Source: Mannheimia haemolytica (GTDB taxonomy: Bacteria > Pseudomonadota > Gammaproteobacteria > Enterobacterales > Pasteurellaceae). From it: DNA of 64,000 nucleotides. Within the stretch, counting starts at the first letter, position 1, and the number at the start of each line of letters is the position of its first letter. Position numbers and translations under genes: made by a program. Shown in pieces: positions 1 to 64,000 of the stretch. The stretch spans positions 1,674,001-1,738,000 of the forward strand of contig LR134495.1 in NCBI GenBank assembly GCA_900638155.1, read 5' to 3'. Under the pieces are notes generated by a model. It did no database searches, had not been told where the DNA came from, and was given only the letters and a program-made list of their open reading frames with translations.

Positions 1-113
1 CTGACATCATTACCAGCTTGCTGTTGCGCAAATGGCAATGCCCCCATTACATCAGCTAAACCGCCTGTTTTAATTAAAGGGTACATTTCAGAGCAAATAT
101 GTAAAACTTTCAT
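1..113 (-). CDS. glgA: Glycogen synthase, N-terminal fragment (cut by window edge)
   Basis: The reverse strand reads [22 protein letters not shown] from the start codon and runs off the left edge after about 37 codons. GlgA transfers glucose from ADP-glucose to the growing alpha-1,4-glucan in the cytoplasm. The KTGGLADV stretch is the family's ADP-glucose binding KxGGLxDV motif. It is the fourth visible gene of the glgB-glgX-glgC-glgA operon, 122 bases after glgC. Only the beginning is visible, so integrity cannot be judged. Confidence 0.93.
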
Positions 114-235
114 TTTTAACCGTTTTCTATGTGTAAAATAGTTGAAAAATAAGACCGCTTGAAGCGCTTTAATCATAACAATACTTCGAGCCTGCGACCT
201 CAAATGACAAACTCGAAGCATTATATCATCTCTTA

Positions 236-1549
236 CTAAATTGTATATTTAATATCCGAATTAGCTTCTTTTCCCGCTAATTTATCTAACATTGACTGTG
301 TCACTAATACAATGCCATTTTTGCTGACACGAAAACGTTTCGCATCTTCTTCGGCATTTACGCCAATTTCTAAGCCATCAGGAATTACACAATGTCTGTC
401 AATCACAGCGCGCTTAATCACGCAATTTTTACCGATAGTCACCTGCGGTAAAATCACTGTGTGTTCAATCACCGACTCCGCTTCAACGTGAACACGGTTA
501 AATAAGACCGAATTACTGATTTCTGCATCGGTAATCACACAACCACCGGCAATCAGAGAGTTATCTAAGGTTCTGGCCCGTGCACGATTATAGAAAAAAC
601 GTGCCGGTGCGGTTTGTTGCGGACGACCGTGAATCGGCCAAGATTCATCATATAAATCTAATTCCGGATCTTCAGACACTAAATCCATATGGGCAGCCCA
701 GTAGCTGTCAATCGTCCCAACATCTCGCCAGTAAATTGCCCCACTGGCATTACGCCCTTTACAAGAACGTTCAAATGGGTGGGCATATAGCACACCTTGC
801 TCTACTGCTTTTGGAATAATATCTTTACCGAAATCATGTGAGGTTCCTGGTGTAGAGGCTTCTTTTTCCAGCATTTCATAGAGATAATCTGCATTAAATA
901 CATAAATCCCCATTGATGCGAGCGAAGAATCCGGTTTTCCCGGCATTGCAGGTGGATCGGCCGGTTTTTCTACGAACTCTTTCACTTTTAGTTTTTCATT
1001 CACCGCCATTACCCCAAACTCTGTTGCTTGCGAGCGAGGCACTTCAATACAGCCTACAGTACATTTCGCCCCTTGATCGACGTGATCTTTCAACATTTGG
1101 GTGTAGTCCATTTTATAGATATGATCCCCTGCTAAAATCACCACATATTTTGGTCTGTAGTGCGATTTCATCATCGCCATATTTTGATACACCGCATCCG
1201 CTGTACCACGATACCAAGTGTTTTCATCTAACTGTTGGCGTGCCGGTAACATATCAATATATTGGTTACGTTCATAAGGTAAAAATGACCAACCACGTTG
1301 TAAATGGCGCAACAAAGAGTGTGCTGCATATTGGGTAATCACCCCGATTTTTAATAAATTCGAGTTAATACAATTTGATAACGCAAAATCAATAATACGG
1401 CGACTTCCACCGAAATAGACTGCTGGTTTTGCACGTTTATCGGTTAATTCGTATAGGCGGGAGCCTCGTCCTCCTGCAAGAATTAATACTAAGGTATCGT
1501 TGGTTAAATCTTGTCTTGCAACAAGAGCCGTTGATTCTTGGTTAAGCAT
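236..1549 (-). CDS. glgC: Glucose-1-phosphate adenylyltransferase (ADP-glucose pyrophosphorylase)
   Basis: Makes ADP-glucose from glucose-1-phosphate and ATP, the committed and allosterically controlled step of bacterial glycogen synthesis. The 437-residue protein has the nucleotidyltransferase signature LAGGRGSRL near residues 24-32, followed by the KPAVYFGG segment. Its C-terminal part fits the left-handed beta-helix typical of the family. Length matches normal GlgC. The start overlaps the end of glgX by 8 bases, so the two are translationally coupled. It supplies the substrate for glgA next door. Nothing looks damaged. Confidence 0.96.
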
Positions 1550-3554
1550 ATTGTGTCTCCAATTTATTAGCGAACATTACATCACTTTTTTGAAGTACGC
1601 ATACACCCATATTATTGAGCGTAACCGCTTGCGTGTCTGTCATCAAAGTACCTTGAGCCTGCTCCAACACAACTTTCCAGTTGCCTTGTGGCAGTAAAAA
1701 CGATTGAGGTTGTCGATTAGCATTGAATAAAAGCAGCCATTCTTGCTGTAATAAAACGGCAAGCCCATTATGTTGATTATGCCAATCATCAATATTCATT
1801 GGTTGAGCAGTAGGATTCAGCCATTGTACTGAATCCTCGTGCCACCAACTATTTTGCTGGGAAAGCAAAGCAATTTTTTTACGTAACCGAATTAAACTAC
1901 GAACATAATCCAGTCGTGTGTGGTTTATATTTTCCCAATCTAGCCAAGTGATCTCATTATCTTGGCAGTAACTATTATTGTTACCCAGCTGGCTATGCCC
2001 GATTTCATCACCGGCTAAAAGCATCGGCACACCTGCAGATAAAAAGAGAGTAGAGAGCAAACTACAAGCGGTGATTTCTCGCTGTTTTTTTACCAATTCA
2101 TCAGCTGTTTGCCCTTCAACACCGTGGTTATTGCTATAGTTGCTGTTATGCCCGTCTCGGTTTTGTTCACCATTTGCCCAATTATGTTTTTGCTGATAGC
2201 TGGTGAGATCTTGTAACGTAAACCCATCGTGTGCCGTAATGAAATTGATACTTTTTGAAACAGAATATTTAGCAAACACATCATCACTTCCGGCCAATCG
2301 CCGTGCAAAAAGCCCCCAATCACCTTGGTTTTGTAGCCAAAAACGGCGTATATCATCACGATAACGATCGTTCCACTGATAAAAAGGCTCAGGGAATTGC
2401 CCTAATTGATAACCTTCTGCACCAATATCCCAAGGCTCAGCAATCAACTTAATATGTGTTAATTTAGAATGGCTTTTAAGCGCTGTGAAAAAATCTGCTT
2501 TTTCAGAAAAACTAGGTGTTCTACCTAGAATTGAGGCAAGATCAAAGCGGAATCCATCAATATGGCACTCCTCCACCCAATAGGTTAAGCAATCGATTGC
2601 CCATCGAAGTATATAAGGATTGCTCAAATTTAAAGTATTGCCACAGCCTGTCCAATTTTCGTATTCGCCCTTTTTATCTAGCCAATAAGCTGTATTGTCA
2701 ATGCCTCTAAAGCTCAGCATCGGCCCACTTTTATCACTTTCAGCCGTGTGGTTAAACACAATATCCAGAATCACTTCAATATGAGCTTGATGTAAGGTTT
2801 TTACGAGCTGTTTAAACTCTTTGAGCGGATTTTGCTTATCTGCGGCTAAGTTCGGTTCAACGGCAAAATTGCCTAATACATTATAGCCCCAATAATTCAC
2901 AAGCCCCTGTTTCTGCAAATGGGTTTCATCAATATGGTAAGTGATAGGTAGAAGTTCTACTGCGGTTATTCCTAAGGTTTTTAAATATTCTATCGAAACA
3001 GGGTGAGCCAAACCGGCAAAAGTGCCTCGAATGTCGCTTGGAATCTGCAAGTTCCGCTGACTAAAACCTTTCACCTGCATTTCATAAATAATAGTCTCTG
3101 CCCAAGGAGTGAATAACTGGCTATCATTTTCCCAATCAAAATGCTCATCAATCACGATAGACTTAGGTGCAAGAGAGGCATTATCCCGCTCATCGTTCCA
3201 TTTATACCAAGCGGCTGCCTCTGCACTACTTAAATCCGGCTTCCCTTCAATCGCTTTAGCGTAAGGATCAGTCAATAATTTTTGCGGATTAAATAACAAA
3301 CCGGCTTGTTCATCTTGTATGCCTTTCACCCTGTAGCCATATTTTGTACCAGCCTGTACACCTGCTACAAAAATGTGCCAAGTATCTCCGGAAGAAAACA
3401 TCGGAATACTGGTTTCGTGGTGATTTTCATCAAAAAGACATAACTCAATAGCGGTTGCATTTTGCGAAAAAATTGCAAAATTTGTACCAAATTCGCCCGC
3501 TTGTCTATCAAGTTTACTGCCTAAAGGAAAAGGCTTACCTCTAAAATAGTGCAT
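1542..3554 (-). CDS. glgX: Glycogen debranching enzyme GlgX
   Basis: A GH13 isoamylase-type enzyme that hydrolyses alpha-1,6 branch points on limit dextrins during glycogen breakdown. The 670-residue protein starts with the N-terminal beta-sandwich (GSKLDRQAGEFGTNFAIFS). It then shows the GH13 conserved regions: LDIVFNHTAE, GFRFDLASIL with the catalytic Asp, AEPWD with the acid/base Glu, and FITAHDG. It begins 18 bases after glgB and overlaps glgC by 8 bases. Synthetic and degradative functions therefore share one transcript, as is common in this operon. Confidence 0.95.
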   Translation of the reverse strand: MHYFRGKPFPLGSKLDRQAGEFGTNFAIFSQNATAIELCLFDENHHETSIPMFSSGDTWHIFVAGVQAGTKYGYRVKGIQDEQAGLLFNPQKLLTDPYAKAIEGKPDLSSAEAAAWYKWNDERDNASLAPKSIVIDEHFDWENDSQLFTPWAETIIYEMQVKGFSQRNLQIPSDIRGTFAGLAHPVSIEYLKTLGITAVELLPITYHIDETHLQKQGLVNYWGYNVLGNFAVEPNLAADKQNPLKEFKQLVKTLHQAHIEVILDIVFNHTAESDKSGPMLSFRGIDNTAYWLDKKGEYENWTGCGNTLNLSNPYILRWAIDCLTYWVEECHIDGFRFDLASILGRTPSFSEKADFFTALKSHSKLTHIKLIAEPWDIGAEGYQLGQFPEPFYQWNDRYRDDIRRFWLQNQGDWGLFARRLAGSDDVFAKYSVSKSINFITAHDGFTLQDLTSYQQKHNWANGEQNRDGHNSNYSNNHGVEGQTADELVKKQREITACSLLSTLFLSAGVPMLLAGDEIGHSQLGNNNSYCQDNEITWLDWENINHTRLDYVRSLIRLRKKIALLSQQNSWWHEDSVQWLNPTAQPMNIDDWHNQHNGLAVLLQQEWLLLFNANRQPQSFLLPQGNWKVVLEQAQGTLMTDTQAVTLNNMGVCVLQKSDVMFANKLETQYA

Positions 3555-3572
3555 ATTATTTTTTATGTTTCT

Positions 3573-5801
3573 TTAAGTTATGTTTTGTTTTGTTTTTTTG
3601 TCTGCGGCTCTTTTGAGGAAGATAGTCGATAGTGGTGGCAAAGTAATGCTCAAGGAGTAGGCTTTACCGTGCGATGCGACCAACTCACTGGCAAATCGGT
3701 TTGCATTGCTGATATTACTACCGCAATAGCAAGCTAAATCAGAATTAAGAATTTCTTGATATTCCGATAATTCATTCACTCCAAAACGGTAATTTTCACG
3801 CACAATCGGGGTGAAATTACTCACCACAATCACCGAATCGCCATTTTTGGCTTTACGCTCAAAAGCAAACACCGAATTATCGTGATCGTCCACCACTAAC
3901 CACTCAAAACCTTCAGGATTGTAATCTTGCTCAAACAGTGCAGGGGTTTGGGTGTATAAATGGTTAAGGGCTTTTACCCAACCCAACACGCCTTTATGCC
4001 ATTCGCCCCCTTCTTCCCCGAGTAAATACCAATCTAAGCTCTCGGCAAAATTCCACTCTTTACCTTGTGCAAATTCATTGCCCATAAAGAGTAATTTTTT
4101 GCCCGGATAGCCCCACATATAGCCATAATAGGCTCGCAAGTTCGCAAATTTTTGCCAGCAATCCCCCGGCATTTTATTCAGTAATGAACCTTTGCCGTGA
4201 ACGACTTCATCGTGTGAAAGCGGTAGAACAAACTGTTCGCTGTATTGGTAGGTCATACCAAAGGTCATTAAATTGTGGTGATAGCGGCGGTAAATCGGAT
4301 CTTTCTGCATATAGCGTAAAGTGTCGTTCATCCAGCCCATGTTCCACTTGTAATTAAAACCTAAACCGTCTTGTTCGGTCGGGTGCGACACGCCGGCAAA
4401 AGAGGTAGACTCCTCTGCAATGCTCGCACCACCTTGGCTTTCATCTCTCAAAATATTATTGGTATGACGTAAGAAGTCGATTGCCTCTAAGTTCTCACGT
4501 CCGCCATATTTATTTGGAATCCACTCACCGTCTGAACGTGAATAGTCTCGATAAATCATTGATGCCACCGCATCCACCCGCAACGCATCAATACCAAAAC
4601 GTTCGATCCAATAAAGTGCATTACCAGACAAATAATTGTTCACCTCATTTCTGCCGTAGTTAAAAATTAAGGTGTTCCAATCTTTGTGGTAGCCCTCTTT
4701 CGGATCGGAATGTTCGTAGAGATGGGTGCCGTCAAAATAAACCAAGCCGTGTTCATCTACCGGAAAATGCCCCACTACCCAGTCAAGAATCACACCAATG
4801 CCTTTATCGTGAGCTTTTTGGATAAAGTAGCTCAAGCCCTCAGGCGTACCAAAACGGCTGGTTGGCGAATAAATACCGGTGGTTTGATAACCCCAAGAGC
4901 CATCAAACGGAAATTCGGAAATAGGCAGCAATTCAATATGGGTAAAGCCCATATCTTTCACATAAGGAATGAGTTCATCGGCAAGCTCTTCATAGCTAAG
5001 CCAATAATTATTTTCAATATTGCGTCGCCAAGAGCCTAAATGCACTTCATAAATGGAAATCGGTTTATCGGGAGCATTCGCATTACGGCAGGTTTTCTCG
5101 GCTGGCACAATGCTTGGCAAGCCGGAAACAATAGAGGCTGTTTCTGGGCGGAATTGGGAGGCGAAGGCGTAAGGGTCGGATTTCAACCGTAGCACGCCGT
5201 TTCGATCCAACACTTCAAATTTATAGCAAACCCCTTTTTTCACATTCGGCAGGAAAATATCCCAAATGCCGGAATCGGGGTGGAATCGCATTGAATGCAC
5301 CAAGCCGTTCCAGTGGTTGAAATCCCCAACCACGGAAACCCGCTGAGCGTTCGGCGCCCAGACGCTAAAATGCACGCCCCCAACTTCATTTTGTGTGACT
5401 AAATGTGCGCCTAATTTTTCGTACGGGCGAAGTTGTTTTCCCTCAGCAAACAGCCAGTTATCCAGCTCTTGAATGTGGGTTTTAAAACGGTAAGGGTCTT
5501 CAATATCCACCGTTGAATCAGGGTATTCCACCAACAAGCGGTAAGAAAAATCTGTTTTTTTACCAATCAGTTCTGCAATAAAAAAGCCTCTATCATCAAT
5601 TTTTAGCATTGATGACACAGGCTTTCCGTTTAAATCGATCACTTGGCAAGCTATGGCAGAAGGAAGAAATACCCTAATAATAACGCCGTTATTGCTAGGG
5701 TGAATACCTAGGTAGGAGAAAGGATCATTACAAGAACCCGAAGAAAGTCGCTCAACAAAAGAAGCATCTTTTTCAGAATAAGTATAGTCTTGCATCGGCA
5801 C
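3573..5801 (-). CDS. glgB: 1,4-alpha-glucan branching enzyme
   Basis: Introduces alpha-1,6 branches into glycogen. The 742-residue protein is of the long type, with two N-terminal carbohydrate-binding beta modules (about residues 20-225) before the GH13 barrel. Visible motifs include [18 protein letters not shown] with the nucleophile Asp, IAEESTSF with the catalytic Glu, and [11 protein letters not shown]. It is the first gene of the glg operon and reads away from fruB. The 281-base gap between them holds a perfect CRP site and a weaker one, so cAMP control of this operon is likely. Confidence 0.96.
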
Positions 5802-5888
5802 TCCTTGCTTAAAGCGTTTAATACTTAAATTTCAATAGTTCTCACTCTATCACTAAATAGAAATAAAAGAAGTGGATTTACGCCATTT

Positions 5889-5904
5889 TTTGAGCTAAAT
5901 CACA
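5889..5904. promoter_or_regulatory. Second, weaker CRP-like site
   Basis: TTTGA-N6-TCACA, with one mismatch to the CRP core TGTGA-N6-TCACA. It lies 88 bases upstream of glgB and about 60 bases from the perfect CRP site, so it could serve the glg operon. Assigned by pattern only. Confidence 0.45.
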
Positions 5905-5949
5905 AAATAAAATCGTTTTAATCTTTAGTTTAAATCATCAAACCTTAAA

Positions 5950-5971
5950 TTTTGTGACATAGATCACATTT
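5950..5971. promoter_or_regulatory. CRP binding site (perfect core) between glgB and fruB
   Basis: TGTGA at 5953-5957, a six-base spacer, and TCACA at 5964-5968 exactly match the cAMP-CRP consensus core. Flanking bases are AT-rich, as expected. The centre is about 122 bases upstream of the fruB start and about 160 bases upstream of glgB. This is an ordinary CRP-N type site (T at position 6). CRP activation of fruBKA is expected, and of glgB possible. Confidence 0.85.
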
Positions 5972-6082
5972 TGAAACATTTTTATGGATATTTTTAGTTG
6001 GCTATAACGGTTTAGCAAAATATAGAGTAAACTAACCATAACATTACAGTTTAAAAATCAACTTTAAATCCAAGGAGCTAAA

Positions 6083-7561
6083 ATGCTTAATTTATCGGCA
6101 AAAAACATCCGTTTAAATGGTTCAGCAAGCAACAAAGAAGAAGTTATCCGTTTTGTTGCCGCCGAATTAGTCGCCAAGGGCAATGTAGCAGCCGGCTATG
6201 AAGTCGGTATGCTTAATCGTGAAACCCAAACCTCTACTTTTTTAGGTAACGGAATTGCTATTCCCCACGGCACGCTTGATACCCGTGATTTAGTCAAAGA
6301 AACCGGCGTGCAAATTATCCAACTTCCGCAAGGCGTGGAATGGGGCGAAGGCAACACTGCTTATGTAGTTATCGGGATTGCGGCTAAATCGGACGAACAC
6401 TTAACCTTACTCCGTCAACTCACCACTGTATTAAGTGATGAAGATGCCGCAGCTACATTAGCGAAAACGCAAAATTTAGATGAATTTATTGCCGTATTAA
6501 GCGGTAAGAAAAACCTTCCTACCTTATCTCCAGAGCTGATTTCTTTGAATGTAGAGTCTTCAAGCCTTATCACTTTATCAGCCATTAACGCAGCCAAACT
6601 ACAAGAGCAAGGCTATGTTTCCCAAGCATTCATCAGCGATGTGGTTGCCAACAAAGCATTACATTTAGGCAATAATCTATTTGTGGTGGATTCCGCCAAA
6701 GGTAACCAAGCTAACGGGGTCGCTATTGCCCGTAATACGCAAGGTCAAACTCTATTAACGGTGGCAGAAACCGACAATGCTCTGCAACCATTATTAGCTC
6801 AATTATTGAAATCAGAGGTGAGAAGCCAGTTTGCTCATTTCTCTGCGGAACAAATGCTTGGTTTATTAAAAGGCGAAAGCGTAACTTCAACCCCTGTAAC
6901 CAATGCCGAAGCGAGTGGCAACCAAGTGATTGGTACATTCACTATTCGTAACGACAACGGCTTACACGCTCGCCCTGCTGCGGTGTTAGTACAAACCGTA
7001 AAACCTTTCTCCTCGAAAATCAGCGTAGAAAATTTAGACCGCAACACCGCACCGGCAAGTGCGAAAAGTGCAATGAAAGTGGTAGCGTTAGGGGCGAGCC
7101 AAGGGCATCGTTTACGCTTTGTAGCAGAGGGCGAAGACGCTCAACAAGCGATTGAGGCATTACAACAAGCAATTATTAACGGCTTAGGCGAAAGTGTTTC
7201 ATTTGTCCCGGCTGTGGAGGATACGATTGAAAGCATTGCTATTTCAGCAATTCCTGCGGAAGAAACTGCGACTGCTACCGATGCCAATACGAAAGAAGCC
7301 ACCTTTGTAATCAAAAACGAACATGGTTTACACGCTCGACCAAGTGCTGTGTTGGTGAATGAAGTAAAAAAATTCAACGCCAAAATTGAAGTGCAAAATG
7401 TTGATAAAAATTCACCGCTTGTAAGTGCCAAAAGCCTAATGAAAATTGTTGCCCTTGGCGTAACCAAAGGCACGACGCTACGCTTTGTCGCAACCGGTGA
7501 TGATGTCGAAGTAGCACTAGCGGCTATCGGAGCTGCCATTGAAGCCGGTTTAGGCGAATAA
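6083..7561 (+). CDS. fruB: Fructose PTS multiphosphoryl transfer protein: EIIA-M-HPr-HPr
   Basis: Carries phosphate from Enzyme I to the fructose permease FruA. The 492 residues hold an N-terminal EIIA(Fru) domain (about 1-145, active His62 in IPHGTLD) and a linking M domain. Two HPr domains follow in tandem, with active histidines His295 (GLHARPAAV) and His417 (GLHARPSAV). E. coli FruB has a single HPr domain, so the tandem copy is notable, and both copies keep the active-site motif. A good ribosome site (AAGGAG) precedes the ATG. It is first in fruBKA and lies downstream of a perfect CRP site. Confidence 0.95.
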   Translation: MLNLSAKNIRLNGSASNKEEVIRFVAAELVAKGNVAAGYEVGMLNRETQTSTFLGNGIAIPHGTLDTRDLVKETGVQIIQLPQGVEWGEGNTAYVVIGIAAKSDEHLTLLRQLTTVLSDEDAAATLAKTQNLDEFIAVLSGKKNLPTLSPELISLNVESSSLITLSAINAAKLQEQGYVSQAFISDVVANKALHLGNNLFVVDSAKGNQANGVAIARNTQGQTLLTVAETDNALQPLLAQLLKSEVRSQFAHFSAEQMLGLLKGESVTSTPVTNAEASGNQVIGTFTIRNDNGLHARPAAVLVQTVKPFSSKISVENLDRNTAPASAKSAMKVVALGASQGHRLRFVAEGEDAQQAIEALQQAIINGLGESVSFVPAVEDTIESIAISAIPAEETATATDANTKEATFVIKNEHGLHARPSAVLVNEVKKFNAKIEVQNVDKNSPLVSAKSLMKIVALGVTKGTTLRFVATGDDVEVALAAIGAAIEAGLGE

Positions 7562-7574
7562 ATGAGGAATCATT

Positions 7575-8519
7575 ATGCGTATTGCAACCGTTACCCTCAA
7601 CCCCGCCTTTGATTTAGTCGGCAAACTTCAACGTATTGAAATCGGCGAAGTGAACACCGTAGAAACTCTTGGTTTATACCCTGCCGGCAAAGGTATTAAC
7701 GTTGCTAAAGTTTTAGCTGACTTAGGCACAAAACTTTCTGTAACTGGTTTTTTAGGCGAGGAGAATCAAGGCGACTTCGTTACTGCTTTCAAACAAAACG
7801 ATCTCACTGATGAGTTTTACCGTATTCAAGGCAAAACTCGCATTAACGTTAAAATTACCGAAACCGAAGCCGATGTGACCGATCTGAACTTCCTCGGCTT
7901 TGAAATTTCGGAAAACGATTGGGATAATTTTGTGATTCAATCCAGCCAATGGCAAAGCAAATTTGATTTAGTTGCAGTGTGTGGCTCGCTTCCTCGTGGT
8001 GTAACGCCGGAAAAATTTGCTTCTTGGTTGGAATCTTTACACCGCCAAGGCTTAAAAGTGGTGTTAGATACCAGCAATGCGGCACTCACCGCTGGCTTAA
8101 CCGCTCACCCTTGGTTAGTGAAACCAAACCGCCGAGAGCTGGAAGTGCTGGTCGGGCATTCACTCAACTCAATCGAAGAGATTATTAGTGCAGCTGAACA
8201 ATTACGTTCCCGTGGTATTGAAAATGTAATTATATCAATGGGCGAAAAAGGCTCTCTTTGGCTCAATCAAGAAGGCGTATTACAAGCTCGTCCGCCACGT
8301 TGTGAAAACGTAGTTAGCACGGTAGGTGCAGGTGATTCAATGGTTGCCGGCTTGATTTACGGCTTATCTCAAGGTTGGAGCAAAGAGCAAACCTTGCGTT
8401 TTGCCTCCGCCACATCTGCCCTAGCCGTTGCTCAAAGTAACGTTGGGATCGCAGACCGTGCGGCGTTAGACGATATTATTAAACAAACCGATATTACCGT
8501 GATTTCAGAAAATCATTAA
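7575..8519 (+). CDS. fruK: 1-phosphofructokinase
   Basis: Phosphorylates the fructose-1-phosphate delivered by the PTS to fructose-1,6-bisphosphate. The 314-residue protein is a PfkB-family sugar kinase. It has the N-terminal substrate region (TLNPAFDL, PAGKGINVAKVL) and the C-terminal signature VGAGDSMVAG with the catalytic Asp. It lies 13 bases after fruB with an AGGA ribosome site, and 25 bases before fruA, giving the usual fruBKA order. Length and motifs are normal. Confidence 0.96.
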   Translation: MRIATVTLNPAFDLVGKLQRIEIGEVNTVETLGLYPAGKGINVAKVLADLGTKLSVTGFLGEENQGDFVTAFKQNDLTDEFYRIQGKTRINVKITETEADVTDLNFLGFEISENDWDNFVIQSSQWQSKFDLVAVCGSLPRGVTPEKFASWLESLHRQGLKVVLDTSNAALTAGLTAHPWLVKPNRRELEVLVGHSLNSIEEIISAAEQLRSRGIENVIISMGEKGSLWLNQEGVLQARPPRCENVVSTVGAGDSMVAGLIYGLSQGWSKEQTLRFASATSALAVAQSNVGIADRAALDDIIKQTDITVISENH

Positions 8520-8544
8520 ACCTCAATCAAAGGAACAAACCAAT

Positions 8545-10200
8545 ATGAATATTTCTTTTGTATTTCCTCAAACACTAGGCAACGCACGCCGTTTCTTAGT
8601 GAATGAAATGTTATCTGCCGCTGCCAAGCAACAAGGACACAATGTTGTGGCGGCAAACCAAGCTGATTTTGTGGTGTTATTCGATAACGCAATTCCACAA
8701 GAAGCTGCCGGCAAGCAAGGGGCAATTTTGGACTTAGAACAAGCCTTTGCTCAACCTGAAGCCAGTCTCAAACAAGCGGTCGAAAATGCACAAACTTTTG
8801 CAAATGCTACCGCCACCACTACGGTTTCATCTGGTGTGAAAAATATCGTTGCTGTTACCGCTTGCCCAACTGGCGTGGCTCATACTTTTATGTCTGCAGA
8901 GGCGATTGAAAACTATGCCAAAGCACAGGGTTGGAACATCAAGGTTGAAACCCGTGGTCAAGTAGGTGCAGGTAATCCAATTTCTGCCGAAGAAGTTGCT
9001 GCAGCAGATTTAGTCTTCGTGGCTGCCGATATTGACGTTGATTTGGAAAAATTCAAAGGCAAACCGATGTATCGCACCTCAACCGGTTTAGCGTTGAAGA
9101 AAACTGCTCAAGAGTTTGAAAAAGCCTTTGCTCAAGCGAAAATTTACGAAGGTGGTGTGGCAAAAGCGGATAATGCTGAAGCTCCAACTTCTGAGAAAAA
9201 AGGGTTATATAAACACTTGATGACCGGTGTATCACATATGTTACCGCTGGTGGTAGCAGGTGGCTTATTAATCGCGATCTCATTTATGTTCGGGATTGAA
9301 GCCTTCAAAGATGAAACTATCGCAGGTGGTTTACCGAAAGCCTTAATGGATATTGGTGGCGGTGCGGCATTCCACTTAATGATTGCAGTATTCGCTGGCT
9401 ATGTAGCGTTCTCAATTGCAGACCGTCCGGGGTTAGCAGTCGGTCTTATCGGCGGTATGCTTGCCACCACCGCAGGAGCAGGGATTTTAGGTGGTATCGT
9501 AGCCGGTTTCTTAGCTGGTTATACCGTAAAATTCTTAAATGGTGCAATTCAGCTACCGGCAAGTTTAACCTCACTTAAACCTATTTTGATTTTACCACTC
9601 TTAGGCTCAGCGATTGTCGGCTTACTGATGATTTATGTCATCAACCCACCGGTGAAAGCATTAATGGATGCCTTAGTGGAATGGTTAAACACAATGGGGC
9701 AAACCAATGCAATTATTTTAGGTATTATTCTCGGTGCGATGATGTGTACCGATATGGGTGGTCCGGTGAATAAAGCGGCTTATACCTTTGGTGTGGGTTT
9801 AATTGCTTCACAACAATATATGCCAATGGCAGCGGTGATGGCGGCAGGTATGGTTCCACCAATTGGTATGGCGATTGCGACCCTGATTGCTCGCAGCAAA
9901 TTCAACACTAACCAACGTGATGCAGGTAAAGCTTCATTCGTGTTAGGTTTATGCTTTATTTCAGAAGGGGCATTACCGTTCGTGGCGGCAGACCCTGTGC
10001 GTGTAATTGCCAGCTCAATCTTAGGCGGTGCAACCGCCGGTGCAATTTCAATGGCACTAGGCATTACCTTACAAGCCCCACACGGCGGTTTATTCGTGAT
10101 TCCATTCGTTTCACAACCGTTAATGTACTTAGCTGCTATTGCCATCGGCTCATTAGTCACCGGCGTAGTCTATGCCGCTATCAAACAAAAAGCGGAATAA
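8545..10200 (+). CDS. fruA: PTS fructose transporter subunit EIIB'BC
   Basis: Inner-membrane fructose permease that phosphorylates fructose at C1 during uptake. The 551 residues divide into a degenerate EIIB' duplicate (about 1-95), an active EIIB domain with the phosphorylated Cys107 in ACPTGVAHTFM, and a hydrophobic EIIC domain from about residue 225 to the end. The first EIIB-like copy lacks an equivalent CPTG motif, as in E. coli FruA. It is the last large gene of fruBKA and is followed by a strong hairpin-plus-T terminator. Confidence 0.95.
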   Translation: MNISFVFPQTLGNARRFLVNEMLSAAAKQQGHNVVAANQADFVVLFDNAIPQEAAGKQGAILDLEQAFAQPEASLKQAVENAQTFANATATTTVSSGVKNIVAVTACPTGVAHTFMSAEAIENYAKAQGWNIKVETRGQVGAGNPISAEEVAAADLVFVAADIDVDLEKFKGKPMYRTSTGLALKKTAQEFEKAFAQAKIYEGGVAKADNAEAPTSEKKGLYKHLMTGVSHMLPLVVAGGLLIAISFMFGIEAFKDETIAGGLPKALMDIGGGAAFHLMIAVFAGYVAFSIADRPGLAVGLIGGMLATTAGAGILGGIVAGFLAGYTVKFLNGAIQLPASLTSLKPILILPLLGSAIVGLLMIYVINPPVKALMDALVEWLNTMGQTNAIILGIILGAMMCTDMGGPVNKAAYTFGVGLIASQQYMPMAAVMAAGMVPPIGMAIATLIARSKFNTNQRDAGKASFVLGLCFISEGALPFVAADPVRVIASSILGGATAGAISMALGITLQAPHGGLFVIPFVSQPLMYLAAIAIGSLVTGVVYAAIKQKAE

Positions 10201-10209
10201 TTTACGAAC

Positions 10210-10239
10210 AAAAAACGGAGCGAAATGCTCCGTTTTTTA
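10210..10239 (+). terminator. Rho-independent terminator of fruBKA
   Basis: The stem ACGGAGC / GCTCCGT closes a GAAAT loop and is flanked by A-runs and T-runs. It begins about 10 bases after the fruA stop. The two tiny ORFs that follow lie beyond it. Confidence 0.9.
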
Positions 10240-10256
10240 TATCACATAGATAACGA

Positions 10257-10376
10257 ATGTATCAGCGTATGTGTGTGCAACGAAGTGATTTTATGCAATC
10301 TTTCCAAGCGGTTTATCCCTTGGGCGTTAATCAAGATTGTTTCATTTTAATTACACCAAAAGGAAATCTAAAATGA
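10257..10376 (+). CDS. Possible 39-residue ORF, function unknown
   Basis: An ATG-started frame of 39 codons lies just after the fruA terminator. It begins MYQRMCVQRSDFM and ends ILITPKGNLK. Its stop overlaps the ATG of the next small ORF (ATGA), an arrangement typical of translational coupling. It spans one uptake-sequence-like CCAAGCGGT. No clear ribosome site precedes the first ATG, and internal ATGs could also serve. I recognise no family. It may be a real microprotein, a leader peptide for the next ORF, or chance. Confidence 0.3.
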   Translation: MYQRMCVQRSDFMQSFQAVYPLGVNQDCFILITPKGNLK

Positions 10377-10483
10377 ATCAACAACCTCCAGTTTCCGTTC
10401 GTTTAAAACAAGAGGGTTTAATCGCTTTTAAGCAAGCCTATCAGCGAGCAAAAAAAGCCGGTCTATTGAAATCGGTCAAATAA
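10373..10483 (+). CDS. Possible 36-residue basic microprotein, function unknown
   Basis: The frame encodes MNQQPPVSVRLKQEGLIAFK and continues to ...GLLKSVK, a basic peptide likely to form an amphipathic helix. An AGGA ribosome site lies about 9 bases before the ATG. The start overlaps the stop of the preceding 39-codon ORF. It is followed 6 bases later by a hairpin made from two inverted uptake sequences, a terminator-like structure. A ribosome site, coupling and a terminator together suggest a real small gene, but I know no family for it. Confidence 0.42.
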   Translation: MNQQPPVSVRLKQEGLIAFKQAYQRAKKAGLLKSVK

Positions 10484-10488
10484 TCTTT

Positions 10489-10519
10489 AAACCGCTTGTT
10501 CTACAAGCGGTTTATTTTT
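10489..10519. terminator. Bidirectional terminator from inverted uptake sequences
   Basis: AAACCGCTTGT and ACAAGCGGTTT form an 11-base perfect inverted repeat around a three-base loop, followed by ATTTTTC. Each arm is a full Apl-type uptake core. It separates the small plus-strand ORF from the convergent permease gene. Confidence 0.8.
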
Positions 10520-10528
10520 CCTTAATTA

Positions 10529-11392
10529 TCACACCTTTCTACGAAAACTATCCCAACTCAGTAACCCAATTGAAATCAGCAGGCAGATCATCAAAATATA
10601 GGAATTGGCATCGAGTTTTTCGCCGATGGCAAAAGAAATCAGCAACATCACCAGTGGCTCAACATAGCCTAGCAAGCCTAACACATTAACCGGTAATAAA
10701 TTGCTGGAAGCAATGTAGAGAATAAAGGCACTACCGCTTACCACACCAAGCAATGCGAGGTAGCAATAAATTTGCGGATTTTCAGCCACGATTGGCGTCA
10801 TTTCTACTTGGCTGAGGTAATAAAGTGCAACGGGTAACACCAATAACAATTCCACAAAAAAAGTAGCTAACGTGTTGATTTGAAAATAACGGCGAAGGGT
10901 AATATAAAGCGGGTAGCCTAGCCCAGCTACCCAAGTCGCCCACGAAATCGTGCCGCTAAAAAACACACTGCTGCCAACACCGATTACCGCAAAAAGCAAA
11001 GAAAGCCATTTCAGGCGGGTAAAATGCTCTTTGAACACTATTTTACCTAATGCTACCGCCACAATCGGCAAAAGCAAGTAACCGAGCGACACCTGTAACG
11101 CTTGCCCGTGATTCGGTGCCCATAAAAACAGCCAAAGCTGTACACCGGTGTTGAGTGCAAGAAGCAAAATGACGAATGCAAGCGGTGGATTTTGTCGAAT
11201 TTTTTGCAAAAGGTCAGCAAAAGCCGATTGCTGTTTAAACAATATAATCGCGAGCAAAATAAACGGAATGACTACCACTATCCGAAAACCGAACATCGCC
11301 TCTCCCTCTAACGGGCGAAGCAATATCGCAAAATAGTAAACTGCTCCAAACAGTACATTGGCTGCAAGCGAAGCTAAAATTCCTTTGAGCAT
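10529..11392 (-). CDS. RarD-like EamA-family permease
   Basis: An inner-membrane protein of 287 residues with about ten hydrophobic segments. It starts with MLKGILASLAANVLFGAVYY, the arrangement of the RarD branch of drug/metabolite (EamA) transporters. A WAPNHGQALQVSLGYLLLP segment lies at the domain junction, as in RarD. The transported substrate is unknown; the name RarD comes from chloramphenicol-sensitivity work and is not functional proof. The gene stands alone, convergent with the small ORFs after fruA and divergent from lemA. Confidence 0.8.
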   Translation of the reverse strand: MLKGILASLAANVLFGAVYYFAILLRPLEGEAMFGFRIVVVIPFILLAIILFKQQSAFADLLQKIRQNPPLAFVILLLALNTGVQLWLFLWAPNHGQALQVSLGYLLLPIVAVALGKIVFKEHFTRLKWLSLLFAVIGVGSSVFFSGTISWATWVAGLGYPLYITLRRYFQINTLATFFVELLLVLPVALYYLSQVEMTPIVAENPQIYCYLALLGVVSGSAFILYIASSNLLPVNVLGLLGYVEPLVMLLISFAIGEKLDANSYILMICLLISIGLLSWDSFRRKV

Positions 11393-11564
11393 TTGGCTTT
11401 CCTCTTATCAACAATCAAACAACAAGCGGTTGACTTTGAACAAAAATTTACAAATCTTAACTACGCCCCATAGTATGAAAAAATTTGTAAGTAAGCTAGC
11501 TATATTCGATTTTTCCCGATACAATGCTCCCAATTTTTCACTCTTTTATTTATAGGACTTCATA

Positions 11565-12149
11565 ATGAAAAAGATTTTTTGGATTTTACTGATCGCCGTG
11601 CTTGCTGTTGGTGGTTATTCTTTAACAAAATACAACGATTTAATGCGTGCAGAAGAAGACATCAACTCCGTATGGGGAAATGTTGAATCGGCTTACCAAC
11701 GCCGTGCGGATTTAATTCCAAACTTAGTGAATACCGTAAAAGGTCAGGCTAACTTTGAGAAAGAAACCTTAACCTCTGTGATTGAAGCTCGTGCAAAAGC
11801 AACAGCGGTAACGATTGACCCAAGTAATGCCACCGAAGAGCAAATGGCTAAATTCCAAGAAGCACAACAAGGCGTAAACTCTGCTCTTTCACGCTTATTG
11901 GTTTCAGTTGAGAAATACCCTGAATTAAAAGCTCACGAAGCGTTTTTAAATCTGCAAGCTCAATTAGAAGGCACGGAAAATCGCATTAACGTTGAACGCA
12001 ATAACTTTAACGAAAAAGTGAAAGAGTACAACAAACAAGTGCGTGAATTCCCAACCAAATTAGCAGCAATGATTATGGGCTTTAAAGCAAAACCGCAATT
12101 TAAATCTGAAGCAGGTTCTGATAAAGCACCAACCGTAAACTTCAACTAA
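11565..12149 (+). CDS. lemA: LemA family protein
   Basis: A 194-residue protein with one N-terminal membrane segment (IFWILLIAVLAVGGYSL) and a helical bundle outside it. The family signature is visible in SVWGNVESAYQRRADLIPNLVNTVKG and the following helices. LemA proteins are widespread membrane proteins with no settled biochemical role. They are often encoded next to TPM-domain proteins, exactly as here. A hairpin with a T-rich tail follows the gene and may reduce transcription into the TPM genes. Confidence 0.9.
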   Translation: MKKIFWILLIAVLAVGGYSLTKYNDLMRAEEDINSVWGNVESAYQRRADLIPNLVNTVKGQANFEKETLTSVIEARAKATAVTIDPSNATEEQMAKFQEAQQGVNSALSRLLVSVEKYPELKAHEAFLNLQAQLEGTENRINVERNNFNEKVKEYNKQVREFPTKLAAMIMGFKAKPQFKSEAGSDKAPTVNFN

Positions 12150-12174
12150 TTTTAGTTTCAATTTATTCATATTA

Positions 12175-12219
12175 AAAGCAATAAGCTCTTTCAAATTCGG
12201 TGCTTATTGCTTTCTTTTT
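12175..12219 (+). terminator. Hairpin terminator or attenuator between lemA and the TPM genes
   Basis: A 12-base perfect stem (AAAGCAATAAGC / GCTTATTGCTTT) with a 15-base loop is followed by CTTTTTAAGG. It sits between lemA and the next gene, and its end overlaps the ribosome-site region of that gene. Confidence 0.7.
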
Positions 12220-12230
12220 AAGGGGAACAA

Positions 12231-12689
12231 ATGGGATTATTTTCTTTTCTCTCCAACAAATTACCGATAGATACGCAACGCATTGAACAGGCGATTGCCG
12301 ATTTAGAGCAAAAAACCTCTGCCGAATTGCGTGTGGTGGTGGAACGAAAAGCCAAAATCGGCAAAACCGACAACGCCGCTATGTTGCGAGCAAGCGAGCT
12401 TTTCGATGAATTAAAAATGCGTGAAACGGCTGAACGTAACGGTGTGTTGATCTACCTTTCGTTCAAACCTCACTACGCTGCCATTATTGGCGATGAAGGC
12501 ATTCATCAAAAAGTCGATAATGATTTTTGGCAAAAAATCTATGCTACTATGTGCCTAGATTGCCAAAAGAGCGATTACACCCAAGCCATTTGCGATGCAA
12601 TCAAAATGGTAGAAGCTCCGCTCGCTCACCATTTCCCTTATCAGGCTGATGATAAAAACGAGCTTTCAAACGAGGTGGTAGTCAAATGA
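12231..12689 (+). CDS. TPM-domain protein (cytoplasmic, short form)
   Basis: A 152-residue protein without signal peptide or membrane segment. It matches the TPM domain (AELRVVVERKAK, ELFDELKMRETAERNGVLIYLS, AIIGDEGIHQKV). TPM domains occur in plant photosystem II repair proteins and in many bacterial membrane-associated proteins, and some have phosphatase activity. The bacterial role is unclear. It starts after an AAGGGGAAC ribosome site and overlaps the next TPM gene by 4 bases (ATGA), so the two are probably made together. Confidence 0.8.
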   Translation: MGLFSFLSNKLPIDTQRIEQAIADLEQKTSAELRVVVERKAKIGKTDNAAMLRASELFDELKMRETAERNGVLIYLSFKPHYAAIIGDEGIHQKVDNDFWQKIYATMCLDCQKSDYTQAICDAIKMVEAPLAHHFPYQADDKNELSNEVVVK

Positions 12690-13543
12690 TGAAATCCCTT
12701 TGCAAATTTCCATCTATTTTCAACCGCTTGTTATTGGTGTGCTTGGCTCTGTTTAGCCTAAATGCCACAGCGGTAACCTACCCTGAACCGCCAAATCCGT
12801 TTTATTACATTACGGATTACACCAAAAACACCTTAAGCCAACAAGAATGGCGGACATTAGAAGATGCCTTAATTGCCAACCGTGCCAAAACGAGTTCGCA
12901 AATTGCCGTCGTAATCGTCCCAAGTACGGAAGGCGAAGCAGTTTCAACCTATGCTCACACCTTGTTTAACAAATGGGGGATCGGGCGGAGCAAAAACAAC
13001 GAAAACAATGGTGTACTGTTATTAATTGCCAAAAATGATCGCAAACTCTTTATCGCCACCGGACGTGGACTTGAAGGCGCATTGCCTGATGCGATTGCAT
13101 CGAGCATTATCCGCAATGACATCACGCCATTCTTCAAACAAGAGCAATATGCAGCCGGTATCGCTCGTGGCTTATCTGCCATTATGGCGGCCATTAACGG
13201 GGAATATGCCCCTTATGCAAGTTATGGCGAAGAAATGCAAGAATTTGATGACATAGACGGCTTACTCTTTTTCTTGTTTGCCGGCATTGTGATTTTCCTG
13301 ATTTTCCGCCCACGAGGAAACAGCACCTATATTAGCCCTGGTTCAATGGATCAACTAGGACAAATACTAAGAGAAAGCCAACGCAGAGGTGGAGGCTTTG
13401 GCGGTGGTCTCGGAGGTGGCTTTGGTGGTGGCTCAGGCGGATTTGGCGGAGGCTTCGGTGGTGGTTTTGGCGGAAGCAGAGGCAGTGGCGACAGCTTCGG
13501 CGGTGGTTCATCAGGCGGTGGTGGAGCCGGAGGGAGCTGGTAG
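12686..13543 (+). CDS. TPM-domain membrane protein with glycine-rich tail
   Basis: A 285-residue secreted and membrane-anchored protein. It has a signal peptide (about 1-29, ending NATA), then a TPM domain (about 40-185, with NNGVLLLIAKNDRKLFIATGRGLEGALPD), one membrane segment near residue 195 (LLFFLFAGIVIFLIF), and a long Gly/Phe/Ser repeat tail. This is the YgcG/TPM layout commonly linked to lemA. The protein likely places its TPM domain in the periplasm. The tail's repetitive coding produces a proline-rich antisense frame that is not a gene. Confidence 0.87.
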   Translation: MMKSLCKFPSIFNRLLLVCLALFSLNATAVTYPEPPNPFYYITDYTKNTLSQQEWRTLEDALIANRAKTSSQIAVVIVPSTEGEAVSTYAHTLFNKWGIGRSKNNENNGVLLLIAKNDRKLFIATGRGLEGALPDAIASSIIRNDITPFFKQEQYAAGIARGLSAIMAAINGEYAPYASYGEEMQEFDDIDGLLFFLFAGIVIFLIFRPRGNSTYISPGSMDQLGQILRESQRRGGGFGGGLGGGFGGGSGGFGGGFGGGFGGSRGSGDSFGGGSSGGGGAGGSW

Positions 13544-13658
13544 TTTCCGCCAAATTTAAAACAATACAAGCGGTCATATTTCTCGAAAAAATTGCGTATT
13601 TTTCGCTAAACACCCCAAAAGGCTAGTGAAAATAAGACCGCTTCCTCACTTCTCTAAG

Positions 13659-14138
13659 CTATGCCCTTTTTAGTAACAATGCTACGGCTTCACAAGCTAT
13701 GCCTTCACCTCGCCCGGTAAACCCTAATTTTTCTGTTGTAGTGGCTTTTACATTTACCTGTGAAATATCGCATTCCAAATCGCCTGCGATAATCTGACGC
13801 ATTTTATCAATATGTGGTCGCATCTTCGGAGCTTGAGCAATAATGGTTACATCGACGTTACCGACTTGATAGCCCAATTCTTGCACTTGTCGGTAAGCTT
13901 CAATCAACAAACCACGACTATCGGCATTTTTGTATTGCATATCAGTATCAGGGAATAATTTGCCGATATCACCTAAAGCTGCTGCGCCAAGCAACGCATC
14001 TGTTAAAGCGTGCAGCGCTACATCTCCGTCACTATGCGCAATGAAGCCTGTGTGATAAGGCACTTCAACCCCAGCAATCATCAGTGGTCTATCTTCGCCA
14101 AAAGCGTGAACATCAAAACCGTGTCCAATACGTATCAT
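13659..14138 (-). CDS. ispF: 2-C-methyl-D-erythritol 2,4-cyclodiphosphate synthase
   Basis: Cyclises CDP-methylerythritol 2-phosphate, with loss of CMP, in the MEP isoprenoid pathway. The 159-residue protein shows the metal ligands Asp9, His11 (GFDVHAF) and His43 ([13 protein letters not shown]), and the C-terminal [12 protein letters not shown] segment. Its start is separated from the ispD stop by one base, and the order ftsB-ispD-ispF matches E. coli. Length is normal. Confidence 0.97.
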
Positions 14139-14139
14139 T

Positions 14140-14823
14140 TTAGTTCTCCAAATTATGTGTAAGGTAAAATTCCGCTAAGGCTAAATCTTCAGGGCGAGTG
14201 ATTTTGATATTATCACTTCTACCTGAAACCAATTGTGGCTGGTAGCCTGCAAGCTCCATTGCAGATGCTTCGTCTGTTACCTGAAGCTTATTGGCAAAAG
14301 CGGAGGATAATGCTTGTTTTAATGCTTGAGCAGGAAAAAATTGTGGGGTTAAAGCGTGCCATAAGGTTGAGCGATCTTCTGTGTGTGCGATTTTCGTGCC
14401 GTTTGCTCTTTTCATCGTATCTACCACTGGAATGGCGAGAATGCCACCTTGCGGATCGTTAATTTGCAAAAGTTTATCTAAATCTGACCGCTTGAGGCAA
14501 GGGCGAGCCGCATCGTGAACTAATGCCCAAGCATTTTCAGTGTTGATTTCCTGTAAGGCATTTAGCACTGAATCTGCTCTCGTTTCCCCTCCAAAAACAA
14601 GTTGGATCTTAGGGGATTTTAGGAGTTCCAATGTGGAATAAAAAGGGTCTTTTCTTGCCACCGCTACAATCACTTTTTCAACATGAGGGTGTTCAAGAAA
14701 AATAGACACTGTATGTTCTAGGATAGTCTTACCCTTTAATAGTAAATATTGTTTTGGTTTTTCTGCTTGCATCCGGCTACCAACTCCTGACGCCGGAATT
14801 ACTGCAATAATTTTTCGCTTCAT
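14140..14823 (-). CDS. ispD: 2-C-methyl-D-erythritol 4-phosphate cytidylyltransferase
   Basis: Couples MEP to CTP in the MEP isoprenoid pathway. The 227-residue protein has the nucleotide-binding loop [10 protein letters not shown] with EKPKQY close behind (about residues 9-26), and VHDAARPC in the middle, as in E. coli IspD. It sits between ftsB and ispF on one transcript. The spacing to ispF is a single base, indicating coupled translation of two consecutive-pathway enzymes. Confidence 0.97.
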
Positions 14824-14840
14824 AATATATCAATTATGTA

Positions 14841-15119
14841 TTATTTGTTTTTTGGTACAATTCGGTAGAACATCTCGTTCTCTTTTACCATTTCTCGTTC
14901 AAGTCTTGCTCTCTCTTCAAGTGCATCTACGCCGTTCTTTAAATCGTAAATTTCGGCTTCAATTAGTTTATTGCGTGAAGTAAGCTTTGTGTTTTCTACT
15001 TTTAATAAAGCAATTTCTTCTTGCACTTCTTGATAATCACTCCAACCATTTTTTCCAAACCAAAAGCTATATTGAAAAAAGCCGAGTAATAGAGCAAAAA
15101 AAGTAATTAATAAACGCAT
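14841..15119 (-). CDS. ftsB: Cell division protein FtsB
   Basis: A 92-residue bitopic inner-membrane protein of the FtsQLB complex that couples divisome assembly to septal synthesis. It has one N-terminal membrane helix ([20 protein letters not shown]) followed by a coiled coil (about 30-75). The conserved start, with FWFGKNG after the membrane helix, matches FtsB. It heads the ftsB-ispD-ispF cluster, the same order as in E. coli. Confidence 0.93.
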
Positions 15120-15393
15120 TTATTTTCTCTTATATGAAATAGTAATGAACTAAGCGGGTTGATTTTACCTTGAATTTGCAAAAAATTCTAAAAATCTTAC
15201 CGCTTGTGATTTAAACAGGCGATGGATAGTGCTAAATGTATTCGAAAAATTGATATAAAACAAACAAATGCGTATTTTAAAGCGATTTTTTTAAACTAAA
15301 TGTCAAAAATTTGAAGTATGTAACATTTTTTATTTTTTAATTCTCGTATAATCAGTCCAGTTTTAAATTTATAACTATTATGAGGTAACCACT

Positions 15394-17001
15394 ATGTTAA
15401 ATCGTATTGAACAAGAACTTGCAGACTTAGGCATTACAAATGTAAAAGAAATCGTGCGTAACCCGAGCTATGAGCAACTGTTTGAAGAAGAGATGAAACC
15501 GGATCTTAAAGGTTATGAAAAAGGCGTCCTAACAAATTTAGGCGCAGTAGCGGTAGATACCGGCATTTTCACGGGGCGTTCGCCGAAAGATAAATATATC
15601 GTATTAGATGAAACGACAAAAGATACTGTCTGGTGGACATCTGATGCAGCTAAAAATGATAATAAACCGATGACTCAATCTACTTGGCAAAGTTTAAAAA
15701 CCTTAGTGACCGATGAGTTATCTAATAAGCGTTTATTTATTATTGATGCTTTCTGTGGTGCAAGCCCTGAGCATCGCATCAATGTGCGTATTATTACCCA
15801 AGTTGCGTGGCAAGCTCACTTTGTAAAAAATATGTTTATTCGCCCTACAGAAGAAGAATTAAAAGATTTCAAACCGGATTTTGTGGTAATGAACGGTTCC
15901 CAAGTAACTAACCCGAACTGGAAAGAGCAAGGCTTAAATTCAGAAAACTTTGTGGCATTTAATATCACAGAAGGTGTTCAGATCATTGGCGGTACTTGGT
16001 ACGGTGGTGAGATGAAAAAAGGTATGTTCTCTATGATGAACTACTTCTTACCATTAAAAGGTGTCGCTTCAATGCACTGTTCAGCCAATGTGGGCGAAGA
16101 AGGTGATGTGGCGGTTTTCTTTGGTTTATCAGGAACCGGTAAAACGACACTATCAACCGATCCGAAACGCAAATTGATTGGTGACGATGAACACGGTTGG
16201 GACGAAAACGGCGTATTTAACTATGAAGGTGGTTGCTATGCGAAAACCATCAACCTTTCTATTGAAAACGAGCCGGATATTTACCGTGCAATCCGTCGTG
16301 ATGCGTTATTAGAAAACGTGGTGGTGCGTGAAGATGGCACTATTGATTTTGATGATAAATCAAAAACAGAAAATACCCGTGTGAGCTATCCGATTTATCA
16401 TATTGATAATATTGCCGTGCCGTCAAAAGCAGGACACGCTAAAAAAGTGATTTTCTTAACGGCAGATGCATTCGGCGTATTGCCACCGGTGTCTAAATTA
16501 ACGCCTGAACAAACTAAATACTACTTCTTATCAGGCTTTACCGCAAAATTAGCAGGTACAGAGCGTGGTATTACTGAGCCAACCCCAACTTTCTCTGCTT
16601 GTTTCGGTGCGGCGTTCTTATCACTCCACCCGACACAATATGCTGAAGTGTTAGTGAAACGTATGGAAGCAGCCGGTGCGGAAGCCTATTTAGTGAATAC
16701 CGGTTGGAACGGCACAGGTAAACGTATTTCGATTAAAGATACACGGGGTATTATTGATGCCATCTTAGACGGCTCAATTGAGAAAGCGGAAATGAGTACA
16801 TTACCAATCTTCAATTTAGCCATTCCAACTGCGTTACCGGGTGTAGAAACCCACATTTTAGACCCTCGTAACACTTATGAAGACAAAGCACAATGGCAAG
16901 CTAAAGCAGAAGATTTAGCTGGCAGATTTGTGAAAAACTTTGAAAAATATGCGACCAACGAGGAAGGCAAAGCATTAATTGCTGCTGGTCCGAAGTTATA
17001 A
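15394..17001 (+). CDS. pckA: Phosphoenolpyruvate carboxykinase (ATP)
   Basis: Interconverts oxaloacetate and phosphoenolpyruvate with ATP. In capnophilic Pasteurellaceae it can run in the CO2-fixing direction toward succinate. The 535 residues include the ATP-binding loop [13 protein letters not shown], the metal-binding LIGDDEHGW region and [13 protein letters not shown] sits about 9 bases before the ATG. A consensus-like -10 element TATAAT lies about 15345-15355 in the 274-base upstream gap, which otherwise holds nothing I can name. A strong terminator follows the gene. Confidence 0.97.
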
Positions 17002-17037
17002 GTTGTAATTATAAGTTATAATCGCTAAAAAATTAGT

Positions 17038-17073
17038 TTAGGACTAAACCTTGAATGAGGTTTAGTCCTTTTG
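17038..17073 (+). terminator. Rho-independent terminator of pckA
   Basis: The stem AGGACTAAACC / GGTTTAGTCCT (11 pairs) has an 8-base loop and is followed by TTTTG. It ends about 20 bases before the bioB ATG, so bioB expression needs readthrough or a promoter inside this gap. Confidence 0.88.
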
Positions 17074-17094
17074 TATAAAGGAGAAGCACAAATA

Positions 17095-18096
17095 ATGACA
17101 ACATTCCAATTAAGGCTGAAAGCCAAAGATGAGCTTACCCCACACCCAACGGCACAATATTGGCGGAAATGCCAAGTAGAAGAACTGTTTGACTTACCGT
17201 TTATGGATTTAGTGTTTAGGGCGGCACAAATTCATCGTGAAAATTTTGATGCTAATGCGATCCAGCTTTCAACGTTACTCTCAATTAAAACAGGAGGCTG
17301 TCCGGAAGATTGCGAATATTGCCCCCAATCTGCCCGCTATGATACAGGCATAGAAAAGCAAACAATGCTTGATGTAGAGACGATTGTAGAAAAAGCTAAA
17401 ATTGCCAAAGAGCGTGGAGCAAGCCGCTTTTGTATGGGGGCTGCGTGGCGAGGACCTAAGCCTAAAGATATTAAAGTAGTCTCAGAAATCATCAATGCGG
17501 TGAAATCATTGGGGCTAGAAACCTGTGGTACTTTCGGTATGCTTGAAGAGGGAATGGCAGAAGAATTAAAGCAAGCAGGGCTGGATTACTACAACCATAA
17601 TTTAGATACCGATCCTGAACGTTATAACAAAATTATACATACCCGCAATCACGAAGATCGAATGGCCACTTTAGGTAAAGTTCGCAATGCCGGCTTGAAA
17701 GTTTGCTGTGGCGGTATTGTGGGAATGAACGAAACCCGCCCCGAGCGAGCAGGCCTAATTGCAAGCCTCGCTAACCTCGATCCTCAACCTGAAAGCGTAC
17801 CGATTAATCAGTTGATTAAAGTAGAAGGTACACCGCTTACCAATGCCGAAGATTTAGACTGGACAGAATTTGTTCGTACCATTGCGGTAGCAAGAATTAC
17901 TATGCCTCAAAGCTTTGTCCGACTTTCTGCTGGCAGAACTACTATGCCGGAAGCAATGCAAGCCCTCTGTTTTATGGCTGGAGCAAATTCGATTTTCTAT
18001 GGCGATAAATTACTTACTACAGAAAATCCGGAAGAAGATCATGATCGCCAATTAATGGATAAATTAGATTTATATCCGCTACAATATGTAGCCTGA
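17095..18096 (+). CDS. bioB: Biotin synthase
   Basis: A radical-SAM enzyme that inserts sulfur into dethiobiotin, the last step of biotin synthesis. The CxxxCxxC cluster motif is visible in [16 protein letters not shown], and conserved [2Fe-2S] ligands lie in the barrel ([11 protein letters not shown]). I chose the ATG at 17095 because AAAGGAG lies 14-20 bases upstream and MTTFQLRLK fits the family. An earlier TTG in frame (17071) falls in the terminator tail. The 333-residue length is normal. No other bio genes are in the window. Confidence 0.95.
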
Positions 18097-18185
18097 GTGC
18101 CAATGATTTTTGCCTGAAAATTAAAGAATCAAGCGTTATTTTACGCAAATTTCTAACATAAAATAACCGCTTGTCAAATTCGTTC

Positions 18186-18213
18186 TTGTCTTATTTTAAA
18201 ATTTATCTATAAT
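18186..18213 (+). promoter_or_regulatory. Sigma-70 promoter of the 4.5S RNA gene
   Basis: TTGTCT (18186-18191), a 16-base spacer and a perfect TATAAT (18208-18213). Transcription would start near 18220, about 25 bases before the predicted mature RNA. This suits a constitutive stable-RNA gene. Confidence 0.8.
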
Positions 18214-18244
18214 GTGAGGTCTTACGCAAGCTTGCGTAATTCGA

Positions 18245-18356
18245 TGGGGCGTTATTGGTTCCTCGCAATGGTGTTCAGCTTACTTGATCAGGTTCGGAAG
18301 AAAGCAGTCTGGGTTGAAATTTCTGTGTGCCGAGGGTTGCTGGTAACGCCCCACCC
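18245..18356 (+). ncRNA. ffs: 4.5S RNA (signal recognition particle RNA)
   Basis: The RNA part of the bacterial SRP, which pairs with Ffh to target membrane proteins. The segment starts GGGGCGTTATTGGTTCC and ends GGTAACGCCCCACCC, so its ends pair into the long SRP hairpin. The apex holds CAGGTTCGGAAGAAAGCAG, matching E. coli's CAGGTCCGGAAGGAAGCAG, including the GGAA tetraloop of the Ffh-binding domain. Length is about 111 bases against 114 in E. coli. A consensus promoter precedes it and CCCTTTTT follows. An open frame running through it into gloB is spurious. Confidence 0.93.
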
Positions 18357-18390
18357 TTTTTATTTAATCCCTATTTATCAGGAGAAAATG

Positions 18391-19098
18391 ATGCTCCAGA
18401 TTACCCCAATTCCAGCCTTAAGTGATAATTACATTTGGGCAATCCAACAACACAACAATCTGATTATCGTGGATCCGGCTGAATCACAACCTGTATTTGA
18501 TTTTATTGCAAAAAATTCGCTAAATTTGACCGCTATCTTGCTTACCCATAATCATCACGACCATACTGATGGTGTGCCTAACATAGCAAAACGCTACCCA
18601 AATATTCCGGTTTACGGTCCGAAAGAAGTCGCAAAATTTGCTACCGTTATTATATCACCGGATCAACAGCTTAAATTATTTGATTATGACGTAAACATTC
18701 TTGAAAGTGCGGGGCATACTGCAGGGCATATTAGCTATTTGTTTGGGTATGATTACCTATTCTGCGGGGATTCACTTTTTTCTGGTGGCTGTGGCAGGGT
18801 TTTTACTAGGGATTACCAAGCGCAATTTGATGCGTTACAACGCTTTAAACAACTACCTAATTCCACTCAAGTCTACCCCGCTCACGAATACACCCAAAGT
18901 AATTTGAAATTTGTCGAAGCAGTTCTACCTCCAAGCTGTATATTGGCAGAATATCAAGAACAGGTTGATCTTTTACGTTCGCAAAACAAACCGACTTTGC
19001 CAACCACTATTGGCTTGGAAATGCAGGTGAACCCGTTTATGCAAGCGGTCGATTTAGCCGAATTTATTGCACTTCGTCAGCAAAAAGACAATTTTTAA
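18391..19098 (+). CDS. gloB: Hydroxyacylglutathione hydrolase (glyoxalase II)
   Basis: Hydrolyses S-lactoylglutathione to lactate and glutathione, finishing methylglyoxal detoxification. The 235-residue metallo-beta-lactamase-fold protein has THNHHDHTDG (the THxHxDH metal motif) near residue 50, then GHTAGHISY, GDSLFSGGCGR and PAHEYT. Two adjacent ATGs are possible. I prefer 18391, which leaves 6 bases after the AGGAG ribosome site; 18388 leaves only 3. It lies directly after ffs and is followed by a terminator. Confidence 0.93.
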   Translation: MLQITPIPALSDNYIWAIQQHNNLIIVDPAESQPVFDFIAKNSLNLTAILLTHNHHDHTDGVPNIAKRYPNIPVYGPKEVAKFATVIISPDQQLKLFDYDVNILESAGHTAGHISYLFGYDYLFCGDSLFSGGCGRVFTRDYQAQFDALQRFKQLPNSTQVYPAHEYTQSNLKFVEAVLPPSCILAEYQEQVDLLRSQNKPTLPTTIGLEMQVNPFMQAVDLAEFIALRQQKDNF

Positions 19099-19114
19099 CC
19101 TCATATTTCTAATT

Positions 19115-19147
19115 AAGCATTAAAGCCTCTCACTTTAATGCTTTTTG
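19115..19147 (+). terminator. Terminator after gloB
   Basis: AGCATTAAAG / CTTTAATGCT, a 10-base perfect stem with a 7-base loop, followed by TTTTT. Confidence 0.85.
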
Positions 19148-19256
19148 GTTAAATAAAACCTTTGCAAACATTGCTTGTCAATTCCACTCTGGCTTATCCT
19201 ATGGTATAGTTACGACTATTTTTAGCTTAATTTATTATTTTAGTGAGTAAAATTCT

Positions 19257-19970
19257 GTGAACCTCGATCCTCAAAATATGCCTAAGCACGTTGCCATTAT
19301 TATGGATGGCAATGGCAGATGGGCTAAGCAGAAAGGAAAATTACGCATTTTTGGTCATCAGAATGGTGTAAAGGCAGTTCGTTCTGCCGTTAGTTTTGCA
19401 GCAAAGCATCATATCCAAGTTTTAACCCTCTACGCATTTAGCAGTGAGAATTGGAGCAGACCAGAAACTGAAGTTTCAGCTTTAATGTCTCTGTTTATGA
19501 AAGCTTTAGATTCTGAAGTTAAAAAATTACATAAAAATAATATTCGCTTAAAGATTATTGGCGATAAATCCGCCTTTAGCGAAAATTTACAAAAACGCAT
19601 TGCCGAATCGGAAAAATTAACCGAAAACAATACCGGGTTAATCTTAAACATTGCTGCCAACTATGGTGGTTACTGGGATATTGTTCAAGCTGCTCAACAA
19701 CTAGCAGTACAAGTTAAATCTGAACAACTTGCTGTGGAGCAGATTACACCCGCATTATTTCAACAACATTTAGTGACAGAAAACCAGCCGCAAGTGGATT
19801 TATTAATTCGAACCAGTGGCGAGCAGCGGATCAGCAATTTTCTATTATGGCAAATTGCTTATGCCGAGCTGTTTTTTAGCCCGGTTTTATGGCCTGATTT
19901 TAATGATGAGGCTTTTAGTGATGCAATTTATGCTTATCAGCAACGTGAACGCCGATTCGGTGGTTGTTAA
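19257..19970 (+). CDS. uppS: Undecaprenyl diphosphate synthase (di-trans,poly-cis)
   Basis: Elongates farnesyl diphosphate with isopentenyl diphosphate to C55, the lipid carrier for peptidoglycan and O-antigen. The 237 residues open with [13 protein letters not shown], where Asp17 is the catalytic residue, and include the conserved ENWSRP and [15 protein letters not shown] stretches. GTG at 19257 is the likely start; an ATG seven codons later has no better ribosome site. It begins the conserved uppS-cdsA-rseP-bamA-skp-lpxD-fabZ-lpxA block. Confidence 0.96.
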
Positions 19971-19993
19971 TATAAAAAGAATAAGGAAATACA

Positions 19994-20863
19994 ATGCTTA
20001 AAGAACGTGTACTTTCAGCGATTATTATGATTATTGCCGTGCTGGCTGCCATATTTTGGCTCTCACCACTTCCTTTAACTTTAGTGTTATCGGCAATTGT
20101 TGTGGCAGCAATGTGGGAATGGGCTCAATTTGCCGGCTTTAAACGCCCTGTGCCGCGTGCAATTGTGGCAATGGTGACAATCTGCTTATTACTTTTTGCA
20201 ATCGTTGCGAATACTGATTATATCCGAGCAACCCGTTTTATTACTGATGAGACTACCCCTATCCTCTTTATTGGCTGTATTTGGTGGTTAATTGCCCTTG
20301 TCCTAGTGGCAACTTACCCCAACTCGGCAAAACTGTGGGAAAAATCTGTTGCAGCTAAATTCCTATTTGGACTTGCTACCTTAGTGCCGTTTTTAATTGG
20401 CACGCTCGCATTGCGTTTCCATAATTATGCACTTGATCCATACCAAGGTACTTATTTATTCCTCTATGTTTGCTTATTAGTTTGGGGGGCTGATTCCGGT
20501 GCTTATTTCGTTGGTAGAGCTTTTGGAAAACGTAAACTTGCTCCAAAAGTGTCTCCGGGTAAATCGTGGGAGGGGGTGATTGGCGGTGTCCTTACCTCAG
20601 GCGTGATTGCCTTTGTCTTTTTACAACTTACTCCTGCAAATGTGTTCGGCAAAGCACTATCAACAATGCCATTTATTTTAGTTTCAATCGCAACAGTTGC
20701 TATTTCAGTATTAGGCGACCTTGCAGAAAGTATGTTTAAACGCCAAGCAGGCATTAAAGACAGTAGCCAACTTATCCCCGGTCACGGTGGTATTTTAGAT
20801 CGTATTGATAGTTTAACTGCTGCAGTTCCATTTTTTGCCACATTCTTCTTTTTTGTACTATAG
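19994..20863 (+). CDS. cdsA: Phosphatidate cytidylyltransferase
   Basis: Makes CDP-diacylglycerol from phosphatidic acid and CTP, the entry point to all phospholipids. The 289-residue inner-membrane protein has about eight hydrophobic segments. It carries the family signature near its C-terminus (SMFKRQAGIKDSSQLIPGHG, then GILDRIDSL), and SPGKSWEGVIGG earlier. It sits 23 bases after uppS with an AAGGAA ribosome site and 3 bases before rseP. Confidence 0.96.
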   Translation: MLKERVLSAIIMIIAVLAAIFWLSPLPLTLVLSAIVVAAMWEWAQFAGFKRPVPRAIVAMVTICLLLFAIVANTDYIRATRFITDETTPILFIGCIWWLIALVLVATYPNSAKLWEKSVAAKFLFGLATLVPFLIGTLALRFHNYALDPYQGTYLFLYVCLLVWGADSGAYFVGRAFGKRKLAPKVSPGKSWEGVIGGVLTSGVIAFVFLQLTPANVFGKALSTMPFILVSIATVAISVLGDLAESMFKRQAGIKDSSQLIPGHGGILDRIDSLTAAVPFFATFFFFVL

Positions 20864-20866
20864 AAT

Positions 20867-22177
20867 ATGACTTCCATCATTGCATTTTTTATTTTAATTT
20901 GCGTACTGGTTTTTGTTCACGAATATGGACACTTTTGGGCTGCTCGCAAATGTGGGGTGAAGGTGATCCGTTTTTCGATCGGATTTGGTAAAGTCTTATT
21001 TAAGAAAAAAGATAAACAAGGAACCGAATTTGTTTTTTCACTTATTCCTCTGGGCGGCTATGTACAAATGTGGAATGGTGAAACGGATATCAACGCTCCA
21101 GCTCAACAAGCTCTTAAAACAAAATCTGTATTGCGACGTGCATTTATTATTATAGCCGGTCCTGCTGCAAATTTTATTTTTGCGATTTTGGCATACTGGG
21201 TCGTTTTTATTGCTGGTATTCCAACTGTTAAACCTGTTATTGGGGAAATTTTACCAAACACTATCGCCTCCCAAGCAAAAATTCCTACCGAATTGGAAAT
21301 TACAAAAATCGGTCATCAATCTATCCAAGATTGGGAAAGTGCATCTTTAGCACTAGTTGGTTTTGTGGGCAATAAAAATGTACCGTTAGAGGGAAATATC
21401 AACGGCAACTCAACACAAAAATATGAACTCGATTTGTCTAACTGGAATATTGACACTGCGAAAGAAAATCCATTAACCGCATTAGGTATTCGCCCCAAAA
21501 GTGCAAAAGTCACCGCTGAAATTAAACAAATTGTCGAAAATTCTCCTGCAAGCCAAGTGGGTATTCAAGCAGGTGATCGTATTCTTCAAATTAACCAGCA
21601 GCCATTTAATTGGTTCAATTTAGTTGAACTGGTACAAGCAGGTAAACCTATTGAACTTAAAATTGAACAACGAGGTCAGATTAAAGACCTTGTCGTCCAA
21701 CCAGAAAAAAAAGACGAACGCTATATTATCGGAGTAATACCAAGTTATGAGCCTCTTGCAGATAAATATCGTACCGAATTAAAATATGATATTCTTACCG
21801 CATTTTATAAAAGTATTGAAAAAGTGTGGTCTCTTACCCAAACCATACTCCAATTTATCGGTAATTTAATAAGCGGTGATTTGTCCATTAAAAATTTAGG
21901 TGGGCCAATTTCAATGGCAAAAGGAGCCGGTGCAACAGCTGAAATCGGCTTAGTTTATTACCTAAGTTTTATGGCTCTAATCAGTGTCAATTTGGGGGTA
22001 ATGAACTTATTTCCACTTTTACCCTTAGATGGTGGGCAACTTGTTTTATTGGCTGTTGAAGCAATTCGTGGAAAAGCATTATCAGAAAAAGTACAACTCA
22101 GATTCCAACAAATTGGATTTGCATTCGTGCTGAGTCTAATGTTATTCGCCTTTGCCAACGATATAATTCACTTTTAA
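20867..22177 (+). CDS. rseP: RIP metalloprotease RseP (site-2 protease)
   Basis: An intramembrane zinc protease that cleaves RseA to release the envelope-stress sigma factor and clears signal-peptide remnants. The 436 residues include HEYGH at positions 18-22 (zinc ligands and catalytic Glu) in the first membrane helix. Periplasmic PDZ domains fill the middle (SPASQVGIQAGDRI), and NLFPLLPLDGGQL holds the LDG zinc ligand near the C-terminus. It starts 3 bases after cdsA, and bamA follows. Length is slightly below the 450 residues of E. coli. Confidence 0.95.
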   Translation: MTSIIAFFILICVLVFVHEYGHFWAARKCGVKVIRFSIGFGKVLFKKKDKQGTEFVFSLIPLGGYVQMWNGETDINAPAQQALKTKSVLRRAFIIIAGPAANFIFAILAYWVVFIAGIPTVKPVIGEILPNTIASQAKIPTELEITKIGHQSIQDWESASLALVGFVGNKNVPLEGNINGNSTQKYELDLSNWNIDTAKENPLTALGIRPKSAKVTAEIKQIVENSPASQVGIQAGDRILQINQQPFNWFNLVELVQAGKPIELKIEQRGQIKDLVVQPEKKDERYIIGVIPSYEPLADKYRTELKYDILTAFYKSIEKVWSLTQTILQFIGNLISGDLSIKNLGGPISMAKGAGATAEIGLVYYLSFMALISVNLGVMNLFPLLPLDGGQLVLLAVEAIRGKALSEKVQLRFQQIGFAFVLSLMLFAFANDIIHF

Positions 22178-22291
22178 CAAGCGGTTAAAAAAGGTGACTT
22201 TTTTGCAAAAAGCACCCATACATCAAAATCCATAATTTGGATTTAAACTATATTATTAATAATATTGCAAAACGATCATAGGATAATTTCA

Positions 22292-24673
22292 ATGAAAAAA
22301 TTATTACTTTCCTCTCTTTTAATTGCAAACGGTGTAGTTGCTGCACCTTTCGTAGTAAAAGACATTCGTGTTGAAGGTGTGCAACCTACAACAGGTGAAG
22401 CTATCATTTCATCTATTCCAGTCAGAGTAGGCCAAACAGCGACAGATACTGATGTATCTAATGTCGTCCGCCATCTATTCAGCCAACAACGTTTTGCAGA
22501 TGTTCGTGCAACACGAGAAGGCAATACGCTTGTAATCAAAGTCGCAGAAAAACCTATTATTGGCAAGGTAGAGATCGAGGGTAACCAAGCGATTCCTAAA
22601 GATGCTTTAGAGCAAAATTTGAAAGCAAACTTAATTAACCAAGGTGAAATTTTTGATGCTGCCAAACTTGAGGCTTTTAAAGAAGGGCTAATTGAACATT
22701 ATCACTCTACCGGTCGTTATGAAGCCAAAATTGACACATCTGTCGTGCATAACACAGAGGGTGGCGTTAATATTAAATTAGTGATTAATGAAGGTGAAGT
22801 CGCTAAAGCCAAAACAATTAAGTTTGAAGGTAATAATGCCTTCTCTGATAAAAAATTATTAGAAAACTTAGATATTCAGCCTGATGTTTCTTGGTGGAAT
22901 ATTTTTGAAAGTAGCAAATTTGAACAAACCACCTATCAAAAAGACTTAGAAACATTAAGAGACTTCTATTTAAATCGTGGCTATGCAAAATTTGCTATCC
23001 AAGATACCGATGTTCAATTCAATGATAATAAAACGGAAGTTGCATTAACCTATAAATTAGATGAAGGCTCACAGTATAATATTAGTGAAATGCGAATTAT
23101 CGGCAATACAGCCAATATGGATAGCAAGCTCAACGCCCTACTAAAAGAATTCAAACCAGGTCAATTATTCCGTAAATCAAACCTTACTCAAATTGAGGAA
23201 GAAATTAAATCTATTTTAGGGGACGCAGGTTATGGTTCAGCTAAAGTAGACATTTATCCTCAATTTAATGAAGAAAATAAAACCGTAAAAATCAGTTTTG
23301 TTGTGGATGCCGGTCGTCGTATTTATGTTCGTAAAATCCGTTTTGAAGGTAATGATGTCACTGCAGATTCAACATTACGTCGTGAAATGCGCCAACAAGA
23401 AGGTGCTTGGCTTTCCACAAACAAAGCTTCTCTAGGTAAAGCTCGTTTAGAAAGAACCGGTTTCTATGAAAGTGTTGATATGTCAATGCCAAATGTAGAA
23501 GGTACAGCCGATCAAGTTGATGTAGTGTATAAAATTAAAGAACGCAATACCGGTAGTATTAACTTTGGTATCGGTTACGGCACGGAAAGCGGTATCAGCT
23601 ATCAAGCAGGAATTAAACAAGACAATTTCTTAGGCATGGGGTCAACTATCAGTCTAAATGGTACCCGTAATGACTATGGTACCAGCGTTAACTTAGGCTA
23701 TACCGAACCTTACTTTACTAAAGATGGTGTAAGTTTAGGCGGTAATATTTTCTATGAAGATTATGATAACTCAGACAATGATTCCGTAGCGTCATATAAG
23801 CGCCAAACCTATGGTATTAACGGAACTCTTGGCTTCCCTGTTAATGAAAATAACTCCTATTATTTAGGCTTAGGTTACACACACGATAAAATAAAAAATG
23901 CGGCTCGAGAATATACTCGAGAAAAATATGTAAAATCAATGAACTTTGAGTTCGATCCAGCTGCCGATTATTACAAAAAAATCAAAGCGGACGATTTTGA
24001 TTTTTCTCTCGGTTGGAACTACAACAGCTTGAATAGAGGCTATTTCCCGACTGAAGGAACTACCGCAAACATTGGCGGTAAAATCACAATTCCTGGCTCT
24101 GATAATAAATATTACCGAGTCAGTGCAGACTTTAGAAATTATTACCCGTTAAACCGTGAGCACAAATGGGTAATTTCAACGAAAGCTAGCATTGCTTATA
24201 CTAATGGATTTGGTGGTAAAGAAGTTCCGTTCTATCAGCTTTATACTGCCGGAGGTATTGGTACACTAAGAGGTTTCTCTTACGGTGCAGTAGGGCCTCA
24301 AGCGATTTACTATAATACAAAATCCGGCAAATTTGATAGCATGAATAATGATATTATCGGTGGTAATGCGTTAGCTGCGGCAAGCTTGGAATTAATCACA
24401 CCAACGCCATTTGTGAGCGAAAAATATCAGCACAATGTAAGAACCTCTCTCTTTGTTGATGCTGCAAGTGCATGGAATACAAAATGGAAGAAAGATGAAT
24501 ATACGAACTTGCCTGACTATGGTGATTTCAAACGTTTCCGTGCTTCCGCCGGTATTGCATTCCAATGGATGTCTCCAATCGGGCCATTATCATTCTCTTA
24601 TGCGAAACCAATTCGTAAATATGATAATGATGATATTGAACAATTCCAGTTCAACATTGGTAGTTCATTCTAA
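22292..24673 (+). CDS. bamA: Outer membrane protein assembly factor BamA
   Basis: The core of the BAM complex, which folds beta-barrel proteins into the outer membrane. The 793-residue protein has a signal peptide (MKKLLLSSLLIANGVVA), five POTRA domains (about 20-420) and a 16-strand barrel. Loop 6 carries LRGF (GTLRGFSYG) where the common motif is VRGF. The C-terminus ends FQFNIGSSF, a proper beta-signal with terminal Phe. I chose the ATG at 22292 because the signal peptide starts there and TAGGAT sits 8 bases before. The in-frame TTG at 22265 is not supported. Confidence 0.96.
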   Translation: MKKLLLSSLLIANGVVAAPFVVKDIRVEGVQPTTGEAIISSIPVRVGQTATDTDVSNVVRHLFSQQRFADVRATREGNTLVIKVAEKPIIGKVEIEGNQAIPKDALEQNLKANLINQGEIFDAAKLEAFKEGLIEHYHSTGRYEAKIDTSVVHNTEGGVNIKLVINEGEVAKAKTIKFEGNNAFSDKKLLENLDIQPDVSWWNIFESSKFEQTTYQKDLETLRDFYLNRGYAKFAIQDTDVQFNDNKTEVALTYKLDEGSQYNISEMRIIGNTANMDSKLNALLKEFKPGQLFRKSNLTQIEEEIKSILGDAGYGSAKVDIYPQFNEENKTVKISFVVDAGRRIYVRKIRFEGNDVTADSTLRREMRQQEGAWLSTNKASLGKARLERTGFYESVDMSMPNVEGTADQVDVVYKIKERNTGSINFGIGYGTESGISYQAGIKQDNFLGMGSTISLNGTRNDYGTSVNLGYTEPYFTKDGVSLGGNIFYEDYDNSDNDSVASYKRQTYGINGTLGFPVNENNSYYLGLGYTHDKIKNAAREYTREKYVKSMNFEFDPAADYYKKIKADDFDFSLGWNYNSLNRGYFPTEGTTANIGGKITIPGSDNKYYRVSADFRNYYPLNREHKWVISTKASIAYTNGFGGKEVPFYQLYTAGGIGTLRGFSYGAVGPQAIYYNTKSGKFDSMNNDIIGGNALAAASLELITPTPFVSEKYQHNVRTSLFVDAASAWNTKWKKDEYTNLPDYGDFKRFRASAGIAFQWMSPIGPLSFSYAKPIRKYDNDDIEQFQFNIGSSF

Positions 24674-24752
24674 TTAACCACAAGCGGTTAATAAATGTAA
24701 AAAATTTGCAACTTAGCCGCTTATTTCAAAACTGTTCATACAAGGAAAACAA

Positions 24753-25544
24753 ATGAAAAAATTATTTAAAATGACTGGCTTAGCGGTAGCTTTAGCCGCT
24801 ACAACAGGAATCGCAAATGCTGCAGATACAATTGGTTTTGTAGACCCAAGCTATGTATTACAAAACCACCCTGTATTATTAGATGCTTCGGCAAAATTTG
24901 ATAAATTCATGAAAGAAAGCCAAGAAAAATTTGCTGCTGATGAAAAAAAATTAGCAGATGAAAATAAAACCTTAACGGCTGAGCGCAATAAAATTAATGA
25001 AGATGCTCAAAAATTACAAAATGAACAAAAAAATGTAGAAGCTTCTATCAAGAAAAAAGTTGCAGCATTAGAGAAAGATGCACCTCGCTTACGTTCAAAA
25101 GAGATTCAAGCACGTCAAAATGCGATTCAAAAAGAAGCAAACGCATTCCAAGCTAAAGTAACAGCAATTCAAAAACGTGAAGCTGATTTTGCAAAAAAAG
25201 CAGAAGCCTTCCAGAAACGTGCAGATGAATTCCAAAAACGTATTGAACAAGCAAATAAAGAAAATGGTGGCATTAACCCACAAGAAGCGCAAAAACAAGC
25301 GGTTGATGAAGTAAATGCAACCATTAAAGAGATCGCAAAATCGAAAGGTTACACTTTAGTATTACAACCACAAGTAGCACTTTATGCTGAAGATGAAGGT
25401 AAAGATATTACTGAAGCAGTACTTGATGCTATTGTTAAAAAACATCCGGAAATTAAAATAGAAAAACCTGCAACTGAAGCTCAACCAGCTACAGAAAAAG
25501 AAACCAAAGCTGAAGAAACTAAACCAGAAGAAGCGAAAAAATAA
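24753..25544 (+). CDS. skp: Periplasmic chaperone Skp/OmpH, extended form
   Basis: Skp binds unfolded outer-membrane proteins in the periplasm. It has a clear signal peptide (ends GIANA, about residue 23) and the Skp core ([15 protein letters not shown] at the start, [28 protein letters not shown] near the end). The charged coiled coil between them is long. The mature protein is about 240 residues against about 140 in E. coli. The extra length is in the Lys/Glu/Ala coiled-coil arms (about 60-190) and in an acidic/basic Pro-containing tail (last ~30 residues). It lies between bamA and lpxD, overlapping lpxD by one base. Confidence 0.9.
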
Positions 25545-26569
25545 TGGCAAATTTCCGTTTAATTGATTTAGCGGAGCATATCGGCGGTACTCTTAGGGGT
25601 AACGCCGATTTGGCTATTCAAAGTATTGCTGCTTTAGATAAAGCCGACAGCTCGCAAATTACCTTTATCTCAAATGCAAAATATCGGGAAAATTTGACCG
25701 CTTGCAATGCTGGAGCTATTATCGTCAGCCCGGCAGATGTGGAATTTTGCCGAGCAGATCAAAATCTTATCATCGTTGCCAATCCGTATGTTGCTTATGC
25801 TCAACTGGCTCAATATATGGATTCTACTCCGAAAGCAGCGAGCGAAATCCACCCAAGTGCGGTGATTTCACCTGAAGCTAAACTGGGTAATAACGTATCG
25901 GTAGGGGCAAATGCCGTTATTGAAAGTGGCGTAGAATTGGGCGATGATGCCGTGATCGGTGCAGGCTGTTTTGTGGGAAAAAACAGTAAAATCGGGGCAA
26001 GAACCCAACTCTGGGCAAATGTTTCGGTATATCACAATGTACAAATCGGTGCTGATTGCTTGATTCAATCCTCAACGGTTATCGGGAGTGATGGGTTTGG
26101 CTATGCGAATGACAAAGGGCAATGGATTAAAATCCCACAAACCGGTGGTGTGATTATCGGTAATCGTGTTGAAATTGGTGCTTGCACTTGTATTGACCGG
26201 GGTGCATTAGATCCAACCGTAATCGAAGATAATGTGATTATTGATAACCTTTGCCAAATCGCCCATAATGTACACATTGGTTTTGGCACTGCCGTTGCCG
26301 GCGGCGTCATTATGGCAGGCAGTCTGAAAGTTGGTCGCTTTTGCCAAATTGGTGGAGCAAGTGTTATCAACGGTCATATGGAAATCTGTGATGGTGCCAT
26401 AATTACCGGTATGGGCATGGTTATGCGCCCAATTACAGAAAAAGGAATTTACTCATCAGGTATTCCATTACAAACTAACAAAGAGTGGCGTAAAACCGCA
26501 GCACTTGTAATGAATATTGATGAAATGAATAAACGCTTAAAATCGTTAGAAAAACGTTTTAACGATTAA
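25544..26569 (+). CDS. lpxD: UDP-3-O-(3-hydroxyacyl)glucosamine N-acyltransferase
   Basis: Adds the second hydroxyacyl chain in lipid A synthesis. The 341-residue protein has an N-terminal UDP-binding domain and a long left-handed beta-helix of hexapeptide repeats from about residue 100. The conserved [10 protein letters not shown] segment carries the catalytic His, and the C-terminal helix includes RLKSLEKRF. It shares one base with the skp stop (TAATG), and fabZ and lpxA follow. Length equals the E. coli enzyme. Confidence 0.96.
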
Positions 26570-26588
26570 TTTTATTAGAGGTCTTAAA

Positions 26589-27056
26589 GTGACAGAAATG
26601 ACAACTGAAAATCGTGAGCCAAATATTATTGAAGTAACCGAAATTATGGATATGTTACCGCATCGCTACCCTTTCCTGTTAGTTGATCGCGTAACCGATT
26701 ATGAAGAAGGGAAATGGTTAAAAGCCATTAAAAATGTAACCTTCAATGAACCTTGTTTTACCGGGCATTTTCCTGGCGCACCAATCTTCCCAGGAGTATT
26801 GATTCTTGAAGCAATGGCTCAAGCAACTGGCGTATTAGCCGTTGCCACTTATGGTAAGTTAAGTGAAGACGAACTCTACTATTTTGCTGCAATTGACAAT
26901 GCTCGCTTTAAGCGACCGGTTGTGCCGGGTGATCAACTTCAACTTGAAGTTGAATTTCTTAAAGAAGTACGTGGTATTACTAAATTTACCGGTAAAGCAT
27001 ACGTTGATGGCAAATTAGTCTGTGAAGCAGATTTAATGTGCGCTCGCCGTAAATAA
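26589..27056 (+). CDS. fabZ: (3R)-hydroxyacyl-ACP dehydratase FabZ
   Basis: Dehydrates beta-hydroxyacyl-ACP in fatty acid synthesis and competes with LpxA for hydroxyacyl-ACP, which fits its place between lpxD and lpxA. The 155-residue hot-dog protein shows [20 protein letters not shown] with catalytic His60 and Glu74. GTG at 26589 is chosen because AGAGG lies 8 bases before it; the ATG three codons later is too far from that site. It begins 19 bases after lpxD. Confidence 0.95.
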
Positions 27057-27089
27057 TTCGATATAAGCCCAAACTAGAGGGAACAAACT

Positions 27090-27884
27090 ATGCGTCTAAT
27101 TGATTCAACCGCAAAAATTAGCCCGCTTGCCATCATTGAAGAAGGTGCTGAAATTGGCGCTCACGTTGAAATTGGTCCATTTTCAGTCATCGGTAAAGAT
27201 GTCAAAATCGGGGCGAGAACAAAAATTCACTCAAATGTTGTCATTAACGGTATGACTGAAATTGGTGAAGATAACCATATTTTCCAATTTGCCAGCATTG
27301 GTGAAATTAATCAAGATCTAAAATACCAAGGCGAACCAACCAAAGTGGTGATCGGTAATCGTAACCGTATTCGTGAAAGTGTTACTATTCACCGAGGTAC
27401 AGTACAAGGCGGTGGCGTGACGAAAATCGGTGATGATAACTTATTTATGATCAACACCCACATCGCACACGACTGCTCTATCGGTAACCGTTGTATTATC
27501 GCCAATAATGGTACGCTGGCAGGTCACGTTACCCTAGATGATTTCGTGATTGTGGGAGGAATGTCCGCCATTCACCAATTCGTTGTGATTGGTTCACACG
27601 TTATGCTTGGAGGCGGTTCAATGGTCAGCCAAGACGTACCGCCTTATGTCATGGCACAAGGTAACCACGCACGCCCATTTGGTATTAACTTTGAAGGGTT
27701 AAAACGTCGTGGCTTTGATAAACCAACTATGCACGCTATTCGCAAAGTCTATAAACTGATTTACTCCAGCGGAAAAACATTGGAAGAGTGCCTAGTAGAA
27801 ATTGAGCAAATTGCAGCAACAGAACCTGCAATTGCTATTTTTAAACAATTCTTCAAACGTTCTACCCGTGGTATTATCCGTTAA
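27090..27884 (+). CDS. lpxA: UDP-N-acetylglucosamine O-acyltransferase
   Basis: Catalyses the first step of lipid A synthesis. The 264-residue protein is a left-handed beta-helix of hexapeptide repeats with [11 protein letters not shown] holding the catalytic His, followed by the C-terminal helical domain ([12 protein letters not shown]). It is the last gene of the envelope block here. A strong terminator follows and then a convergent gene, so lpxB, which often comes next in other gammaproteobacteria, is not present at this position. Confidence 0.96.
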
Positions 27885-27890
27885 GAAACG

Positions 27891-27919
27891 AAACCCCGAA
27901 ATCAATTCGGGGTTTGTTT
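27891..27919. terminator. Terminator between lpxA and convergent mnmC
   Basis: AAACCCCGAA / TTCGGGGTTT stem with a short loop, followed by TGTTTT on the plus strand. The A-rich flank on the other side suggests it can also serve mnmC. Confidence 0.85.
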
Positions 27920-27921
27920 TA

Positions 27922-29925
27922 TCAAGCGACCGTCGAACCTTTCAGCAATTTTCGGATCCAAGCTCGATTTGGACTAAGGTTATGCCAAATATCTTCACTC
28001 ATTGGCACAGGCTCATTTGTAATCAAACTCGCAAGCAACTCACCTAAAAGTGGCGCTGTCGTCAAACCTCGAGAAGATAAGCCGTTTACCATATACAGAT
28101 TGGTAAAAATGTCGGCATTTTCGACCGCTTGTTTCCGCCTTAGTTGGTTATATAAATTAGCGTATTGGCTTTTTTGCTGCTCAAAATGATGCACTGCCCC
28201 AACCATCGGTACACGATCACGAAACGCCGCACGAATACCGACTTTGGCTTTATTTTCAGATAAATCAATTCCTTTCGTCCACTCACAAGCGGTTACATTT
28301 TGCTGAAGTTTTGCAATATTCTCCCAATGCTCCGATAAACTAAACTCGGTTTCTGCATTATCCCGAATATGGCTTGCTCCAATGCAATGTATGCCCGAAG
28401 TAGAAATCGGCGTTAAATAACCATCATAACAAAGCACGCACTTCAATTTTTGTAATTGACTTGTAGTCGGAATTTGGCTCACTTGCCCTCGCACCGGATA
28501 CAACGGAATGCCATTTGCTTGGCTAAATTCATTCAACGTATGCCCATTTGCCAGCACAACCGCTTGGTGTCGAACCGTTTTTCCTTTTGCTTGCCATTGC
28601 CACATTCTATTAGAAAAGGCTAAATTCTCAACTTTGTGATTCAATACAATCTTCAAACCTTTCTGCTCCAACCAAGCAAAGCCATTTCTAACAAGTTGTA
28701 CCGGTGAAAGCCAACCACCTTGTGGAATAAATGCTCCCTTGTTTAGCACGCTTAAGCCTAATTTGTCGCTTAATTCTGCCGCTGAGCAAGATTTTAATAA
28801 GGTCTCATCAGCCGTCTGCTCCGCTATTTTTTCCAGCTTTTTAGCCGTTTTCTCGTTATAGGCATAAAGCACTACTCCACTTAAATTATGCTCAAACTCA
28901 ATATTGGATTTCAGTTGTTGTAAGCGTTGCAACGCATAATCAAAACTATGAATATAAAATCGCACATTTCGCTGGTCATCATCACTCAACTGCGGATAAA
29001 TCGCCCCTTGTAAATTGCCTGAAGCATTCATTGCCAAGGTTTCATCTTTACAATACAGCGTAACTTGCTTGCCTTTTTCTAACAGCGATAACGCAACGAA
29101 GAAACTCGCTACTCCACCACCAATAATCGCAATGTCATCAGCGGTTTCATTTTTGGCATAAAAATAGGGGTAATTAGGCTCGGAAACTTGGCTATCTAAC
29201 GGTTTCTCGCCCCAAAGCATTTCTCGTTTTTTGCCAAATCCTTTGCGTTTTTTCACTGCAAAACCTGCGGCTTCCAGCCCTCGTCTGACCATACTTGAGG
29301 CGGTAAAAGTGGCAAAGCTACCGCCATTCGCACTTAATCGAAACATTTGGCGATATAACTGTTCGTTCCACATTTCGGGGTTCTTATCAGGCGAAAAGCC
29401 ATCTAAAAACCAAGCGTCAATCGTGCCGCTATAAAGATCGCCTAATTGGGGTAAGTTTTCAGCGATCTCACCGAACCATAAATCTAAATAAACCTGCTCA
29501 AAATGATAACGTTGGCAACCTATTTGGCGAGGCTGCCAACAAGCGGTTAAATTTTCAGATAATGTTGCAAATTGCGGATAGCGTTGGTGAATATCAGCTA
29601 ATTGGCTAGCCGTCAGAGGAAATTTCTCAAATGAAATAAAATAGAGCCGTTGTAGTTTACTTTGCGGAAATGCTGCCCGAAATTGTTGGAATTTGTCAGC
29701 AACGGCTAAAAAATTCAAGCCCGTGCCAAAGCCGGTTTCCGCAATAACAAAAGCCTCTTTCGGGTGAGATTGCCACTTTTCCCACAGTTGGTTACCTTCT
29801 TGAAACACATAGTAACTTTCCGCCAAACCATCTTGGGTGGAAAAATAAATATCATCAAATTGCGCCGACACCGGTGTATCTGCATCATTAAATGTAAGTG
29901 TCGCAAAAGTCAGTTTACCCATCAT
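27922..29925 (-). CDS. mnmC: Bifunctional tRNA mnm5s2U biosynthesis protein MnmC
   Basis: Performs the last two steps of 5-methylaminomethyl-2-thiouridine formation at the wobble base of some tRNAs. The N-terminal half is the SAM-dependent methyltransferase (AETGFGTGLNFLAVAD near residue 62, DAWFLDGFSPDKNPEMW). The C-terminal half is an FAD-dependent oxidoreductase (DIAIIGGGVASFFVALSLLEKG near residue 265). Its 667 residues match E. coli's 668. It is convergent with lpxA and sits downstream of a separate small gene that has its own terminator. Confidence 0.95.
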   Translation of the reverse strand: MMGKLTFATLTFNDADTPVSAQFDDIYFSTQDGLAESYYVFQEGNQLWEKWQSHPKEAFVIAETGFGTGLNFLAVADKFQQFRAAFPQSKLQRLYFISFEKFPLTASQLADIHQRYPQFATLSENLTACWQPRQIGCQRYHFEQVYLDLWFGEIAENLPQLGDLYSGTIDAWFLDGFSPDKNPEMWNEQLYRQMFRLSANGGSFATFTASSMVRRGLEAAGFAVKKRKGFGKKREMLWGEKPLDSQVSEPNYPYFYAKNETADDIAIIGGGVASFFVALSLLEKGKQVTLYCKDETLAMNASGNLQGAIYPQLSDDDQRNVRFYIHSFDYALQRLQQLKSNIEFEHNLSGVVLYAYNEKTAKKLEKIAEQTADETLLKSCSAAELSDKLGLSVLNKGAFIPQGGWLSPVQLVRNGFAWLEQKGLKIVLNHKVENLAFSNRMWQWQAKGKTVRHQAVVLANGHTLNEFSQANGIPLYPVRGQVSQIPTTSQLQKLKCVLCYDGYLTPISTSGIHCIGASHIRDNAETEFSLSEHWENIAKLQQNVTACEWTKGIDLSENKAKVGIRAAFRDRVPMVGAVHHFEQQKSQYANLYNQLRRKQAVENADIFTNLYMVNGLSSRGLTTAPLLGELLASLITNEPVPMSEDIWHNLSPNRAWIRKLLKGSTVA

Positions 29926-29935
29926 ATCCCCTTAA

Positions 29936-29973
29936 AAAACAAAACACGGAAAACCTCAAGATTTTCCGTGTTT
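29936..29973 (-). terminator. Terminator of the 26-residue ORF
   Basis: On the minus strand, AAACACGGAAAA / TTTTCCGTGTTT is a 12-base perfect stem with an 8-base loop, followed by TGTTTTTTAAGG. It lies 25 bases beyond the stop of the small gene and just before mnmC. Confidence 0.85.
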
Positions 29974-29997
29974 CACACCAGTTCAATAGTACCAATA

Positions 29998-30078
29998 TTA
30001 GAAAATGTTGCTGGCAAAAATAACGATCATACCAAGTGCGCCTACAACCGTTAGCATTGAATAACCAAAAGTACCCAT
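29998..30078 (-). CDS. Small single-span membrane protein, 26 residues
   Basis: The minus strand encodes MGTFGYSMLTVVGALGMIVI then FASNIF and a stop. Almost the whole peptide is one hydrophobic membrane helix. A good ribosome site (TGAGGA) lies 8 bases before the ATG, a sigma-70-like promoter lies 40-67 bases upstream, and a strong terminator follows. That is a complete gene unit of under 250 bases. The pattern of residues resembles the E. coli small membrane protein YnhF, but I could not test this. It is too short for usual gene finders. No function is claimed. Confidence 0.68.
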   Translation of the reverse strand: MGTFGYSMLTVVGALGMIVIFASNIF

Positions 30079-30117
30079 TTTACAATCCTCATTGTTAATT
30101 ATGATTAAAACCGCTTC

Positions 30118-30145
30118 ATTCTAGCATAATTTCAATCGCTTTGAA
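30118..30145 (-). promoter_or_regulatory. Promoter of the 26-residue ORF
   Basis: On the minus strand, TTCAAA, a 16-base spacer and TAGAAT. It lies in the gap after trpCF, so the small gene need not depend on trpCF transcription. Confidence 0.5.
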
Positions 30146-30147
30146 TC

Positions 30148-31584
30148 CTATGCTTGAATAATTTTGCTAAAACAAGCGGTCAATTTTTGCAAATCTTTTA
30201 CGCCTTTGGCACTTTCTACGCCGGAATTTAAATCTAAGCCGGCACAGCCTTGAGCAAGGGCTTGCTCAATATTCTCAGTGCCAATGCCACCTGCCAATAA
30301 CGCTTTTTGTTTTAAGACCTCCGGAATCAACGCCCAATTAAAGGTTTTGCCTGTGCCGCCTTGCTGATTGCCTACTTTGCTGTCTAGCACATAACGGGCA
30401 ATCTGCGGATTATCGGTAAATGCCACGTTTTCAGCCTCCACATCAACCGATATGGCTTTCCAGATTTGGGTTTTGCTACCCAGCTTTTCTGCCAACTCCG
30501 CGATATATTGCTCATCTTCTGAACCGTGTAATTGAACCGCAAATAATTCAAGCTGTTTTGCCATTTTTTCCACAAATTCGACAGCTTGATTTTGGAACAC
30601 CCCCACATAACGCAACGGTGCATTCACTACCAATTCTTGGGCTTGGCGAAGTGAAAGCTGGCGAGGCGAGCCCTCGGCAAAAATCAAACCGCCATATAAT
30701 GCCCCCTGCTCATAAACTGCTTTCACATCTTGCACACGGGTTAAGCCACACACTTTGTTTTCACCAAAAATCACCGCCCGCACCGCATTATTAAGATCCG
30801 CACTTCCCATTAAACTGCTACCAATTAAAAAAGCGTGGACATACGGCTTTATGTTTTTCACTTGCTGGTGATCGTTAATGCCCGATTCTGAAATCAAACA
30901 GACATCAGCCGGAATTTGGGCTTGATATTTTTCCACCAAACGCACAATGCGGTTCATATCAATCGTGAGCGTGTGCAAATCACGGTTATTAACGCCAATT
31001 ACCTTCGCCCCTAAGGCTAAGGCACGTTCAAATTCAGCCTCCGTGCTGGTTTCAGTCAAAACGCCCATTCCCAGCTCGTGAGCCAGTGTGGCAAGCTCAC
31101 GGTAGGTTTTATCATTTACTACCGACAACATCAATAAAATCGCATCAGCATTATAAAAACGGGCAAGGTAAACCTGGTATGCCGAAATCATAAAATCTTT
31201 ACACAAAATCGGCTGCGTGGTTTGTCGTTTAACTTGATCGATATAACGGAAATCACCTTGGAAATATTGCTCATCGGTTAAGACCGAAATCACCGAAGCA
31301 TAATTTTTATACACTTGAGCAATACTGTCTAAATCGAACTCAGCACGAATTAACCCTTTTGATGGTGAGGCTTTTTTGCATTCTAAAATATAAACCGGTT
31401 CTTGGTGTGTGCCTTTGGCAAGAGCCGCATAGAAATCACGGTCGCTTTTTACAATTTTGTGCTGAAATTCACTTAACGGAAAGGCTTGCTCTTTTTGTGC
31501 CACCCAAATGGCTTTATCTTGTACGATCTTTTGTAAAATCGTCGGTTGGTTTGGTTGAGCGTTATCTTGAACGGTATTTTGCAT
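30148..31584 (-). CDS. trpC: Bifunctional indole-3-glycerol-phosphate synthase / phosphoribosylanthranilate isomerase
   Basis: Catalyses two consecutive steps of tryptophan synthesis with two fused barrels, as in E. coli TrpC (also called TrpCF). The IGPS half (about 1-255) has [13 protein letters not shown] and the late ISESGI segment. The PRAI half (from about 260) starts [21 protein letters not shown] chose the ATG at 31584 (MQNTVQDN), which has TAGGAA seven bases upstream and matches the E. coli start. A frame 23 codons longer has no such support. No other trp gene is in the window, so trpCF stands alone here. Confidence 0.94.
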
Positions 31585-31671
31585 ATAAATTCCTAGAGCG
31601 AAATCGGTTTGAATGGTAAAATCTGCCCTTATTTTTACCCGAAAAAGTCTCATTTCACAAGCAAAACTAAG

Positions 31672-31983
31672 ATGAAATCACAAGTTATACAGCATTTATC
31701 TGATTTAGAAATCTCCCTGAGAGTTAATCAACTTTGGGAGGCGACACCACCAAGCCCTGAAGCCTTAGCCAATGAGCAACCTTTCTGCGTGGAAACCTTA
31801 ATCCCAACCCAATGGCTACAATGGATTTTTATTCCCAGAATGCGAGCCATTTTAGATGCAAATGCTGATTTACCTCGCAATTTTGCAATCACCCCTTATT
31901 TAGAAGAGGCATTGAAAAACGAAGGTTATTTACAAGCGATTTGCGAACCGCTATTAGGCTTGGAACAGTTGTTGAAAGATTAA
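31672..31983 (+). CDS. yqcC: YqcC family protein (DUF446)
   Basis: A small protein of 103 residues. It matches the YqcC family through [20 protein letters not shown] and the later [11 protein letters not shown]. The function is unknown. In E. coli yqcC precedes truC, and the same order is kept here. I start at the ATG at 31672 because family members begin at this point; a longer frame from 31609 adds residues that do not fit. The ribosome site is weak. Confidence 0.85.
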
Positions 31984-32026
31984 CTTCTCTCTCAGTTCTT
32001 TTATTAATCTGACAAATTCGTTGATA

Positions 32027-32048
32027 GTGCCAGCGTCCACGCTGGTAC
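32027..32048. repeat. Palindromic element A between yqcC and truC
   Basis: GTGCCAGCG-TCCA-CGCTGGTAC, a 22-base near-perfect palindrome with one G-T pair. It shares the core AGCGTCCWCGCT with element B 30 bases downstream, which lies in opposite orientation. A REP/BIME-like arrangement. Confidence 0.7.
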
Positions 32049-32077
32049 TAATTTTAACGGTTAATTAATCAAAATTT

Positions 32078-32101
32078 GGCACAAGCGAGGACGCTTGCGC
32101 C
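32078..32101. repeat. Palindromic element B between yqcC and truC
   Basis: GGCACAAGCGAGGACGCTTGCGCC, whose reverse complement shares AGCGTCCTCGCT with element A. Together A and B form an inverted pair around a 29-base AT-rich spacer in the 153-base gap. Confidence 0.7.
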
Positions 32102-32136
32102 ATCATAGAGATTTGATAAATTATACTTAATGTATT

Positions 32137-32865
32137 ATGACCTTAGATATTTTATACCAAGACAACTCGCTTATCGCCATCAACAAACCTGCCGGAATGT
32201 TGGTGCATCGTTCTTGGTTAGATAAACACGAAACGGTGTTTGCAATGCAAACCCTGCGGGATCAAATCGGGCAACACGTTTTTCCGATTCACCGCCTTGA
32301 CCGCCCAACCTCGGGTGTGTTGCTTTTTGCTCTCAACAGCGAAACCGCCCGAATAATGAGCGAGCAGTTTGAACAACACCTAGTACAAAAAACTTATTTG
32401 GCGGTGGTGCGTGGCTATTTACAAGGTTCGGCACAAATTGATTATCCGCTTAAAGTGATTTTAGATAAAATTGCGGATAAATTTTCACAAGAAAAAGAGG
32501 CACAAGCAGCCATTACTGATTATAAAGGCTTAGCAACAGTTGAAATGCCTTACGCTGTCGGCAAACACCAAACCGCTCGTTATAGTTTGGTTGAACTTAG
32601 CCCTAAAACCGGACGGAAACACCAGCTTCGCCGCCACCTGAAACACCTGTTTCATCCGATTATGGGAGACAGCAAATATGGCGATTTGCACCAAAACCGT
32701 GCTTTGGCGGAGAGATCGGGCGTAAGTCGTTTGATGCTACACGCTCATAAATTGCAATTTCAGCACCCAGAAACCTTGCAAAAAATCGAGATAATTGCAC
32801 CGCTTGATGAGCAATGGCAACGCCTCTTTACATTTTTTGACTGGAACTTTACCCAATTTTGTTAG
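32137..32865 (+). CDS. truC: tRNA pseudouridine(65) synthase TruC
   Basis: Converts U65 to pseudouridine in some tRNAs. The 242-residue RluA-family protein contains the catalytic-Asp motif [18 protein letters not shown] near residue 55 and the later [14 protein letters not shown]. Family length is about 260, so it is slightly short at the C-terminus but keeps the core. It follows yqcC as in E. coli and is close to the YoaH-like gene. Confidence 0.92.
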
Positions 32866-32881
32866 ACAAAAGGCATATTAT

Positions 32882-33040
32882 ATGGATAATTCACTTTTAT
32901 CACTGACACACGAGCAGCAACAAGCCGCCGTAGAAGAAATTCAGCAACTGATGTCACAAGGCATCAGTGCCGGCGAGGCAATTCAAATCATTGCCAATAA
33001 ATTACGCCAACAACACGCACAATCGGAGAATCAAAAATGA
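32882..33040 (+). CDS. UPF0181 / YoaH-like small protein
   Basis: A 52-residue protein with the family core [20 protein letters not shown] followed by [12 protein letters not shown], close to E. coli YoaH. The function is unknown. I start at the ATG at 32882 because the core begins a few residues later; the longer frame starts inside truC. Its stop overlaps the start of the next gene by 4 bases (ATGA), suggesting coupled translation. Confidence 0.88.
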
Positions 33041-33513
33041 AAAAATTAAGCACCTTGCTTACTCTAGTCATGGCAGCCGGCTATGCCACTGCCGCAGCAG
33101 ACAAACCTGTCGTAAAACCCATCCCTTTTGAGGGAAAGCCAGCAGTTGCATTACAAGTGTTTGACATGAGTGGCAAAGTAGCCCGCCCCATCCAAGGCAA
33201 CACGCTTTCTATCAGCAAAAAACAAAATCGCCTCTGCTGGGTAAGTGTCAATATTCCGCTACAGGGCAAGGTAAATATTGTAGAAGCATTCTATGCCCCG
33301 GCAGCACTAACATTAGTTTCACCGGGCTCACAATTTGATTCATCTGCTGATAATAAAAACCACACTATTGTGACTTTAGTAGAAAGCAACAATAACCAAT
33401 CTGTAAGCCGTTGCTGGAGTTTTGACCAAACCGATCCGATTGGAAAATACAAACTGGAAGTGCAAATCAAAGACCAAGTGTTCAAAGGTTTAGCATTTGA
33501 AATCACTAAATAA
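33037..33513 (+). CDS. Secreted protein of unknown function
   Basis: A 158-residue protein with a clear signal peptide ([20 protein letters not shown]) and probable periplasmic location. The mature part reads as a beta-rich domain with two cysteines (RLCWVSV and SRCWSFD), each followed by Trp, that could form a disulfide. I recognise no family with confidence; it looks like one of the conserved Pasteurellaceae exported hypotheticals. GGAG precedes the ATG and the start overlaps the YoaH-like gene by 4 bases. A terminator follows. Confidence 0.8.
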
Positions 33514-33516
33514 CTT

Positions 33517-33549
33517 AAAAGCCACAGAGTAACCCTCTGTGGCTTTTTG
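33517..33549 (+). terminator. Terminator after the secreted-protein gene
   Basis: AAAAGCCACAGAG / CTCTGTGGCTTTTT stem with a short TAACC loop, at the convergence with the CYTH gene. Confidence 0.88.
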
Positions 33550-34401
33550 CTAAATCATTGTTTTTAAATTGGTTAAATTGTGCAGCAAATAATCTTTACT
33601 CTTCACAAAGGCTCTCGCCTGTTGCCAGCTGCTAAATTTTTGCTGAGAGGATTGACTAAAACGTACCAGCACTTCTGAGTTTTCATTGCCAACACGAATA
33701 AAATCAGCCAATAATTGAGCTAATTTTTCACTATTTTCCCCCACCATTGCGGTTACAATTTTTTGCTCAAATTTAACCGCTTGTCCGAGCAAATAACCTC
33801 GCTGGGCTTTGCTTAAATTGCTCAACCACATCCCATCCGCTTTTGGCATTGCCTCAACTAAGGTAAACAAATCGCTCAGATTTCCTTGCTTGATTTCAAA
33901 TTCCAATTCACAAATCGGCTCTTCACCAAAATGATTTTTAATAATGCCCTGATCTAACGCTACCTCAATTTCAGACTGCCCTACTTTCACCAACCAAGTT
34001 TTACGGATGAAATCGGTGCTGAAAGTCGCTTGCAGGCTTTCTGCAATCTGCTTTGAATTTTCAAACGGCAACCTGTATTTTTCCACTAATGTCTGAAAAT
34101 CCGGCTGGCTATTGGGTAAGGCTAAATTATATTCCGGGCGAATATGCAAACCGCCTACAATTTCCCCTTGCGTTTTTAGTGTGATTTCATATTGTTGATT
34201 CACAGAACGCACTCGCAACCCCATTTTTTGTGAGGCAAAAAATTGTGCCGGCGTATCATAATAGGTGTTGCCTAACAATTCCGTTTGATGAGCAAGCACA
34301 GGGAATGGAGTGGTTTGATTCAAGTAGTTTTCCACTAACGCCACATTCTGCGGTTCCAACATTATTTTCAGTTCGATTTCTGCTTGTTTTTGGTTTTCCA
34401 T
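33550..34401 (-). CDS. CYTH domain protein (YgiF-like, without CHAD domain)
   Basis: CYTH proteins hydrolyse inorganic triphosphate or related triphosphates in a tunnel fold. The ExExK metal/phosphate motif is visible at residues 8-12 (EIELK), followed by conserved YYDTP, GLRVRSVN and ELEFEIKQG segments. E. coli YgiF has about 430 residues, with a C-terminal CHAD domain. This protein has 283 and only a short helical tail after residue 210, so the CHAD part is lost or replaced. Triphosphatase activity is inferred. It diverges from ycjX. Confidence 0.82.
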   Translation of the reverse strand: MENQKQAEIELKIMLEPQNVALVENYLNQTTPFPVLAHQTELLGNTYYDTPAQFFASQKMGLRVRSVNQQYEITLKTQGEIVGGLHIRPEYNLALPNSQPDFQTLVEKYRLPFENSKQIAESLQATFSTDFIRKTWLVKVGQSEIEVALDQGIIKNHFGEEPICELEFEIKQGNLSDLFTLVEAMPKADGMWLSNLSKAQRGYLLGQAVKFEQKIVTAMVGENSEKLAQLLADFIRVGNENSEVLVRFSQSSQQKFSSWQQARAFVKSKDYLLHNLTNLKTMI

Positions 34402-34461
34402 TTCACACGCCCCTGCAACGTTGTATAATCAAGCGGTTATTTTATCAATAAATTTTGCAAA

Positions 34462-35871
34462 ATGTTTTCAAAAATTCACCACAAACTGAATAACTTTGTC
34501 CAGCGTGGACTCGACAACCACTTAAGTCTTGCCGTTACCGGCTTAAGCCGTAGTGGCAAAACCGCGTTTATTACCAGCTTGGTTGATCAGCTTTTGCATA
34601 TCAACAAAGGTGGTAATTCGCATTTAAACCTGTTTGCGCCGGCACGCCACGGGCAGATTCTATCGGTAAAACGCGTTGAGCAAGGGGATTTAACTATTCC
34701 TCGTTTTGAATATGACAAAAACCGGCAATGTTTTGAAGCCCAGCCACCCTGTTGGCCAAATTCAACTACCGGCATCAGCGAAATTCGCCTTGCAATTCGC
34801 TACCAACGGCAACATTCTCTGCTGCGTCATATTAAGGAAACCGGCACGCTTTATTTGGATATTTTCGACTACCCGGGCGAATGGTTGCTAGATTTACCCC
34901 TGCTCTCCCTTTCCTATAAAGAGTGGTCGCAAACGCAACAAAATGTGCATAAAGATGAGCGTGCAGAGCTTGCCACGCCTTGGTTACAAGCGGTTAAAAA
35001 AATCGATCTTTTTGCAAAAACCGATGAAAATTTACTGGCAGAACTCAGCCAACAATACACCGATTATTTGCTCGCCTGCAAAGCTCAAGGCATGCAATAT
35101 ATTCAACCGGGGCGGTTTGTACTACCAACCGAAAATGCCAAAGGTGCACCGGTTTTCCAATTTTTTCCGTTATTAGATTTAAGCGAAACGGATTGGGAGA
35201 AATTGGAACAAAGCGACAGAAACAGTGTTTTCCATACTCTCAAAAAACGCTATGAGCATTACCAGAAAAAAATCGTCAAGCCGTTTTATGAAGATTACTT
35301 CTCGCAATTTGACCGCCAAGTGATTCTGGCAGACTGCCTTACGCCGTTAAATTATGGCTACAATGAATTTATGGAAATGAAATTGGGGTTACAGCAACTG
35401 TTTAAACATTTCCATTATGGCAATCGTTCCCTATTCCACCGCCTGTTTTCATCAAATATTGACAAACTGCTGTTTATCGCAACAAAAGCGGATCACATTA
35501 CCAGCGACCAAGTGCCAAATTTAGAAAGCCTAATGCGACAATTAGTACAAGAAGGTGGAAGACACGCGGAATTTGATGGCATTGAAACCGGCTATTTAGC
35601 GATTTCCTCAATTCAAGCGACCGATGCGGTGAAAGTGACTCAGCAGGATAAAGTTATTAAAGCGATAAGAGGGATTCGTTCCAGCGACAGAAAACAAGTC
35701 ACGCTCTACCCCGGCACAGTGCCAAGCCGTTTACCGGATAAGCATTACTGGCAATTTAACCGTTTTGAATTTGATCAATTCGAGCCCAAACAAATTGCCT
35801 ACGACCAACCGATTCCACACCTCAGAATGGATTCAGTGCTACAATTTTTATTGGCGGATATGTTTGAGTAA
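34462..35871 (+). CDS. ycjX: YcjX family P-loop protein (DUF463)
   Basis: A 469-residue protein with a Walker A loop GLSRSGKT at residues 27-34 and the family segments LFAPARHGQILSVKRV and LYLDIFDYPGEWLLDLPLL. YcjX belongs to a GTPase-like family tied to stress regulons in enterobacteria; its function is not settled. In E. coli it is followed by ycjF, but here smpB follows, so ycjF is not at this position. An inverted pair of uptake sequences closes the gene. Confidence 0.9.
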   Translation: MFSKIHHKLNNFVQRGLDNHLSLAVTGLSRSGKTAFITSLVDQLLHINKGGNSHLNLFAPARHGQILSVKRVEQGDLTIPRFEYDKNRQCFEAQPPCWPNSTTGISEIRLAIRYQRQHSLLRHIKETGTLYLDIFDYPGEWLLDLPLLSLSYKEWSQTQQNVHKDERAELATPWLQAVKKIDLFAKTDENLLAELSQQYTDYLLACKAQGMQYIQPGRFVLPTENAKGAPVFQFFPLLDLSETDWEKLEQSDRNSVFHTLKKRYEHYQKKIVKPFYEDYFSQFDRQVILADCLTPLNYGYNEFMEMKLGLQQLFKHFHYGNRSLFHRLFSSNIDKLLFIATKADHITSDQVPNLESLMRQLVQEGGRHAEFDGIETGYLAISSIQATDAVKVTQQDKVIKAIRGIRSSDRKQVTLYPGTVPSRLPDKHYWQFNRFEFDQFEPKQIAYDQPIPHLRMDSVLQFLLADMFE

Positions 35872-35933
35872 TTACAAGCGGTGATTTTTCTCTGGTTTTT
35901 TGCAAAAAATTCAGCAAATTTGACCGCTTGTAA
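35872..35933. repeat. Inverted pair of uptake sequences after ycjX
   Basis: TTACAAGCGGT and ACCGCTTGTAA (11-base perfect arms) flank a 40-base loop holding TTTTTTGCAAAAAA. It begins with the last bases at the ycjX stop. It may act as a weak terminator and as an uptake signal readable on both strands. Confidence 0.75.
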
Positions 35934-36012
35934 ACCTTTCCGCCCTTTGGTTGTTCACTGTTTAGCTTGTTTAGGGTAGAATTTAAGGAATTTTTATAAG
36001 ACTTTTAAAATT

Positions 36013-36492
36013 ATGGCAAAAAAACCTAAAGTTGCATCAAATACGATTGCATTAAATAAACGTGCCAGACACGAATATTTCATTGAAGATGAAATTGAAG
36101 CCGGCTTAGAGCTACAAGGCTGGGAAGTCAAAGCATTGCGTGCCGGCAAAGGCAATATCAGCGATAGCTATGTGATATTTCGCAATGGCGAAGCTTTCTT
36201 GTTTGGGGCAATGATTACGCCTTTGAATATGGCATCCACTCATATTGTCAGCGACCCAACCCGCACCCGAAAACTTTTACTGAATAAACGTGAGTTAGAC
36301 TCACTGTTCGGTAAAGTCAATCGTGAAGGTTATACCATTGTTGCCACCTCAATGTATTGGAAAAATGCGTGGGTGAAAGTAAAAATCGGCTTAGCCAAAG
36401 GTAAAAAACTGCACGATAAACGTGAAGATATTAAAGACCGTGAATGGCAAGTGGCTAAACAGCGTATTATGAAAAATGCCAATCGTGGCTAA
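36013..36492 (+). CDS. smpB: SsrA-binding protein SmpB
   Basis: Binds tmRNA and delivers it to stalled ribosomes for trans-translation. The 159-residue protein has [20 protein letters not shown] near the start, the beta-barrel segment [18 protein letters not shown], and the basic C-terminal tail [15 protein letters not shown] that folds in the decoding centre. Length is normal. The tmRNA gene ssrA was not found in the window. A CTCTCTC hairpin follows before serS. Confidence 0.96.
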
Positions 36493-36502
36493 ATGAATAA
36501 TT

Positions 36503-36525
36503 ACTCTCTCCCATAAAGAGAGAGT
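36503..36525. repeat. CTCTCTCC-type hairpin between smpB and serS
   Basis: ACTCTCTC-CCATAAA-GAGAGAGT, an 8-base stem followed by GAAAAAC rather than a T-run. It resembles the hairpins at 41159-41181 and 41308-41330. Confidence 0.6.
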
Positions 36526-36540
36526 GAAAAACAAATTTAA

Positions 36541-37863
<1,323 letters not shown>

Positions 37864-37876
37864 TAATTAATAAATG

Positions 37877-37909
37877 AAACCAATCTCAGAAATGGGGTTG
37901 GTTTTTTTG
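37877..37909 (+). terminator. Terminator after serS
   Basis: AAACCAATCTC pairs with GGGGTTGGTTT (11 pairs including two G-U) around AGAAAT, followed by TTTTG. Confidence 0.85.
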
Positions 37910-37923
37910 TTTATGGAGGCTAT

Positions 37924-38454
37924 ATGGCAAGACGTAGAAAAATAAAAGGTTCAGGCAATATAGGGGGCTTTATGCTAATACTCTTCGTTGCCAGCGGACT
38001 ATCTAAATGTATTGGTGGAGATTCCAAAGAACCTTTAAAAGGGAGCTCTACACAAACTCAATCATTAGTGCAATCAATAGATACACCATCTAAACCAGCT
38101 CAAAATTCATCTCTAATAAACGATCAGGAAAAAGAGAAAGATGTTCTTATATCTACAAAAGAGATCCCCTTAAATTCAAATAATCAAAAACAAAATTATT
38201 CTAAGAAAATAAATCACCCAGAATCAGCCAAAACATTATCTACTTCACAAACTAAAGTAAAACCAAAGACAAACACAAAACAACTAAACTCTAGAAATAC
38301 TCAAAAGCCAGCAACATCATTACAATGTGGGGGAAAACGATATTGTTCAGAAATGAATAACTGTGCTGAGGCTAAATTTTATTTACGCCAATGTGGCATA
38401 AAAAGCTTAGATAGAGATCGAGATGGAATACCTTGTGAGTCAATATGTGGCTAA
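37924..38454 (+). CDS. Excalibur-domain protein with membrane anchor
   Basis: A 176-residue protein. After a basic N-terminus (MARRRKIKGSG) comes one hydrophobic segment (GGFMLILFVASGLSKC). A long low-complexity linker rich in Ser, Lys, Asn, Gln and Thr follows. The C-terminal Excalibur-type domain (about 135-176) has paired cysteines and the calcium-loop-like DRDRDGIPCESICG. The linker is much more AT-rich than serS and leuS on either side. GGAGG precedes the ATG at a suitable distance. Its function is unknown; Excalibur domains occur in extracellular or nuclease-linked proteins. Confidence 0.85.
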   Translation: MARRRKIKGSGNIGGFMLILFVASGLSKCIGGDSKEPLKGSSTQTQSLVQSIDTPSKPAQNSSLINDQEKEKDVLISTKEIPLNSNNQKQNYSKKINHPESAKTLSTSQTKVKPKTNTKQLNSRNTQKPATSLQCGGKRYCSEMNNCAEAKFYLRQCGIKSLDRDRDGIPCESICG

Positions 38455-38566
38455 TAGCAAAAATTTGCAAAAAACCAGCTAAATTCCACCGCTTGCCATT
38501 CAAAAAAAGGCGTTTTTGCGGTATCCTATCGGCAATTTTTTCAGTTAAATTTAAAGGTTAAATTTT

Positions 38567-41152
38567 ATGCAACAGCAGTATAACCCAAGTGAGATTGAAC
38601 CTAAGGTTCAGCGTTATTGGGCAGAAAATAAAGTTTTTAAAGCAGTTAAAGACGTTACCAAAGAGAAATATTATTGCCTTTCAATGTTGCCTTATCCGTC
38701 AGGTAAGCTACATATGGGGCACGTGCGTAACTACACCATTGGTGATGTAGTGTCTCGTTATCAGCGAATGATCGGTAAAAATGTATTACAGCCAATGGGT
38801 TGGGACGCATTCGGTTTACCGGCGGAAGGTGCTGCGGTGAAAAATAATACCGCACCGGCAAAATGGACTTACGAAAACATCGAATATATGAAAGGTCAGC
38901 TTAAAATGTTGGGCTTCTCTTATGACTGGGATCGTGAAGTCACCACTTGCCGTCCGGAATATTACAAATGGGAGCAATGGTTCTTCACAGAGCTTTATAA
39001 AAAAGGCTTGGTGTATAAAAAAACCTCAACCGTAAACTGGTGTCCGAATGATGAAACCGTGCTTGCCAACGAGCAAGTACACGAAGGCTGTTGCTGGCGT
39101 TGTGACACCCCAGTGGAACAGCGTGAAATTCCGCAATGGTTTATCAAAATCACAGACTATGCTGAAGAGTTATTAACTCAGTTAGATAATCTCCCACAAT
39201 GGCCGGATCAAGTAAAAACCATGCAACGCAACTGGATCGGTCGTTCCGAAGGGGTAGAAATCACCTTTAAAATTGCCGGTTCAAATGCAGAATTACCGGT
39301 TTACACTACCCGTCCGGATACCTTCTTCGGCGTAAGCTATGTGGCGATTGCTGCTGCTCACCCATTAGCAGAATTAGCTGCACAAAATAATCCGGCATTG
39401 GCTGAATTTATTCGTGAGGCGAAAAATACCAAAGTAGCAGAAGCAGAATTAGCCACCATGGAGAAAAAAGGAATGGCAACCGGCTTATTCGCCATTCACC
39501 CCTTAACAGGCAAAGAAGTGCCGGTTTGGGTTGCTAACTTCGTGTTAATGCACTACGGCACAGGTGCGGTAATGGCGGTTCCGGCTCACGATGAGCGTGA
39601 CTTTGAATTTGCACAAAAATACGATTTGCAAATTAATCAGGTAATTCAACCGCTTGATGGTTCAGAGTGGGACTTCAGCAAAGCGGCTTACACCGAACAC
39701 GGTAAATTAATCAACTCCGCCGAGTTTGACGGCTTAGAATTTGATGCAGCTTTCAATGCAATTGCCGATAAATTAGAAGCAATGAGCGTAGGTAAACGCC
39801 AAGTAAACTTCCGTCTGCGTGACTGGGGCGTTTCTCGCCAACGTTATTGGGGTGCTCCAATTCCAATGATGACGACAGAAGAAGGCGAAGTTGTTACCGT
39901 TCCATTACAAGATTTGCCGGTGATTCTACCGGAAGATGTGGTAATGAACGGTGTGCAAAGCCCGATTAAAGCGGATCCTGAATGGGCGAAAACCACTTAC
40001 AACGGCAAACCGGCATTGCGTGAGACCGATACCTTCGATACCTTTATGGAATCCTCTTGGTACTACGCACGCTATACTTGCCCGCAATATCACGAAGGAA
40101 TGTTAGATTCAGACGAGGCGAACTACTGGCTACCGGTCGATCAATATATCGGCGGTATTGAGCACGCTACAATGCACTTGCTCTACTTCCGTTTCTTCCA
40201 TAAATTATTGCGTGATGCAGGCATTTTAAATTCGGACGAGCCGGCGACTAAACTGTTGTGTCAAGGTATGGTGCTTGCCGATGCGTTCTACTACACCAGC
40301 CCGACTAACGAGCGTATTTGGGTTAGCCCGACACAAGTCACCTTAGAACGTGATGAGAAAGGTCGTATCATCAAAGCAACCGATCCTGAAGGGCGTGAGC
40401 TGGTTCACAGCGGTATGACCAAAATGTCGAAATCGAAAAACAACGGTATCGACCCACAAGAAATGGTGGAAAAATACGGTGCTGATACGGTTCGCTTGTT
40501 TATGATGTTTGCCTCCCCTGCGGAAATGACATTAGAATGGCAAGAATCCGGCGTTGAAGGGGCAAAACGTTTCTTAGGTCGTGTTTGGAATTTAGTGTAT
40601 AGCTATGCTCAAAATCCGGCAACGGCTGCATTAGACGTGAATGCCTTAGACAAAGCTCAAAAAGAACTTCGCCGTGATGTACACAAAACCATCGCGAAAG
40701 TGAGTGATGATATTGGTCGTCGTCAAACTTTCAATACAGCGATTGCTGCGGTGATGGAATTGATGAACAAGCTCACCAAAGCCCCGCTTGAAACCGAGCA
40801 AGATAAAGCGGTAATGGCAGAAGCTTTAAGTGCGGTGGTGCGTATGCTTTACCCAATCACGCCACATATCTGCTTTGAGTTATGGCAAATGTTAGGTAAT
40901 GAGCAAACTATTGATTTTGCCCCTTGGGTACAAGCCGATGAATCCGCTATGGTGGAAGACGAAAAATTGGTGGTGGTACAAGTAAACGGAAAAGTGCGTG
41001 GCAAAATTACTGTTTCAGCCACAGCCACGGAAGATGAAGTTAAAGCCATCGCCAAAGCCGATCCAAACGTGGCTAAATTCTTAGATGGTCAGCAGATTGT
41101 AAAAGAAATCTACGTTCCATTTAAAATGTTGAGCTTTGCGGTTAAGGCGTAA
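38567..41152 (+). CDS. leuS: Leucyl-tRNA synthetase
   Basis: Charges tRNA-Leu. The 861-residue class I enzyme has the HIGH-type motif in [15 protein letters not shown] near residue 42, the CP1 editing domain (about 220-420, with [22 protein letters not shown]), and the KMSKS loop in [14 protein letters not shown] near residue 620. Length equals the E. coli enzyme. lptE and holA follow, the gene order seen across gammaproteobacteria, but a 201-base run of hairpins separates leuS and lptE here. Confidence 0.97.
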
Positions 41153-41158
41153 CAAACA

Positions 41159-41330
41159 CTCTCTCCCTTTATGGGAGAGAGACCGATAAATATTTCGTGC
41201 AGAAATATTTATCAGAGAGAGGGTACAAGCGGTTATTTTCTTGGAAAATTTTGCAAAAAACAGACTCCCCTCTCCCTGCTTTTTCTTCTAAACGAAGAAA
41301 AAACCGTCCCTCTCCCACAAGGGGAGAGGG
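41159..41330. repeat. Composite of four hairpins between leuS and lptE
   Basis: Four perfect stems lie in series: CTCTCTCCC/GGGAGAGAG (41159-41181), GATAAATATTTC/GAAATATTTATC (41185-41213), TTTTCTTC/GAAGAAAA (41281-41301) and CCCTCTCCC/GGGAGAGGG (41308-41330). One uptake core (ACAAGCGGT, 41225-41233) lies between the second and third. The first and last stems are variants of one CTCTCCC unit. The gap carries no gene; an in-frame extension of lptE through it is spurious. Confidence 0.8.
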
Positions 41331-41353
41331 AAAATAAACAAGGAAATCTCATT

Positions 41354-41842
41354 ATGATTAAAAAACTCTCTCTCATTGCTGTTTTTGCTCTTACCGCCTG
41401 CGGTTGGCACTTTAAAAACAATGAAGTATTACCTGAATCGCTCAGAACATTAACCTTTGAAAGTGCAGATCAACACAGTGAAATGTCTCGAATTTTACGC
41501 AATCAGTTACAACTAAGCGATGTAAAATTAGTGCCAAGCTCTGCTAATGTGGCAAAACTACGTTTGGTTTCAACCTCAACAGATAGTAAGGTGGTTTCTG
41601 TATTTAAACAAGCCCGTGAAGCAGAAAAAATCTTAACACTAAAGGTTGATGCGATTGCCGATATTCCAAATAAAGGGCAATACCCATTAGAAGTTTCGGT
41701 TCATCGTACATTCTTTGATGATTCTCGTGCAGCACTGGCAAAATCTGCTGAAAAAGAGATGATTATGAAAGATATGTATGAGCAAGCCTCTCGCCAATTA
41801 ATTATCAAAATGGCGGGCTTAAAAAAAGAACTTTCAAAATAA
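41354..41842 (+). CDS. lptE: LPS-assembly lipoprotein LptE
   Basis: Outer-membrane lipoprotein that plugs the LptD barrel for lipopolysaccharide export. The 162-residue precursor has a lipoprotein signal with lipobox LTAC and Cys16 as the lipidated residue, then the LptE start GWHFKNN. I chose the ATG at 41354, which has AAGGAA 8 bases upstream and begins the signal peptide. The longer frame from 41171 reads through hairpin repeats. Position after leuS and before holA supports the call. Confidence 0.92.
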   Translation: MIKKLSLIAVFALTACGWHFKNNEVLPESLRTLTFESADQHSEMSRILRNQLQLSDVKLVPSSANVAKLRLVSTSTDSKVVSVFKQAREAEKILTLKVDAIADIPNKGQYPLEVSVHRTFFDDSRAALAKSAEKEMIMKDMYEQASRQLIIKMAGLKKELSK

Positions 41843-41846
41843 TCAT

Positions 41847-41871
41847 TGTAGGGGCGAAATATATTTCGCCC
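41847..41871 (+). repeat. TGTAGGGGC palindromic element, copy 1
   Basis: The 25 bases start TGTAGGGGCGAAAT and end ATTTCGCCC, with a GGGCGAAAT/ATTTCGCCC stem. It lies between lptE and holA. Two related copies lie between iscU and iscS. Confidence 0.8.
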
Positions 41872-41884
41872 ATTGTTTATCTAT

Positions 41885-42910
41885 ATGCAAAAAATCTTTC
41901 CGGAAACACTTCAACTTTCATTAAACAAAGGCCTGCAGCCCTTTTATCTATTAACAGGGAATGATCTTCTATTGGTGAATGAAACCAAAGATGCCATTAT
42001 TCACACCGCCCGCCTCAACGGTTTTGATGAAAAAAAAGAAGTTGAAATCAAAAACGACACCAACTGGGAAGAGCTTTTCGAAGCCGCTCAATCAATGGGA
42101 TTGTTTTTTGCACGCCAAATTATGGTACTGAATTTTCCGGAGTCCCCCACAGCAACACAGTTTAAAAAACTGGCTGAGCTTTGTGCCTTTATTCATAGTG
42201 ACTTACTCTTTATTCTGCACTTACCTAAATTTTCCAAAGCAATGGAAAAACAGGCTTGGTTCACGCAAATTGAGCCAAACCTCGTGCAAATTAACTGCCA
42301 AACACCGGAACTTAGCAAGCTCCCGCAATGGGTAAGTCATCGAGCCAAAGCGATGAATTTGCAGATTGAAAATGAAGCAACCCAACTGCTTTGTTATAGC
42401 TATGAAGGCAATCTACTGGCTCTTAAACAGGCATTACAACTGCTACAACTCAATGCGACTGATGGAAAAATCACGCTGACAAAAGCCCAAGAAGTGGTTG
42501 AACACTCTGCCCAATTTACCCCTTTTCAATGGATTGATGCGTTATTTGAAGGGAAAATCCAAAGAGCTCAACGCATTTTGCACCATCTGCAAAATGAAGA
42601 AGTACAAGTGGTCGTTTTATTAAGAATTGTGCAAAAAGAGTTGATGATTTTGCTCGAAATCACACGGAACCCTACTGCCGTGATTTCCAGCGAACAACCG
42701 CTTTTTATCGGTAATTTACGAACAGAATTTGACCGCTTGAAGATATGGCAAAACCGCAGACCTTTTTACAACCAGATCGCTCAACGACTAACTTACCAAA
42801 AACTTTACGCCCTAATCCAACAACTTGCTGAATTAGAGCGTAAGGTGAAACAAGAATTTAGCGATGATATTTGGCAAGAGCTGGAACGTTTCTCCGCTAA
42901 TTTTGCATAA
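41885..42910 (+). CDS. holA: DNA polymerase III subunit delta
   Basis: The delta subunit opens the beta clamp as part of the clamp loader. The 341-residue protein has the HolA layout (QPFYLLTGNDLLLVNETKDAI at residues 18-38, AAQSMGLFFARQIMVL later); E. coli delta has 343. I start at the ATG at 41885 (MQKIFPETL), as in relatives. A TTG four codons upstream falls at the edge of the repeat element. It follows lptE as usual, and nadD, which often comes next, is absent. Confidence 0.93.
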   Translation: MQKIFPETLQLSLNKGLQPFYLLTGNDLLLVNETKDAIIHTARLNGFDEKKEVEIKNDTNWEELFEAAQSMGLFFARQIMVLNFPESPTATQFKKLAELCAFIHSDLLFILHLPKFSKAMEKQAWFTQIEPNLVQINCQTPELSKLPQWVSHRAKAMNLQIENEATQLLCYSYEGNLLALKQALQLLQLNATDGKITLTKAQEVVEHSAQFTPFQWIDALFEGKIQRAQRILHHLQNEEVQVVVLLRIVQKELMILLEITRNPTAVISSEQPLFIGNLRTEFDRLKIWQNRRPFYNQIAQRLTYQKLYALIQQLAELERKVKQEFSDDIWQELERFSANFA

Positions 42911-42911
42911 A

Positions 42912-43097
42912 TCAATACTTTTCCAAATCCTCACTAAACAGTGTTTCTTCCACACTCGCAATACTATGCTTTTCCGCCGCCCAATCCCCTAAATCAATGA
43001 GCTGACAACGCTCACTGCAAAACGGGCGGTATTTACTTTCTTTACTCCACACCACTTCTTTTTCACAAGTCGGGCAATTTACGATGGTTTCCGGCAT
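42912..43097 (-). CDS. yacG: Zinc protein YacG (DNA gyrase inhibitor family)
   Basis: A 61-residue zinc-ribbon protein with ligands Cys8, Cys11, Cys27 and Cys31 (CPTC and CSERC) and an acidic tail. E. coli YacG binds GyrB and inhibits gyrase. It overlaps the end of coaE by 19 bases and is the last gene of the pilABCD-coaE-yacG run, matching the order pilD-coaE-yacG found in many gammaproteobacteria. Confidence 0.93.
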
Positions 43098-43717
43098 TCT
43101 GTATCCTTTAATTTTGCTAAGTCTAAATAGTTTCTATGTAACGTTTGTACCTGCTGTTCAAGCAACGCCAAACCTTCTTCAAGCGGTAGATTATTTTCAA
43201 TCACATCATCGGCATAGCTAAGTCTTTCCTCTCGGCTGACTTGGGCTGCCATAATATTTTTAATGGTTTCAATTTTACTGCTATCACGTTTGGTTGCTCT
43301 TTCCAGTTGGATTTCAGGCGAAACATCAATAACCAATATGCGATCACAGTATTCGGTGAGTTTATTTTCAATTAGTAGTGGCACAACCCAAATCACATAA
43401 CAAGCGGCCGATTCTTGCAATTTTTTTACCATTTCTTCTCGAATGGCTGGGTGAAGCAAATTATTGAGCCAGTTTTTTTCCTGTTCATTGTTAAACACAA
43501 TTTGACGGAGTTTAGTGCGATCTAATGCTTTTTCTGCCGTTAAAATCTCTTCGCCAAAGTGTTCTACAATCTTGGCTAAAAGCGGTGTACCTGGTTCAAC
43601 GACTTGGCGAGCCACTACATCAGCATCAATCACTTCTACCCCAAGAGCTGAAAATAAATCAGACACTGTGGTTTTGCCACTACCTATTCCACCGGTTAAT
43701 CCTACAACGTAAGTCAT
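43079..43717 (-). CDS. coaE: Dephospho-CoA kinase
   Basis: Catalyses the final step of coenzyme A synthesis. The 212-residue P-loop kinase begins [22 protein letters not shown], with the Walker A loop near residues 8-16, and has [17 protein letters not shown] after it. I chose the ATG at 43717, with GAGGAA about 9 bases upstream. The longer frame to 43750 lacks a site and family similarity. It lies 35 bases after pilD. Confidence 0.95.
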
Positions 43718-43752
43718 AAAAATTAATTCCTCAAAATGAAAACAACTCAATT

Positions 43753-44412
43753 CTAGTAATTAATCCCCCTGCTTTCAAGCATTAGCACCAGCAACATCGC
43801 TGTGCTAATAAACGGAATAAACGCCAATTTTGCTAATTTCTGCTTTTTCATTATCCAATAAACCAAGAAATATCCAATCCCTAGCAAGCAAGCGGTTAAT
43901 ATCAATAAGAGCATTTTTTCGAGCCGAAAGAGTGGGGATAACGCAACCAATAGCAACATATCGCCGTAGCCAAATGCCTCCTTTTTAAACACAAGCTGTG
44001 ATACACAGCCAATCAACAGGCAAAAAACAAGGGTAAAGGTAAAAGTTTGGTGTTGGAAATCGGCTAAACTCTCCCATAACACCAACAAAAAAATAAGCAC
44101 AAGATAGCGAATATCCGTTAGGTAATAGCACATATCTAACAGTGATAAAAAACAGAGCAGAATAAAAATCGTGCCGATAATCGGGTTTTCCGAGCAAAGC
44201 ATAATTAATGGGAAAAGGAGAAAAAATAGATTTGCCGATTGGGGCTGTTTCGGTTGTAGCAACGATTGAGTCAAAAACTGTTGTTCGGTTAAGCCAATAT
44301 TCAGCAATGAAATCGTTTCTTGGTAAATTTGGCGATTGACTCTAATGGCAAATCGAGGGATCTCCGCCTTGAGCCAAACCGCAGCGAAGAGGGAAAACAG
44401 TATTAACATCAC
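43753..44412 (-). CDS. pilD: Type IV prepilin peptidase (catalytic domain only)
   Basis: Removes the leader from prepilins in the inner membrane. The 219 residues are mostly hydrophobic. The two catalytic aspartates of family A24 lie in LSLLDMCYYLTD and in the GxGD motif (FGYGDMLLL). The N-terminal cysteine-rich methylation domain of longer PilD proteins is missing. A short form of this kind is also what I recall for H. influenzae PilD. It shares one base with pilC. It should process PilA. Confidence 0.88.
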   Translation of the reverse strand: MMLILFSLFAAVWLKAEIPRFAIRVNRQIYQETISLLNIGLTEQQFLTQSLLQPKQPQSANLFFLLFPLIMLCSENPIIGTIFILLCFLSLLDMCYYLTDIRYLVLIFLLVLWESLADFQHQTFTFTLVFCLLIGCVSQLVFKKEAFGYGDMLLLVALSPLFRLEKMLLLILTACLLGIGYFLVYWIMKKQKLAKLAFIPFISTAMLLVLMLESRGINY

Positions 44413-45608
44413 TACTCCACCAAAGCACCCATATCAAAAATCGGTAAATACAGCCCGACAATAATAGTGCCGACAATCACGCCCATTATCAACATTAGCA
44501 TCGGTTCTAATAGCTGAGACAAAATATCAATTTGGTAATCTAATTTTTGTTGGTACATCTCACTAATATGCTCACACATTTTCGCCACATTACCACTTTT
44601 CTCCCCAACCTCAAGCATTTGTGCCATCTCAGCCCCAAACACATTCGGGTTGATCCCTTGTGAAAATTTGTAGCCTTGTTGTAACAAATTAAGCATAGTG
44701 CCAATTTCTTGCTGTAAAATCGGGTCATCATTTTTCTCGGATAAAAACGACCTCAAGGTAACATCAAGCGGAATATGGGCATTCAGCATTAAGGCAATGT
44801 TTTGGCTGAAAAAGATAATGCGAGATTGCTCAATAATTCGTCTAAACAGTGGCATTTTAGCCCATAGAGCCATTTTCCACTTTGCGACTAACCTGCTCTT
44901 TTTTGCAAAAAACAGGTAAAAAATGACCGCTAGTAGTAGCGTGCCAAGCAACACTGAACCTTGCTCAATCAAGCATTCGGAAAGGGTAAATAAAATATCG
45001 GTAATGAGGGGTAAAGTTTTGTCTTTTGAGCCATAAAGTTGGGCAAACTGCGGTACAATCAAGACCAATAGCCCGATAGATAAAGTGAGCGAAATCAACA
45101 ACACTATCACCGGGTAGAACAGGATTTTCTTCACTTTTTTCGCCAATTTTTCCGATTTTGCTCGGCTTTCAGCTAAATTAGTCAGCATAATGCCCAGTTT
45201 TCCGCTTTGCTCGCCCATTTTGATTAGTTGAATTTCTTGATTGGTCACAAATTTACCCAATTTCTCCAACGATTGTGAAAAGGCATAGCCACTTTCAATA
45301 TGCTGAATCAGCTCATTAAGCCATTGATAAAGCTGGATATTTCGGCAGTTTTGCAACAACATAGACAATGCCTGTTTTAACGGAATGGCAGAATTAACCA
45401 ACAACGCCAGTTGCGATAACAGGCTGTTCACCTCTTCTTTTTTCGGGTTCGTTGAAAGCACAAAATTTCGGCTAATCCGAATGTGCTGATAACCTTGTGC
45501 CAGCAAAAGGTTTTCCAACATTTCTCGATTCGTTGCCAACCGCTTTCCACGCTGTTTCTGCCCGAATCGGCTCTGGGCTTTCCAATGAAATTCATAGATT
45601 TTCGTCAT
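44412..45608 (-). CDS. pilC: Type IV pilus inner membrane platform protein PilC
   Basis: Polytopic platform protein of the GspF/PilC family that works with the PilB motor. The 398 residues contain two repeats of the T2SSF domain (about 60-190 and 260-390). The signatures are MGEQSGKLGIMLTNLAESRA and LEVGEKSGNVAKMCEHISEMY. It overlaps pilB by 17 bases and pilD by one base, so pilB, pilC and pilD are tightly coupled. Length is normal. Confidence 0.94.
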   Translation of the reverse strand: MTKIYEFHWKAQSRFGQKQRGKRLATNREMLENLLLAQGYQHIRISRNFVLSTNPKKEEVNSLLSQLALLVNSAIPLKQALSMLLQNCRNIQLYQWLNELIQHIESGYAFSQSLEKLGKFVTNQEIQLIKMGEQSGKLGIMLTNLAESRAKSEKLAKKVKKILFYPVIVLLISLTLSIGLLVLIVPQFAQLYGSKDKTLPLITDILFTLSECLIEQGSVLLGTLLLAVIFYLFFAKKSRLVAKWKMALWAKMPLFRRIIEQSRIIFFSQNIALMLNAHIPLDVTLRSFLSEKNDDPILQQEIGTMLNLLQQGYKFSQGINPNVFGAEMAQMLEVGEKSGNVAKMCEHISEMYQQKLDYQIDILSQLLEPMLMLIMGVIVGTIIVGLYLPIFDMGALVE

Positions 45609-46995
45609 TGCCTAGCACCCTTAAAATTTCTGCCTGATTGGTTTTTCCTTCCGCCAATTTTTCTTTTGCACTGTCGGCAAGGGTTTTAAAATCCAAACAA
45701 GCGGTGTTTTTTTCAAAATTTTTTGCAGATCGGTTTAAGAGTTGATATACCCCAATTTGCCCTTTATACCCTTGATAACAATGCTCACAGCCTGCCCCAC
45801 CGCATTTCACACACACTCGGCGTAACAGGCGTTGAGCAATCACGAGTAGCAATGAATTTTTCAGTTCATACTCTTTTATGCCGAGCTGTAGCAACCGTTC
45901 CACCGCTGAAGGGGCATCATTGGTGTGCAAAGTCGAAAGCACCAAATGCCCGGTTTGTGCTGCCCTTAGTGCCATTTCTGCACTCTCTTCATCACGAATT
46001 TCGCCGAGCATAATAATGTCCGGATCTTGGCGTAGAAAGGTTCTTAACAGTTGGCTGAAATCTAAGTTAATCCCTCGATTCACTTGGGTTTGGATAATTC
46101 CCTCAATCTCAATTTCAATCGGGTCTTCGGCAGTCAAAATATGCTTTTCACTGCTGTTTAAATGGCTTAATGCACTGTAAAGCGTGATACTTTTACCGCT
46201 CCCAGTCGGGCCAGTTACTAAAATCAACCCTTGAGGCTGACTGAGGGCATTCAGCAAATTGGCTTTCTGAGCCGGGTTAAAGCCTAAATCTAAAAAATCA
46301 AAATGGGTCGGTTTATTTTTTTGTAGCCGTAGCACCACTTTTTCGCCGAAGTGCGTTGGCAAGGTAGAAACACGGAAATCCAGTGTTTCAGCTAACAGTG
46401 TTTTGAAATGAAATTGCCCGTCTTGTGGCAAGCGAGTCTCGCTGATATCGAGCTTCGCCAATAATTTAACCCGTGAAATCAAACGGCTGGATAAACTACT
46501 CGGCAAGCTTTTATAAATATGTAGCACGCCATCAATTCTTAATCGAATTAATAATGTCTCTTTTTGTGGTTCAAGATGGATATCGGAAGCGTTCTGTTGC
46601 AAACAGAACTTAAACAAATTCTCTAAAATTTGGATAATCGGATCATTTCTATCCGGCTGCTCGTTATTCTCGGAAAAAGGATAAAGCGGATTTTCTTCAT
46701 AAATTTCACTCTGCTGGCTACTCTGCTCAGGCGAAAGGGCATTGAGCAAAAATTTTAATTCTTCGGAGGAAATCAAAACAGGTTCAATCTGTTTGTGGTA
46801 GATAAACGCAAAAATCTCGCAGGCATTGAGGTTTTGCATATCATCAATCCCTAGCCAAAGCTGTTCTTCGGTTTCTTGCAGTGGAACAGCTAAATAACGC
46901 AACAAAATCTGTTTTTCATTGCAATTTTTCTGCCACTGCTCTGCTGAAATCTCAATGAACCTTTGGCTGTTTAAGTCGGTTACCGAATACTCCAT
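45592..46995 (-). CDS. pilB: Type IV pilus assembly ATPase PilB
   Basis: Hexameric motor that extends the pilus. The 467-residue GspE-family protein has Walker A (LVTGPTGSGKSITLYSAL near residue 250), the Asp box and Walker B (DPDIIMLGEIRDEESAEMA), the His box (AAQTGHLVLSTLHTND), and a zinc ribbon (CVKCGGAGCEHC). It lies 20 bases after pilA and overlaps pilC. The N-terminal domain is shorter than in Pseudomonas PilB, in line with other Pasteurellaceae. Confidence 0.94.
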   Translation of the reverse strand: MEYSVTDLNSQRFIEISAEQWQKNCNEKQILLRYLAVPLQETEEQLWLGIDDMQNLNACEIFAFIYHKQIEPVLISSEELKFLLNALSPEQSSQQSEIYEENPLYPFSENNEQPDRNDPIIQILENLFKFCLQQNASDIHLEPQKETLLIRLRIDGVLHIYKSLPSSLSSRLISRVKLLAKLDISETRLPQDGQFHFKTLLAETLDFRVSTLPTHFGEKVVLRLQKNKPTHFDFLDLGFNPAQKANLLNALSQPQGLILVTGPTGSGKSITLYSALSHLNSSEKHILTAEDPIEIEIEGIIQTQVNRGINLDFSQLLRTFLRQDPDIIMLGEIRDEESAEMALRAAQTGHLVLSTLHTNDAPSAVERLLQLGIKEYELKNSLLLVIAQRLLRRVCVKCGGAGCEHCYQGYKGQIGVYQLLNRSAKNFEKNTACLDFKTLADSAKEKLAEGKTNQAEILRVLGNDENL

Positions 46996-47015
46996 TTTGA
47001 TTTCCTCACCTCAAA

Positions 47016-47495
47016 TTAGCCGTTTGGTGTAGTGGTTGTGCTACAGAAATTAGCTGGAAATAGGCTGGTATCACTGCCGCTACAACTTGCCGCCCAGCTA
47101 ATCGTATTATTTGAGAACGATGGTGTTAAGGTGTAGCTATAACCATTCAGCGAGCCTTTGCCGGTTACTGTAATCACGCCTTTTGTTACCGCAATCGAAT
47201 TTAGGTATTTAGTGGTATTACTGCTGGTTTTATTCGCCTGAATCCCATTCGTGCCACCGGAGCAGTTATCCAACCCGCCACTGTTGTAAATACAGACTTC
47301 AACGTCTGATTTATACGAAGCAGATGCTTGTAATAACTCCGATAACGCCGCCTTTTGGGTGTATGAGTTATAGGAAGGGATCGCAATAGTGGCAAGAATG
47401 GCAATAATCGCAATCACGATCATCAACTCAATGAGGGTAAATGCCCGATGAAGTTGGCGAATGCCAAGCGGTCGAAGATGTACAATTTTTTGCAT
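47016..47495 (-). CDS. pilA: Type IV major pilin PilA
   Basis: Subunit of the type IV pilus, needed for adhesion and DNA uptake. The 159-residue prepilin has an 18-residue basic leader ending LHRA. The mature N-terminus FTLIELMIVIAIIAILATIAIP carries Glu at position 5. The cleavage site has Ala at -1 instead of the usual Gly; I recall the same in A. pleuropneumoniae ApfA. Two cysteine pairs lie in the globular part, one probably forming the C-terminal D-loop. AAGGAA lies 7 bases before the ATG, and a CRP-S-like site is upstream. Confidence 0.95.
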   Translation of the reverse strand: MQKIVHLRPLGIRQLHRAFTLIELMIVIAIIAILATIAIPSYNSYTQKAALSELLQASASYKSDVEVCIYNSGGLDNCSGGTNGIQANKTSSNTTKYLNSIAVTKGVITVTGKGSLNGYSYTLTPSFSNNTISWAASCSGSDTSLFPANFCSTTTTPNG

Positions 47496-47580
47496 ATAAA
47501 TTCCTTATAAATTGCACCAACAAATTGTGGCGAATCAAGTGTGCAAATTTTTTGCCTGCTTTGCGACCGGCAAATGTCAA

Positions 47581-47602
47581 TTTTTCGATGCAGATCGAAA
47601 AA
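47581..47602 (-). promoter_or_regulatory. CRP-S-like (Sxy-dependent) site upstream of pilA
   Basis: TTTTTCGAT-GCAG-ATCGAAAAA is a perfect 22-base palindrome. Aligned to the CRP site it has C at position 6 and G at 17, the hallmark of competence CRP-S sites (TGCGA-N6-TCGCA); positions 5 and 18 differ. Its centre is 96 bases before the pilA start, between pilA and the divergent radA. pilA is a known member of the Sxy regulon in H. influenzae. Confidence 0.6.
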
Positions 47603-47675
47603 ATAAATTTTTCATCTGTTTATCCATACAGTTTTTTGATAGAATTTGCTAAATTTCGTCACTCAAGGATAAAAA

Positions 47676-49055
47676 ATGGCAAAAGCACCTAAAACCGCTT
47701 ATGTTTGTAATGATTGCGGGGCTGAATATTCCCGTTGGATGGGGCAATGTCGGGAATGTAAGTCTTGGAATACCATCAGCGAAGTGCGGTTGATTTCCAG
47801 CAAAGAAACAGCAAAATCTGACCGCTTTAGCGGCTATGCAGGTGAGACATCAGGCAAAGTACAGGCTCTTTCCGATATCAGCCTGCAAGAAGTGCCTCGT
47901 TTCAGTAGTGGCTTTAATGAGCTGGATCGTGTGCTGGGGGGCGGGGTTGTGCCGGGGTCTGCCATTCTGATTGGCGGTCACCCGGGGGCCGGGAAAAGTA
48001 CGTTATTACTGCAAGTAATGTGCGGTTTAGCCCAGCATCTGCCTACACTGTATGTCACCGGTGAAGAGTCGTTACAACAAGTGGCAATGCGGGCAAATCG
48101 TTTAGGCTTACCAACCGCAAATCTGAAAATGTTGTCTGAAACCTCTGTCGAGCATATTTGCAATATTGCAGACCAAGAAAAACCGAAGATTATGGTGATT
48201 GACTCAATTCAGGTTATGCACTTGTCGGATATTCAATCTTCACCCGGCAGTGTTTCACAGGTACGGGAATGTGCCTCTTTCCTCACCCGTTACGCCAAAA
48301 CCCGCCAAGTGGCAATTATTATGGTTGGGCACGTCACCAAAGACGGTACGCTTGCCGGCCCGAAAGTGTTGGAACACGCCATTGATGCCTCTTTACTGTT
48401 GGAAGGCGAATCCGATTCCCGCTTCCGAACTTTGCGTAGCCAGAAAAACCGTTTTGGTGCTGTTAATGAATTGGGCGTATTTGCGATGACCGAACAGGGG
48501 CTAAAAGAGGTTAAAAACCCATCTGCGATTTTCTTAAGCCGTAGCGAAGAGCAAACGCCGGGTAGCTCCGTAATGGTATTATGGGAAGGCACTCGCCCAT
48601 TGTTGGTTGAAATTCAAGCCTTAGTCGATCACTCAATGCTGGCAAACCCTCGCCGTGTGGCGGTTGGCTTAGATCATAACCGTTTATCGCTATTACTTGC
48701 GGTGCTACACCGACACGGTGGCTTGCAGATGTCGGATCAAGATGTGTTTGTAAATGTGGTCGGTGGGGTGAAAGTCACGGAAACCAGTGCCGATTTAGCC
48801 TTAATTTTGGCGTTAATTTCCAGCTTCCGTAACCGTCCGTTACCGCAAGATTTGGTGATTTTTGGGGAAGTCGGCTTAGCAGGGGAAATCCGCCCGGTTA
48901 CCAGCGGGCAAGAACGTATTAGTGAAGCGGCAAAACACGGCTTTAAACGGGCGATTATTCCTCACGGCAATGCCCCGAAAAAGGCAATTAAAGATATGCA
49001 GGTGTTCACCGTAAAAAAACTCAGTGATGCATTAGATATTCTTTATAGCCTCTAA
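47676..49055 (+). CDS. radA: DNA repair protein RadA
   Basis: A hexameric RecA-like motor that aids branch migration in recombination, relevant to transformation as well as repair. The 459 residues show the zinc finger Cys11-Cys14-Cys25-Cys28, Walker A (GGHPGAGKSTLL near residue 100), the RadA-specific KNRFG motif (QKNRFGAVNELG), and a Lon-like C-terminal domain. It diverges from pilA and shares its upstream region. A terminator built from two uptake sequences follows. Confidence 0.96.
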   Translation: MAKAPKTAYVCNDCGAEYSRWMGQCRECKSWNTISEVRLISSKETAKSDRFSGYAGETSGKVQALSDISLQEVPRFSSGFNELDRVLGGGVVPGSAILIGGHPGAGKSTLLLQVMCGLAQHLPTLYVTGEESLQQVAMRANRLGLPTANLKMLSETSVEHICNIADQEKPKIMVIDSIQVMHLSDIQSSPGSVSQVRECASFLTRYAKTRQVAIIMVGHVTKDGTLAGPKVLEHAIDASLLLEGESDSRFRTLRSQKNRFGAVNELGVFAMTEQGLKEVKNPSAIFLSRSEEQTPGSSVMVLWEGTRPLLVEIQALVDHSMLANPRRVAVGLDHNRLSLLLAVLHRHGGLQMSDQDVFVNVVGGVKVTETSADLALILALISSFRNRPLPQDLVIFGEVGLAGEIRPVTSGQERISEAAKHGFKRAIIPHGNAPKKAIKDMQVFTVKKLSDALDILYSL

Positions 49056-49061
49056 AATTAA

Positions 49062-49098
49062 GAACCGCTTGTAAGTCTGTCTTACAAGCGGTCTGTTT
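49062..49098. terminator. Bidirectional terminator from inverted uptake sequences after radA
   Basis: ACCGCTTGTAAG / CTTACAAGCGGT forms a 12-base perfect stem with a five-base loop, followed by CTGTTTT. Both arms are uptake cores. It separates convergent radA and the small membrane protein gene. Confidence 0.85.
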
Positions 49099-49109
49099 TA
49101 GGTAAAAAT

Positions 49110-49340
49110 TTACGAATGTGCAGTTGTCGGTTGATTCGCTTTGAAAATATAGTACAAATTAATGCACACCACCAACGCATTTAAGCCAGTCACCGGAATC
49201 GAGCCAATCAGCAACCCATAAGCAACGAAACAGGCACAACCCAGAGAATTGACCACCCGCAGTTTAATCACATCTTTTAACAAAAAAGAACAGGCAACTA
49301 AAATCATCGCCGCATAGCCAAGTATTTCAACATAGTCCAT
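49110..49340 (-). CDS. Small membrane protein (YgjV-like), function unknown
   Basis: A 76-residue protein with three hydrophobic segments: GYAAMILVACSFLL, VNSLGCACFVAYGLLIG and GLNALVVCINLYYIF. The layout, with LR-VNSLGC between the first two, resembles half of the YgjV-type inner-membrane family, about half the family's usual length. No substrate is known and the assignment is tentative. A GAGG ribosome site precedes the ATG. It stands alone between radA and folA. Confidence 0.7.
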   Translation of the reverse strand: MDYVEILGYAAMILVACSFLLKDVIKLRVVNSLGCACFVAYGLLIGSIPVTGLNALVVCINLYYIFKANQPTTAHS

Positions 49341-49459
49341 TTAGAACCTCCTCAAATAAAATAAACTGCCGATATTTTAAAGGCTGTTTATTTATTTGTA
49401 TCTAGTGCAAAAAATAGCAAAGGTTTGCGTTCACATTTTTGCTTTTAACCGCTTAGTTA

Positions 49460-49954
49460 TTAAGCAGATTTTCGTTCTAAACGCATAAAACGGCAGCGTA
49501 ACGGGTTATTTTCATCAATTTCTGACCACTTTTCTTCTGCTAACGCCCAATTTTGTTCATCAAATTCAAAGAACGTATCGCCATCAATTTCCGCTTGAAT
49601 TTCTGTGAGATACAGCGTGTCAGCCTTCGGTAGTGCCTGTTTAAATAGTTCTCCGCCACCAATAATCATTATTTCATCTGTGCTTGCAAAATTTTTTGCT
49701 AATTCGACCGCTTGTTCAAGCGATTGTGCCGCATAAGCCCCTCCCACTGTAAAACCTGAACGGGAAAGAATAATATTAGGACGTTTTGGCAATAGCCTAC
49801 CAATTGATTCATAGGTTTTACGCCCCATAATCACTGGTTTGCCTAACGTGTTTTGGCGAAACCACACTAAATCTACCGGCAAATGCCACGGCATTTGGTT
49901 ATCTTTGCCAATCACCTTGTTGATTGTTCGAGCAACAATAATGCTGATTTTCAT
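49460..49954 (-). CDS. folA: Dihydrofolate reductase
   Basis: Reduces dihydrofolate to tetrahydrofolate; the target of trimethoprim. The 164 residues include the active-site loop GKDNQMPWHLPVDLVWF with the catalytic acid Asp (in PVDL), then PVIMGRKTYESIG and IMIIGGGELFKQAL. Length is close to E. coli's 159. It is divergent from proB. I can see no feature that would predict trimethoprim resistance. Confidence 0.96.
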   Translation of the reverse strand: MKISIIVARTINKVIGKDNQMPWHLPVDLVWFRQNTLGKPVIMGRKTYESIGRLLPKRPNIILSRSGFTVGGAYAAQSLEQAVELAKNFASTDEIMIIGGGELFKQALPKADTLYLTEIQAEIDGDTFFEFDEQNWALAEEKWSEIDENNPLRCRFMRLERKSA

Positions 49955-50065
49955 TTTTTCTCCTGTTATGCAAATTGGTTTGATTTTATATCAAATTAAG
50001 CGTGATTTTACACCCTAAAAGTGATACTTTTGGCAACATTATTTTTAGTTAAAAGTGAACAAATT

Positions 50066-51157
50066 ATGTCAAAAACTATCGTGATAAAATTTGGCACCAG
50101 CACTCTCACACACGGCACTAAAAGTTTAAGCCGTCCTTATATGTTAGAGCTGGTAAAACAAATCGCTCAATTACACCAACAGCATCGTGTGATTGTGGTA
50201 ACTTCCGGGGCTGCTGCTGCCGGTCGGGACTATTTAGGACACCCTGAACTCCCTAAAACCTTAGCCTCTAAGCAAATGTTAGCGGCAGTCGGGCAAAGTC
50301 AGCTTATTCGGGTGTGGGAAAATTTATTCGATATTTATAATATTCATATCGGGCAGATGCTCTTAACCCGAGCCGATCTAGACGATCGTGAACGTTTCCT
50401 TAATGCTCGAGATACCCTTGATGCCCTGCTTGCACAAAAAATCATTCCGGTGATTAATGAAAACGATGCCGTTGCCACCGAAGAATTTAAAGTCGGCGAT
50501 AACGATAATTTATCGGCTTTAGTTGCGATTTTGGCTCAAGCAGATCAACTCTATTTATTAACCGACCAAGAAGGCTTATTCAGTGCTGACCCGCGCTCTA
50601 ACCCTGATGCCAAACTGCTCTCTGTGGTGGAAAAAATCACGCCTGAAATCCGCCAAATTGCCGGTGGCAGTTCAACCGGTTTAGGTACGGGCGGAATGAG
50701 TACCAAAATTACCGCTGCCGATATTGCCACCCGCTCCGGTGTAGAAACCATCATCGCCTCCGGTTCTCGCCCAAATGTGTTAGTTGATTTAGCAAACGGG
50801 CAAAACATCGGCAGTAAATTTTTAGTCCAATCTGACCGCTTGGAAGGCAGAAAACGCTGGTTATTTGCTGCTCCGCAAGTGGGTGAAATTGTGGTCGATT
50901 TCGGGGCAGAACAAGCCTTACTGCAACACAAATCATTGCTGCCGGTGGGTGTTTCTTCAATCAAAGGCGAATTTACTCGAGGTGAGGTCATCAAAATTTT
51001 CAGCCAAGACGGCAAAGCCTTAGCTCTCGGTATTGCCCGTTATAGCAGTGAGGCATTACTGCGAATTAAAGGTAAGAAATCAAAAGAAATTGAATCGCTC
51101 CTTGGCTATGAATTTGGCTCGGTTGCCGTCCACAGTGATGAGATGGTGGTATATTAA
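50066..51157 (+). CDS. proB: Glutamate 5-kinase
   Basis: Phosphorylates glutamate at the gamma carboxyl, the first step of proline synthesis. The 363-residue protein has the amino-acid-kinase domain ([12 protein letters not shown] at the start, [31 protein letters not shown]) and a C-terminal PUA domain. I start at the ATG at 50066; a frame from 50021 adds hydrophobic residues unlike the family. The ribosome site is weak. proA is not next to it: a permease gene follows, overlapping by one base. Confidence 0.94.
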
Positions 51158-51921
51158 TGGAACTCGGAATCGATGTTTTAGCAATATTATTCGCTATTGC
51201 GACCCTTGCCGGCTTTATTGATGCTATGGCAGGTGGTGGGGGCTTACTGACTATTCCTGCTCTAATGGCAGCCGGCCTGCCGCCGGCAATGGCGTTAGGA
51301 ACGAATAAATTACAGGCGTGCGGTGGCTCTTTTTCCTCTTCGCTCTATTTTATTCGCAAAAAAGCAGTCAATTTAAAACAAATTTGGTTACTGATTCTAT
51401 GCACGTTTTTAGGCTCTGCCGCCGGTACTATTTTTGTGCAAATGATCAATGTCGATTTCTTAAAAACCTTATTGCCCTTTTTAATTCTGATTATCGGCAT
51501 CTATTTTTTAGTCAGCCCTAATATAGGCGATGAAGATCGTAAACAACGTATCAGCCTTACACTATTTGCCTTTACCGCCGCTGTCGCTCTCGGTTTTTAT
51601 GATGGAATGTTCGGGCCGGCAACCGGCTCTTTTATGACTCTAGCATTTATTTTGCTGCTCGGCTTCAACCTCTCTAAAGCCGTAGCACACGCCAAAGTGA
51701 TTAATTTTACCTCCAATTTTGCCTCATTAATTTTCTTCACGCTTGGTGGTGCGGTAGTGTGGAAAGTGGGCTTAATTATGATGGTCGGGCAATTTATTGG
51801 CGGCACGCTCGGTGCGAAAATGGTAATGACCAAAGGCAAAAAATTAATCCGCCCGATGTTAGTGACGATGTCTTTTATAATGGTCGGCAAAATGCTCTAC
51901 GAGCAAGGAATTTTTAATTAA
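51157..51921 (+). CDS. TauE/SafE (TSUP) family permease
   Basis: A 254-residue inner-membrane protein with about eight helices and the family features GGGGLLTIPALMAAGLPPAMALGTNKLQA near the start and GFYDGMFGPATGSFMTLAF in the second half. Family members move sulfite, sulfonates or other organic anions, but the substrate here cannot be read from the sequence. Its ATG overlaps the proB stop by one base, and nth follows after 2 bases, so the three are probably co-transcribed. Confidence 0.88.
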   Translation: MELGIDVLAILFAIATLAGFIDAMAGGGGLLTIPALMAAGLPPAMALGTNKLQACGGSFSSSLYFIRKKAVNLKQIWLLILCTFLGSAAGTIFVQMINVDFLKTLLPFLILIIGIYFLVSPNIGDEDRKQRISLTLFAFTAAVALGFYDGMFGPATGSFMTLAFILLLGFNLSKAVAHAKVINFTSNFASLIFFTLGGAVVWKVGLIMMVGQFIGGTLGAKMVMTKGKKLIRPMLVTMSFIMVGKMLYEQGIFN

Positions 51922-51923
51922 CA

Positions 51924-52559
51924 ATGAATAAAGCAAAACGTATTGAGATTTTAACCCGCTTACGCAATGAAAATCCAAAACCGACAACTGAACTCAATTA
52001 CAGTAATCCGTTTGAATTATTAATTGCCGTGATTCTATCCGCCCAAGCGACCGATAAAGGTGTGAACAAAGCCACCGACAAGCTCTTCCCTGTTGCTAAC
52101 ACGCCACAAGCGATCTTAGATTTAGGCGTAGATGGGCTAAAAGAATATATCAAAACTATCGGCTTATTTAACAGCAAGGCAGAAAACATTATCAAGACCT
52201 GCCGAGATCTCATCGAAAAACACAACGGTGAAGTGCCTGAAGATCGTGATGCCCTCGAAGCCCTTGCCGGTGTTGGTAGAAAAACAGCCAATGTAGTGAT
52301 GAATACCGCATTCGGACACCCGACGATTGCTGTCGATACCCATATTTTCCGAGTCTCAAACCGCACAAACTTCGCCCCGGGCAAAAATGTAGTTCAGGTG
52401 GAAGAAAAACTGCTGAAAGTTGTGCCGGACGAATTTAAAGTCGATGTTCACCATTGGTTGATTTTACACGGACGCTACACTTGCATTGCCCGTAAGCCTC
52501 GTTGTGGTTCTTGTATTATCGAAGATTTATGTGAGTTTAAAGAAAAGACTGATATGTAA
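51924..52559 (+). CDS. nth: Endonuclease III
   Basis: A DNA glycosylase/AP lyase that removes oxidised pyrimidines. The 211-residue protein has the helix-hairpin-helix LAGVGRKTANVVMN with the catalytic Lys in the family position, VDTHIFRVSNR with the catalytic Asp, and the C-terminal [4Fe-4S] ligands C-x6-C-x2-C-x5-C (CIARKPRCGSCIIEDLC). Length matches the E. coli enzyme. It is followed at once by a hairpin terminator built on an uptake sequence. Confidence 0.97.
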   Translation: MNKAKRIEILTRLRNENPKPTTELNYSNPFELLIAVILSAQATDKGVNKATDKLFPVANTPQAILDLGVDGLKEYIKTIGLFNSKAENIIKTCRDLIEKHNGEVPEDRDALEALAGVGRKTANVVMNTAFGHPTIAVDTHIFRVSNRTNFAPGKNVVQVEEKLLKVVPDEFKVDVHHWLILHGRYTCIARKPRCGSCIIEDLCEFKEKTDM

Positions 52560-52582
52560 AGCGACAAGCGGTCGCTTTTTTG
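52558..52582 (+). terminator. Terminator built on a single uptake sequence after nth
   Basis: AAAGCGAC-AAGCG-GTCGCTTT, then TTTTG. One ACAAGCGGT core supplies loop and half-stem, and flanking bases complete an 8-base stem. It ends 14 bases before the cca start. Confidence 0.75.
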
Positions 52583-52595
52583 AGATTTTTTGCAA

Positions 52596-53846
52596 ATGGA
52601 TATTTATTTAGTCGGCGGTGCGGTGCGGGATCAACTGCTTGGGCTGCCCGTGAAAGATAGAGATTTTTTAGTGGTTGGCGCAACTGCCGAACAACTTTTA
52701 GCCCAAGGATTTCAACAAGTTGGGGCAGATTTTCCGGTGTTTTTACACCCTGAAACCAAAGAAGAATATGCCCTTGCTCGCCAAGAACGGAAAAACGGCA
52801 ATGGTTACAACGGCTTTATTTGTGATTTCTCCCCAAATATCACGCTTGAGCAAGATTTGATCCGCCGAGATTTAACTATTAACGCCATCGCCCAAGATGA
52901 AAACGGTACGCTTTTTGATCCTTATGGTGGTGTGCAAGATTTAGAAAATCGGCTACTCCGCCACATTTCTCCTGCATTCAGCGAAGATCCGCTAAGAGTA
53001 CTACGAGTTGCTCGTTTTGCCGCTCGTTTTCATTCCTTTGGTTTTACCATCGCTCCTGAAACCATGAAATTAATGCGAGAGATGGTACAAAGGGGTGAGT
53101 TAGAAAATTTAACCGCTGAACGGGTGTGGCTGGAAACACAAAAAGCCTTTGAAACCGATAATCCGCACGTTTACTTTGATGTTTTACGCTTAGTCGGGGC
53201 GTTAAAAGTGCTATTCCCTGAACTGGATCGCCTGTTTGGCGTACCACAGCCTGCCCAGCACCACCCTGAAATTGATTCCGGCAAACACACTTTAATGGTA
53301 TTAGAACAAGCAAAAAGACTTGCAAAAAAAGCGGAAAATCCGACCGCTTTACTCTTTGCAGCCCTTTGCCACGACTTAGGCAAAGGCTTAACGCCTGCTG
53401 ATATTTTGCCTCATCACTACGGACACGAAGTCAAAGGCATTCAACCAACCCGAGAGTTAGCCAATCGGTTAAAAATCCCAACTGACATTAAAGATTTTGC
53501 CCTTTTAGTGACCGAATACCACACGCATTGCCATAAAATGGCGGAACTTCGCCCTGAAACGGTAATAAAATTGTTTAATGTACTCGATGTGTGGCGTAAA
53601 CCAAACCGCTTTTTTGATTTCCTGCTCGCCTGTGAAGCGGATGCTAGAGGGCGATTAGGTTTTAAACAAAGAGATTATCCTCAACCTGAATTAGCGAAAC
53701 AATATTACCAAGCCGCAATGGAAATTGATGTGCAACAAGTTATTCAAGATGGTTTTGAAAAACAAGCAATTCGGGAAGAGCTGAATAAACGCAGAGTGTA
53801 TGCGGTAAGAAGCATCAAGCTAGATAGCGACCTAATAAACCATTAG
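52596..53846 (+). CDS. cca: CCA-adding tRNA nucleotidyltransferase
   Basis: Adds or repairs the 3' CCA end of tRNAs. The 416-residue class II enzyme starts [16 protein letters not shown] with DRDFLVVG behind it (nucleotidyltransferase motif), has [15 protein letters not shown] and [11 protein letters not shown], and a C-terminal HD domain ([10 protein letters not shown]). E. coli Cca has 412 residues. I take the ATG at 52596. There is no clear ribosome site and the gene follows a terminator hairpin, so expression may rely on readthrough or a local promoter. Confidence 0.95.
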
Positions 53847-53956
53847 GTTATCCGCCACTTTCTCAAAATCAATTCCCAAAGTTCAATTAGAAAAACGTTG
53901 GTTAAATGTATGGATTCTTTAAAAGGTGGCGTTATTTTAGTGAATTTATAATGTTC

Positions 53957-54892
53957 CTATGCTCTTGATTGTTGTAGCCACAATTTCAGGGTAAAGATCA
54001 GCAATAACCCAATGCCGAAATTGGCAATAGTGAAGCCGGCTAACCCAATAAAAGATAAAGGTTCAAATTGATAAAATTCAATCGCACCTCTTGCCATTGC
54101 AGCTAAACCAAATGAAAATGCCCAGAAACCCATCGAGAAGCCATTTTCAGCTATCCATTTGAGGTTTCGTAAAATAAAACAGAATTGTAAGAATCCATAT
54201 CCCCATAACATTTTTGCCAACAAGTCTAATTCTCCACCCATAGAAAAATAGGCAGAAGCGCCGACAAATGCTGGAGCAAGAACAATTCCTAAAGATGGTC
54301 TAGCAATCGGAAAAAGCGGACTAAGCCGAATTCTTTGTAACATAGTGGGTTCATATACTAACCAGGAAATTATACCAATGCCTAAAAATAAAGAGGCAAT
54401 TTCACTGTAGCCAATTAAGCTTAATGAACTTGCCATAGTGAAGCTCCCTGCAATTGGCGGTAGGTAATGTACCGGGTGTAGCGTTTCTGGCAAAAATTGT
54501 GTGCCTTTCCATAATCCACCAATAATAAAAACCAAGAAAATTAAATGCACAATGACGCCTAAAAAAATCAATAGTTCGCCTAAATAAAAACCCCATACAT
54601 AGAGCACATCACCGCTTATCATGGTTGTCATTGTCACTAAGGAAAATAAACAACATTGCACTGGGTGCATAAATTCTGCTTTAATCTGCTCAAAACAAAA
54701 AAACACACGATACACATAACAGCCTAATAAGGCTACCCAAAGTATGACTGACGTTCCAGCAATGATATTACCAATTGTTGTAGCATAAGGAGTGATAGGC
54801 GTTGCATTTAACCAGGCAAGGCCTAACGCCCCCAGCCCTAATGGCATTGCAAAAAAGCCTGTAGTTATTGGAAAAGGTTTAGATTCACTCAT
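53957..54892 (-). CDS. tehA: TehA/SLAC1-family anion channel protein
   Basis: A 311-residue inner-membrane protein with ten hydrophobic helices. It matches the TehA (TDT) family: FPITTGFFAMPLGLGALGLAW at the start and KAEFMHPVQCCLFSL at the third helix. H. influenzae TehA is a structural model for plant SLAC1 anion channels; tellurite resistance is a side phenotype. tehB is not adjacent. It sits after the isc operon terminator and appears to be a separate transcript, with an AAGGATAAA ribosome site. Confidence 0.87.
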   Translation of the reverse strand: MSESKPFPITTGFFAMPLGLGALGLAWLNATPITPYATTIGNIIAGTSVILWVALLGCYVYRVFFCFEQIKAEFMHPVQCCLFSLVTMTTMISGDVLYVWGFYLGELLIFLGVIVHLIFLVFIIGGLWKGTQFLPETLHPVHYLPPIAGSFTMASSLSLIGYSEIASLFLGIGIISWLVYEPTMLQRIRLSPLFPIARPSLGIVLAPAFVGASAYFSMGGELDLLAKMLWGYGFLQFCFILRNLKWIAENGFSMGFWAFSFGLAAMARGAIEFYQFEPLSFIGLAGFTIANFGIGLLLIFTLKLWLQQSRA

Positions 54893-54983
54893 AAATTTAT
54901 CCTTATATTGAAATAATGCATAACTGTATTCGGCTTTATAACAGTCATATGTAAAAAATTTTATTTTTCTAACCGCTTGTAAT

Positions 54984-55014
54984 AAGAAAAACCTAAAGCA
55001 CTTGCTTTAGGTTC
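54984..55014 (-). terminator. Terminator of the isc operon
   Basis: On the minus strand, AACCTAAAGC / GCTTTAGGTT (10-base stem, four-base loop) is followed by TTTTCTTATT. It lies just after the iscX stop. Confidence 0.88.
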
Positions 55015-55020
55015 CTACTA

Positions 55021-55215
55021 CTATTCATACTCTTCTAGCCAGATAGTTAAAATCGCTTCAAGAATATGTTCATTTGATGCTTCCGGATCATCATCGAAAT
55101 CTTCCATTTCGCAAATCCATTTATGCATATCTGTAAAACGAACCGTAGTTGGGTCTAAATCTGGATTCATATCATACAGATTTTCTGCAATCATTCGAGT
55201 ATCTGACCATTTCAT
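55021..55215 (-). CDS. iscX: Fe-S assembly protein IscX
   Basis: A 64-residue acidic protein that binds IscS and tunes cluster assembly. It shows [22 protein letters not shown] at the start and the C-terminal [10 protein letters not shown], matching E. coli IscX (YfhJ). It is the last gene of the isc operon, sharing one base with the fdx stop. A terminator follows directly. Confidence 0.95.
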
Positions 55216-55556
55216 TAGTGTGCTGCCTCATTTGCGTGATTTAAATTATATTTCGGAATTTCAACAACTAAGTCTTCGTCACCAACAATACATTGACAAC
55301 TTAAACGGCTGTCCATTTCCAAACCCCAAGCTTTATCCAGCATATCTTCTTCTTGATCTGAAGTATCATTTAAAGAATCAAAACCTTCACGAATCACCAC
55401 ATGGCAAGTGGTACAAGCACAAGAACAATCGCAAGCGTGGTGAATTTCAACACCTGCTTCGTGTGCAACTTCTAATAAATTATCGCCGGCTTTAGCTTCA
55501 ACAACCATACCTTCCGGACAGAACTCTTCGTGTGGAAGAAAAACAATTTTTGGCAT
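55215..55556 (-). CDS. fdx: ISC-system [2Fe-2S] ferredoxin
   Basis: Electron donor for Fe-S cluster assembly. The 113-residue adrenodoxin-type ferredoxin has its cluster cysteines in [15 protein letters not shown] and a later SCQC. It begins [17 protein letters not shown] as in E. coli Fdx. I chose the ATG at 55556 (AAGGAA about 8 bases upstream) over a frame 10 codons longer that lies inside the upstream gene. It is between the Imm51-like gene and iscX. Confidence 0.95.
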
Positions 55557-55572
55557 TTTTAGTTTCCTTTTA

Positions 55573-55938
55573 CTAATCCCATTCAATATTATCCAGATGT
55601 TCGCCGATGAAGTTTAAAATCTCTTCCTCATTCTCAACCAGATAAACAATAATATTCTTTAGTTCCCTTGCTTTCTCTTTACTTTTCTCGGAAAGCGGAT
55701 AGGTAACATAATAACATCCTACGTCCGGATCTTCTTCTAATAACTCTAATAGGCTTGGACGATAAATACTAAGATAAGACCGTAAAAATGCCGCCCAGTT
55801 ATAGCCATTCATATAAGCAACATTATATTCGGCGTTAATTCGCTCACCTAGCTCAAAAATGCGGTTGTCTTCTAAATCAAATTCCACCGCAACGGTTCTG
55901 AATTGTTCTGAAATCTCGGTTTTTACATAGTTAGACAT
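55573..55938 (-). CDS. Imm51-like protein inside the isc operon
   Basis: An acidic 121-residue protein with no signal peptide. The middle reads YMNGYNWAAFLRSYLSIYRP, then LLELLEEDPDVGCYYV and a helical region RELKNIIVYLVENEEEILNFI. By eye this matches the Imm51 immunity family (a NGYDW-type core, a '-DPEAGMF-' strand, then two helices). It lies 9 bases after hscA and 16 bases before fdx, a place where E. coli has no gene. No toxin gene is nearby. It may be an orphan or repurposed immunity protein; the family call is moderate. Confidence 0.65.
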   Translation of the reverse strand: MSNYVKTEISEQFRTVAVEFDLEDNRIFELGERINAEYNVAYMNGYNWAAFLRSYLSIYRPSLLELLEEDPDVGCYYVTYPLSEKSKEKARELKNIIVYLVENEEEILNFIGEHLDNIEWD

Positions 55939-55947
55939 ACTGCCTCC

Positions 55948-57801
55948 TTATGCTAAATCGTCCATTTTTTTACCGGCTAACGCTTTTTGAATTGATAAAT
56001 TCATACGGCGTGCTGCAAATTCTTGCGTAGCTAAATCCACCTCTTTGATACCTTGCTGAATTGCAAAGCGATCAGTACCTTCTTTTAATTCGATTAAACG
56101 GGCTAATTGTGCTTCAATCGCTTGGAACTCCTCCACACTCAACACTGCAGAGCCATCTTCTTTCAATGCCGTTACCACGCTGTCAATCACTCGGTCGGCT
56201 TCTACTCGCTGTTCAACTAACTGGCGGGCTTCCATATCTTCTTTGGCATTTGCCATTGAGGATTTAATCATCTGCGTAACTTCTTCATCGGTTAAGCCAT
56301 AAGACGGTTTGATTTGAATTGAAGCCTGCACTTTGGTCGATTTTTCCATTGCAGTCACGTTTAATAAACCGTCTGCATCAACTTGGTAAGTTACCCGAAC
56401 CTGTGCAACCCCTGCTGCCATTGCCGGAATGCCACGCAAAGTGATTTTACCGAGAGAGCGACAATCTTCGACTAATTCACGCTCACCTTGTAAAACGTGG
56501 ATTGTCATCGCCGTTTGACCGTCTTTACCGGTAGTAAACTCTTGAGCTCGAGCTACTGGGATAGTAGTGTTGCGTGGAATAATTTTCTCCACCAAACCAC
56601 CCATCGTTTCAATACCAAGCGAAAGCGGCACAACATCAAGCAACAACATATCGGAATCCGGTTTGTTTCCAACTAAAATATCCGCCTGCACTGCCGCACC
56701 AATGGCAACAACTTTATCCGGGTCGATAGAGGTTAATGGCGTTTTACCGAAAAACTCGCCGACTTGTTCACGCACAAACGGTACACGGGTCGAACCGCCT
56801 ACCATTACCACTTCTTGAACTTCTTCTGCTTCAACTCCGGCATCTTTCAATGCTCGGCGACAAGTCATCAATGAACGTTTTACAAGCGGTTGAATTAGCT
56901 CATTAAATTGCGAACGACTTACTACACCTATCCAATTTGCAAATTTCACCTCAAATTCGACCGCTTGCGAAAGAGCAATTTTTGCTTGAGTAGCTAAGGT
57001 TAATAACTCACGCTGTTCGCTTGCAGTTTGTGGCTGGTAATTTGCCTGTTTGGCAATCCATTCCGCTAATAGGTGGTCGAAATCATCGCCGCCAAGTGCG
57101 GTATCCCCTGCGGTTGCCAATACTTCAAACACACCTTTACGTAAACGCAAAATGGATAAGTCGAAAGTACCGCCACCTAAATCGTAAACGGCGATCACAC
57201 CTTCTTGTCCGCTGTCTAAGCCATAAGCAATCGCTGCTGCGGTTGGCTCATTTAATAATCGTAAAACGTTTAAACCTGCAAGACGTGCCGCATCTTTGGT
57301 ACTTTGGCGTTGTGCATCATCGAAATAGGCCGGCACGGTAATTACTACACCTGAAAGCTCTCCACCTAAACGCTTTTCAGCAAATTGTGTCAAGTGGCTT
57401 AGAATATCTGCCGAAACTTCAATCGGGCTTTTATTGCCTTGAGCAGTTTGAATTAAAGGTAAACCGTTTTCGCTCGCCACAAATTGATAAGGTAAATTTT
57501 GATAATGTTGCTGAACATCTGCCAAAGAACGCCCAATTAAACGTTTAGCTGAAATAACCGTATTTTTTGGGTCAAGAGCTGCTTTGGCAAACGCTTCAAC
57601 CCCAAGCGTTTTTTCTGCTTCTGCATAATGCACTACTGACGGCACTAATGCTCTTTCTTGTTCATCAAGTAATACTTGAGCCTGCCCGCTACGCACAGTC
57701 GCCACTAATGAATTGGTTGTCCCTAAATCAATCCCCACCGCTAATTTATGTTGATGCGGAGCAGCCGTTTGACCGGGTTCAGAAATTTGTAATAATGCCA
57801 T
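55948..57801 (-). CDS. hscA: Fe-S cluster chaperone HscA (Hsp70 family)
   Basis: Specialised Hsp70 that binds the LPPVK motif of IscU and drives cluster transfer, stimulated by HscB. The 617 residues contain the ATPase motifs [45 protein letters not shown] and [15 protein letters not shown], and the substrate domain after residue 385. Length equals E. coli HscA (616). A DUF2625 gene separates it from hscB and an Imm51-like gene from fdx; both sides are normally direct neighbours. Confidence 0.96.
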
Positions 57802-57850
57802 TTATTTATCTCTCTAAATCTATTCTTCTCTCCCAAAAGAGAGCCAACAC

Positions 57851-58483
57851 TTAAGCCACTGAGTATCCCATATTTTCAGGGGCAAATTCGCCTTGGTAGT
57901 GGCGTTCAATCGGTACAGCAATTTTACTCGTAAGCTCTAGCACTTGATGCCCTTGTAATTTCTCTACATCGGTTTGCCAGTTTTCCCAACGCAAATCCTG
58001 ATAAAAATGGTTTAAATCTCCGGCTAATGCCCAGCCTAGAAATTCTGAATAACCTAATTGGGTGGTTTCCCATTTTTTAGCTTTTGGATGATAATAATAA
58101 ACTTTGCCAAGATCTGAGCCGATTCCGCCGGCATTAATGGCAAAATAGCCACCGATTGCATCATCCGCTACCAGCAAGTGGCTTGGTTGTTCGCCAGATT
58201 GTTTAAAAGTTTTGCCGAAGTTCCAATCAAATAAGCCCCGAGGCAATTTTTCGTTGCCTGAACCTAAAATGCGTAGCCAGCCGTGGTCAATCAATACGCC
58301 ACCGGTTTCATACACCATCGCCCCTAGTGGTGAGCGGGTGGAAAGTTGCATCCCCACCAATGCACTACCGGCATCTTCGGGGTAACTCGCTAAAATTTCG
58401 TAATGATTTTTTGCTTGGGTAAACCAGTCTCTTAAAATTAACCAAGCCGATTGCTTATCTAATAATTGTTCTAAATTTTTCAT
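57851..58483 (-). CDS. DUF2625 (SUKH-like) protein inside the isc operon
   Basis: A 210-residue cytoplasmic protein with the DUF2625 pattern: STRSPLGAMVYETGGVLIDH, GWLRILGSG, LLVADDAIGGYFAINAGGIG, LGKVYYYHP and GYSEFLGWALAGDLNHFYQDL. The last half has the look of SMI1/KNR4 (SUKH) proteins, many of which are toxin-immunity proteins. I chose the ATG at 58483 (AAGGAA upstream, family start); the longer frame to 58528 is unsupported. It sits between hscB and hscA, which are adjacent in E. coli. The function is unknown. Confidence 0.82.
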   Translation of the reverse strand: MKNLEQLLDKQSAWLILRDWFTQAKNHYEILASYPEDAGSALVGMQLSTRSPLGAMVYETGGVLIDHGWLRILGSGNEKLPRGLFDWNFGKTFKQSGEQPSHLLVADDAIGGYFAINAGGIGSDLGKVYYYHPKAKKWETTQLGYSEFLGWALAGDLNHFYQDLRWENWQTDVEKLQGHQVLELTSKIAVPIERHYQGEFAPENMGYSVA

Positions 58484-58536
58484 TTGCAAAATTTCCTTAG
58501 AATTTGACCGCTTGCGAAAACCATACAAATGTAGGA

Positions 58537-59058
58537 TTAATAGTCAAAGAATTTTTCTTCTACTTTCTCAATCTGAATAATTAATTTTTTAAAGTAACGG
58601 AGCTTGTCGGTTAACGCATTGGCTTTTTGCCAGTCGGCTGCATTTAACGTTTGTTCAAGCTGTTCTAATACTGCTTTTTGTTCCGCTTTAATCTGTTTTA
58701 AAAAGACGGTCAGTTCGGTTTCGTCTTTACGATGCTCAATGGTTTCCAGTTTTTCGTGCCATTCGAGTTGCTGCATTAAGAAATCCACATCTCGCATACT
58801 TTTTTCTTCGAGATTTTTGGCTTCACCTGTATGGATTTCAATCATCGCTTCCGCCCGTAAAACCGGATCTTTAAGAATATTGAGAGCCTCATTGACATCA
58901 GCAGATTTCTGCACCGCTTCTAGCTGTTCAGCACTTGATTTGTGGGCAAAGTTATCTGGGTGAAGCTGTTTCTGTAAAGCAAGATAACGCTCAGAAAGCT
59001 GGGCGTTATCAAGTTGAAATTGGACAGGTAAATCAAATAAAGCAAAAGGGTTATTCAT
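58537..59058 (-). CDS. hscB: Fe-S cluster co-chaperone HscB
   Basis: J-domain protein that brings IscU to HscA. The 173-residue protein has FALFDLPVQFQLD at the N-terminus and the HPD tripeptide at residues 33-35 in QLHPDNFAHKS. The C-terminal three-helix domain binds IscU. It is 9 bases from iscA. Length matches E. coli HscB (171). hscA is separated from it by the DUF2625 gene. Confidence 0.95.
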   Translation of the reverse strand: MNNPFALFDLPVQFQLDNAQLSERYLALQKQLHPDNFAHKSSAEQLEAVQKSADVNEALNILKDPVLRAEAMIEIHTGEAKNLEEKSMRDVDFLMQQLEWHEKLETIEHRKDETELTVFLKQIKAEQKAVLEQLEQTLNAADWQKANALTDKLRYFKKLIIQIEKVEEKFFDY

Positions 59059-59067
59059 TACAGTTCC

Positions 59068-59391
59068 TTATACACTAAAACTTTCGCCACAACCGCATTC
59101 GTTTTTAACATTCGGGTTGGTATATTTAAAGCCTTCGTTTAAGCCTTCTTTCACAAAATCCAGCTGCGTGCCGTTTAAATAAGTGAGGCTTTTTTCATCG
59201 ACAATAACTTTTACGCCGTGTTGTTCGAAAACTTGATCGTCTTCATTTAATACATCAACAAATTCAAGCACATAGGCAAGCCCCGAACAACCGGAAGTTT
59301 TCACACCAAGCCTTAGCCCGATACCTTTACCTCTGTTTTCTAAGAATGTACGAACTCGGTTTGCGGCAGCTTCTGTTAAGGTAATGCTCAT
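59068..59391 (-). CDS. iscA: Iron-sulfur cluster assembly protein IscA
   Basis: A-type carrier that delivers Fe-S clusters to apoproteins. The 107 residues include the three ligand cysteines in [10 protein letters not shown] and ECGCGESF at the C-terminus. Size matches E. coli IscA. It lies 108 bases after iscU; that gap holds a large nested inverted repeat made with uptake sequences. hscB follows closely. Confidence 0.96.
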
Positions 59392-59434
59392 AGTTTTCCT
59401 TATGTGAATGGATTAAATCAAGATAGAAATAGCA

Positions 59435-59487
59435 AATGCAAGCGGTTAAATTTTGCAATTTTTTTGCAAAAATCGACCGCTTGCATT
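59435..59487. repeat. Nested inverted repeat with two uptake cores between iscU and iscA
   Basis: Arms AATGCAAGCGGT (59435-59446) and ACCGCTTGCATT (59476-59487) are a 12-base perfect inverted repeat. Inside lies a second one, TTTTGCA / TGCAAAA. On the iscU-iscA transcript it would form a long interrupted hairpin that could reduce readthrough or stabilise RNA ends. Confidence 0.75.
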
Positions 59488-59499
59488 GATTGTATCATA

Positions 59500-59883
59500 T
59501 TACTTAGCTTGTTTTTCTTTGTAGTCTGCAATTGCAGCTTTGATTGCATCTTCTGCTAAGATTGAACAGTGAACTTTTACCGGTGGTAATTCTAACTCTT
59601 CAGCGATATCACTGTTTTTAATCGCACCTGCTTCCTCTAATGATTTACCTTTTACCCATTCGGTAATGAGAGAACTTGATGCGATTGCAGAACCACAACC
59701 GTATGCTTTAAAGCGTGCATCTTCAATGATACCCTGATCGTTCACTTTAATTTGTAAACGTAAAATATCACCACAAGCTGGCGCACCTACCATACCAGTA
59801 CCAATATCTGATGCTTCTTTATCAAAAGTCCCTACGTTGCGTGGGTTTTCGTAATGATCAATTACTTTTTCGCTATATGCCAT
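59500..59883 (-). CDS. iscU: Fe-S cluster scaffold protein IscU
   Basis: Scaffold on which IscS sulfur and iron are assembled into clusters. The 127-residue protein has ligand cysteines Cys37 (APACGD), Cys63 (YGCGSA) and a third in VHCSIL, and Asp39. The HscA-binding LPPVK lies near residue 100. It is 120 bases after iscS, a gap holding two TGTAGGGGC palindromic elements. An AAGGAA-type ribosome site is present. Confidence 0.97.
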   Translation of the reverse strand: MAYSEKVIDHYENPRNVGTFDKEASDIGTGMVGAPACGDILRLQIKVNDQGIIEDARFKAYGCGSAIASSSLITEWVKGKSLEEAGAIKNSDIAEELELPPVKVHCSILAEDAIKAAIADYKEKQAK

Positions 59884-59904
59884 TTTTATATTCCTTTTAT
59901 TTCC

Positions 59905-59928
59905 GGCGAAAAATATTTCGCCCCTACA
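59905..59928 (-). repeat. TGTAGGGGC palindromic element, copy 2
   Basis: On the minus strand it reads TGTAGGGGCGAAATAT then TTTTCGCC, nearly identical to copy 1 at 41847-41871. It lies 21 bases before the iscU start. Confidence 0.8.
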
Positions 59929-59960
59929 TTCAATTTACTATTTGTGATGAAAGCTTATTT

Positions 59961-59985
59961 TGTAGGGGCAAATTATTATTTGCCC
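59961..59985 (+). repeat. TGTAGGGGC palindromic element, copy 3
   Basis: TGTAGGGGCAAAT...ATTTGCCC, in opposite orientation to copy 2. The stem has paired changes (C-to-A-side and G-to-T-side) that keep base pairing relative to copies 1 and 2. Confidence 0.8.
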
Positions 59986-60003
59986 TTGCAAAATTTTTCT
60001 GAA

Positions 60004-61224
60004 TTAGTGGTGATTCCATTCGATTTTAGACAAATCTACACCTTCTTTGAACATTTCCCAAAGAGGCGAAAGCTCACGCAATTTCACGATAGCTTTTTTC
60101 ACGATTTCAATAGTATGATCGATTTCTTCTTCAGTTGTCCAACGACCTAAAGTGAAACGGATTGAGCTGTGAGCTAATTCATCGTCACGACCGATTGCAC
60201 GTAACACATAAGATGGCTCTAAACTTGCAGAAGTACAAGCTGAACCTGATGATACTGCGATATCACGTAATGACATCATTAACGATTCGCCCTCAACAAA
60301 GTTAAAGCTGATGTTTAGGTTTGAACCGATACGTTTACCTTCTTCCATTGAACCATTTACATATACTTCTTCAATATCTTTGAAGCCGTTATATAAACGA
60401 TCACGTAACACGGTTAAACGAGCCATTTCGCTTGCCATTTCTTCTTTAGCAATACGATATGCTTCACCCATACCTACAATTTGGTGAACAGGTAATGTAC
60501 CCGAACGCATACCACGCTCGTGACCGCCACCGTGAATAATCGCTTCTAAACGTACACGTGGTTTACGGCAAACATATAAACCGCCGATCCCTTTTGGTCC
60601 GTATAATTTGTGGCTTGAGAAAGACATTAAATCAACATTTAACTCTTGTACATCAACCGGAATTTTACCTACAGACTGGGTTGCATCAACATGGAAAATG
60701 ATTTTCTTCGCACGGCAGATTGCACCGATTTCTTTGATCGGTTGAATTACGCCCATTTCGTTATTGACGTGCATTACCGAAATTAAAATCGTGTCCGGGC
60801 GGATAGCCGCTTCTAATTTAGCTAAATCTAAAATACCGTCTTCTTCAGGGTCTAAGTAAGTTACTTCAAAACCTTCACGCTCTAACTGGCGACAAGTATC
60901 TAATACTGCTTTATGTTCGGTTTTAACAGTGATAATGTGTTTACCTTTGGTTTGATAGAAATGCGCAGCACCTTTAATAGCTAAGTTATCAGACTCTGTC
61001 GCACCAGAAGTGAAAACGATTTCACGACTGTCTGCACCAATTAAATCGGCAATTTGGTTACGAGCCACATCAACGGCTTCTTCTGCTTCCCAACCAAATT
61101 TGTGTGAGCGAGAAGCAGGGTTACCAAAGATGCCGTCTTTGGTCATATATTCCATCATTTTTTTTGCAACACGCTCATCCATTGGCGTAGTTGCAGCATA
61201 GTCCAAATAAATTGGTAATTTCAT
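60004..61224 (-). CDS. iscS: Cysteine desulfurase IscS
   Basis: PLP enzyme that takes sulfur from cysteine for Fe-S clusters, tRNA thiolation and cofactors. The 406-residue protein starts [20 protein letters not shown], binds PLP through the Lys in [12 protein letters not shown], and has the mobile catalytic Cys in [14 protein letters not shown] near residue 330. The C-terminus ends [10 protein letters not shown] as in E. coli. It lies 53 bases after iscR with a good ribosome site. Confidence 0.97.
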
Positions 61225-61277
61225 TTTTACTCCTGATTAAAATAACCAAGCGGTTATTTTTAATAAAAAATTTGCAA

Positions 61278-61730
61278 TTAGTGATGATGCGGATGATCGT
61301 GACAATGCTCTTTTTCACAATCGTGATCAGCATGTTCCGCAGCTAAATCAGCAACTGAAATTGTCCCTAAAAACTGCTCAATTTGATCTTCTAATCGCTC
61401 CCACAAAGAATGCGTTAAACATTGAGAATCTTTACGACAATTACCACTGCCCTTACATCTAGTTACATCAATATTTTCATTAACTGCGTTAATAATCATT
61501 CCTACGCTAATATCTTCAGGTCTTTTACCTAGCTGATAACCACCACCCGGGCCTCGAACACTTTGCACAAGCCCATCACGGCGAAGTTGTGCAAAAAGCT
61601 GTTCCAAATAGGAAAGGGAAATAGCTTGGCGATCTGAAATATCGGCTAAACTCACCGGTTCTGATTTTCCATGTAAAGCAATATCTAAAATAGCTGTTAC
61701 AGCATAACGGCCTTTTGAGGTAAGTTTCAT
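61278..61730 (-). CDS. iscR: Fe-S cluster regulator IscR with His/Cys-rich tail
   Basis: Rrf2-family regulator that senses Fe-S status and represses its own operon. The 150-residue protein has the helix-turn-helix start [20 protein letters not shown]. The [2Fe-2S] ligands Cys92, Cys98, Cys104 and His107 lie at exactly the E. coli positions. The last 19 residues hold eight His and two Cys (about 132-150), suggesting an extra metal-binding segment. It is the first isc gene, and a type 1 IscR operator lies 56-80 bases upstream. Confidence 0.95.
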
Positions 61731-61785
61731 AAATCTCCTCGTGAATTTCCCAGAAAATCGTCTGGGGAAGTTGTTAAATTTTGAT

Positions 61786-61810
61786 ATACCCCACTAATTT
61801 AGTCAATCAT
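61786..61810 (-). promoter_or_regulatory. IscR type 1 operator upstream of iscR
   Basis: On the minus strand: ATGATTGACTAAATTAGT then GGGGTAT. It matches the 25-base IscR type 1 consensus ATASYYGACTRWWWYAGTCRRSTAT at all but three positions. Its place 56-80 bases before the iscR ATG fits autorepression by [2Fe-2S]-IscR, as in E. coli. Confidence 0.85.
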
Positions 61811-61979
61811 TTAGAACTAATTAGTGTGAAAGGTTTTATATATTAAAAATGTCCAAAATGTCCGAGCTAATTATACGGAAAAACACACTAAAAAACCAAA
61901 AGAAAGTCAAAATAAGTCGATAATTTACGCAATTTTGCATTCAACTGATCGGAACAGATGTTTTTTTATAAAAATTTAA

Positions 61980-62008
61980 TTGATAGAGTAAATTTAGCCC
62001 CGTAAAAT
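61980..62008 (+). promoter_or_regulatory. Sigma-70-like promoter of the ompP1 gene
   Basis: TTGATA, a 17-base spacer and TAAAAT, each one or two bases from consensus. It lies 88 bases before the ATG of the porin gene. Confidence 0.65.
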
Positions 62009-62095
62009 CCGCCTGTTATATTAAATATTAACAATGCATCATTTTATTTATTCAAATTACAATTATTTCCTTTTCATAAATTTAAGAGACTTACT

Positions 62096-63424
62096 ATGAA
62101 AAACTTTTCAAAAACATTACTTGCTTCAGTGATTACACTTAGTTCAGCAGGGGCATCAGCTGCTGCATTCCAATTGGCAGAAGTTTCAACTTCAGGCTTA
62201 GGAATGGCCTATGCAGGTAATGCTGCAGTTGCCGATAACGCTTCTGTGGTGGCAAGCAACCCGGCATTGATGACGTTATTTAAACAAACTGAAATTTCTG
62301 CCGGTGGTGTTGTGGTTAATGCTGATGTTAATGTTGATGGCAACTTAGGCCCTTATAAAGCATCTCAAAAGAATATTATTCCAACTGCTTTAGTCCCGAA
62401 TTTATATATTGTTTCACCTATCAATGACCGCTTTGCAATTGGTGGTGGCGTAAATGTAAACTATGGTATGAAGTCACACTTTGATCCTGATTTCAATGCA
62501 GGTATGTACGGCGGTAATACCGAATTAAAAGTCATCAACTTTAACTTAAGCGGTGCTTATAATTTAGGCTACGGTTTTAGTGCCGGTGCGGGCTTAAATG
62601 TACTTTACTCTGAAGCAGAATTTATTCGTCATTTAGGTATTGGGGGTAAAGTATTAGCAAGCAGACTAGCACCTATCGTGCCTACAGCTGCTGCCTCACT
62701 GGCTCAAATGCAAAATAATACTGAAGTTGCCCGTGTTAAAGGCGATGAATGGAGCTTAGGCTGGAATACCGGTTTAATGTATGAAATCAATGAAAGAAAC
62801 CGTTTAGGTGTTGCTTATCACTCTGCAGTTAATGTGAAATTTAAAGGCCAATACTCAAATGGGTTTCCAACCGCATTTAACGCTTTGTTAGCAAACCCAG
62901 CTATTGCAGCTCAATCACCAATGAGCCAAGCAACCGGCGGACAAGAAATCCCGGGTCGTTTAACGCTACATCTACCGGCTTACTGGGAAATTTCAGGTTA
63001 TCACAAACTAACCGACAAATTAGCAATGCAATATAGCTATAAACGTACAGAATGGGAAAAATTCAAAGCTTTAACCGCTTATGGTGAATCTGGTAATGTT
63101 TTATTAAATAAAGAAGAAAACTACAGCGACTCTTCTCGTGTTGCATTAGGTTTCTCTTATGATGTAAACGAATCCTTAACATTGCGTACCGGCATTGCCT
63201 ATGATGAAACTGCAAGTGTAACCAGTCCGTCAATTTCTATTCCGGACACTGATCGTACTTGGTATAGTGTAGGTGCAACCTATCGCTTCACCCCAAATCT
63301 TTCAGCAGATTTAGGTTACTCGCATTTAAGAGGTTCAAAAAACCAATTTAAAGAAGGAAATGCAGTATTTAACGTGAAATCACGTGCTAACCTTTACGGT
63401 TTAAACGTAAACTACAAATTCTAA
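62096..63424 (+). CDS. Outer membrane protein P1 / FadL-family transporter
   Basis: A 442-residue outer-membrane beta barrel of the OmpP1/FadL/TodX family, which moves long-chain fatty acids or other hydrophobic molecules. It has a signal peptide (about 1-23) and the family's mature start AAFQLAEVSTSGLGMAYAGN, which forms the hatch, then NASVVASNPALMTLF. It ends with Phe (NVNYKF), the normal barrel signal. Length is close to H. influenzae P1. AAGAGA precedes the ATG and a terminator follows. Confidence 0.92.
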   Translation: MKNFSKTLLASVITLSSAGASAAAFQLAEVSTSGLGMAYAGNAAVADNASVVASNPALMTLFKQTEISAGGVVVNADVNVDGNLGPYKASQKNIIPTALVPNLYIVSPINDRFAIGGGVNVNYGMKSHFDPDFNAGMYGGNTELKVINFNLSGAYNLGYGFSAGAGLNVLYSEAEFIRHLGIGGKVLASRLAPIVPTAAASLAQMQNNTEVARVKGDEWSLGWNTGLMYEINERNRLGVAYHSAVNVKFKGQYSNGFPTAFNALLANPAIAAQSPMSQATGGQEIPGRLTLHLPAYWEISGYHKLTDKLAMQYSYKRTEWEKFKALTAYGESGNVLLNKEENYSDSSRVALGFSYDVNESLTLRTGIAYDETASVTSPSISIPDTDRTWYSVGATYRFTPNLSADLGYSHLRGSKNQFKEGNAVFNVKSRANLYGLNVNYKF

Positions 63425-63442
63425 TTTGATGAATTAAGATTT

Positions 63443-63478
63443 AAAGAGGTGTAAAATCAATTACACCTCTTTTTTTAT
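63443..63478 (+). terminator. Terminator after the ompP1 gene
   Basis: AAAGAGGTGTAA / TTACACCTCTTT, a 12-base perfect stem with a 6-base loop, followed by TTTTTTATT. Confidence 0.93.
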
Positions 63479-63490
63479 TGGCATAAAAAA

Positions 63491-64000
63491 ATGAAATCTC
63501 AAATTTACTACGATTACTACCCTAGCCCCATCGGGCAATTATTGCTTTTAGCCACAGAAAAAGGCTTAATTTACATTGAGCTTGGGCAAGAGCAACAAAC
63601 CACCTCGCTTGATAATTTTCTTTCTGCTCAAGTTGCAAGCGGTCAGATTTTAGAGATTTTTTGCAAAACCAAAGAGATTTTAGGCCGCTATTTTGCCGGC
63701 GAGCCATTGGATTTTCAGCAGCTGGATTTTCTTGCTCCGCAAGGCACACCATTCCAGCAATCAGTTTGGAAAATATTGCGTGAAATTCCTTACGGGCAAA
63801 CTACTACTTATGGCGAAATTGCAAATCAATTAGGCAAGCCAAATGCAATGCGAGCTGTTGGCGGTGCAGTTGGGCGAAATCCGATTTCGATTTTAGTGCC
63901 TTGCCATCGAGTCTTAGGGAAAAATCAAGCCTTAACCGGATTCGGTGGTGGCTTGCCGAATAAGCGTTTTCTATTACAGCTTGAAGGTATTGCCTATAAA
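63491..64000 (+). CDS. ogt: Methylated-DNA-[protein]-cysteine S-methyltransferase (partial, right edge)
   Basis: Repairs O6-alkylguanine by suicidal transfer to its own cysteine. The 170 codons visible begin MKSQIYYDYYPSPIGQLLLL, with the DNA-binding PFQQSVWKILREIPYGQTTTYGEIA and the active Cys138 in LVPCHRVLG. The final FGGGLPNKRFLLQLEG is near the normal end of the family, so only a few codons should be missing. Single-domain size suggests Ogt rather than Ada. The ribosome site is weak. The gene follows the ompP1 terminator. Confidence 0.92.
   Translation, partial: MKSQIYYDYYPSPIGQLLLLATEKGLIYIELGQEQQTTSLDNFLSAQVASGQILEIFCKTKEILGRYFAGEPLDFQQLDFLAPQGTPFQQSVWKILREIPYGQTTTYGEIANQLGKPNAMRAVGGAVGRNPISILVPCHRVLGKNQALTGFGGGLPNKRFLLQLEGIAYK

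Follow-up and report, generated by a model that had tools for sequence, protein, structure and literature searches.

Immunity proteins with and without linked toxins

The Imm51 family is characterized, in the excerpted text of PMC3482391, by a conserved tryptophan and a Dx[DE] motif, and its members are listed there both with the toxins Tox-RES or Tox-URI1 and as part of polyimmunity loci. The SUKH (SMI1/KNR4) superfamily includes Tdi1 and Tdi2, which give immunity to Ntox15 effectors. Immunity-type genes without a linked toxin occur in polyimmunity loci and rAID clusters, described in the portions of PMC3482391 and PMC12247911 consulted as arrays of immunity genes, recombinase-associated in the case of rAID; according to the same portion of PMC12247911, orphan SUKH immunity genes accumulate non-synonymous changes. 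The DUF2625 and Imm51 genes described here likewise have no linked toxin, but they differ from such arrays in being single genes within an essential operon that are inherited vertically.

Two immunity-family genes within the isc operon

The locus lies in a 64-kb stretch of Mannheimia haemolytica DNA (the window, whose positions are used below unless a locus number is given). Its isc genes run on the minus strand in the order iscR-iscS-iscU-iscA-hscB-[DUF2625]-hscA-[Imm51]-fdx-iscX, with the following features.

61786..61810, no strand assigned: IscR type-1-like operator upstream of iscR (pattern search)
61278..61730, minus: iscR (ORF and gene order; named by eye)
60004..61224, minus: iscS (ORF and order; named by eye; in order in relatives)
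59500..59883, minus: iscU (ORF and order; named by eye)
59068..59391, minus: iscA (ORF and order; named by eye)
58537..59058, minus: hscB (Pfam HSCB_C, 3.6e-17; DnaJ, 2.6e-6)
57851..58483, minus: DUF2625 gene, 210 aa, ATG start, predicted SUKH fold (PF10946, 2.1e-70; AF2 model)
55948..57801, minus: hscA (ORF; named by eye; follows DUF2625 in 77 of 79 DUF2625 genomes)
55573..55938, minus: Imm51 family protein, 121 aa (PF15595, 3.9e-17; AF2 model)
55215..55556, minus: fdx, 2Fe-2S ferredoxin (Pfam Fer2, 8.7e-12)
55021..55215, minus: iscX (Pfam Fe-S_assembly, 3.3e-29)

A first-pass annotation had reported that a DUF2625 gene separates hscB from hscA and an Imm51-like gene separates hscA from fdx, and the exact coordinates and gene order agree. 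The DUF2625 gene is 53 bp from hscB and 49 bp from hscA, and the Imm51 gene, which is preceded by AAGGAGG, is 9 bp from hscA and 16 bp from fdx. Because the same placement recurs in relatives, that of neither gene is due to chance.

The Imm51 assignment, originally made by eye, was correct: the protein scores 62.5 bits against PF15595, above the Pfam gathering cut-off of 29.8, and carries the family signature as an invariant Trp-48 and the D70-P-D72 form of Dx[DE]. Its AF2 model has a pLDDT of 96.6, and its closest named match is from M. haemolytica DSM 10531 (97% identity). In contrast to the toxin-linked or polyimmunity copies in the excerpts of PMC3482391, it is a lone gene within isc.

The DUF2625 protein matches PF10946 with 236.5 bits (cut-off 27) over profile positions 2-185 of 207, and NCBIfam NF008495 with 426 bits (cut-off 363). 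The SUKH-like character attributed to it was borne out by the predicted fold (pLDDT 90.5), whose closest matches are the type VI immunity proteins Tdi1/Tdi2, although searching its sequence against Pfam gave no SUKH family at E <= 1. It also differs from those relatives in having no linked toxin and in being strongly conserved instead of fast evolving, with 25 columns invariant across 61 of its nearer relatives, other phyla included. One plasmid record calls its copy of the family YbfG; at the eight places read outside the Pasteurellaceae DUF2625 is found alone or in other settings, and the isc placement was seen only in Pasteurellaceae. No paper on DUF2625 was found in the literature collection searched. 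The portion of PMC3877243 consulted lists H. influenzae HI0374 only as a predicted histidyl-tRNA synthetase; this number falls between those of IscX (HI0371) and IscA (HI0376), a position from which we infer that HI0374 is the H. influenzae DUF2625 gene.

Within the window, the operator-like site alone matches the type-1 IscR motif of E. coli; it has three mismatches, a level at which the pattern search found none in 100 shuffled sequences. A terminator search revealed no terminator-like site in the minus-strand junctions from hscB to iscX and a single weak match inside fdx. Given the operator-like site, the shared strand, the tight spacing and the terminator-free junctions, both genes are likely co-transcribed with the IscR-controlled isc operon, as had been proposed.

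No toxin was seen by eye among the ORFs at 51.9-64 kb of the window, in keeping with the earlier reading. The Imm51 gene is flanked by hscA and fdx, with no linked toxin or polyimmunity locus, in all eight Pasteurellaceae carriers, and the neighbors of DUF2625 are hscB and hscA with no adjacent toxin. RES, one of the two toxins listed with Imm51, was found in none of the seven Mannheimia genomes.

Distribution and origin in Pasteurellaceae

DUF2625 is present in 79 of 140 Pasteurellaceae genomes, and Imm51 in 8 of the 140, namely all seven Mannheimia and the single Bibersteinia. Among 398 genomes drawn from the phylum, DUF2625 occurs in six, five of them Pasteurellaceae. Wherever Imm51 is present in the family it follows hscA and precedes fdx (8/8). 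Of the 78 genomes in which both DUF2625 and hscA were matched, 77 have the two genes next to each other on one strand, DUF2625 upstream. The exception, G114 (L180 and L181), has hscA 36 kb from iscRSUA-hscB-DUF2625; the operon has therefore been split at the DUF2625-hscA junction. The 79th genome, G094 (L182), has an interrupted hscA at the usual place and no hscA match at the search threshold. Separately, the DUF2625 gene of G129 (L185) has an internal stop, and hscA is interrupted in G041 (L226).

The HscA tree has 138 rows; G094 and G021 (no hscA match) are absent from it, and G041 is represented by a shortened, interrupted hscA. On this tree DUF2625 presence is explained by one change (support 100) and Imm51 presence likewise by one. 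These are quick trees, and the single origins are fewest-change estimates. On a DUF2625 tree, a single branch separates the Pasteurellaceae proteins (46 rows, at most four per genus) from 13 outsiders. Since DUF2625 is clade-wide and Imm51 is confined to two genera, the two genes entered isc in separate events. In G141 and G148 DUF2625 is of the type seen in the Mannheimia half of this tree and is accompanied by a GT8 gene, while hscA stays with its own genus, a sequence pattern that points to exchange of a DUF2625/GT8 module.

Selection and comparison with a CDI locus

Both genes are under strong purifying selection. Across 21 pairs of the seven Mannheimia genomes the median dN/dS was 0.055 for Imm51 and 0.048 for DUF2625, compared with 0.041 for hscA and 0.113 for hscB, values that are rough for hscA, hscB and DUF2625 because dS exceeds 1; iscS, iscU, iscA (19 usable pairs), fdx and iscX gave 0.008-0.022. 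Relative to Bibersteinia, Imm51 has a dN of 0.083, on a par with 0.081 for fdx and 0.079 for iscA.

The CDI locus of the same genome, 371 kb away, served as a comparison. It has TPS and PT-VENN domains and a NucA/NucB-like C-terminus that scores just below the family cut-off; CdiA is followed by the CDI immunity candidate, a SUKH-1-like gene that likewise falls short of its cut-off. The toxin end and the immunity candidate had no match in the CDI stretches of any of four relatives; this control covers the stretches of those four relatives. Two of the seven genomes had no TPS match, and G001 has a further TPS place that lies outside the stretches covered. DUF2625 and Imm51, unlike the CDI candidate, are present in all seven Mannheimia genomes. 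In this respect the isc genes differ from immunity genes engaged in an arms race, a point against the simplest immunity interpretation. The CDI locus (L323:287-14613) comprises CdiB, a 2983-aa CdiA and the SUKH-1-like gene, followed by an orphan deaminase-type C-terminus and then a 122-aa ORF.

Possible roles of DUF2625 and Imm51

The reading we favor, at a probability of roughly 0.45, is that DUF2625 and Imm51 are orphan binding proteins of the immunity type whose place in an essential operon keeps them steadily expressed. A single insertion of DUF2625, with its predicted SUKH fold, at the hscB-hscA junction would date to the ancestor of a large Pasteurellaceae clade, all sampled members of which still carry the gene, G129 with its internal stop included; a single insertion of Imm51 at the hscA-fdx junction would date to the common ancestor of Mannheimia and Bibersteinia. 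Both would probably be translated from the IscR-controlled isc transcript. Each product is predicted to be cytosolic and to bind and block a conserved partner. This would most likely be a toxin domain delivered into the cell, met often enough to hold the gene under purifying selection, and the essential operon would provide steady expression while making disruption costly. The products would not be Fe-S factors, and relatives appear to use other operons likewise. Toxin neutralization by either protein is putative, and no toxin partner was found. That the operon supplies expression had been suggested by the first-pass annotation, and we take the idea to be right, the advantage of the location being presumptive.

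Slow evolution and the absence of loss are unlike arms-race immunity genes and argue against this orphan-immunity reading, and the 25 invariant DUF2625 columns also fit a domesticated or ligand-binding protein. The 60 surveyed Imm51 loci for which no housekeeping neighborhood was established, some of them next to surface-type or Roc-COR proteins, and the lack of RES in Mannheimia weigh against it as well. Close behind it, and with perhaps one chance in three, is the alternative that both are domesticated, non-immune housekeeping proteins, regulators or chaperone-like adaptors that bind proteins and are not Fe-S specific. Yeast offers a precedent in Smi1/Knr4, a SUKH protein that has a cellular role, and Foldseek matches of the DUF2625 model include Knr4; a single origin of DUF2625 without any loss among the sampled members of its clade, dN/dS values near that of hscA, the invariant columns reaching into other phyla and the lack of toxin linkage all favor domestication. 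Against it, both genes are patchy outside their clades, and the top structural matches of DUF2625 are toxin-bound immunity proteins.

If the proteins are functional in immunity, they are fixed, always-on defenses that are overlooked when immunity genes are sought beside toxins or in arrays; if domesticated, they exemplify recruitment of immunity folds to bacterial housekeeping, including a gene adjacent to hscA across a whole clade to which animal and human pathogens belong. Either way, two uncharacterized genes of a core operon become directly testable. More speculatively, and in our judgment doubtful, single immunity-family genes placed repeatedly in essential operons of different phyla may be a third mode beside toxin-linked pairs and immunity arrays, in which constant co-expression and protection from loss yield a fixed, slowly evolving, innate-type defense against a conserved toxin class.

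Relatives in other operons

Imm51 relatives also lie beside housekeeping genes in separate branches of other bacteria, an observation that is new here. We surveyed 77 loci outside Mannheimia and Bibersteinia, taken from the best 80 of 171 matches (the other three being from those genera); they share 35-49% identity and are mostly from Bacillota and Bacteroidota. Seventeen of the 77 are in or beside housekeeping genes, and the other 60 are unclassified. Among these loci from the best 80, the order pheS-Imm51-pheT occurs in nine from Oscillospiraceae or unplaced Bacillota, with up to 456 bp to pheT and, in L117, another ORF in between; gpsA-Imm51-pgi occurs in two (Prevotella and Dysgonomonas), and Imm51 follows bipA in two, follows carB in one (Gemella) and precedes ylmH in three. 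A few of the remainder adjoin rsmH (MraW), ilvC or tsaD, and others lie next to large surface-type proteins (L096, L158) or, in L151, next to a Roc-COR protein. Neighbors were taken from mechanical ORF picking, shadow ORFs included; of the 148 immediate neighbor ORFs shorter than 2500 aa, 131 were scanned together, with 25 of 169 families listed. Of 36 neighboring ORFs read singly, eight had no family, and no toxin or immunity family was present by name among the families listed. All 65 aligned Imm51 proteins keep AxMNGxNW and a tryptophan near the end, and on the Imm51 tree the isc, pheST, gpsA-pgi, bipA and ylmH groups each form one side of a branch, with weak deep forks.

DUF2625 presents a similar picture, with genes named by eye: it stands in the order pyrC-DUF2625-xpt in Dysgonomonas, before a permease gene and xpt in Prevotella, and between ald and mutL in G221. 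Three of the six chromosomal places outside Pasteurellaceae are among co-directional genes and three are not clearly so, and two plasmid copies have no such housekeeping partners. The host operon thus varies by lineage around an unchanged conserved protein core. This speaks against an Fe-S role and in favor of some general function to which steady expression is of benefit.

The suggestion that the two genes encode domesticated Fe-S cofactors is not supported by this comparison, since Imm51 relatives with the same conserved residues stand at pheS-pheT, gpsA-pgi and other non-Fe-S settings and DUF2625 relatives at pyrC-xpt and ald-mutL. In favor of an accessory factor working with HscA/HscB or ferredoxin, DUF2625 lies regularly upstream of hscA and Imm51 diverges at the pace of fdx and iscA; yet DUF2625 is missing from 61 genomes of the family, 60 of which have an hscA match, Imm51 is missing from 132 of 140, and in G114 hscA is far from DUF2625, so that we regard such a role as unlikely. 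The first-pass annotation had named universal conservation with Fe-S-specific co-evolution and no toxin link as the pattern that would speak against its proposal; half of that pattern is seen, in that DUF2625 is fixed in its clade without a toxin link, but nothing specific to Fe-S was found. Neither gene looks Fe-S specific.

A cargo slot between hscB and hscA

The isc loci were measured in 139 genomes, all but G021. A gap of at least 300 bp adjoins DUF2625 in 24 of 79 genomes (hscB-DUF2625, 22/79; DUF2625-hscA, 8/78), and in genomes without DUF2625 the hscB-hscA gap is that wide in one of 59 (G076, with a GT8 gene). G078 has a GT8 gene before hscA at a contig end. Wide gaps at other junctions number 1/138 for iscS-iscU, 6/138 for iscU-iscA and 0/138 for iscA-hscB; at hscA-fdx there are 8/137, all occupied by Imm51. 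The cargo comprises a GT8 glycosyltransferase, a YdcZ exporter, DUF559, ParE with a RelB-like partner, acyltransferase 3, KilA-N, a YhcG nuclease and a RhuM-like protein (named by eye). Wide gaps number 31, and in 29 of them the operon strand carries the longest ORF of at least 60 aa; the gap of G099 has no such ORF, and that of G047 has, next to a DUF559 relic on the operon strand, no more than a 62-aa ORF running the other way. The hscB-DUF2625-hscA junction is thus a slot for single co-directional accessory genes, examples of which are as follows.

L169:5425-6231: slot example in a Pasteurellaceae isc locus
L174:3110-3610: slot example in a Pasteurellaceae isc locus
L225:2792-3847: slot example in a Pasteurellaceae isc locus
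L177:4438-6994: slot example in a Pasteurellaceae isc locus

That DUF2625 and Imm51 are merely older cargo of a recombination-prone slot, neutral passengers whose location has no selected role, is the least probable reading: other cargo accounts for 16 changes on the HscA tree (the GT8 gene alone for eight), but DUF2625 and Imm51 changed once each while it turned over, and both are under purifying selection.

A 138-aa ORF between DUF2625 and hscA in G008 (L178:4459-4875), with no Pfam or NCBIfam match, is possibly another immunity-type gene. Between iscU and iscA, four genomes carry a hydrophobic family of about 150 aa, in tandem in two of them; one copy had no NCBIfam match.

L270:2999-3451: iscU-iscA hydrophobic family
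L276:3450-3917: iscU-iscA hydrophobic family
L282:5215-6129: iscU-iscA hydrophobic family
L245:1924-2862: iscU-iscA hydrophobic family

Copies resembling the DNA uptake sequence of Pasteurellaceae, which has the core AAGCGGT, were seen by eye in the window in the gaps 59392-59499 (iscU-iscA) and 58484-58536 (hscB-DUF2625), and might make exchange easier at these two junctions.
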